Below are positions 1-33,637 of a DNA stretch of 33,637 bases, in pieces; positions within the stretch are counted from its first letter, which is position 1, and every line of letters begins with the position of its first letter. Below the pieces are notes generated by a model that had not been told where the DNA came from, searched no databases, and saw only the letters and a program-made list of their open reading frames with translations. Position numbers and translations under genes: made by a program. The stretch covers positions 1 to 33,637 of the forward strand of contig VXOY01000020.1 in NCBI GenBank assembly GCA_009839835.1, read 5' to 3'. Source of the stretch: Candidatus Spechtbacteria bacterium SB0662_bin_43. GTDB taxonomy: Bacteria; Patescibacteriota; Minisyncoccia; Spechtbacterales; 2-12-FULL-38-22.

Positions 1-57
1 AGATTCCATGATCATATCAATCCACAAGCAACTGGTACTGTTGTTGTTTTGGAGTGA
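1..57 (+). CDS. C-terminal end of a cupredoxin-like protein (partial)
   Basis: The first frame from base 1 reads 18 residues and stops at 55-57. The tail contains FHDHINPQATGTVVVLE, which closely matches the end of the cupredoxin-like protein at 15547-16032 (FHDHIKPSITGNVTITE). This is the last strand-loop-strand of a cupredoxin fold, where blue copper proteins usually carry a Cys-His pair. Here the position before the second His is Asp, as in the second copy. The gene is cut by the window edge, so its start, signal peptide and other ligands cannot be seen. It ends 9 bases before the next gene on the same strand, so the two are probably co-transcribed. Confidence 0.6.
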   Translation, partial: RFHDHINPQATGTVVVLE

Positions 58-66
58 AACATTTCT

Positions 67-1468
67 ATGGCTGTGTTGAAGAACTATAGATACCTGCTAC
101 CATACACGCTTCTCTTTTTCTTTCTTCTTTCATATATATAACCCGTCTGTTTTTGCTCACGGCGATCAGGTACACACATTTATTGACTCTGCAGGAGAAC
201 AAAAAGAGAAGATTCAAGAGTGTCTTGTAATGCCAGAAGGAGAAGATTCGTGCTATTTTGCTGTTTGTGAAGAACAAAACTCCTACCTATGCGCCCAAGA
301 CATACTTGATGCTGTAGTATTTCTTGCAGGCCCTGAAGAAGCAACAGGGATTCTTGAGGATATTATGGCAAGCACCTTGTTCGCCATACAGACAGATGGA
401 CACCAGTTGTCGCACGTCATAGGAAGAGCAACATCGCACCACTTCGGGTTGTCTGGTAAGTCATTTTTACGATGTCCTGCCGACTTTAATTACGGTTGTC
501 AGCATGGCTTTTTTGAGGATGCGCTCATACAACATGCCACGCCCGTGAAAGCAGCAACTGAAATTTGTGAACATATACCAGACCGTCCCTATAAAAATAA
601 GTTTTATTGCTACCACGGCGTTGGGCATGGGTTTATGTTCCACGAGTCATATCACCTGAAAAATGCACTTGATCTTTGCGATGCACTGCCATCATTTACT
701 GCACAGGAAGGGTGCTACCAGGGCGTTTTTATGGAAAATGTGAATGGTTTTTTCAGCGACGCTGAAGGAGAGAAAGGGTTCACTGATAACGACACTCTTG
801 CGCCCTGTAACCGCATTAAAGATACATACCGCCATCAATGTTATGAAAATCACGCAAGCTATATACTATTCCATCATAACAATTCAATAAGAGATGCTTC
901 GCACGCCTGCCTGGGTGCAGGAGACTATATTTCCAGCTGCATCAACTCCCTCGGACTTATGGTCACAAACCCTGGTTGGCAGCAAACACTTCGCGGGTCG
1001 TTCAACGGAACATTCACTGAAATTGCTGCACACTTATGCAATCAATTCCCAGCTGACCATATTGAAACCTGTCAGTTAGCCGCTATCTCAAATCTTTCCA
1101 ATTTTGACACGACTGATATCAGACGACAGGTTGAACTTTGCCTATTCTTTGAAGGCAATACAGATCGCTGTTTTGAGACAATTGGCACTCTCCTTATCAA
1201 TGTTGCTGCAAGCCAAGACGAGGTAATGAAAAGCTGCGAGGCTGCACCAGAAGAATTTCGAGACGAGTGCTACTACCCCAACCTCAACCAACAGCAACAA
1301 AACGCTACAAACGAACAAGATAAGACCACAACAGGGCTATCATCCTTTCAGCTGCCCTATCCACTACTGATAGTCGGATGTGCCATACCTGCTATATTTT
1401 TGATATATTATTTCTATCGGTCAAAAAAGAAGCGCGAAAGATTTATCAACAAACAGATAACACAATAA
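67..1468 (+). CDS. Exported Cys-rich helical-repeat protein with C-terminal membrane anchor; signal peptide out of frame
   Basis: An ATG at 67, preceded by GGAG at 51-54, opens a typical signal peptide (basic start, then a Leu/Phe-rich core), but this frame stops at 139-141. The mature part is in the next frame and runs to 1468. The two frames join at the AT dinucleotide tract 132-140. One extra AT unit there would give a continuous protein with a signal peptide ending in VFA before HGDQ. Without it, the first ATG of the long frame is at 230 and the protein would have no export signal. The mature part shows about seven units of the form A-x3-C-...-C-Y-x-G, for example AATEICEHIP...FYCYHGVGHG and NALDLCDALP...GCYQG, suggesting disulfide-linked helical hairpins. 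It has HG-x-GHG and GCYQGVFMEN motifs. A hydrophobic segment near residues 370-395 of the 230-start protein, followed by a KKKRER stretch, anchors the C-terminus. I do not recognise a named family. The upstream neighbour is a cupredoxin. Confidence 0.7.
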
Positions 1469-1472
1469 GAGG

Positions 1473-1544
1473 AGCGGGTGAAGGGAATCGAACCCTCGTT
1501 TCTACCATGGCAAGGTAGTGTAATAGCCACTATACGACACCCGC
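1473..1544 (-). tRNA. tRNA-Gly (GCC)
   Basis: The minus strand folds into a cloverleaf. The acceptor stem is GCGGGTG with CACCCGC, and the anticodon stem CTACC/GGTAG encloses the loop TTGCCAT with anticodon GCC. The T arm contains GGGTTCGATTCCC. CCA is not encoded, so the CCA enzyme gene at 25764-27227 would have to add it. It lies seven bases from the next tRNA gene on the same strand. Confidence 0.95.
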
Positions 1545-1550
1545 TTGTTG

Positions 1551-1622
1551 TGCCGCGAGAGCGAATCGAACGCTCGACACGATGCTCTTCAAGCATCTGC
1601 TCTACCACTGAGCTACCGCGGC
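1551..1622 (-). tRNA. tRNA-Phe (GAA)
   Basis: The minus strand has acceptor GCCGCGG paired with TCGCGGC, a D arm GCTCAGTGGTAGAGC, and anticodon stem GATGC/GCATC around the loop TTGAAGA, giving anticodon GAA. The T arm GAGCGTTCGATTCGCTC is intact. The discriminator is A and no CCA is encoded. It is transcribed just upstream of tRNA-Gly, probably in one precursor. Confidence 0.93.
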
Positions 1623-1742
1623 ATCACCAAATACCTTTTTATGGTATAGAAATTTTACTCGTATGACAAGAGAACACATTGCGCCATCGCTCGCAAAGAA
1701 CACGGAAATTACTCCCCCTTCCTCCCTCTTAGTGCGCTTACT

Positions 1743-2153
1743 CTAAGCAAACTTTATAATAGCAGTAATGATAAGAATACAGACAACTTCGTAGCCTGAA
1801 ATGATACCCCATACGTGCAGTGCTTTCTTGTTGTTACCATACTGAAAGAGGAATCCAGCCAAAGACATCAAGAGTACCACGGCAACCAGCCCAAGCATTG
1901 AAACAAGAGACAGAGGCGCCTCTGCAAGCGAGAAAATACCAATAAGGATAGCGAGGCTCAATAACCCAAGAAGCTGTACTCCCATCGCAAGCCAATTATC
2001 TTTCTCGTCCTCCTTCTTGCCCATCAATTTCATATACTGATCCCGAAATAACACACCGTACCACACCCAACCAACAAGAAAAACAATAACAGCACTCACA
2101 ACAACGTGGAGCCAGGGTAAATCCCCTAATGTTGAAAGAATATCATTTATCAT
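1743..2153 (-). CDS. DUF1761-family four-helix membrane protein
   Basis: This is a small integral membrane protein of about 136 residues with four predicted membrane helices. The N-terminal stretch with VGWVWYGVLFRDQYMKLMGK matches the pattern of DUF1761 proteins (an early Trp-Tyr pair, then a polar W/Y-K-x-MG segment). The function of that family is not established. I place the start at the ATG at 2153 rather than the TTG two codons upstream. No Shine-Dalgarno site is visible. It is downstream of the MauE-like and multicopper oxidase genes on the same strand, separated by about 100 bases, so membership of that group is possible but not shown. Confidence 0.7.
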   Translation of the reverse strand: MINDILSTLGDLPWLHVVVSAVIVFLVGWVWYGVLFRDQYMKLMGKKEDEKDNWLAMGVQLLGLLSLAILIGIFSLAEAPLSLVSMLGLVAVVLLMSLAGFLFQYGNNKKALHVWGIISGYEVVCILIITAIIKFA

Positions 2154-2260
2154 AGTCAAATATAATAAGTAATTACTCTGTAGTATAAGAAAGGATAGCG
2201 ATTAAAACAAGGTTTTGTCGCAGAAAACAGCGTACTGCGCCCGAATACAATAGAAAATAT

Positions 2261-2755
2261 CTACCATAGAATGAGTGCGATGGCTAACGTCATCATTCCC
2301 ATATTCTCTACCAAGGTTACATACGTCAGTGGGACATTGAGGGCACTACCAAGACAGACACATTGTATATCGTTTTGCTTTCTTATAGCAAAAAGTACAC
2401 CAATACCACTAAACAACATGAGTGCCGCTTCTACCAACAACAACCAATCTGGGTGAAATCCTGACAACATACTAAAGCCAAATGCAATCTCAATAAACGG
2501 ATAGACGTACCCGTATCCACGCCAACGAGCAGCAAGCAGGTCATATAAGGCGTATCCATCAACAAATTCCCTCAAGCTCAGAAGTTTGAGTCCACCGAAG
2601 ACAAGAAAAAAGCCTGCCATAAAATGCACCACAAATGCATATACACCCTGATCAATGCTGGTCACTGCAGCAGTAGCAGTAATCAGGACAATAACAACAA
2701 TGAGCGGGAGATAGTTGTTCTGCGTGTAGCTATGTTTTGCGTGGTTGTGTTCCAT
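2261..2755 (-). CDS. MauE/DoxX-like redox-associated membrane protein
   Basis: This is a four-helix membrane protein of about 164 residues. Its C-terminal half has the motif CVCLGSALNVPLTYVTLVEN, which fits MauE/DoxX-related proteins with a C-x-C-LG element between the last two helices, often followed by a P-x-x-x-V-T-x-x-E-N segment. That family is associated with thiol-disulfide or metal redox proteins. The N-terminus has several His residues (MEHNHAKHS) that could bind metal. The ATG at 2755 lies four bases after the stop codon of the multicopper oxidase gene, so the two are almost certainly co-transcribed. An in-frame TTG at 2770 would overlap that gene and is less likely. Confidence 0.65.
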   Translation of the reverse strand: MEHNHAKHSYTQNNYLPLIVVIVLITATAAVTSIDQGVYAFVVHFMAGFFLVFGGLKLLSLREFVDGYALYDLLAARWRGYGYVYPFIEIAFGFSMLSGFHPDWLLLVEAALMLFSGIGVLFAIRKQNDIQCVCLGSALNVPLTYVTLVENMGMMTLAIALILW

Positions 2756-2759
2756 AAAA

Positions 2760-4190
2760 CTATCGCACAATAATGGATGTTGTCATTCCAGCATCTGCAT
2801 GTTCTGCAATATGACAATGATTTAACCATTTCCCTTTATCAAGAGGAACAAGTCCAACCTCCACTGTCTCTTGTGCCCCAACAAGGACTGTATCTCGAAA
2901 GTATGGTTCTTTGACAGACCGCCCGTTGCGAGCGATGACCTTGAAAAATTGCCCGTGTAAATGCATGGGGTGGAGACGAAATGACTTATTTTCAAAAGCA
3001 ATCTTATTAAATTCCCCACTCTGAAGTACAAGGGGGGTGTGTTCTGAAAATGTTTCTCCGTTGATCGTCCACTCAAGACCAGTGCCAGAATTGCGTGCAT
3101 CAAGCACATACCTCTTGTCCACTGGAACATCTACAGCATCAGTCCAATCAGGAACTTGTTCGTTTTGTGGGTAAGGAAATGATGGTGTTACAACAGAGTT
3201 CCCCTCAACAACAATTGTTCCTAATATATTCCTATGCCTTGTAAACTCGTCGTACACATCAAAAGACTTGCCAGCTGCGTTTTTAGGAATTGTTATATCA
3301 ACATCTATACGATTGCCAGGTGCGAGCACAAAACCATTTACATGAAATGCTTCCTTGACATACATACCATCAACAGCGATAACTTTTGCGTCCAAAGAAC
3401 CAAAATTCGTTGTGTAAACACGACCATTTGAAACATTGATTACGCGAAGGCGAATTCTCTCTCCTGGCTGTGCTCGCAACACCTCTTGCAATGAGCTGTT
3501 GACCGTAATAACATTGCCCCACCTGCCATCGTGCGCTAAGTCGTGTTGCGTTACAAAGTAAGGATCTATTTGATACGTATCTTCTAACAACCAATCATCA
3601 ATGACCCAAACCCTATCTTGAGAATACTGTTCGCTGTACTCATCTTCTACAATAAGCACTCCATACAGCCCTCTCTCTAACTGCTCGCTTGAGTTTTCGT
3701 GTGGGTGAAACCAAAACGTGCCTGCGTCTTTAGGGGTAAATTCATAGACAAACGACTCACCCCTCCGAACGGTGAGTTGCGTAATGTCTGGCACACCATC
3801 CATTCTGTTTGGTACGCGGATACCGTGAAAATGTATTGTGCTTGGTTGCCAAAGGTTATTTGTAAAATTGATTCGTACTGTATCCCCTTTACGCACCCGT
3901 ATCTCTGGACCTGGAACAGTACCATTGTAGCTCCACACACTTGTTGAATGTCCTTTGACTATCTCAAGTTGCCCCATACTAGCTACAATGTCCACTTCTA
4001 CAACCCTACCATCTTGTTTATGCTCTTTAGGATATGCTCCTGAAAACTCTTCTGCGAGCGCTTCTTTAGCGTTCGAGAACGGTGAAGAGTCGTTATCAAG
4101 GACAGAAAATACAAGCAGGAAAGAAACAATAACTCCGAGAATAACTATTGACACGGCAATGAGTATTGTACTATTTTTAGATTTTTTCAT
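2760..4190 (-). CDS. Membrane-anchored multicopper oxidase
   Basis: This is an extracytoplasmic copper oxidase of the laccase/CueO/CopA superfamily, about 476 residues. It has an N-terminal hydrophobic anchor (residues 9-30). All four copper motifs are present: HFHG near residue 120, FWFHPHE near 165, HPMHLHG near 425, and HCHIAEHADAGM near the C-terminus. The last motif carries the Cys and His ligands that join the type 1 and type 3 sites and a Met as the likely axial ligand, so the enzyme looks complete and active. Such enzymes couple one-electron oxidation of a substrate or Cu(I) to reduction of O2 to water. I choose the ATG at 4190 because the anchor follows at once; an ATG at 4244 would add 18 residues. 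The MauE-like gene follows by four bases. Confidence 0.9.
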   Translation of the reverse strand: MKKSKNSTILIAVSIVILGVIVSFLLVFSVLDNDSSPFSNAKEALAEEFSGAYPKEHKQDGRVVEVDIVASMGQLEIVKGHSTSVWSYNGTVPGPEIRVRKGDTVRINFTNNLWQPSTIHFHGIRVPNRMDGVPDITQLTVRRGESFVYEFTPKDAGTFWFHPHENSSEQLERGLYGVLIVEDEYSEQYSQDRVWVIDDWLLEDTYQIDPYFVTQHDLAHDGRWGNVITVNSSLQEVLRAQPGERIRLRVINVSNGRVYTTNFGSLDAKVIAVDGMYVKEAFHVNGFVLAPGNRIDVDITIPKNAAGKSFDVYDEFTRHRNILGTIVVEGNSVVTPSFPYPQNEQVPDWTDAVDVPVDKRYVLDARNSGTGLEWTINGETFSEHTPLVLQSGEFNKIAFENKSFRLHPMHLHGQFFKVIARNGRSVKEPYFRDTVLVGAQETVEVGLVPLDKGKWLNHCHIAEHADAGMTTSIIVR

Positions 4191-4279
4191 ATCAGTACTG
4201 CACCACAAACAAAAAAGCGGGAATAGATATAGTATCCCTTTCATTTTAATCTATGGAGCGCGTTATGTACAGACAAACA

Positions 4280-4308
4280 TTGATACACATAACCATATAT
4301 GATATTAA
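4280..4308 (+). promoter_or_regulatory. Possible sigma-70-type promoter for the zinc-ribbon gene
   Basis: TTGATA at 4280-4285 and TATTAA at 4303-4308 are 17 bases apart and precede the gene at 4340. This is a consensus match only. Confidence 0.35.
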
Positions 4309-4339
4309 AAACATACCAACTCCTTGAAAGGAGGAGGAA

Positions 4340-4525
4340 ATGGAAACCAAAGAGCACGCCTGCATCTTTTTCATAGAATCCCCGCAAGGCGAATTCTCAG
4401 TAGGCGTTTGTCGTATCTGTGGCGCAAAGAAAGAGTTTGCCAACGCAGCAGAAAACGCTCCTCTCCACAAAACCCACAAAGAACGGTGGAATCAAAAAGG
4501 ATTTAAGCGCACACCCAAGAAATAA
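4340..4525 (+). CDS. Small zinc-ribbon protein
   Basis: This 61-residue protein has an early His-x-Cys (EHACIFF) and a CRICGAKKEFANA motif. That is a minimal zinc-knuckle pattern: His6 and Cys8 with Cys24 and Cys27 would give four ligands. The rest is basic and hydrophilic, so nucleic acid binding is possible but unproven. The start is well supported by a near-perfect Shine-Dalgarno site, AAAGGAGG at 4327-4334, five bases before the ATG. Such a strong site is rare in this window. A good terminator follows at 4543. It stands alone between two minus-strand genes. Confidence 0.75.
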   Translation: METKEHACIFFIESPQGEFSVGVCRICGAKKEFANAAENAPLHKTHKERWNQKGFKRTPKK

Positions 4526-4542
4526 CATCCACCCGCACCCCA

Positions 4543-4574
4543 AGAGAACAAAAACAACATTGTTCTCTTTTTTT
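4543..4574 (+). terminator. Rho-independent terminator
   Basis: A nine-base-pair stem (AGAGAACAA with TTGTTCTCT) and an eight-base loop are followed by a T run ending at 4574. It lies 17 bases after the stop of the zinc-ribbon gene. Confidence 0.8.
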
Positions 4575-4619
4575 GTCGTGAGGCAGCAATGCCCTCAAAA
4601 CATCACTCTGTTTCTCAAC

Positions 4620-4643
4620 ACCCATCTCTACGAAAAGATGGGT
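4620..4643 (-). terminator. Hairpin just after the peroxiredoxin gene
   Basis: ACCCATCT at 4620-4627 pairs with AGATGGGT at 4636-4643. On the minus strand this hairpin starts one base after the peroxiredoxin stop codon. It has no clear T run, so it may be a weak terminator or a 3' end protector. Confidence 0.4.
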
Positions 4644-4644
4644 T

Positions 4645-5106
4645 TTAGAACGAAGCAATAAACTCAAGGACGTTTCGTGCATGTCCTTCTGGTTGTACGT
4701 CTTTCCAATGTCTCCGTACAGTACCGTTTTCGTCTATGAAAACAGTGCTTCGAACAATTCCTGCGGATTTTTTGCCGTTATCTTTTTGTTCACGCAGTGC
4801 ATCGTACGCCCTGAGCACATCTCCGCTTCCATCGCTCAAAAGGCGAATACTCAACTCGTGCTTGTTGCAGAAATCCTTGTGTGACTCTACGGTGTCTTTT
4901 GAAATACCAAGGATTACTGTGTTGTGATTAGAGAACTCTTCTTTCAGTCGCGAAAACTCCACTCCTTCTATTGTGCATCCTGGAGTATCATCTTTCGGAT
5001 AAAAATACAGCACCACTCGCTTTCCTGCATAATCAGAAAGCGAAACCATCGTGCCATCTTGATCTCTCAATACAAAACCCTCTGCTTTTTGTCCTTCTGT
5101 AATCAT
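4645..5106 (-). CDS. bcp: Thioredoxin-dependent peroxiredoxin, PrxQ/Bcp type
   Basis: This cytoplasmic thiol peroxidase reduces H2O2 and organic peroxides. At 153 residues it has the usual length. The peroxidatic site is FYPKDDTPGCTIE with Cys44 and the conserved P-x-x-x-T-P-G-C order. The usual resolving Cys five residues later is absent (EGVEF). Another Cys near residue 80 (KDFCNKHEL) sits where the second class of PrxQ proteins carry their resolving Cys, so an atypical two-Cys mechanism is still possible. A TATAAT at 5128-5133 on the minus strand, about 20 bases upstream, is a likely -10 box. It may serve oxidative defence together with the nearby copper oxidase. Confidence 0.92.
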   Translation of the reverse strand: MITEGQKAEGFVLRDQDGTMVSLSDYAGKRVVLYFYPKDDTPGCTIEGVEFSRLKEEFSNHNTVILGISKDTVESHKDFCNKHELSIRLLSDGSGDVLRAYDALREQKDNGKKSAGIVRSTVFIDENGTVRRHWKDVQPEGHARNVLEFIASF

Positions 5107-5307
5107 ATAAAGAGTATATCACCCTCCATTATAAAAAGAAACTATGCCAAAGTGTCCATATGCACTTTTACGATGGGGGGGGTATTCAAACCATCCCCAT
5201 CTTCCAACTCAACAACGCAATAATCACCGCTAAAAATCAATCGTGGAAATATATACTGTTTCTTCACCATCCTATGCTGATGAGAGGATGGGACGATATA
5301 CGATAAA

Positions 5308-5709
5308 TTATGTCAAATCCATATAGGGATTATATGCCACTTCCCAGAGGTGTCCATCTAAGTCCTGAAAATAGCCAGAGTAGCCACCCCAAAAAACATC
5401 ACGCGATTCTTTGACGATGGTGGCGCCAGCGGCGCGTGCTTCCTCTATCATCTCATCCACCTTCTCTTTGCTGGGTTCGTTGTGCGCGATAGTAACACCC
5501 GAGAAACCGCTTCCCTGCTGCGAGATGGTCACATCTTCAGCCAATGCGTCCTTCGGATACAGCGAGAGAACGACGCCATTCATATCATAAAAAGCGATGG
5601 ATTCAGAAGAGTAAGACATAGGAACAAGCCCCAATCCCTCTTCATAAAACTTTCTCGCCCGCGTCAAATCCTCAACACCCAGAGTGATAATGGAAATTTT
5701 CGGTTTCAT
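5308..5709 (-). CDS. VOC-superfamily (glyoxalase/bleomycin-resistance fold) protein
   Basis: This 133-residue protein has the two beta-alpha-beta-beta-beta units of the VOC fold. The first opens with ISIITLGVEDLTRARKFYEEGLG and the second includes GGYSGYFQDLDGHLWEVAYNP, whose last Glu is the usual metal ligand. Members include glyoxalase I, dioxygenases and antibiotic-binding proteins, and the substrate cannot be inferred here. I use the ATG at 5709, directly before the first strand, rather than the start six codons upstream. About 200 bases separate it from the peroxiredoxin gene downstream. Confidence 0.85.
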   Translation of the reverse strand: MKPKISIITLGVEDLTRARKFYEEGLGLVPMSYSSESIAFYDMNGVVLSLYPKDALAEDVTISQQGSGFSGVTIAHNEPSKEKVDEMIEEARAAGATIVKESRDVFWGGYSGYFQDLDGHLWEVAYNPYMDLT

Positions 5710-5863
5710 ACACGCAATATAGCACAATCGGCAATAGATTCATCCATGAGGGCAAACAGCCCAACAAGAAGAAGTGAGAAATTTGTATAAATCAGCGGGC
5801 ACTGTATGCATCACATCAGTTGCGGTTGCTTTTTTCATAGTAACGTGCTGTAAACCTAATGTG

Positions 5864-5955
5864 TGGCGGAGGGGGTGGGATTCGAACCCACGAGGACCTG
5901 TAAAGACCCTACTTCTTTTCGAGAGAAGCCCATTCAACCACTCTGGCACCCCTCC
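5864..5955 (-). tRNA. tRNA-Ser (CGA), with encoded CCA
   Basis: The minus strand gives acceptor GGAGGGG paired with CCCCTCC, anticodon stem CTTCT/AGAAG around the loop CTCGAAA (anticodon CGA), a long variable arm typical of tRNA-Ser, and a normal T arm. The discriminator G is followed by an encoded CCA at 5864-5866, unlike most tRNAs in this window. Confidence 0.94.
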
Positions 5956-6163
5956 TGATGCTTGTTATACGCGCTCTGCGCACCATAAAGATGACAAAGC
6001 ATTCCTTTCTCTATCGTATGCCTTTTTTGCGTCATTCGCAAGAAAAGATATTGTGTCGTACACGACAACATGAAATGAGAGGTGTGCCCGAACAGATGAG
6101 GGTGGAACAAAACGCTTCTCGCGTACAATACAGCAAGAGATGGAGGTTTCTTTCCCCTATCCG

Positions 6164-6196
6164 CCCACACAGCGCGCATATTGCGCGCTGTGTGGG
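6164..6196 (-). terminator. Perfect GC-rich hairpin downstream of tRNA-Arg (CCT)
   Basis: CCCACACAGCGCGCA at 6164-6178 pairs perfectly over 15 bases with 6182-6196, leaving a three-base loop. On the minus strand it begins ten bases after tRNA-Arg (CCT). There is no T run. It probably ends or processes the tRNA transcript. Confidence 0.55.
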
Positions 6197-6206
6197 TGCA
6201 AACAAG

Positions 6207-6280
6207 CGCCCCTGGCAGGACTCGAACCTGCAACCCTTTCCTTAGGACGGAACCGCTCTATCCAATTGAGCTACAGAGGC
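6207..6280 (-). tRNA. tRNA-Arg (CCT)
   Basis: The minus strand has acceptor GCCTCTG with CAGGGGC, a D arm GCTCAATTGGATAGAGC, and the anticodon loop GTCCTAA (anticodon CCT). The T arm is GCAGGTTCGAGTCCTGC. No CCA is encoded. The outermost anticodon-stem pair is a mismatch. Confidence 0.92.
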
Positions 6281-6334
6281 AATACTTCTGCGTTTGTTAT
6301 ACCGCACATTCTCATAATGTGCTACTATACAAAT

Positions 6335-7363
6335 ATGTTAAAATATCGTCCTATCACCACGATTGCGAATAAAGCATCGAAGGCAGTTGTTAGCATTATA
6401 GCGACAAAAAACCTCCCAAAAATAGATGGATTCTACCCTGTGACAGTAGAGAATAAAAAATTCATCATCCCAAAATTTCAAAAAGAGGAGCGGACAGATG
6501 TGGATCTTGGGGGTGGAAGCGGATTTATCGTTCACCAAGACGGCATTGTTCTCACCAATAGCCACGTTGTTGAGGATCCAAACGCAGACTACACTGCTGT
6601 ACTGAGCAATGGAACCAGCAAGACGATGAAAATCATTGCTCGGGACCCGATTCACGACATCGCTATTTGCAGTATTGAGGGTTCAAACCACCCCAGCCTA
6701 TCGCTTGGCGACTCTTCTGCGCTCCAGCTGGGCGAGTATGTGCTTGCTGTTGGCAATGCGCTGGGTGAGTTCTCAAACACAGTGAGTTTGGGCATCATAT
6801 CGGGATTGAGTCGCTTTATACAAGCACAGGGGCAAAATCGCACAATGGAACATCTACGAGGGCTCATTCAAACTGACGCAGCTATCAACCCTGGCAATTC
6901 GGGTGGGCCCCTCATCAATATGCAAGGCAAAGTCATTGGTATCAACACTGCTGTCATTTCTGGGGCACAAAATCTTGGTTTTAGTATTCCTATCCACCAA
7001 GCAAAAGAGGACCTGAAGCAGATAGAGCAGTACGGGAGAATCCGTATTCCTTTCCTGGGCATTCGCTACCTTATTCTTGACCAAGAGCAGAGTAGGAAGC
7101 AAAAACTACCGTTTGAGTATGGGGCGTTGATAACGCGACCTGAAGCAGGCACTCCTGCGATCCTCAAGGGGTCAAGCGCAGAAAAAGCAGGACTTCAAGA
7201 GTACGACATCATCCTTGAGGCAAATGAGAGGAAAATCACCCCTTCTTTTACTCTACAAGACATCCTACAAAATCACTCTATTGGAGATAAAATACCACTC
7301 AAGGTGTGGCGTCAAGGCAAGGAACGTACAGTAACGATTGAGTTAGAGGAAAAAAAACAATAA
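6335..7363 (+). CDS. HtrA/Deg-type serine protease with PDZ domain, no export signal seen
   Basis: This trypsin-fold protease of about 342 residues has a full catalytic triad: His77 in LTNSHVV, Asp108 in DPIHDIAI, and Ser189 in NPGNSGGPL. A PDZ domain follows (about residues 245-340) with an RPEAGTPAILKGSSAEKAGLQ ligand-groove region and an AGLQEYDIILEAN element. Deg proteases degrade misfolded proteins and are usually periplasmic or membrane-anchored. Here the N-terminus shows neither a signal peptide nor a membrane helix, so it may act in the cytoplasm. In-frame sequence upstream reads through tRNA-Arg (CCT), so it is not coding. Starts at 6317 or 6335 are possible; the AT-rich stretch directly before 6335 and the lack of a Shine-Dalgarno site suggest a very short or absent leader. 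A shared terminator follows at 7521. Confidence 0.88.
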   Translation: MLKYRPITTIANKASKAVVSIIATKNLPKIDGFYPVTVENKKFIIPKFQKEERTDVDLGGGSGFIVHQDGIVLTNSHVVEDPNADYTAVLSNGTSKTMKIIARDPIHDIAICSIEGSNHPSLSLGDSSALQLGEYVLAVGNALGEFSNTVSLGIISGLSRFIQAQGQNRTMEHLRGLIQTDAAINPGNSGGPLINMQGKVIGINTAVISGAQNLGFSIPIHQAKEDLKQIEQYGRIRIPFLGIRYLILDQEQSRKQKLPFEYGALITRPEAGTPAILKGSSAEKAGLQEYDIILEANERKITPSFTLQDILQNHSIGDKIPLKVWRQGKERTVTIELEEKKQ

Positions 7364-7520
7364 CGCGCGGCAGGAATTGGTGTGGCTGGGTTGGAGGAAG
7401 CGTTGGGATTGCATGAGGAGAATTCCGACCAAATAACCAACCAGGATTCTACCCCATAATGAGTAAGGTTATAGAAACAGTGAAGTGCGAGGAGTATGCC
7501 CTACAACCATGTTCCGTCTG

Positions 7521-7557
7521 TACCAAAAAAGCAACACTTTGTGTTGCTTTTTTGGTA
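7521..7557. terminator. Bidirectional terminator
   Basis: A perfect 17-base-pair inverted repeat with a three-base loop has A runs on the left arm and T runs on the right. It lies between the convergent htrA-like gene and the 3D-domain gene and can end both transcripts. Confidence 0.85.
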
Positions 7558-7568
7558 AGAAACTACGA

Positions 7569-8474
7569 TTATGCTTCTTGTAAAATTTCTAATTCCAGGT
7601 TGCGGATACCGAATTGCAACGCCTCTTGTCGTGTGTGCATCCAAATATCCACGCGATGCCAGTACCGTTTGTTCATCCTATCTTCTACTACGAATACCGT
7701 ATCTCCGTACATAGAAGGAATCCTCACCTTTGTCCCAAATGGCAAAAAGTTTGCCGCTACAATACCCCACCGAACCCGCTTATTTGAAGCAGTAATGAAC
7801 GGTGTAGAGTCAGTCTGGTCTACTGTTGAGGAATATGCTGTCATTGGAACAACCATTCTTTCCTTCACAACGTACTGTTTATTGTCTTCAATCATAGCAA
7901 CAGGAGGAGAAGGATCTACAACAGTTTGTATTGCTACAGGTTCGTTCTCTGCCTCAATCCTCTCTACTTCTGCCTTTACTGACGATTTAACCTGTGTATT
8001 TGACATGTCTGAGAGTGCTATCTGGATAGGCAGTTCTGAGGGGTGCAAAATAGTGTGCTCCTGTATTGAATGAGGAGGAGATTGTTCAGGTGCTCGTTCT
8101 TGGACACGCGCAACAGATGTAAGAGCAATACTGTATTGCCAGTTTTTCTGTGCTATCGCCTGATTCAATGGTACAATGATGTGTTCTTGGTACTGATTTG
8201 GTTTTTTGTCGTTTGTTGTTTCTACGCCATCTACTGATGTATGTGCATAGGCACCATAAGAGTCGCTATTCTGATTCATATATGTCCCTATGATGAACAT
8301 AATGAGAATCAATCCAATAACGACCGCTCCCGAAAACTTATCTATATCTTTTGTTAGAAATGTACGATGCGCAGTATCCTGTACGTGAGATGAATAGTGC
8401 GCGTTATCAATTTGAGTACCTCCTGCCGCTTCCTTATCGCCTATATGCAACAAGAGGGATCGCAAGCTATACAT
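7569..8474 (-). CDS. Membrane-anchored 3D-domain protein, likely cell-wall lytic enzyme
   Basis: This 301-residue protein has one membrane helix (about residues 49-65). A long, low-complexity, Gln/Glu/Pro-containing linker follows, and the last 100 residues form a 3D domain. That domain starts with MTAYSSTVDQTDSTP and continues through GIVAANFLPFGTKVRIP and VFVVEDRMNKRY to VDIWM. The three Asp residues that name the domain are at DQTD, EDRMN and RVDIW. 3D domains share the double-psi barrel of MltA and act as lytic transglycosylases on peptidoglycan, often attached to resuscitation or stationary-phase factors. The catalytic part would lie outside the membrane. A promoter is visible at 8568-8595. 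Confidence 0.85.
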   Translation of the reverse strand: MYSLRSLLLHIGDKEAAGGTQIDNAHYSSHVQDTAHRTFLTKDIDKFSGAVVIGLILIMFIIGTYMNQNSDSYGAYAHTSVDGVETTNDKKPNQYQEHIIVPLNQAIAQKNWQYSIALTSVARVQERAPEQSPPHSIQEHTILHPSELPIQIALSDMSNTQVKSSVKAEVERIEAENEPVAIQTVVDPSPPVAMIEDNKQYVVKERMVVPMTAYSSTVDQTDSTPFITASNKRVRWGIVAANFLPFGTKVRIPSMYGDTVFVVEDRMNKRYWHRVDIWMHTRQEALQFGIRNLELEILQEA

Positions 8475-8567
8475 AGTTCAACAGTCAATATAACCTCATT
8501 ACGCTTTATCTAAAAAGGTGATGAGTTGTTTTCTCCATCGTTTTCTTCCGTATGAGGAGAATACAAC

Positions 8568-8595
8568 AGTATAACATATTTATGATAAAAATCAA
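8568..8595 (-). promoter_or_regulatory. Promoter of the 3D-domain gene
   Basis: On the minus strand TTGATT (8590-8595) and TATACT (8568-8573) are 16 bases apart. The implied leader is about 85 bases and contains no Shine-Dalgarno site before the ATG at 8474. Confidence 0.5.
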
Positions 8596-8672
8596 TGAAA
8601 AATGCGTATTTTCACCTAAGAAACGACACGATGAGATTGAGGGGAAAGAAAAAACAATAAAACAAGGTGGGT

Positions 8673-8742
8673 AGCGACCGTAAAACGTTTTTTGGCGGTT
8701 AGCGATAATCGGTTTAGCCCAGAAAAAACGTTTGGAGGCGCT
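8673..8742 (-). repeat. 70-bp palindromic element, copy 1 (after ychF)
   Basis: The outer arms form an imperfect inverted repeat (AGCGACCGTAAAACGTTTT with the complement of AAAACGTTTGGAGGCGCT). They enclose an asymmetric core, GGCGGTTAGCG-x-TAATCGGTTTAGCCCA. A second copy lies at 32908-32980 in opposite chromosomal orientation. Read along the upstream gene (ychF here, pnp there), both copies have the same orientation and start 20-30 bases after the stop codon. It could be a structured 3' UTR, a terminator, or a REP/MITE-like mobile element. Confidence 0.75.
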
Positions 8743-8770
8743 ATGTTAATCTAAAGAAAATATAGGCACA

Positions 8771-9853
8771 CTACGCACCGTGCAACACCAAGAGTACGTC
8801 ACCGTCTTGCACTCTATACTCCTTTCCCTCTGTTCGCACCAAACCTTTTGTCTTTGCAGAATTCCAGCCACCGCACTCAACTAAAACGTCCCATTGAACA
8901 ACCTGGGCGCGGATAAATTTTTCTTGAAAATCGGAGTGAATAGCACCTGCTGCCTGAGGCGCTGTTGCGTTATACTCTGTTGTCCATGCTCTGGTCTCTT
9001 TTTCTCCTGTTGTAAAAAACGAGATGCGATTCAATGCTTTGTACGCAACACGGGCAAACATAGGTAGCGCGCTCTCCCCTATGCCTAACTCGGTACGCTC
9101 CTGATCGCTCATTGTCGCGCTCTCCAACTCGGCTTGTGCGTCCAGCGCAATGCACTCGTACCCTAACTCCTGAACATAGTTCTGAAACGCAACAGGTATA
9201 TCGTTATTATGCGTATTCACAACATAAAATCCGTGCTTTGCAGTGAGCAACGAGGCAGCGCGCGCCAGCGACACCACAAACGAATCGTCGTACGTTGCGT
9301 TTGCCTGTATCCACTGAAAAATATGGTTGCCCTTATCCAACACATCACACCATACGTTCAACAGATCCACCTCCTTTTGTGCATCCTTATTGCCACCACG
9401 AGCCTCTTTTTGCGCGTTATGGAGATACGTTTCAATGCTTGCCCTATCCTTGAGCGCGAGTTCTGTGCGGATAATTTCACTGTCTCGCACAGGGTCAACT
9501 GAAGACTCTACATGCTGAATGTCTTCCCCTTCAAACGCGCGCACCATATAGACAATTGCATCTACACCAGCAATGTGTGAAAGAAACTGGTTGCCAAGAC
9601 CCTCTCCTTTGTGAGCACCCTTTACCAAGCCTGCGATATCGTACACCTCAACAACGCCTGGAATCGTATTCTGCGACCGTGAAACCTGTGCTAACTCAAA
9701 AAGCCGTGAGTCTGGAACTTCTATAATACCCACGGACGGATCTATTGTTGCAAAAGGATAGTTTGCAATCTCAACATCTTTTTGTGTGAGAGCCTTGAAA
9801 AGAGTTGATTTCCCAACATTTGGCAATCCCACGATTCCAACAGATAGCGACAT
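8771..9853 (-). CDS. ychF: Ribosome-associated ATPase/GTPase YchF
   Basis: This 360-residue protein of the OBG/YchF family has the usual length. It shows the P-loop GLPNVGKSTLF near residue 9, an IDPSVGIIEVPD switch region, and DIAGLVKGAHKGEGLGNQFL. A helical insert follows, and a C-terminal TGS-like domain contains FFTTGEKETRAW and an AAGAIHSDFQEKFIRAQV segment. YchF binds ribosomes, prefers ATP over GTP, and is linked to stress responses and translation quality. The ATG at 9853 directly precedes the first beta strand. The palindromic repeat at 8673-8742 follows its stop codon. Confidence 0.97.
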   Translation of the reverse strand: MSLSVGIVGLPNVGKSTLFKALTQKDVEIANYPFATIDPSVGIIEVPDSRLFELAQVSRSQNTIPGVVEVYDIAGLVKGAHKGEGLGNQFLSHIAGVDAIVYMVRAFEGEDIQHVESSVDPVRDSEIIRTELALKDRASIETYLHNAQKEARGGNKDAQKEVDLLNVWCDVLDKGNHIFQWIQANATYDDSFVVSLARAASLLTAKHGFYVVNTHNNDIPVAFQNYVQELGYECIALDAQAELESATMSDQERTELGIGESALPMFARVAYKALNRISFFTTGEKETRAWTTEYNATAPQAAGAIHSDFQEKFIRAQVVQWDVLVECGGWNSAKTKGLVRTEGKEYRVQDGDVLLVLHGA

Positions 9854-9900
9854 ATTTTATTACCAATACAAACGTACAATCATACCTCACATTCTTGTTG

Positions 9901-9974
9901 GGTGGACGACCGGACTTGAACCGGCAACCGCCAGGACCACAACCTGGAGCTCTACCTATTGAGCTACGCCCACC
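9901..9974 (-). tRNA. tRNA-His (GTG)
   Basis: On the minus strand the anticodon stem CCAGG/CCTGG encloses the loop TTGTGGT (anticodon GTG). The acceptor GTGGGCG pairs with CGTCCAC. An extra 5' G (position -1, base 9974) can pair with the C discriminator (9901), the identity feature of tRNA-His. No CCA is encoded. Confidence 0.94.
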
Positions 9975-10010
9975 ATCATTGCGACACGATACTACTCGCT
10001 ATCACACAAG

Positions 10011-10084
10011 ACCCCTCGGGAGGACTCGAACCTCCAACCTGCAGGGTAGAAACCTGTTGCTCTGTCCAGTTGAGCTACGAGGGG
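10011..10084 (-). tRNA. tRNA-Arg (TCT)
   Basis: The minus strand has acceptor CCCCTCG paired with CGAGGGG, a D arm GCTCAACTGGACAGAGC, the anticodon loop TTTCTAC (anticodon TCT), and the T arm GGAGGTTCGAGTCCTCC. No CCA is encoded. It is 36 bases upstream of tRNA-His on the same strand, probably one transcript. Confidence 0.92.
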
Positions 10085-10324
10085 AACACCATTATTATAC
10101 CAAAAAATACGCAGAAAGCAATGATACAACGGCTGTATGAGCACCCTACCTTCACCCCTCTTGTTTTATAGATGACCATAGCAAAAAGCATACCTCCTCC
10201 TTGTAAGATTGAATATAGTGCAAGACATAAAAGTGTCGCACATCAAAGGATAATCGCCTCATTCTTATTCTTTACAAAAATGGTAGTAGTGGTATAGAGA
10301 GTATAAACCAGAAAGGAGTACAAA

Positions 10325-10585
10325 GTGGCAGACGAGGAACGAGACGTCTACGGGGTGATTGCTGCTTTCACGCTTTCACAAGCACCCTGCCCTTTATGCA
10401 ATAACACAAGATTTGCGTGGCTTAGAGGAAAACTGTTTGTGTGCCTTATCTGCTACCAGATATATGAAACAGTGGGCACGTTCTCTTTAAACCTCAAAAC
10501 AAGAGGGGGTCCAGGGGACATGTTTTTCAACGGTGTAATTGGGGCAAGTGCACCGTCAACACCACACCATTTGCGACACAACTAA
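10325..10585 (+). CDS. Small zinc-ribbon protein of unknown function
   Basis: This 86-residue protein has CPLC and CLIC pairs about 17 residues apart, a typical zinc ribbon. The rest is not recognisable. The start is a GTG preceded by AAAGGAG at 10314-10320, which fixes it despite the weak start codon. It shares with the gene at 4340 the pattern of a stand-alone, plus-strand zinc-ribbon gene with a strong Shine-Dalgarno site. About 240 bases upstream are non-coding; I see no other feature there apart from promoter-like AT-rich stretches. Confidence 0.65.
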   Translation: MADEERDVYGVIAAFTLSQAPCPLCNNTRFAWLRGKLFVCLICYQIYETVGTFSLNLKTRGGPGDMFFNGVIGASAPSTPHHLRHN

Positions 10586-10689
10586 TAGAGGATACACCCC
10601 ATCGTATAGCGGAAGCGATGTAAAACAATCTCCGCTTTTGTTTTATGATAAGAGGAGAGGATTACGCCATAACACCACTTGTTCTCTGC

Positions 10690-10717
10690 TTGATTTTTGC
10701 AGGGTTTGTTGTACTAT
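10690..10717 (+). promoter_or_regulatory. Promoter of tRNA-Pro
   Basis: TTGATT at 10690-10695 and TACTAT at 10712-10717 are 16 bases apart and end 11 bases before the tRNA. Confidence 0.6.
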
Positions 10718-10728
10718 AAAGAAGGAAA

Positions 10729-10799
10729 CGGGCTGTAGTATAGTGGTAGTACACATGGTTTGGGACCATGCGGTCTGGGTTCGATTCCCAGCAGCCCGA
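10729..10799 (+). tRNA. tRNA-Pro (TGG)
   Basis: The acceptor CGGGCTG pairs with CAGCCCG. The anticodon stem CATGG/CCATG encloses the loop TTTGGGA (anticodon TGG). The T arm CTGGGTTCGATTCCCAG is intact. The discriminator is A and no CCA is encoded. Confidence 0.95.
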
Positions 10800-10893
10800 C
10801 ACAAAACATTTCGTGCTTTTTCGTATTGCGCCATTGCCCGTTATAAAAACCGAATGAATGAAGAGCGGGAGTTCGCCACCCAACATACCCCTC

Positions 10894-10920
10894 CCCCGAC
10901 TCATTCGGGGTTTTATGATG
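10894..10920 (+). repeat. Hairpin repeat, copy A
   Basis: A 27-base unit (CCCCGA-CTCAT-TCGGGG-TTTTATGATG) is repeated exactly at 10957-10983. It forms a GC stem followed by T4 on the plus strand and may terminate the tRNA-Pro transcript. A decayed inverted third copy is visible at about 10843-10858. Confidence 0.7.
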
Positions 10921-10948
10921 TAAATAGGAAGCAGGGGGTGAGGAGGTA

Positions 10949-10981
10949 TCATAAAACCCCGACTCATTCGGGGTTTTATGA
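10949..10981. terminator. Bidirectional terminator (hairpin repeat, copy B)
   Basis: TCATAAAACCCCGA pairs perfectly over 14 bases with TCGGGGTTTTATGA around a five-base loop, with a T4 tract on either strand. It lies 18 bases after the HU stop codon on the minus strand. Confidence 0.75.
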
Positions 10982-10999
10982 TGATGCCCATCAGTATGC

Positions 11000-11275
11000 T
11001 TACTTGACTGCATCTTTCAATGCCTTTCCAGCCTTAAACTTAGCGTTGTATCTCGCTGGAATCTGTATTTTTTCTCCCGGTCTTTGCGGGTTTGGTCCTG
11101 TTCGTGCATCACTATGAGAGGTATAGAACGTACCAAGACCTGGAAGCGGTACTCTCTTTTTGCTCTTCAATGCCTTCGTGACAACATCAGTCAATGTTCC
11201 TAAAGCATCGTTCGCTTGTCTCTTTGTAATGCCTGCGCCTTTTGCAAGTTCGTCCACCAGCGCATCTTTTTTCAT
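11000..11275 (-). CDS. hup: Histone-like DNA-binding protein HU
   Basis: This nucleoid-associated protein binds and bends DNA as a dimer. The sequence has the HU helical N-terminus (ALVDELAKGAGITKRQANDAL) and the core strand VPLPGLGTFYTSHSDAR. The arm GPNPQRPGEKIQIPARYNAKFKAG carries the conserved Pro that intercalates DNA. I place the start at the ATG at 11275 (91 residues, the normal HU length) because GGAGA lies five to six bases before it. A start at 11299 would add eight residues and lacks such a site. It is transcribed towards the terminator at 10949. Confidence 0.95.
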   Translation of the reverse strand: MKKDALVDELAKGAGITKRQANDALGTLTDVVTKALKSKKRVPLPGLGTFYTSHSDARTGPNPQRPGEKIQIPARYNAKFKAGKALKDAVK

Positions 11276-11438
11276 TTTTTCTCCATCTACTTTTGCCATA
11301 GTATCTCAATATGAATTTACAAAATTATATAACACCGACCTTTACTATGCTCTCATTTTGCAATCAAAACATCACACCACAATACCAAAAAAGAACATAT
11401 ATCGCATTATACTGGTAAATACCTGTCCACACAAGCAA

Positions 11439-12260
11439 TTACGACTTATTCACAACAAGACGAATGTGTTGAATATGGTCAGAAAGCCCATTTTCCTTGA
11501 CTTTTATCAGTACTGCCCCTATTTCCACAAGGGATTCGTCGCTCACATCCCGCTTTGTTCGCTGTTCTTGCACCATTTCTTCCACAATGGAATCTTTATC
11601 CAGTCCCAGACTTGAGTGAAAGGGACCAACCATCCCCACATCACTGATGTACGCAGTTCCACCACGCAATATCTGTTCATCACGGGTCGGCACATGGGTG
11701 TGAGTACCAACAACAGCCGACACTCTACCGTCCAAATGAAATCCCATTGCTCTCTTTTCAGCAGTTGTCTCTGCATGGATATCTACAAAGATACCATCCA
11801 CGCGTTCTTTGCCGTCCTCGTGAGGGTCTATGGTGTACTTTTGCAGAATATCGTTCATTGCAAGGAATGGGTTTGATAACGACGTGTCTTTCATAAAAAT
11901 CCTCCCCATAACGTTCACGACGAGCAATCGCCGTGCCCCAGACTCAACAACACGCGCTCCTACGCCTGCTGCATCTTGATAATTCAATGGCCGTACCAAC
12001 GGAATAGCAGGATGCGAGATAACATCGTATACGCCTTGATTTGCAAAATGATGATTACCAGAAGTAAACGCGTGAAAGAGCGCGCCACGTTTTCCCAACT
12101 CCTCTATCGCGGTCAATGTTATTCCCATTCCGTGTGCTATGTTCTCTACATTGGCAATAACAAAATCAGGATTGTGTTCTTTGCACAAAATGTCGTACTG
12201 TTCACACAATACTTCCCTGCCAGGACGCCCGAACACATCTCCAAAAAAAAGTATCTTCAT
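11439..12260 (-). CDS. ymdB: YmdB-type metallophosphodiesterase
   Basis: This 273-residue protein belongs to the calcineurin-like YmdB family (TIGR00282), which includes 2',3'-cyclic nucleotide phosphodiesterases. The metal ligands are in the usual motifs: FFGDVFGRPG at the start, ANVENIAHGMG, TSGNHHF, VDIHAETTAEK and GTHTHVPT. In Bacillus, YmdB is encoded next to RNase Y and influences biofilm formation. Here too it follows rny by seven bases, so the two form an operon and may act together in RNA metabolism. The start ATG at 12260 lies directly before the first beta strand. Confidence 0.95.
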   Translation of the reverse strand: MKILFFGDVFGRPGREVLCEQYDILCKEHNPDFVIANVENIAHGMGITLTAIEELGKRGALFHAFTSGNHHFANQGVYDVISHPAIPLVRPLNYQDAAGVGARVVESGARRLLVVNVMGRIFMKDTSLSNPFLAMNDILQKYTIDPHEDGKERVDGIFVDIHAETTAEKRAMGFHLDGRVSAVVGTHTHVPTRDEQILRGGTAYISDVGMVGPFHSSLGLDKDSIVEEMVQEQRTKRDVSDESLVEIGAVLIKVKENGLSDHIQHIRLVVNKS

Positions 12261-12267
12261 ATACCTC

Positions 12268-13797
12268 TTAGCGTGCGTACTCTATGATACGCGTCTCGCG
12301 AATCAAGGTAACTTTAATTTCTCCTGGATATTTCAAGTCTTCTTGGATACGATTCGCAATGTCGCGCGCTAATTTCTGTGCGTTAACATCGTCAATCTCC
12401 TCTGGTTTGACAAAGATACGAACCTCTCTTCCTGCAGAAATTGCGTACACTTTTCCAACTCCCTCAAATGACGAGGCAACATCCTCTAATTCGTTCAAGC
12501 GATGGAGGTAATTTTCGACTGTGTCGCGCCGTGCTCCAGGTCGGGACGCAGATATTGCGTCTGCTGCTTGTACTATCCGCGCTTCTAACGACTCGTATGG
12601 ATACTCTTCGTGGTGCGACTTCATTGCATCAATCACTGCCTGTGATACGCCGTACTTTTCCAAGAGTCGCATCCCAATTTCAACGTGCGAACCCTCTACC
12701 TCGTGATCTATGGCTTTTCCAATGTCGTGAAACAATCCTCCCTTTTTCGTGACCGCAACATCAGCACCCAGCTCTGCTGCAAGCATACCTCCAATATGGC
12801 ACACCTCTAACGAGTGCATTAGCACGTTCTGCCCGTAACTCGTACGGAACCGAAGTCGCCCCAAAAGCCACACCAATTTTGGATCAATGCCTACAATACC
12901 AGCGTCGTATAACGCTGCGTCGCCTGCTTCTTTAATTTTTGTGTTCGTCTCTTCTTGGGCGTTCAGCACTGCCTCTTCAATTTTTGCAGGTTGTATCCTT
13001 CCATCTTTTATCAAATTTTCAAGAGATAACTTTGCGATAAATCGACGAACAGCGTCAAAGGAAGAGAGCACTAATGACTCGGGTGTATCGTCAATAATAA
13101 CATCAACCCCTGTTAATCGTTCTATGGTTTTGATGTTCCTCCCTTCTTTCCCGATAATTCGTCCCTTTATTTCATCGCTTGGCAACGTCACAACGCTTGT
13201 GGTTGCCTCTTGTACTTGGGGTACAGCGTATCGCTGGATAGCGTTCACGAGAATACCCTTTGCCTTCGTATCTAACTCTGTTTGTCCAATCTGTTCTAAC
13301 TTTCGCAACCTATCTTGCAACTCTTTTTGGAACTCATCTTCAATGTTTTTAAAAATCATTGCCCGCGCCTCTTCGCGAGTGAAAGATGCTGTTTTTTCAA
13401 GTTCGGAGAAGGCCTTTTTCTTCAGAGAATCAACCTCTGCCTTTTCTATCGTAAGGTTCTGTACTTTTTGTTGTATGGCGTCTTTTTCCGCTTGTATGTC
13501 CTCTAATTGTTTTTCTAACCCTTCCTCTTTCCTTAATATCTGTCCTTCTCGTTTTAAAAAAAGAGTATTTTTTTCCTTTTCTTCGGCACGAATTTCGCGT
13601 CTCATCTCCTCTATATCCTTCCGTGCGCGAGCAACAGTACTTTCTGCTTTTTCCCGCGCCTCACTCATCATCGTATTAATTCTTGTTTCAATTGTTCCTT
13701 CCTGACGTTTTGCTATCAGTTGTCTTATAAAGTAGCCGAGCCCTATGCCGCATACAAGAGCGAAACCGCCCACAAGAATGAGCAGTGTAATATTCAT
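12268..13797 (-). CDS. rny: Ribonuclease Y
   Basis: This membrane-anchored endoribonuclease starts bulk mRNA decay. The 509 residues show an N-terminal membrane helix (about 3-23) and a long charged coiled coil (about 30-190). A KH domain with GRIIGKEGRNIKTIERLTGVD follows (about 205-265). The HD phosphohydrolase domain has the catalytic pair in GGLFHDIGKAIDHE and further His residues in NVLMHSLEVCHIG and SHHEEYP. Length and order match Bacillus RNase Y (about 520 residues). It is the first gene of a two-gene operon with ymdB. Confidence 0.97.
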   Translation of the reverse strand: MNITLLILVGGFALVCGIGLGYFIRQLIAKRQEGTIETRINTMMSEAREKAESTVARARKDIEEMRREIRAEEKEKNTLFLKREGQILRKEEGLEKQLEDIQAEKDAIQQKVQNLTIEKAEVDSLKKKAFSELEKTASFTREEARAMIFKNIEDEFQKELQDRLRKLEQIGQTELDTKAKGILVNAIQRYAVPQVQEATTSVVTLPSDEIKGRIIGKEGRNIKTIERLTGVDVIIDDTPESLVLSSFDAVRRFIAKLSLENLIKDGRIQPAKIEEAVLNAQEETNTKIKEAGDAALYDAGIVGIDPKLVWLLGRLRFRTSYGQNVLMHSLEVCHIGGMLAAELGADVAVTKKGGLFHDIGKAIDHEVEGSHVEIGMRLLEKYGVSQAVIDAMKSHHEEYPYESLEARIVQAADAISASRPGARRDTVENYLHRLNELEDVASSFEGVGKVYAISAGREVRIFVKPEEIDDVNAQKLARDIANRIQEDLKYPGEIKVTLIRETRIIEYAR

Positions 13798-13896
13798 AAT
13801 TATTAAGATTGTATAGTGATCAATTCATAACATCCATTATCTTGAGCGTACCATTTTTTTGTATTCCTGTAAATAAACGAGGAAAGAAAGGTATGG

Positions 13897-13902
13897 TATA
13901 AT
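13897..13902 (+). promoter_or_regulatory. -10 box of gpmI, implying a leaderless mRNA
   Basis: TATAAT lies ten bases before the gpmI ATG at 13912. A start site six to eight bases after this box would fall within about four bases of the ATG, leaving no room for a ribosome binding site. No good -35 box is visible. Confidence 0.55.
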
Positions 13903-13911
13903 ATCATTTGT

Positions 13912-15510
13912 ATGACACCGAACGAGCCACAAGAACCAAAGGTTATGCTCATTATTTTGGATGGATGGGGAGTTGCTCCTCCTTCGCGGAGGAACGCGAT
14001 ATCACAGGCGCGAACCCCATTTTTTGACTCATTGGTCGCACGATATATGGCAACTACCCTTCAAGCAAGCGGCATTGGTGTTGGGTTGCCATACAACGAA
14101 GAGGGCAACAGCGAAGTAGGACATATGAATATTGGGGCAGGAAGAATTGTGTACCAATTCCTGCCAAGAATAACGCAAGATCTACGTGATGGCTCGTTTT
14201 ACAGCAATCCTGCGTTTCTCTCTGCCGCACAACACGCAAAAAAACACAACGCCAGGGTACACATACTGGGACTATTCTCAACAGGCAACATTCATGGGTC
14301 AGCAGAGCATGTTCATGGACTCTTGGACACAATGAAGAAAGCAGGCGTTACGAACACTGTTATCCATCCTTTTACTGACGGAAAGGATGGGAAAAACAAC
14401 GAAGGAGCAGAGATGATTCAACAACTCATATCTCGACTCAGCTCTTTTACCCACACCCTACCAGGAACCCTGATGGGCAGGATGTACTCGCTGGATCGCA
14501 ACAACCAGTGGGATCTTACCCAAGCAAGCTATGAGGCGCTCTGTGGCACAGGCAGCACCCCTACAACGAACGACCCTGTTGCGTATATCAAAGACTGGTA
14601 TCAGCAAGGAAAAACTGACTACGATCTCCCGCCTGTTATAATCCAGCAAAACGGTAAAACCATACCTCGCATACAAGACAATGATGCACTCATTTTTACA
14701 GATTTTAGAGAAGATTCTGTCCGACAGATAACGCGATCCTTTGCGCTTCCTGACGATTCGTTCAAGGGATTTAAGCGAAATCTCCCTAAAAATCTTCTTA
14801 TCGCAACAATGACCGAGTACGAAAAAGGTCTTCCTGCCCTTGTTGCGTACCCCCCACCCCAGACAGAAAACCCCATTGCGTCTACGTTATCCAAAGCACG
14901 AAAGAGACAACTCCACGTTGCTGAAACCGAGAAATACGCTCATGTAACGTATTTTTTCAACGGTGAAAACGAGGTTCCATTTCCTGGAGAAGACAGAATT
15001 TTCATTCGATCTACTGGAGGCCCTCACTATGAAACCAATCCAAAGATGCAAGCAGCAACGATTGCCCGTGAAACAACAACACGAATAGATCAGTACGATT
15101 TTTTCGTACTCAACTTAGCAAATGCCGATATGATGGGACACACAGGACACATTGACGCTGCAATCCAAGGCGTGGAAACAATTGATGCTATCCTTTACCA
15201 ATTGATAGAGACCGCGCTTACATTTCACGTCACGGTTGTGATAACAGCAGACCATGGCAACGCAGAGCTTATGATAGACCCAAAAACAGGTAGTATTGTG
15301 ACAAGTCACACGAATAACCCTGTCCCATTCATCCTCATTGGCAAGGGATTTGAGCAACCAAAAAACACTCGGCTATACCAAATACCTCCACAGGGTATTC
15401 TTGCCGATGTTGCTCCTACTATTCTTCATTTGATGGGCGTCCACCAGCCCATAGAAATGACCGGTGAATCCCTGTTGTATAAACTCATTCCAGACCTCCA
15501 AAAATCGTAG
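13912..15510 (+). CDS. gpmI: 2,3-bisphosphoglycerate-independent phosphoglycerate mutase
   Basis: This glycolytic enzyme interconverts 3- and 2-phosphoglycerate through a phosphoserine intermediate with two Mn ions. The first metal motif is LIILDGWG. The catalytic Ser is in GNSEVGHMNIGAGR. Substrate residues are in HPFTDGKDGKNN and the arginine-bearing FTDFREDSVRQ. The second metal group is NLANADMMGHTGH and ITADHGNAE, followed by TSHTNNPVPF. At 532 residues it is slightly longer than the usual 510. It is one of the few plus-strand genes left of 28 kb, has its own promoter, and runs convergent with the cupredoxin-clpP-tig group. Confidence 0.98.
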   Translation: MTPNEPQEPKVMLIILDGWGVAPPSRRNAISQARTPFFDSLVARYMATTLQASGIGVGLPYNEEGNSEVGHMNIGAGRIVYQFLPRITQDLRDGSFYSNPAFLSAAQHAKKHNARVHILGLFSTGNIHGSAEHVHGLLDTMKKAGVTNTVIHPFTDGKDGKNNEGAEMIQQLISRLSSFTHTLPGTLMGRMYSLDRNNQWDLTQASYEALCGTGSTPTTNDPVAYIKDWYQQGKTDYDLPPVIIQQNGKTIPRIQDNDALIFTDFREDSVRQITRSFALPDDSFKGFKRNLPKNLLIATMTEYEKGLPALVAYPPPQTENPIASTLSKARKRQLHVAETEKYAHVTYFFNGENEVPFPGEDRIFIRSTGGPHYETNPKMQAATIARETTTRIDQYDFFVLNLANADMMGHTGHIDAAIQGVETIDAILYQLIETALTFHVTVVITADHGNAELMIDPKTGSIVTSHTNNPVPFILIGKGFEQPKNTRLYQIPPQGILADVAPTILHLMGVHQPIEMTGESLLYKLIPDLQKS

Positions 15511-15546
15511 CACCGCGCAAAATCCTCCATTGATATTTACGTACGT

Positions 15547-16032
15547 TTATTCAGTGATTGTTACGTTGCCTGTGATACTCGGCTTGATGTGGTCGTGAAA
15601 GTCCCACTCTCCAGCCTTATCAAACGTAAAACTCCACGATTCACCTGGTGGAATCGGTCTTTTTGGGTCAAATTCAGGGTATATGGTGTGTGAAGGATGT
15701 ACATCAGACGCAGGCCATTTATCGCTTGACGACTCGTTTTTCCATATAATCGTTGACCCCTTCTTCATAATAAGATAAGCAGGCTCGTAGTAATCATCTC
15801 GCATCACAACTGTTGTTGTAACAATAGGAATTTCTATTGTGTCTATGTCTTGGTCTGTTGCCTCTGGTGATACGGGTTCTTGATCCTGTAAGGACTGCTG
15901 GTTGTTTTGCTCTTCAGGAGCTGCTTGCTGGGTGTCGTCTGTATCCTGCGTTGCAAGCAACACACCAACGATTACAATCCCTATGATCAAAAGTGCTCCC
16001 AGCACAAAGATGGTTTTTGGTGTTGTTTTCAT
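15547..16032 (-). CDS. Membrane-anchored cupredoxin-like protein lacking the Cys ligand
   Basis: The protein has an N-terminal anchor or signal (about residues 8-27), a 50-residue Gln/Asp/Glu/Pro linker, and a cupredoxin domain of about 90 residues. The domain has YYEPAYLIMKKGSTIIWKNESSS, SDVHPSHTIYPEFDPKRPIPPG and SFTFDKAGEWDFHDHIKPSITG. In blue copper proteins the last loop carries Cys and His. Here it reads FHDH, so a type 1 copper centre cannot form as usual, although several His residues could bind copper otherwise. The ATG at 16032 starts two bases after the clpP stop; a GTG at 16038 would overlap it. It is probably co-transcribed with tig and clpP. A relative ends at base 57. Confidence 0.8.
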   Translation of the reverse strand: MKTTPKTIFVLGALLIIGIVIVGVLLATQDTDDTQQAAPEEQNNQQSLQDQEPVSPEATDQDIDTIEIPIVTTTVVMRDDYYEPAYLIMKKGSTIIWKNESSSDKWPASDVHPSHTIYPEFDPKRPIPPGESWSFTFDKAGEWDFHDHIKPSITGNVTITE

Positions 16033-16034
16033 AT

Positions 16035-16631
16035 TCACTTTACTGGTTTTGTATTGGGTTGAATAATAACGTCTATCAATCCGTACTCTTTTGCCTCCTG
16101 AGACGAAAGGTAAAAATCTCTGTCAGTATCTTTTTCTATCTTGTTCAATGCTTGACCTGTATGGTGCGCAAGAATGGAGTTGAGACGCGACTTCATATTC
16201 AAAATATGCCGCGCAGATATTTCTATTTCGGTTGCTTGCCCCTGAGCTCCTCCCATTACTTGATGCAGCATCATTTCAGAGTTCGGCAAAGCACTCCTCT
16301 TTCCCTTTGCTCCACCACCCAACAACACCGCCCCCATAGAGGCTGCCATACCAACACAAATCGTTGCTACATCGCTTTTAATATGCTGCATTGTGTCGTA
16401 AATCGCCAACCCATCTGTTACAGATCCACCTGGAGAATTGATATAAAACTGAATATCTTTTTGCGATGACTTTGAGTCAAGAAACAATAATTGCGCGATA
16501 ATGGTGTTTGCTACTGCGTCTGTTACTGCAGAGCCTAAAAATACGATTCTCTCCTCTAAAAGACGAGAATAGATGTCGTACGCTCGCTCTCCTAAGTGAG
16601 ATTTCTCAATGACTGTTGGTATGAGTTGCAT
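16035..16631 (-). CDS. clpP: ATP-dependent Clp protease proteolytic subunit
   Basis: This 198-residue serine peptidase forms two stacked heptamer rings that degrade substrates delivered by ClpX or ClpC. The catalytic triad is Ser98 in [11 protein letters not shown], His123 in MMLHQVMGG, and Asp172 in DTDRDFYLS. The substrate-binding strand [20 protein letters not shown] is conserved. It follows the trigger factor gene by 23 bases, the common tig-clpP order. clpX is not in the window. Confidence 0.98.
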
Positions 16632-16654
16632 GGTGAGTAGTGCTGAAAAAGGTT

Positions 16655-17686
16655 TTATGTGCTATCCCCTTTCTCAAGAAAATTAAAGACCTTATCATTT
16701 CGTATCATACCACGAATGTGCGACCGAAGCACATCAGGATGAATGGAGGATTCTGCGTGTTCAGGCGAATCAAACCCACTCAGATACCTATTGGCATGCT
16801 CCTCAATTTCCTCGCTGCTCGGATTGATATCCTCAGCATCTGCAATTGCCTTGAGAATAAACGACGCCTCAACACGACCCTTTGCCTTGTCTTTCCAGTT
16901 TTCATTGAGCTGCTCTCTTGTTTGTCCTGCTTTCTTCAAATAGTCATCAAACGACATATCCAAAGATGCAACGTGACGTTCAAGGTCATCTCGCATCCTT
17001 GTTAGTTCGTTATCAATCAACAAATCCGCAACCTCCATAGAGGTCTCTTTACGAATTGCTTCAATAATTTTTAACCGTAGCGCCTCTGCTCGTTGCTGTT
17101 CTTGCTCTTTGCGTATGCCTTCACGAATACTCTCTTTTAAGTGTTCGAGCGTTTTAAACGCTCCCGTACTCTTTGCAAATTCATCGTCCAACTTCACCTC
17201 TTTGTCTTCGCCTTGTGCAGAACGGCTTTTTGCGAGCGTGTTCAACGCCTCTTCTACCTCGTGTTCATCTACAGTAATCTCTGTTTTTTTATTTTTCTTG
17301 ACAATATCGCGCGCTATCTCGCGATATTGTGGCAATTCAAACGCAGGCTCCAATGGCACCAAAACAGAAAACTCAAAGTTATTTCCTGGAACGCTTTTTG
17401 TAATATCTACTCGTGGGTTGCCCACAGGCTGCAAGTTGTGCTTCTTAAGCGCTTCGCCATACGACTGCTCTATGGCGTCAGCGCTTGCTTCGTGCCACAA
17501 CGCCTCCTTACCAATACTCTTTTCAAGAACATCATACGGAGCAGCACCTTTCCGAAACCCCTTGATAGTTATATTTTTTCCTCGTGCCTGTGCCGCGCTC
17601 TGAAGATACGGTTTCATATCTTCTGGAGAGAGCGAAATCAAAAGTTTTTTCTGGTTTTTTTCGTGATCTTGGATAGTAATATTCAT
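16655..17686 (-). CDS. tig: Trigger factor without PPIase domain
   Basis: This ribosome-bound chaperone meets nascent chains at the exit tunnel. The N-terminal ribosome-binding domain has the signature [21 protein letters not shown] (about residues 42-62). After [19 protein letters not shown] the chain goes straight to [20 protein letters not shown], which in full-length proteins comes after the FKBP-like prolyl isomerase domain. So about 90 residues are missing and the total is 343 instead of about 430. The C-terminal helical arms are present. The junction is clean and the frame intact, so this is a domain loss, not a truncation. Confidence 0.93.
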
Positions 17687-17794
17687 AGTCTTGTATGTGT
17701 AAATACACAGTATTTTACCCTACACGCCATTTTTTGTAAATACACCCTTGTGAATTCCTCTCGAGGTGTTACACGCTTTATATCTATCTCAGGC

Positions 17795-17896
17795 AAGAAA
17801 AGGATTTTTACTTTTTTATACCTAAAATACCACTGCTGTACATACCATTATTTATAAAAATGAGATGGGGTATAAAAAAGTAAAAATCCTTTTCTT
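17795..17896. repeat. Perfect 28-bp inverted repeat with 46-base spacer
   Basis: Bases 17795-17822 are the exact reverse complement of 17869-17896. The arms are AT-rich (AAGAAAAGGATTTTTACTTT and onward). The spacer carries AATACCACTGCTGTACAT at 17826-17843, which recurs almost unchanged at 33096-33113. It lies between the 3' end of the pyrophosphatase-like gene and the tig promoter region. Confidence 0.8.
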
Positions 17897-17949
17897 TGAG
17901 TATGCGACACTTCAGGAGGTAGGAGGGATGTAACCTATGCACTGTGTCG

Positions 17950-19896
17950 CTACAGAACGAACGGAAGCAAGAGAAACGCGAGCGCTACCACTGTTTTCAT
18001 AAAAACACTCATCGTCTCTACAATGCCCTCCTTAAAAATATCTGTTGCAGACGCTATGTACCGTATTGTTCTCCTTTGTGATCGCGCAAGATCATTCTTG
18101 CCTGATGAAACACTATGATGCGCGCTGCTCCACGCAACACCAAGGATAAACAACGAAAAAGAGAGCAGAAAACTACACGCAATGACCCCTACAACAAACC
18201 CTGTTACTGCTTGCGCTTTTAGCGTCACTATGACCAGTGGCGTTGCTGCCAACAGGAGAAAGAGCGGATACAAAGATTCTCTCTGCACCAATCTGCTTGT
18301 CGTGTCTGTGATCCACGAAAAATCTTTTATCCTGTACTCCTCGCGTTTATCCGCTTGATATGTCTTGATTCTCTCAGTAATACGATGCGACACCTTTATT
18401 GCAAGCGACAACACTCCTGAGAGAAATAAAAACGCGGCACAACACCCCAACAAGATTCCTGACACAAAATATGGCACTGCCACGAACGATGCAATCAGGT
18501 GTTGCTCTTGTGATACAACACTGTACCCAATACTCAAAAACAGCAAAATACTTGCGATGCACGCGATAAAAAATCCATACCCTCTTGTAATTGCAAGAGA
18601 TGCCTGCTGGGCGTTCTCTAAGAACTGCGCAACGCTGTACGAAGAGCTGTCATCACTATCCAGTATGCTACTCGGAGCAAAGAGTGCAAAAAAATACAGC
18701 ACCAACAACAAAGGCATAATGAGCAAGAAACCAGCAACAACCGCTAACACACCGTACATATCTCCAATCATATATCCACCCACTAACGCGATTGAAACAG
18801 ACAATGCAGGAATAGCAACCGACTCCAACCCAACCCCAATACTGCGTATGAACGCCGATATATCGTTCTCTTTGGATGCCTGCACAATGCGCCTCATAGC
18901 ACGAAAAGTTGCTGTATAATAATAATGCGTGAACATCACAGACCCACTCATCACCAAACCTATAACCATGCACCCATACAGAATGAAAAGTTGTGTCTGC
19001 GGTATGTCTCCTCCAAACCAATACACCGCCCCTGGAACAAGCAAGGCACTCATAACCATTGAACCAATAATGACAGTGGAAATAGCACGAAATGACCCAA
19101 TAAACGAACCAGACCGCATAATCAAAACACTTATTGTCGCAGATACCATCCCCACAATACCAACAATAAGAAGCACGGTTGGTACATCAAAAAACGACAC
19201 CAAGAGCAATGACTCTAAAATGATCATACTCGTCATCACCAACACAAATGACTGAACAGCATCTATAGCACCACCGCTCCCGTTGACGCTTTTTGCAACC
19301 AAAAAAGAAACAAGAGAAAGCGCTTTTTTATGCATTGAGGTATCCTCTGTGTAGCTCTGCGACACGTTTTGCAGCACACCGCCGCCCATCTTGACAAAAA
19401 ATAACAGCATTGAGTGACCCACCACTGCTCCTACTAACACTTCTTTGTGTTCTGAAAAAATATGATACAGAGCCGCAACCTCAACTAACGACACAGCAAA
19501 AACGCCTATGCCCAAAACACCAGAAGCAGTAAACGCAGTGTGAAATCGTCTCTCTTTGCTCTCTCGCGTTCCTCCTTGCAGCCTCCCAACGATTTTACAA
19601 AAAAAGACAGCAACATAATAACTCACACAGAGCGACACCCCTGTTCCTATCAAAAAACCAGTAACACCCTGTATGCCAATAGCAAAGAACAAAAGTACAG
19701 CACCCAAAAACGAAAGGATAAAAATAGCCTGATATACTCTTCTAAAATAGGAAAACGCAACCGACTCAAGGGTTACAATAAACGATTTCACCTGCCCAAC
19801 AGCAGGCATTCTATGCAATACAACCAACGCAACAAGAACACTTCCTGCCAAAAAGGTACTGGCTATCAATGCTGACAACAAAAAAGTATCTACCAT
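17950..19896 (-). CDS. Membrane pyrophosphatase homologue with degenerate active site
   Basis: This 648-residue protein of about 16 membrane helices follows the layout of H+/Na+-translocating membrane pyrophosphatases from end to end. GHSMLLFFVKMGGGVLQNVS (residues 160-179) matches the family stretch GxSxxALFxRVGGGIxTKAA. A later GVGLESVAIPALSV and AQQASLAITRGYGFFIACIA match the GLxxxxxPV and GNTTAAIGKGFAIGSA stretches. The tail GVAWSSAHHSVSSG then IASATDIFKEG matches GGAWDNAKKxIExG and GDTVGDPFKDT. The Asp and Asn residues that bind Mg-pyrophosphate are gone: the DxxxDxxxD and DNVGDNVGD segments read NVSQSYTED and SVNGSGGAID, and AWDNAKK reads AWSSAHH. Of the last motif only Asp619 and Lys622 remain. 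The frame is open and the fold intact, so it is unlikely to hydrolyse pyrophosphate but probably has a retained role. It follows nusA by 14 bases. Confidence 0.7.
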   Translation of the reverse strand: MVDTFLLSALIASTFLAGSVLVALVVLHRMPAVGQVKSFIVTLESVAFSYFRRVYQAIFILSFLGAVLLFFAIGIQGVTGFLIGTGVSLCVSYYVAVFFCKIVGRLQGGTRESKERRFHTAFTASGVLGIGVFAVSLVEVAALYHIFSEHKEVLVGAVVGHSMLLFFVKMGGGVLQNVSQSYTEDTSMHKKALSLVSFLVAKSVNGSGGAIDAVQSFVLVMTSMIILESLLLVSFFDVPTVLLIVGIVGMVSATISVLIMRSGSFIGSFRAISTVIIGSMVMSALLVPGAVYWFGGDIPQTQLFILYGCMVIGLVMSGSVMFTHYYYTATFRAMRRIVQASKENDISAFIRSIGVGLESVAIPALSVSIALVGGYMIGDMYGVLAVVAGFLLIMPLLLVLYFFALFAPSSILDSDDSSSYSVAQFLENAQQASLAITRGYGFFIACIASILLFLSIGYSVVSQEQHLIASFVAVPYFVSGILLGCCAAFLFLSGVLSLAIKVSHRITERIKTYQADKREEYRIKDFSWITDTTSRLVQRESLYPLFLLLAATPLVIVTLKAQAVTGFVVGVIACSFLLSFSLFILGVAWSSAHHSVSSGKNDLARSQRRTIRYIASATDIFKEGIVETMSVFMKTVVALAFLLLPFVL

Positions 19897-19910
19897 AGAA
19901 TATACTGTTT

Positions 19911-21242
19911 TTATTCTTTTGTAGTATCCTGACCCGTATCACCTTCTCCCCCTGTCTCATCGTCTGCACCCTGTGCCTCGTCCTTGCTATCAGTATCCTG
20001 TTCTGTTTCATTGCTAACACCATCATCTTCCTGCTCTTCTGTGTCCTCGTTGGTCTCTTCTGATGATTCCTCGATCTTGCCTGTTTCTTTACTCACAATG
20101 TCTATCTTCCACCCTGTTAATTTAGCGGCAAGTCGCACATTCTGCCCATCCCTTCCAATCGCAAGAGAGAGCTGATCTTCTGCAACAACGACCTGCGCCC
20201 TCTCATCTTGTATCTCCACATCCAAGACGCGCGCAGGGCTCAATGCACTTGCAATAAAATCGTCCACGTTCTCGCTCCACCCGATAATATCTATCTTCTC
20301 GCCTCCTAACTCCTGTATAACGGCAGAGACTCGCGTTCCTCCTTGCCCCACACACGAACCGATCGGATCCACGCCTGGTTCTTTTGATACAACAGCAATT
20401 TTGCTCCTTGAACCTGCCTCTCGTGCCAATGCCTTGATTTCGAGAGACCCTGCTCCAATTTCAGGAACCTCTACTTCAAACAACTTTTCTAACATTTTTG
20501 GATGCGAACGGGAAACAATAATCTGCGGACCACGTGCTCCTTTATCAACAGCAACCAAATATAAGCGCATCCGCACGCCAACTCTGTAGTGCTCGGATGG
20601 AATCCTGTCTTTTGGTGCCATCACGCCCGTGGACTTTCCAATGTCAAAAAATATATATCCTCGTTCAACTCGTTGTACAATGCCGCTAATAATGGTATCA
20701 ACCTTCTCCATAAATTCATTATAGACAGCATTTCTCTCTGCTTCTCTAATTTTTTGGATAACGACTTGCTTTGCTGTCTGAACAGCGATTCGCCCAAATT
20801 CATCCTTGTAGTCTAAATCTATTTTCAAAATGTCCCCTGGCTGCAGCTTCTTGTTCTGTTTCTGAGCCTCATCCACCATAATGTGTCGCTCCTCGTTAAA
20901 CCACACCTTTGCTGGCTCCTCATTTTCTGTGTCCTCATCCTGGTCTTCTCTGTCATCTTCTTGCTTTTCTTCTAATTCCTGTTCAGTACGCGATTCGCCT
21001 TCCTCAATATCCTCCTCGCTCTTCAACATAGAGTCGTCAACGACTGTTTTCTCTTGCCACAAAACAAAACTGCCTGTATCTATATCCATGCGCGCTTTGA
21101 TGACTTGTCCTCTCTCGCCATACTCTTTTTTGTACGCGGTCGCAAGAGCGGTCTCGATGGTCTCTATCATCGCCTCTCTTGATATTCCCTTTTCTTCCTC
21201 TATTGACGCCATAGCAGCAACAAAGTTTTTTAAATCGATCAT
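19911..21242 (-). CDS. nusA: Transcription termination/antitermination factor NusA
   Basis: NusA binds RNA polymerase and nascent RNA and controls pausing, termination and antitermination. This 443-residue version has the N-terminal polymerase-binding domain, an S1 domain (about 180-245; VDTIISGIVQRVERGYIFFDIG), and two KH domains (DPIGSCVGQGGTRV and SLAIGRDGQNVRLAAKLTGW). Two features are unusual. A roughly 40-residue Glu/Asp-rich insert lies in the N-terminal domain (about 68-110), and the last 55 residues are an acidic low-complexity tail instead of further domains. I use the ATG at 21242 because MIDLKNF begins the family's first helix; an earlier start at 21290 would add 16 residues of unrelated sequence. 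It precedes the pyrophosphatase-like gene. Confidence 0.95.
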   Translation of the reverse strand: MIDLKNFVAAMASIEEEKGISREAMIETIETALATAYKKEYGERGQVIKARMDIDTGSFVLWQEKTVVDDSMLKSEEDIEEGESRTEQELEEKQEDDREDQDEDTENEEPAKVWFNEERHIMVDEAQKQNKKLQPGDILKIDLDYKDEFGRIAVQTAKQVVIQKIREAERNAVYNEFMEKVDTIISGIVQRVERGYIFFDIGKSTGVMAPKDRIPSEHYRVGVRMRLYLVAVDKGARGPQIIVSRSHPKMLEKLFEVEVPEIGAGSLEIKALAREAGSRSKIAVVSKEPGVDPIGSCVGQGGTRVSAVIQELGGEKIDIIGWSENVDDFIASALSPARVLDVEIQDERAQVVVAEDQLSLAIGRDGQNVRLAAKLTGWKIDIVSKETGKIEESSEETNEDTEEQEDDGVSNETEQDTDSKDEAQGADDETGGEGDTGQDTTKE

Positions 21243-21439
21243 ATAATACAATAGGTTTAATGTTACTATTTGAAAAAACACCCATTTCATAGTATGGATG
21301 CTCTACTATCATACTACCAATATATCAATTCTGTCGTCAAGCAATACAGCCAAAGATACCTAATACGATGTTGTTTTATTCTATGCAGACAGGGTTTGAC
21401 TTAATATATTCCTCTATATCACTACCATTTATCAACAGA

Positions 21440-22009
21440 CTAACCATAAGGACAGTTATAAATCATATCCCGTTGTTCATCTGTGAGTAATGCTCTTGTG
21501 TTTTTTGCCTTAGGCTCTAAATAATCGAGGGTTGCATCATCATATATAGCATCTTTATCCGTACTCTCCAACCCTATCTTTGTGATACGCAAATTATAAA
21601 TCATTGCTTGGTGGTACTCTTCTATCTCTTGTGGTGGTGTGTGTTTATTGTATATGTCAATCAGCTTATCTACAAACGCAAGCGCTGCCTTATTTGTAAA
21701 ATTATCCAGATAATAATCCCTTGAATGTGAGCCAATAGAAAAATCAAGAACAGTCTCTTTGCCATCTTCTGCAACAACTATCCACTCGTTATACCAAGAG
21801 CACCAGTCGCTGTAGTCTTCAAGGGTTCTTGATACTAAAACATACTTTTCTGCTATATGTGCTGGCTCTACAACAAACTTTTTACCGTAAACAGTCACAT
21901 ATATTTTTTCCTCGTCCGTTATTATAAAAAATACTAAAAGTAGTATTACAACAAGACAAATGATAACATACGCTATTCTTGCGTTTTTGATAGTAAGTAA
22001 TTTATTCAT
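21440..22009 (-). CDS. Membrane-anchored protein of unknown function
   Basis: This 189-residue protein has one N-terminal membrane helix (about 12-32), then a soluble outer domain with a WCSWYNEW aromatic stretch and three Cys in total. I do not recognise a family. No Shine-Dalgarno site is visible. It is the last gene of a minus-strand set of small membrane proteins (21440-23320) that is AT-rich compared with the housekeeping genes around it, perhaps an acquired or fast-evolving set. About 150 bases upstream of nusA's neighbourhood and 120 bases before the next gene hold nothing recognisable. Confidence 0.6.
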   Translation of the reverse strand: MNKLLTIKNARIAYVIICLVVILLLVFFIITDEEKIYVTVYGKKFVVEPAHIAEKYVLVSRTLEDYSDWCSWYNEWIVVAEDGKETVLDFSIGSHSRDYYLDNFTNKAALAFVDKLIDIYNKHTPPQEIEEYHQAMIYNLRITKIGLESTDKDAIYDDATLDYLEPKAKNTRALLTDEQRDMIYNCPYG

Positions 22010-22129
22010 AAACTCTTATGCGAGGTTGCACCATAATTCATTTCTGTCACCATATCCTTCCCACATTCAACGCAATTGGGATAAGCCATAAATACTACCG
22101 CACAAAGATATAGTATTATTTAATACTTT

Positions 22130-22336
22130 TTATACTTTCCCACGAATCAAGCAAGTCCTATAAAGAACGTAACTTGAAAGAAATGCCACAAAAAATACTA
22201 CTACCCCTACAACATTGTCGTATATTCCTACAATAGAAAGAATAAAAACTGAAACAACAAAAGATGTAAGAAAAAACAGCAAGAATAATATGTAGCGCAG
22301 CGTTATTTTTGTTTCTGTATCTTTGTGCTTTTCCAT
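22130..22336 (-). CDS. Small two-helix membrane protein
   Basis: The 68 residues consist of a charged N-terminus (MEKHKDTETK) and two membrane helices separated by IVGIYDN. No family is recognised. Its ATG lies nine bases after the stop of the pilin-like gene upstream, so the two are probably co-transcribed and could interact in the membrane. Confidence 0.55.
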   Translation of the reverse strand: MEKHKDTETKITLRYILFLLFFLTSFVVSVFILSIVGIYDNVVGVVVFFVAFLSSYVLYRTCLIRGKV

Positions 22337-22345
22337 AGCGGTATA

Positions 22346-23107
22346 TTAAAGTATATCCCCAACAATAGCCTTTATGACATACGCAAGACCAACGATAATA
22401 AACCCAATGACTGCGTACTTTATCACTGATACTGCTTTCTGTGTTTGTGTAGAACTACCTGCTGATGTTGTGTATAAGAATCCTGCATAGACAACCATAA
22501 GAGTAAAGATAGGAACTGAGAACAGAGTAATCCACCGAATAATTCCATTTACAAGCTCATCAAAATCCTCTGACTTTATTGGATTGCAGATTTGTTTGTT
22601 GGGGTCGCACTCCACTCTTCTCTCCCCATTGGGTGCAGTACAAGTACATTTTCTTGTCTGGTTGTTCCATTCACATGTCCAACCCCTGCTTTCATATCTT
22701 TGTCTAAAATCTGCACCACAATCTATCTTTCTGCATTTACATTGACCTTCAGCAAAGTTCCAATATGCCTCTTTATTTTCCGCTGGACAGCCGTTATCAA
22801 TTTCATCCTGGGTACAATCTGTCCTTCTGCACTCCCATCCACCCATAAGGTCTTTTTTCCAACAAGCACGTTGGTCTGGCGGTATATTCATCTCATCTGC
22901 GATTCTTTCACATTCTTGGTCTATTGACCCTCTTTCAGAACAGGACCACCCTACTTCATAGCCACACCGTGTGTCACATAGTGCCTGTGTTGGATACGAA
23001 ACATTCGGTCCTCTTGCTTCTATTATTTGTGTAAAGAAAACACCACAGAGAATGAAAAGTGCGGTTAGGGTTAGTATTCCAAATGATACTCTTTGAATGT
23101 GCACCAT
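22346..23107 (-). CDS. Exported Cys-rich protein with VirB2/TrbC-pilin-like C-terminal membrane pair
   Basis: This 253-residue protein has an N-terminal signal or anchor (about 8-28) and a soluble part of about 150 residues with 16 Cys, many in closely spaced pairs (GQCKCRKIDC, RKCTCTAP). Two membrane helices follow. Their sequence IFTLMVVYAGFLYTTSAGS, then KAVSVIKYAVIGFIIVGLAYVIKAI, is typical of TrbC/VirB2-like pilins, with a short polar loop between the helices. In CPR such proteins are often linked to type IV secretion or pili, but no secretion ATPase is nearby. The large Cys-rich ectodomain is not a pilin feature. A related, shorter protein is encoded at 28935-29537. Confidence 0.65.
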   Translation of the reverse strand: MVHIQRVSFGILTLTALFILCGVFFTQIIEARGPNVSYPTQALCDTRCGYEVGWSCSERGSIDQECERIADEMNIPPDQRACWKKDLMGGWECRRTDCTQDEIDNGCPAENKEAYWNFAEGQCKCRKIDCGADFRQRYESRGWTCEWNNQTRKCTCTAPNGERRVECDPNKQICNPIKSEDFDELVNGIIRWITLFSVPIFTLMVVYAGFLYTTSAGSSTQTQKAVSVIKYAVIGFIIVGLAYVIKAIVGDIL

Positions 23108-23134
23108 AACACTATGATAAATATTTACACCAAT

Positions 23135-23320
23135 CTATTCTTCGCTTTTTGTTGTGTTGCCCAAAACAAGATATAAGAGCAGTATCCCAAAAAGATTGAA
23201 AAAGAATCCAAGCGAAAATCCTATAAGCGCACTACGTTCATACCTCCTTGAGATTATGCTTCCCCAATAACCAAATAGGCACATTAGAAGAAACCACCCC
23301 CCTAATACTATTAAATCCAT
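23135..23320 (-). CDS. Small two-helix membrane protein
   Basis: A 61-residue protein with two membrane helices joined by a basic loop (SRRYERS). The ATG at 23320 is preferred because upstream in-frame residues come from an AT-repeat leader. No family is recognised. It lies 27 bases upstream of the pilin-like gene on the same strand and probably starts that transcript. Confidence 0.5.
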   Translation of the reverse strand: MDLIVLGGWFLLMCLFGYWGSIISRRYERSALIGFSLGFFFNLFGILLLYLVLGNTTKSEE

Positions 23321-23372
23321 AGTTAGTATATTTATGGTAATAATGTTTTTATTATTACATGGTATATATATA

Positions 23373-23407
23373 TACAAGAAAACAGCCAAAAGCGCTGTTT
23401 TCTTGTA
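23373..23407 (-). terminator. Hairpin after yraN
   Basis: TACAAGAAAACAGC pairs perfectly with GCTGTTTTCTTGTA around a seven-base loop. On the minus strand it lies about 80 bases after the yraN stop and is followed by alternating TA rather than a pure T run. Confidence 0.55.
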
Positions 23408-23484
23408 GTATTATAGCTAATACTTTACATTCCTACAGAGAGAGTGGAATTATTTTTTTATGCATCAATACTACCATAAAACCC

Positions 23485-23964
23485 CTACCCTACAACATTC
23501 TTGTAGTACCGTATTTTCGCTGTTTCGCCTTGTAGTATAACCGCAGCCAAGTCAATTCTTTGTTGTCTATCTATTAAGTCGTGTTCTCTCAAGTACGCCT
23601 CAAAAACTTTTTTCACCTGTTCTGCCTTGCGGTAGTCAAAATGATGTTCGGGGACAAACCCACTCTGTGCGCCCTGCTGCGACTTCACCTCAATACACAC
23701 AATAACATCGCCCTCTTGCGCCACAATATCTATCTCTCCCCATCCATACGACACATTTCTCGCAAACACCTTCATTCCATTGCGCTCCACAAAAGACGCT
23801 ACAGAGTCTTCTGCACGTTTTCCAACAGAAATGCTGTCCTGTGATTCGTGGGACGAAATAGTTTTTGTACGTTTCTGCCACCTCAGCTTGCCCACCAACG
23901 CGCCAAACCTTTTTCCTATCCTCCTGTTCTCGTTGTATTCCTGTTTCTTAAATCCTCTCAACAT
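23485..23964 (-). CDS. YraN/UPF0102-family endonuclease-like protein
   Basis: The protein has about 159 residues. The last 115 form a restriction-endonuclease-like fold with the UPF0102 motifs GKRAEDSVASFVERNG, WGEIDIVAQEGDVIVCIEVKS and the conserved IDLAAVIL strand. The Asp and the Glu-x-Lys are the usual metal-site residues. The family is widespread and its role is unsettled, with nuclease activity assumed. The ATG at 23964 gives a basic N-terminal extension of about 45 residues before the fold; a later start is possible. Confidence 0.88.
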   Translation of the reverse strand: MLRGFKKQEYNENRRIGKRFGALVGKLRWQKRTKTISSHESQDSISVGKRAEDSVASFVERNGMKVFARNVSYGWGEIDIVAQEGDVIVCIEVKSQQGAQSGFVPEHHFDYRKAEQVKKVFEAYLREHDLIDRQQRIDLAAVILQGETAKIRYYKNVVG

Positions 23965-24081
23965 AAAAAACAAAATGCTCCTTATCCTTACTCACCTCGC
24001 CCTCACCCTATCACTTACTTTATCTTTATGTTTATGGCGAGATGCTCCACAGAGAAAAAACATCGCCCCTGGCGATCAACT

Positions 24082-24660
24082 CTATATCCCTGCTTTTTGA
24101 ACCCTCTCAACGTACTCGCCTTTTTGTGTGTTGATGCGAATAACATCGCCTTTTTGTATAAAAAGAGGGGTTTTGACGCTCATTCCTGACGCAACTACAA
24201 CCTGCTTGGTGCCGCTTGATACAGTATTACCCTTAATACTTGGTGGTGCCTCTATCACCTCCATATCTACCTTGATCGGTATACGAACACCAATCACGGT
24301 GTTGTTAAAATATTCAACAACAACCTCTGTGTTCGGCAAAAGATAATCTGCAACATCATCAATATCTTTACGGGCAATCTTGACTCTATCACTCTTATTG
24401 CCAATACCTACAAACCAATACTCTTCCCTGTGGTGATATAAAAATACCATCTCTTTTTTATCTATCTCTGCGTATTCAAACTTATCTGAAGGGAAAAATG
24501 TCCGCGTTATATTTGTTTTACTGATAAGGTTGCGACACTTCACCTCCAACGTTGCCCCCTGTCTCGCCATTTTTTTATGGTGTACTTCAAGCACTTGATG
24601 GGGTGTCCCATCAAGTAAAAAAAGAGTATCCTTTTGTAAATCATTGATTGACAACGACAT
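24082..24660 (-). CDS. efp: Translation elongation factor P
   Basis: EF-P relieves ribosome stalling at consecutive prolines. The 192 residues cover the N-terminal KOW-like domain and two OB domains, with the C-terminal motif VASGMSVKTPLFIQKGDVIRINTQKGEYVERV. At the tip of the first domain, where Lys is modified in E. coli, the sequence is HHKKMARQGATLEV. Arg33 therefore occupies the functional position, as in EF-P proteins that are rhamnosylated by EarP. No modification gene is in the window. The ATG at 24660 fits the family start. The parS-like array begins about 80 bases upstream. Confidence 0.95.
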   Translation of the reverse strand: MSLSINDLQKDTLFLLDGTPHQVLEVHHKKMARQGATLEVKCRNLISKTNITRTFFPSDKFEYAEIDKKEMVFLYHHREEYWFVGIGNKSDRVKIARKDIDDVADYLLPNTEVVVEYFNNTVIGVRIPIKVDMEVIEAPPSIKGNTVSSGTKQVVVASGMSVKTPLFIQKGDVIRINTQKGEYVERVQKAGI

Positions 24661-24737
24661 ACAACCTCTTGTCATTATACTATCAAAAAAGGAAATAATC
24701 TATACCTGCGCTATCACCACTTCCTTGCACATCATAG

Positions 24738-25669
24738 TTTCACGTGAAATGATCGTCATCCAAAAAATAGTGATTATCCTCTCACAACAAGTAAAGAGAC
24801 AGTCATTCAATGAGGATTCGCAATAAATACTTCTCCTCCCGCCCCTCAATGCACAAACCAGTATCATGCTTTCACGTGAAATGTTATACCATAATCATCA
24901 CAGAAGCATCTGGGCTTAATACACCGCACATCATCTGGTCACAGAAGCATACAGGTTCAGCACTGTGTATGTTTTCACGTGAAACCTTGTTCAGTCTTTC
25001 GTATCTGCTTTCATGTGAAACTGTACCTATCATAGAAGAGAGTACGATAGAGATGATGAGAAGTAACGTATACTTTCACATGAAACTATAGCTAACGAAC
25101 ACCTAATAAAGAAAAGGGTGGTCATAAAGTATAATGCATTTTCACGTGAAATGATTGCTGGTCAATCTACAGAGACTTCATTTTTTGACACATACAACAC
25201 AACATACTACAGCACACAAACTGATGTCGTGTTTTCACGTGAAAACAAACAAGAAAGAACCTCCACAAATAAAACACTTCATATCTTCACATGAGGTACT
25301 TTTTAACGCAAAGCACTTTCATGTGAAATAATTGTCCCTATAGAAATGTCCGCGCATAGAGCCACCCTCTGCAGTTGCGTACGATGCTTTCACGTGAAAT
25401 GAAAAAGTCAAAGATACCATAACACAACACTTTCATGTGAAATGAAGAGTACGATAATAAACACTACCACGCTTCTATCATCTGACTGATAATGACAATG
25501 GTGTTGTTAAGAATAGGAACGTTTTTGCCTGAAACTTTGTTCAGTTCTTTACACCTACTTTCATGTGAAACTTTCCTAATGTTTTTGTGGTATGAATCTA
25601 CTTTCATGTGAAACCTTGATATATCACAGAAGCATATGGATTAAATCCTGTGCGTATTTTCACGTGAAA
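24738..25669. repeat. Array of parS-like centromere sites (13 good, 2 degenerate)
   Basis: The 12-mer TTTCAYRTGAAA begins at 24738, 24870, 24973, 25009, 25074, 25140, 25233, 25317, 25388, 25431, 25559, 25602 and 25658. Degenerate copies are at about 25285 and 25523. Seven have the perfect CACGTG centre; six have CATGTG or CACATG. The full parS consensus recognised by ParB/Spo0J is TGTTTCACGTGAAACA, and several copies extend to TTTTCACGTGAAAC. Spacing is irregular (36-132 bases), with AT-rich unique sequence between. No credible gene lies between 24661 and 25763. Such sites load ParB, which recruits SMC and helps to segregate the chromosome. ParB and ParA are not encoded in the window. Confidence 0.85.
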
Positions 25670-25763
25670 CTATACAGATCCACCTCCTATACAAAACGCA
25701 GCGCAAGACTCTCAGTCATAGTATTCCAACACCACTACTGCATCTTTTGCTGCCTAATGCATT

Positions 25764-27227
25764 CTACTCAACAAAGTATTTCTTCTTAATTTTGCGAGAT
25801 TCCTGTTCGTTGGTGTCGTGTTCTTTCTCTTTGGAATGAGTGTATAGGGCTATCAGTGCATCGTCAGAGAGTTTGTTGAGTTCCTGTGCTCTTTGTAGTA
25901 AGTGTTCTTTTGTGTTGTGTTGTGGATTATCTAACACCTCCTCAAACAAGGCTGCCAGTAAGTACCCAATCCGCGGAGAAGGGGAGAGCGACAGTGTTTT
26001 CATAATATCATTACCATTAACATCCAGCATTCCAACAGTAATAGGATCTTTCTGCACTTTTTCAACCATAAACTGGAAATGTCGCAGTCTGTATGGTTCT
26101 GGCTTTGGCACTCCAGAACCCATGCGGTCGCATATGCGCAATTTTACTAAGTCATCCATTTTTTCTTTGCCAACCTTTGAGACGAGTCTGCGGACTGATT
26201 TCTCGGTCACTTCATCAATATCGTAATAAAACATATGGTGCCGTACCAACAACGCAATATGCTCACACTCTTTACGACTCCATCGAAACCTTTCGCAGAT
26301 GGCGTACGCTACTTTTGCGCTCATAATATCGTGTCCGTGAAATGTTGCGTTTGTACCGTCTCCTTTTTTGGTCTGTGGCTTTGCAACGTCGTGCAGGAGT
26401 GCTGCAACTTTCACTGCAAAAGGGTAATTGTTTTCATCTGCCCACTTCAATGAAAAGAGATTGTGTTCGTACACATCGTAGATGTGATGCTTGTTTTGCG
26501 ATACACCAATACCTTTTGCTACTTCGGGCAAAATAATGTCCAAAAGAGACAATATCCTCATCGCCTCAATGCCTTTATGCGAGTACTGTCCTTCAAATAA
26601 TCGGCTTATCTCTGCACCAATTCTCTCATACGCTATCTTGCGTAGCAGAGAAGCATTGCTGCGTATTGCCTGTTGGGTTGTGTGCTCAATAGTAAAATCA
26701 AGAGAGGCGATAAATCGCACTGCTCGCAGTATGCGTAATGCATCTTCTGAAAATCGTGCATTCGGATCGCCAACAGCACGAATCGTCTGAGAACGTATAT
26801 CGCGAACTCCATCAAAAGGATCCACAAAAGAACCGTCCAAACGCATTGCAATTGCGTTCATTGTAAAATCTCTTCTTGCAAGATCTTTTTCTAATGAGTC
26901 GGTAAAAACCACATTATCGGGATGGCGATTATCAGAGTATTTTTCTTCGGTGCGAAACGATGTAACCTCAATAATATGGGCTGTATCACCAGACTCTGAA
27001 TCAATTTTCACGCCAACAGTACCAAACTCGTTTTCGTAAAAGCTATTTGGAAACACTGCCTGTATCTGGTGAGGTTTTGCGCTTGTTGCTACATCCCAAT
27101 CTTTTGGCTCAATGCCCATTACAATATCCCGAACACTGCCACCCACAATATACGACTCAAATCCTGAAGACATAAGACGCTCTACTGTGTTTTTCACGAA
27201 AACAGGAATACCATTGTGGTTATTCAT
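25764..27227 (-). CDS. cca: CCA tRNA nucleotidyltransferase with HD domain
   Basis: This 487-residue class II nucleotidyltransferase adds CCA to tRNA 3' ends. The catalytic motif is GGSVRD (29-34) with DWD (43-45). RRDFTMNAIAMRLDG and an FSEDALRILRAVRF segment bind nucleotide and tRNA. The middle carries an HD phosphohydrolase domain (LLHDVAKP and FHGHD). Fused HD domains in this family can remove 2',3'-cyclic or 2'-phosphate ends. Seven of nine tRNA genes in the window lack CCA, so the enzyme must be needed for maturation here, not only for repair. It is the rightmost minus-strand gene before the direction switch. Confidence 0.96.
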   Translation of the reverse strand: MNNHNGIPVFVKNTVERLMSSGFESYIVGGSVRDIVMGIEPKDWDVATSAKPHQIQAVFPNSFYENEFGTVGVKIDSESGDTAHIIEVTSFRTEEKYSDNRHPDNVVFTDSLEKDLARRDFTMNAIAMRLDGSFVDPFDGVRDIRSQTIRAVGDPNARFSEDALRILRAVRFIASLDFTIEHTTQQAIRSNASLLRKIAYERIGAEISRLFEGQYSHKGIEAMRILSLLDIILPEVAKGIGVSQNKHHIYDVYEHNLFSLKWADENNYPFAVKVAALLHDVAKPQTKKGDGTNATFHGHDIMSAKVAYAICERFRWSRKECEHIALLVRHHMFYYDIDEVTEKSVRRLVSKVGKEKMDDLVKLRICDRMGSGVPKPEPYRLRHFQFMVEKVQKDPITVGMLDVNGNDIMKTLSLSPSPRIGYLLAALFEEVLDNPQHNTKEHLLQRAQELNKLSDDALIALYTHSKEKEHDTNEQESRKIKKKYFVE

Positions 27228-27672
27228 ATTCTTTCACTATAAGAGAAAAGGGTACTTATTTCAATAAACCGTATCCTATCATCAAAATGAAAAAGATGTA
27301 CTCAAATAGACCTCATCTGCAATAAGATTTAAAACCAACTATTAACAAAGAACACTGTTAATCGTAGAAAAACTATTCAATTTTTGGGTACAACAAAATA
27401 ACAAATCAATAGGCGTTTTTGCTATGAAAGGTAAGGAACGAAATAAAATGATGGTAATGATGGTGCCGTACAACTCTGCAGCTACTCAATCAACTACCGC
27501 TCCGTCGAGTGTCTGTACGAATAGAGGCATATTGCTAACACAACACGCTATACAAACAACTCTATCTATGCGGTCTGTTTTCGCTGTCTACTTCTTCTCT
27601 TTTGTGTACAACAAAAGAGCGAATCGCATAAGCGACCGAGAATATCTTCACTACACAATTAAAGAACAATAC

Positions 27673-27857
27673 ATGGGTCGATACCTGCAACTGTTCGTCA
27701 TTCGAAGTAACACCCGAGGGGGAAAGAACTATAAATGAATAGATACATGCAACCAGTCGTCATTCGTAGCACTACTCGAGAAAAAAGAACTATGAATGGG
27801 TCGATACCTGCAACTGTTCGTCATTCGAAGTAACACCCGGGAAGAAAGAACAATGAA
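27673..27857 (+). repeat. Three tandem repeats of about 62 bases
   Basis: Units start at 27673, 27735 and 27796. Each has the order ATG-x-x-TMGATACMTGCAA, CGTCATTCG, an ACHMC-CG-rich middle, and AAAGAAC near the end. Units 1 and 3 are nearly identical, while unit 2 has diverged. Each unit can encode a short M-x-R-Y-x-Q-x-x-V-I-R-S peptide, but the frames end at different places and I see no ribosome binding site. Confidence 0.75.
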
Positions 27858-28032
27858 GAGAATGCCGAGTACAATGAACCGATTCTCCTTCTCATTACGT
27901 GAAGATATACCTCATTCCACTTCATACATATTATACCATAAAACAATACGTTAAACACTTGTATACCTGTGGATTACTGCCTATTATTGTACTGTGTATT
28001 TTGTTATACGGCTGTTCGTACATTCCAATTAT

Positions 28033-28260
28033 GCCGTTATGAAAAGACAACGGATTAAAAGCGAGTGTGCGGGCGGAGTGCGTGGTATCAAGGGTAGAGG
28101 TGTAAAGGGTGTATGGATGTAGAAAGCGGAGCGTGAGGCTTGAGGTGTAATGCGTGGCGTGTGAGATGTGAAAGGTGTATAGGGTATAGGTGTGAGGTAA
28201 AAAGTGATATGTGGTGTGGGCAGATGCAATAATGAATGTGAAAGAGGGGTTTGTGAATCC
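28033..28260 (+). repeat. Strand-asymmetric G/T/A-rich block with degenerate GGTGTA repeats
   Basis: The plus strand contains very few C residues and many variants of GGTGTA, AGGGTGTA and GCGTG. It encodes nothing plausible: the minus-strand frames give only Thr/Pro/His/Tyr-rich strings. The composition would favour R-loops or single-stranded structures. Confidence 0.6.
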
Positions 28261-28525
28261 CTCTTGAAATGCGACACTATGATGTTTCTTCAAAACAAAG
28301 AACTATGAGTGCGACATAGTATGTATGGCATAAAGGCACAATTTCTGCTTTTGGGTGTTGCACTTCAAAAAACGCACAATTGCGATTACTTCAATACTGA
28401 AGAGGGAGGGAGAGATGGAAGATGCAAAAACAATATAGATGGGAAGGAGATAGGGTTGAAAGGGAGGGACTGCAACACTTTATTTTTTGAAAAAAATATG
28501 ACATAATGAGCAGTGTAAGAATGCT

Positions 28526-28597
28526 GCCCCTGTGGTGAAATGGATATCACGCAGCGCTTCGGACGCTGTATTGCGGGTTCGAATCCTGCCGGGGGTA
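28526..28597 (+). tRNA. tRNA-Arg (TCG)
   Basis: The acceptor GCCCCTG pairs with CGGGGGT through two G-U pairs. The anticodon stem CAGCG/CGCTG encloses CTTCGGA (anticodon TCG). The T arm GCGGGTTCGAATCCTGC is intact apart from one weak pair. No CCA is encoded. It is the first gene on the plus-strand side of the direction switch. Confidence 0.92.
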
Positions 28598-28635
28598 CTT
28601 ATATAAATGAACGACACTGTACCATACCTCTATAG

Positions 28636-28803
28636 TCGTGCCTGCAAACAGGTTCGGGTACAGAGATGTAATACCCTCGCTTCGCTCATAGTCGCCTGCC
28701 CACAAACAAATTCAGTTGCGGAGATTTACCTACGAACAGAGGGCTGCGAGAAGAGTGAAGGGGGCTTCCTATAAACAGATTCAGGAGTAGAAAACTGCAA
28801 TGC
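28636..28803 (+). repeat. Three degenerate AAACAGATTCAGG-type repeats
   Basis: Related units start with AAACAGGTTCGGG (about 28646), AAACAAATTCAGT (about 28703) and AAACAGATTCAGG (about 28775), each followed by a purine-rich stretch with GAGA or GAAA. They fill most of the gene-free stretch 28598-28934. Their role is unknown. Confidence 0.45.
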
Positions 28804-28934
28804 TATCGTCTCTCCGCTTATAAATTATGGCAAAATATCACTGTGGTATAGTAGTAATGATATGATGTGAATGAGCGAAAGGAGAGGGTGGCATAAATAT
28901 CACCATACTATAACAGCAATGACATAACACGCTT

Positions 28935-29537
28935 ATGAAATACCTATCCTCATTTTTTCTTGCACTTGGAGTGTTTTCATTGGTTCTCTCTGGTGCTGCA
29001 ACAACACTTACAGAAACGGCTTCGGGGCAAGAGGGAATTGTAAAATGCGGAACAAAAAAAGTAGATGAAGATGGTAACCCAGTATGGCTTAGATGCTTAG
29101 ATGAAGATGGAAATAGCATAAAAAGTGATAATTGTGATGCAGAAAACTATGTTTGTGCGGGGGGTAAAAAAAGTGGCAGTGGTGACGATACTACTTGCAT
29201 ACAACGTGTACAAGCAGAAAACCCTACGTGCGGATTCAGAGAGCTCGGTAGCCTGATTCTTGATATAACACAGAAAATCATTTATCAATTCACCCCTTTG
29301 CTCGTTATCGCTATGATTACTCTTGGCGGATTCACTATACTCATAGCAAGAGAGGATCCTGGTATGTATCAAAGAGGGATTCAGTTCATAAAATACGCGC
29401 TCATAGGGTATGTTATTGTTCTACTATCGTTCCTTATTGTAGAAGTATTCCTCTTCGAGATTATGGGGGTAAATGGCACGTATGGCATTAGGGGATGGGG
29501 TGACATAACAAGTATTTTCGGTGGCTCGTCTACGTAA
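28935..29537 (+). CDS. Exported protein with VirB2/TrbC-pilin-like membrane pair
   Basis: The 200 residues begin with a signal peptide (about 1-26). A Cys- and Asp-rich soluble part of about 85 residues follows, then two membrane helices: ITQKIIYQFTPLLVIAMITL leading to GGFTILIA, and FIKYALIGYVIVLLSFLIVE. The loop between the helices and the KYALIGY motif match the pilin-like protein at 22346-23107 (KYAVIGF), so the two are distant paralogues. A short glycine-rich tail follows. It may form or tether a surface structure. A CATACTATAAC stretch at 28903-28913 could be its -10 region. Confidence 0.65.
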   Translation: MKYLSSFFLALGVFSLVLSGAATTLTETASGQEGIVKCGTKKVDEDGNPVWLRCLDEDGNSIKSDNCDAENYVCAGGKKSGSGDDTTCIQRVQAENPTCGFRELGSLILDITQKIIYQFTPLLVIAMITLGGFTILIAREDPGMYQRGIQFIKYALIGYVIVLLSFLIVEVFLFEIMGVNGTYGIRGWGDITSIFGGSST

Positions 29538-29611
29538 CAACCCACTCCATAAAACAAAAACACACACCCTTATTGTATAATACGACAATATATGCAACAG
29601 TGTGCTTTGAA

Positions 29612-29687
29612 GCCCCGTTAGCTCAACTGGCAGAGCAGTTGCCTCTTAAGCAAACGGTTGCAGGTTCGAGTCCTGCACGGGGCACCA
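29612..29687 (+). tRNA. tRNA-Lys (CTT), with encoded CCA
   Basis: The acceptor GCCCCGT pairs with ACGGGGC. The anticodon loop is CTCTTAA (anticodon CTT), and the T arm is GCAGGTTCGAGTCCTGC. The A discriminator is followed by an encoded CCA (29685-29687). The outer anticodon-stem pair is mismatched. Confidence 0.94.
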
Positions 29688-29829
29688 ACCAAAATTTGAC
29701 GTTCGGGAATTTTGATAGAATTATATAACTCCGCTGAAGAGATAAAAGTTTGAATTTTTATCCATACTATGTTATAAAGAAAACAATACGATTGTAGTGT
29801 TTCTTTTCTCAATCTGTATATCAATTTCA

Positions 29830-30096
29830 ATGCCTAAATCTACGGACAAACAAAAAATAATCATAAAGTATCAGCTCCACAAGGAAGATACAGGATCAGC
29901 AGAAATACAGATAGCGATACTCACAGACCAAATCAAACAATTGGTAAAACACCTCAAGCAGCATACAAAAGATAACCACTCTCGCCGAGGTCTTTTAAAG
30001 ATGGTTTCAAAACGCAAAAAACTGCTTGATTATTTACAGCACGAAAGCGTCCATAGGTACGAAACACTCATAGAAAAACTCAAAATAAAAAAATAG
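29830..30096 (+). CDS. rpsO: 30S ribosomal protein S15
   Basis: This primary 16S rRNA-binding protein has 88 residues, close to the family's 89. The signature is [19 protein letters not shown] followed by [29 protein letters not shown], with the conserved His-x-x-Asp-x-x-Ser-Arg-Arg segment that contacts rRNA. The ATG at 29830 fits the family start; an upstream start at 29797 would add 11 hydrophobic residues. rpsO lies upstream of pnp as in many bacteria, here with a NYN gene between them. Confidence 0.98.
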
Positions 30097-30146
30097 TATA
30101 TCTTCTCTTTTCGTTCTTTTTTACTCAATAAACACTGTACCGCACT

Positions 30147-30746
30147 ATGCCCGTTATCAAACACCCCGCGCAACGAGTAGCAGTCCTCATAGACATTCAA
30201 AATCTGTACCATTCTGCAAAAAATCTGTATGGAAAACGGGTGAATTTCAAAGAAGTGCTCAGGGTTGCAATAGAGCAAAGACAATTAGTCCGCTCTTTTG
30301 CGTATGTTGTGTACACAGAAACAGAAGAAGAGCAGAGTTTCTTCCACGCTCTTGAAAAACTGGGAATTGAAATTCGCGTAAAGGATTTACAGGTCTTTTA
30401 TGGAGGAATGAAAAAGGCAGATTGGGACGTTGGTATTGCCATAGACGGTGTACGGCTCGCCAATTCGGTTGATGTCATTATTCTTATGAGTGGTGACGGT
30501 GACTTCATCCCTTTGGTAGAGTACTTGAAAAATGTTGGTACGCAAATTGAGGTTGTTGCGTTTGGGAAAAGCGCCTCAAGCAAGCTCCAAGAGGCATCGG
30601 ACGACTTCTTGGACCTTTCCAATGACCCTGAACAATACTTGCTGAACATTAAGAAACCAGCAAACGACAATTCAGCAGAACGATCTTCTGGATCACAAAA
30701 ACAGAAGCAAGAATCGCGCCCTCAAAAGCAATCACGAGCAAAATAA
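30147..30746 (+). CDS. NYN-domain (LabA/DUF88-like) putative ribonuclease
   Basis: The 199-residue protein has a PIN-like NYN fold in its first 160 residues. The acidic metal-site residues are in VAVLIDIQNLYHSA, DWDVGIAIDGVRLA and LMSGDGDFIPLVEYLKNVG, and the strand VEVVAFG-like IEVVAFGKSASSKLQEASDDFLDL completes the domain. The last 40 residues are a disordered Lys/Gln/Ser/Arg tail that could bind RNA or a partner. NYN proteins are related to RNA-cleaving PIN nucleases. Its place between rpsO and pnp, eight bases before the pnp ATG, suggests a role in RNA processing or decay together with PNPase. Confidence 0.85.
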   Translation: MPVIKHPAQRVAVLIDIQNLYHSAKNLYGKRVNFKEVLRVAIEQRQLVRSFAYVVYTETEEEQSFFHALEKLGIEIRVKDLQVFYGGMKKADWDVGIAIDGVRLANSVDVIILMSGDGDFIPLVEYLKNVGTQIEVVAFGKSASSKLQEASDDFLDLSNDPEQYLLNIKKPANDNSAERSSGSQKQKQESRPQKQSRAK

Positions 30747-30754
30747 CGACCATA

Positions 30755-32887
30755 ATGACGCACCAACCGAAAAAATACACTGTATCGCTTCCAAACAATA
30801 AAGATATTATTCTCACATTCTTACCTTGGGCAGAACAAGCCGATGTATCAATTATCGCAAAGGCAGGGGAGACTACTGTACTCACAACTGTTGTTATGAG
30901 CAGGAGGGAAAACGATCCTGGCTACTTCCCGCTCACCGTTGAATATCGAGAAAACTACTACGCAGCAGGAAAAATAGGTGGTGGGCGATTTCGCAAACGG
31001 GAAGGCAGACCATCAGATGACTCAATCCTGAAGGCACGGCTCATAGATCGCGCGTTGCGACCCTTGTTTGACCACCATATGCGTCGCGAGATACAGATTG
31101 TAAACAGTGTTTTGTCGTACGATCCAGACAACTGCCCTGAAACTATAGCTCTTGTTGCATCTGCTACTGCGTTGGCAGCCTCAGACATTCCATTCAACGC
31201 ACCCCTTGCTGCAGTTCGTGTTGCAAAAAAAGGAACAGAGACTATTCTGAACCCTTCAGAAACAGAACAAAATGAAAGCTCTGTTGTTGTAACAATGGCA
31301 GGAGCGCGCGACACAATCAATATGCTTGAAATTGGAGCAAACGAAGCACAGGAGGACGAGATACAAGAACTCATCGCTTTTGGATTCCAATCCATCAACG
31401 CTATCATTGATACGCAGGAACAAATTTGCAAAGACATAGGACAAAAAAAAGCATCTGTTGCACTCAAAAAAGCGCCTCGCGACGTGCAAGAACAGGTCCG
31501 TGCTCTTGCGTTTGAAAAACTCAAAAAAACACTTTTCACAAAAGATAGAAAGGACTACGACCAAGCAATAGAAGACACCACCCAAGTAGTACAAGACGCC
31601 CTCACAGAACAATACGGAGAATCAAGCCCTGAAAACATAGAATTGGGATGCGCGTTTATTGATGACCTCACAGATGAAATCATTCACCACGCAGCACTCA
31701 ACGAGGGTCGCAGGGTTGATGGACGAGCATTTGACGAGATTCGCCCGCTATCTGGAGAAATCAATCTGTTGCCAAGAACTCATGGGTCGGGTATTTTTAT
31801 GCGCGGATTAACCCATATCCTCTCAACAGTAACGCTTGGCATACCAGGCAACGAAGAATTGCACGATGATATGACAGGGGAGTTTGAAAAGCGATTTATG
31901 CACCACTACAATTTCCCGCCCTACTCAGTAGGAGAAACAGGCCCATTCCGCGGTCCTGGGAGACGAGAAATAGGTCACGGAGCATTGGCAGAAAAAGCAC
32001 TCAAGTCCCTCATACCTCCGAGCGAATCGTTTCCATACGTTATTCGAGCAGTTTCAGAGGTGCTCTCTTCAAATGGCTCTTCGTCTATGGGATCTGTGTG
32101 CGCCTCATCGCTTGCTCTCTTTCACGCAGGTGTGCCGCTCAAATCTCATATAGCAGGAATTGCAATGGGTCTCATTATGGGAGAAAACAACGAATACAAG
32201 GTGTTAACAGATATTCAAGGTCCTGAAGATCACCACGGCGATATGGACCTCAAGGTAGCTGGGACCCGCACAGGCATAACAGCAGCACAAATGGATATCA
32301 AGGTGAGTGGTATCTCATTAGACATTCTGATGAACGCGTTTGAACAAGCAAAGAAAGCACGCCTCCGTATTCTTGATGTTTTAGAACTCATCATACCGCA
32401 ACCAAGCAAAGATCTTTCAAAGTACGTACCCCTCTTGGAAATAATCCGTGTAAATCCAGACCTTATCGGGCTTGTCATTGGTTCAGGTGGATCAACTATC
32501 AAAGAGATTCAAACAGAGACACAAACAGAGATCAATATCCAAGAAGATGGTACTATTTCTATTGGTGGAACAGACAAATCTTACGTTGAAAAGGCGATTC
32601 AATGGATACAAAACCTCACGCACGAAGTGAAGGCAGGGGATCAATACAACGCAAAAGTTATAAAGACAACGGACTTTGGAGCATTTATAGCGCTCACCAA
32701 GGAACAAGAAGCACTCGTCCATATATCAGAACTCGCAGATGGTTTTGTGAAAAATGTTACAGATGAAGTCAAGGTAGGGCAACGAATCCCTGTCCGCATT
32801 TTGAGTGTAGACCCAAATGGTAAAATCAGTGCAAGTGCAAAAAACATAGCAAAGGAACAAACAATACACGACTTTCTTACTACCTAA
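30755..32887 (+). CDS. pnp: Polyribonucleotide nucleotidyltransferase (PNPase)
   Basis: PNPase degrades RNA from the 3' end by phosphorolysis, as a trimer. The 710 residues contain the first RNase PH domain, an all-helical linker, and the second RNase PH domain with FMHHYNFPPYSVGETG, RREIGHGALAEKAL, SNGSSSMGSVCASSLAL and DHHGDMDLKVAGT. The KH domain (VIGSGGSTIKEIQ) and an S1 domain (YNAKVIKTTDFGAFIAL) follow. All active-site acidic residues are present. It is the last gene of the rpsO-NYN-pnp group. The palindromic element at 32908 follows its stop codon by 20 bases. Confidence 0.98.
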   Translation: MTHQPKKYTVSLPNNKDIILTFLPWAEQADVSIIAKAGETTVLTTVVMSRRENDPGYFPLTVEYRENYYAAGKIGGGRFRKREGRPSDDSILKARLIDRALRPLFDHHMRREIQIVNSVLSYDPDNCPETIALVASATALAASDIPFNAPLAAVRVAKKGTETILNPSETEQNESSVVVTMAGARDTINMLEIGANEAQEDEIQELIAFGFQSINAIIDTQEQICKDIGQKKASVALKKAPRDVQEQVRALAFEKLKKTLFTKDRKDYDQAIEDTTQVVQDALTEQYGESSPENIELGCAFIDDLTDEIIHHAALNEGRRVDGRAFDEIRPLSGEINLLPRTHGSGIFMRGLTHILSTVTLGIPGNEELHDDMTGEFEKRFMHHYNFPPYSVGETGPFRGPGRREIGHGALAEKALKSLIPPSESFPYVIRAVSEVLSSNGSSSMGSVCASSLALFHAGVPLKSHIAGIAMGLIMGENNEYKVLTDIQGPEDHHGDMDLKVAGTRTGITAAQMDIKVSGISLDILMNAFEQAKKARLRILDVLELIIPQPSKDLSKYVPLLEIIRVNPDLIGLVIGSGGSTIKEIQTETQTEINIQEDGTISIGGTDKSYVEKAIQWIQNLTHEVKAGDQYNAKVIKTTDFGAFIALTKEQEALVHISELADGFVKNVTDEVKVGQRIPVRILSVDPNGKISASAKNIAKEQTIHDFLTT

Positions 32888-32907
32888 AATTTACACGAAC
32901 CCTATAC

Positions 32908-32980
32908 AGCGACCGTAAAACGTTTTGCTGGGCTAAACCGATTACCGCTAACCGCCAGAAAAACACGTTTTACAATCGCT
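32908..32980 (+). repeat. 70-bp palindromic element, copy 2 (after pnp)
   Basis: The arms are AGCGACCGTAAAACGTTTT and the complement of AACACGTTTTACAATCGCT. The core TGGGCTAAACCGATTACCGC then TAACCGCC is the reverse complement of copy 1 at 8673-8742. Relative to pnp the copy has the same orientation as copy 1 has to ychF. Confidence 0.75.
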
Positions 32981-33065
32981 GTGTTGTTTTTTCATAAATG
33001 AACGAGGTTCATTCAACAATGAGTTGTTACTTTTTTGCCATATATAAATTATAAATAATATAAAG

Positions 33066-33270
33066 AAAAGAGGGTTTATACTTTTTTGTGCATACAATAC
33101 CACTACTGTATATGAGATTGTTTTTTATCAATGAACGAGGTTTAGTAAGCAACGGGTTGTTGCTGAATCTATGATTAGATGAATGTGGTGCAAAGAAGTA
33201 TAAGCCCTGAACGATTGCTGTAATCAGTTTAGTTGAGGGGCTTATACTTCTTTGCGCATACGCATTATAT
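33066..33270. repeat. Repeat cluster with an 18-bp hairpin in the gene-free stretch after pnp
   Basis: GCAAAGAAGTATAAGCCC (33190-33207) pairs perfectly with 33238-33255 around a 30-base spacer. The right arm and what follows (GGGCTTATACTTCTTTGCGC then ATAC) repeat, with changes, the stretch at 33070-33095 (GGGTTTATACTTTTTTGTGC then ATAC). Short direct repeats AATGAACGAGGTT occur at about 32998 and 33131. AATACCACTACTGTATAT at 33096-33113 matches the spacer of the inverted repeat at 17795-17896. The gene-free stretch runs from 32888 to 33369. Confidence 0.6.
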
Positions 33271-33369
33271 ATATAAGAACGATCGGACGGAAAATGAAGT
33301 ATTGCTATTGTGGAAAACGCACCAACGGGCTATTCGTTATATAATAAGATAAAGTAGTGTGTTTTTTCT

Positions 33370-33637
33370 ATGGATCAATCCACCCGATTACAGCAAGGCA
33401 TTTTAAGGACGATGCAAGAAGACATCAAAATCGCCGAAGGAAAGGGGGATGATATTTTTGACACCATAAAAACACAGAGTATTATTCCAGAAAGACCGAA
33501 GCAGAAACAAGAGAAAGAAACCGTGATACAATCATCTTCTCTCGCAGTATCACAAAAACCAGCAGCGCCATCACAGAAAGCTCCCACAAAACCCCAACCA
33601 CTCAAGCCCAAGCAAAAAACCACACCCCCTGTACCAC
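33370..33637 (+). CDS. N-terminal part of an unrecognised protein (cut by window edge)
   Basis: An ATG at 33370 opens a frame that stays open to the window end (89 codons). The first 40 residues are polar and probably helical (MDQSTRLQQGILRTMQED). The rest is Lys/Pro/Gln/Ser-rich low-complexity sequence, a likely disordered linker before a domain outside the window. There is no signal peptide. TATAAT at 33340-33345 could be its -10 box, 24 bases before the ATG. No Shine-Dalgarno site is visible. Confidence 0.55.
   Translation, partial: MDQSTRLQQGILRTMQEDIKIAEGKGDDIFDTIKTQSIIPERPKQKQEKETVIQSSSLAVSQKPAAPSQKAPTKPQPLKPKQKTTPPVP

Follow-up and report, generated by a model that had tools for sequence, protein, structure and literature searches.

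The two palindromic hairpins found downstream of ychF and pnp in the window (the whole 33,637-nt stretch of DNA analysed here, which is part of contig 28 of its assembly) look like members of an interspersed repeat family, which we call family I, and not like a dedicated RNA signal of these two genes. We lean towards the view that family I is a non-autonomous, lineage-specific palindromic interspersed repeat that has spread through intergenic space and whose arms were templated at the DNA level. This view draws on about 21 copies, all of them intergenic, in mixed orientation and restricted to one genome, and on several arm classes that are each self-complementary.

The first copy lies on the forward strand at positions 8673-8742, 3' of ychF (TIGR00092), with its core, GCGGTTAGCGATAATCGGTTTAGCCCAG, at 8695-8722; the second, which forms a near-perfect stem, lies on the reverse strand at 32908-32980, 3' of pnp (TIGR03591), with its core at 32928-32955. 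They represent one imperfect palindrome on opposite strands, as the first-pass annotation had described, and share the 28-nt core GCGGTTAGCGRTAATCGGTTTAGCCCAG with a single difference, whereas none of 100 shuffled windows contained a match to it, even with up to three mismatches allowed. Both copies fold better than shuffled sequences on both strands (z -3.3 to -5.6). The hairpins start 28 nt after the stop codon of ychF and 20 nt after that of pnp, within the 20-30 bases first reported, and in both cases the core strand is antisense to the gene, so the common orientation relative to the two genes was also correctly noted. The arms do vary more than the core between the two copies; the proposal that they differ by paired changes, however, was not borne out, since direct alignment reveals indels and one-sided substitutions instead. 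Paired changes are confined to comparisons between distinct arm classes at other places in the genome.

To identify further copies in the 755,616-bp assembly (32 contigs, 93% complete), we used blastn together with a covariance model, and part of the genome was read directly. The covariance-model search proposed in the first-pass annotation did recover further copies: 17 copies were detected at E<0.01, and 4 partial or divergent loci bring the family to about 21 loci, to which fragments and many half copies must be added. They include C24:8310 and C8:7020, which are divergent but have the core GTAATCAGTTTAG exactly, as well as a copy interrupted by a second hairpin (C17:17510-17690) and the left half of an element (C30:3021). 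A third copy in the window, missed by the earlier reading, lies on the forward strand at 33189-33256 and shares the region 3' of pnp with the second; it has the core GATTGCTGTAATCAGTTTAG and a divergent arm class, GCAAAGAAGTATAAGCCC / GGGCTTATACTTCTTTGC, with 18 of 18 positions paired. Its left arm (33191-33208) has an alternative partner, 89% complementary, in an extra forward-strand arm, AGGGTTTATACTTTTTTG, at 33071-33088, and these two arms enclose a family II-like sequence.

Outside this genome, the covariance model matched none of 285 further genomes from the class, two of them of the same family, and blastn returned none in 35 relatives. Viral, phage and plasmid collections likewise held no family I match, and Rfam identified only tRNAs in the window and nothing relevant at a relaxed E-value in 15 loci. 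Five exact core matches across GTDB, all in coding sequence of unrelated bacteria and close to the number expected by chance, were rejected as relatives. Family I looks like a lineage-specific intergenic palindromic repeat. The element is absent from the orthologous 3' regions of ychF and of pnp in seven other genomes each; one relative (G002) carries, after its ychF, a member of another hairpin family of its own. As the orthologous loci lack the element and the orientation of the copies is mixed, we reject the idea that ychF and pnp have a conserved RNA motif of their own.

The family I element is about 74 bp long. Its typical ends are AGCGACCG(T/A)AAAA and (GGAGG or ACGG)TCGCT, and between them there is typically a stem that closes with CTGG/CCAG, then the inner hairpin G(G/A)TT...AATC, and a bulge, GTTTAG, on one side only. 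The asymmetric core of about 21 nt is conserved, with a mean pairwise identity of 0.85 compared with 0.59-0.63 for the arms, which fall into several classes that each remain self-complementary. Three copies combine the usual ends with quite different yet complementary middle arms (AATAAAATTATTCCTGA, GTAAAAATATCTCTGG and GCAACATTATTCCTGA), four have a wholly different arm (CAAAAAAGTATAAGCC and variants), and the M-arm class, comprising C24:8310 and C8:7020, terminates in GGGCTTATACTTTTTT, with six T at its end. Both reported copies belong to the main arm class.

Permutation of the arms indicates where their complementarity is coupled. For family I as a whole, permuted arms matched the cognate pairing in 0 of 20000 trials, a significance that is inflated by kinship among the copies, and the source of this signal is the seven divergent copies, for which the figure was 6 of 20000. 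The 11 main-class copies displayed no coupling, with permutations equal or better in 12705 of 20000 trials and a pairing of 28.1 for cognate arms against 28.7 for arms taken from different copies. Since the divergent copies pass this permutation and the main-class copies fail it, arm coupling exists between arm classes and not inside the main class that holds both reported copies.

The main rival to an interspersed repeat is a functional RNA at gene ends, that is, a 3' UTR hairpin acting as a terminator or as a block to 3' exonucleases, kept by selection for RNA pairing and, being a palindrome, able to work in both orientations. According to our gene calls, which come from a home-made codon-usage caller and are approximate, all 21 loci lie outside called genes, against 19% expected for 74-nt placements (p about 5e-16), and several copies are 6-70 nt away from a stop codon. 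Convergent gaps are also over-represented, with 5 of the 21 loci against 1.4 expected (p = 0.012), and two loci lie in divergent gaps. Stable folding, complementarity kept across the arm classes and the end of the M-arm class, which resembles an intrinsic terminator, are further points in its favor. On the other hand, several copies are 150-300 nt away from a stop codon or immediately precede a start codon, and in the 14 co-directional gaps the core is antisense in 10 and sense in 4 (p = 0.18), so that transcripts would contain the conserved core or its complement depending on the orientation. No T-tract follows the main-class stem, no terminator was called at either reported hairpin, there is no bias for G-U pairs, as discussed below, and the element is missing 3' of ychF and pnp orthologs in the other genomes compared. 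Weighing these points, we consider the functional 3' UTR hairpin possible but doubtful.

Based on these gap-type and sense/antisense counts, gene 3'-end regions are mildly preferred by family I and its orientation is not fixed. The common orientation at ychF and pnp is thus a coincidence, because the orientation of the family relative to genes is mixed. The first-pass annotation had expected copies inside genes or in random orientation if the element were a neutral mobile one; none of the 21 loci lies in a gene, but the orientation is indeed mixed. Its two suggestions, a 3' UTR motif or a mobile palindrome, accordingly fare differently: the mobile, interspersed palindrome is favored and the 3' UTR motif less so, and family I copies may have an effect on mRNA ends, which we retain as a secondary possibility because of the excess of convergent gaps.

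If RNA folding were under selection, G-U should outnumber A-C among the isolated mismatches of the functional strand, and most paired changes should be transitions. Among isolated mismatches flanked by matches there was no bias of G-T over A-C, with 9 against 6 contexts in family II, the larger palindrome family described below, and 0 against 3 in family I; family II has 15 transitions and 15 transversions among its distinct paired changes. An apparent bias obtained from loosely aligned arms (37 against 14 in family II, 14 against 5 in family I) was discarded after it vanished under the isolated-mismatch filter. The pattern of mismatches and paired changes may point to DNA-level copying between arms, as weak evidence, because the counts are small, the copies related and the arm alignment automatic. 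Neither a wobble bias nor a T-tract speaks for the selection for RNA structure first proposed for the two hairpins. Cores reversed relative to the ends, as in C16:2847 of family I, where the ends are swapped relative to the core, and in L092, L094 and L102 of family II, fit recombination between arms.

Under the interspersed-repeat reading, a unit of about 74 bp would have spread between genes alongside at least two other palindrome families, presumably in the form of single-stranded DNA folded into a hairpin, with either some enzyme acting in trans or template switching during replication as the mobiliser. The complementarity of the arms would arise mainly from one arm being copied off the other, by hairpin templating or by recombination between arms that would also flip cores, and the matching would be kept without any need for the transcript to fold; DNA hairpin templating is probably its origin. 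Copies would persist most readily in intergenic positions and be mildly enriched at the 3' ends of genes; transcribed there, they may happen to serve as 3' hairpins. We infer mobility from the dispersion of the copies, because the closest genomes in the comparison are those of the same family. The search for a transposase covered PF01797 (Y1), with no match in this 93% complete assembly while the positive controls matched, and PF01609 (DDE_Tnp_1), also with no match in this genome; two full-length tyrosine recombinases are encoded, which are probably Xer. Two observations sit less easily with the interspersed repeat, namely the excess of convergent gaps and the absence of arm coupling in the main class. 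In addition, a neutral decaying repeat would not show a core more conserved than its arms, unless the core serves mobilisation or some function.

The conservation of the core whatever its orientation to genes (85% pairwise, the highest of any part of the element) would also be expected of a protein-binding site in DNA, of the BIME kind, in which a nucleoid or topology protein attaches to the core and the arms extrude as a cruciform between transcription units; the copies do lie between units, in convergent gaps more often than expected. We regard this as unlikely, given that the element is genome-specific, that no known binding consensus was identified in it and that composites and fragments occur, for which a chromosome-wide site has no need. 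Comparably unlikely, in our judgment, is a hairpin-core mobile module without a transposase of its own, in which the conserved asymmetric core would be the replicating unit and the arms would be made or replaced on site by copying one side of the stem off the other; if true, one core could reside in unrelated but well-matched stems, and hairpins could nest and share arms. Independent hairpin small RNA genes, each with its own promoter, are very improbable: a conserved core with covarying arm classes is typical of a structured RNA family, but there is no strand-specific wobble excess, no Rfam relative and no promoter call at a fixed upstream distance of either reported copy, and half copies are numerous.

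Several bacterial groups are well known to carry palindromic interspersed repeats, but among open-licence papers we found none that describes them in very small genomes of this type. As in the REP, BIME and REPIN systems with RAYT (PMC3733652, PMC3116915, PMC2817692), family I consists of many intergenic palindromic copies (21 loci), belongs to a lineage-specific family, is enriched between unidirectional and convergent genes and forms composites with other repeats. It differs in its length of about 74 bp, compared with 20-40 bp for REP, in the conservation of a central core while arms are exchanged between copies, and in lacking both a Y1 (RAYT) gene in the genome and a GTAG or CGTC tag, which occurs within 8 nt of an end in only 1 of 13 full copies; on these two grounds RAYT/REP identity was rejected. 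Bacterial MITE-type repeats such as ERIC, NEMIS/Correia, RUP and RPE (PMC2229807) resemble it in being protein-less, intergenic and lineage-restricted, with a long stem-loop and a length of about 70-200 bp. In contrast to these, family I has no TA termini, no cognate transposase within the two Pfam families searched and no consistent target-site duplication, the junctions having a direct repeat of 3-4 nt in 2 of 13 copies and of 0-1 nt otherwise. Its terminal repeats may not be fixed either: most copies have the ends AGCGACC...GGTCGCT, and at least four have others. Large repeated stem-loops near gene 3' ends (PMC1590033) are a further parallel, from which family I is distinguished by its asymmetric conserved core with different arm classes, by multi-family composites and, in the main class, by the absence of a T-tract. 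Because its ends carry neither a consistent target duplication nor a REP tag, we file family I neither as REP nor as MITE, although it resembles both in its behavior. The combination of a conserved core and exchanged arms provides a handle for telling compensatory evolution of RNA apart from templating at the DNA level, a difference that is readily overlooked if paired changes are taken to prove an RNA structure. Integron attC was considered as well and set aside, as its core sites do not seem to fit the ends conserved in family I.

Family I is not the only repeat of this kind in the genome. A palindrome census, covering 294 kb of contigs picked because of their family I copies plus 153 kb from contigs elsewhere in the assembly, detected more long-loop palindromes, and at least three families, some composite and with shared arms, occur within the 756 kb. 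Family II, a larger, tiered palindrome present at about 27 places, has outer arms TGTGAATTCCCCCTTGAAGTGYGAC / GTCGCACTTCAAGGGGGAATTCACA, ends that are not equal and, around a core of about 46 nt, the inner arms AGAAAAGGATTTTTACC...; its permuted arms matched the cognate pairing in 0 of 20000 trials. The copy in the window, at 17795-17896 on the forward strand, is of a related kind with a different core and has perfectly paired inner arms of 28 nt around a 46-nt core. In places, copies of family I directly adjoin those of family II or have arms in common with them, for example at 33071-33256. Family III, with the core ATGAGCATCCGTCTTC..., is found standing alone, and a diverged hairpin of this family is nested in the loop of the split family I copy C17:17510-17690. 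The right outer arm of family II is often followed, by eye, by TTGACA about 8 nt on (in the core sense, at L091, L094, L096, L097, L101, L104 and L110), in some cases with a -10-like box about 17 nt further on, as if the element carried or abutted a putative outward promoter. Three relatives (G001-G003) carry long-loop hairpins of their own about as densely, with different cores. Two of them of the same family, G001 (L115) and G002 (L132, L134, L136, L137), share a hairpin repeat unlike family I, with the core ACGCTGCC...CTTACGAC between TTATTCC / GGAATAA arms, one copy of which follows ychF in G002.

The window also contains repeats of other kinds. In the interval that separates the elongation factor P gene from that of a CCA-adding-enzyme-like protein, 13 parS-like palindromes (7 of TTTCACGTGAAA and 6 of TTTCATGTGAAA) are packed into 0.93 kb (24738-25669); all seven perfect parS-like sites of the genome fall in this segment, against 0.05 matches expected for the window. 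The cluster looks like a candidate ParB-type centromere with unusually many sites packed together. A tandem array of a 61-nt unit in 3.1 copies occupies 27661-27851, and at 10894-10983 the 27-nt element CCCCGACTCATTCGGGGTTTTATGATG is present as an exact duplicate 63 nt apart, each copy forming a short terminator-like hairpin.
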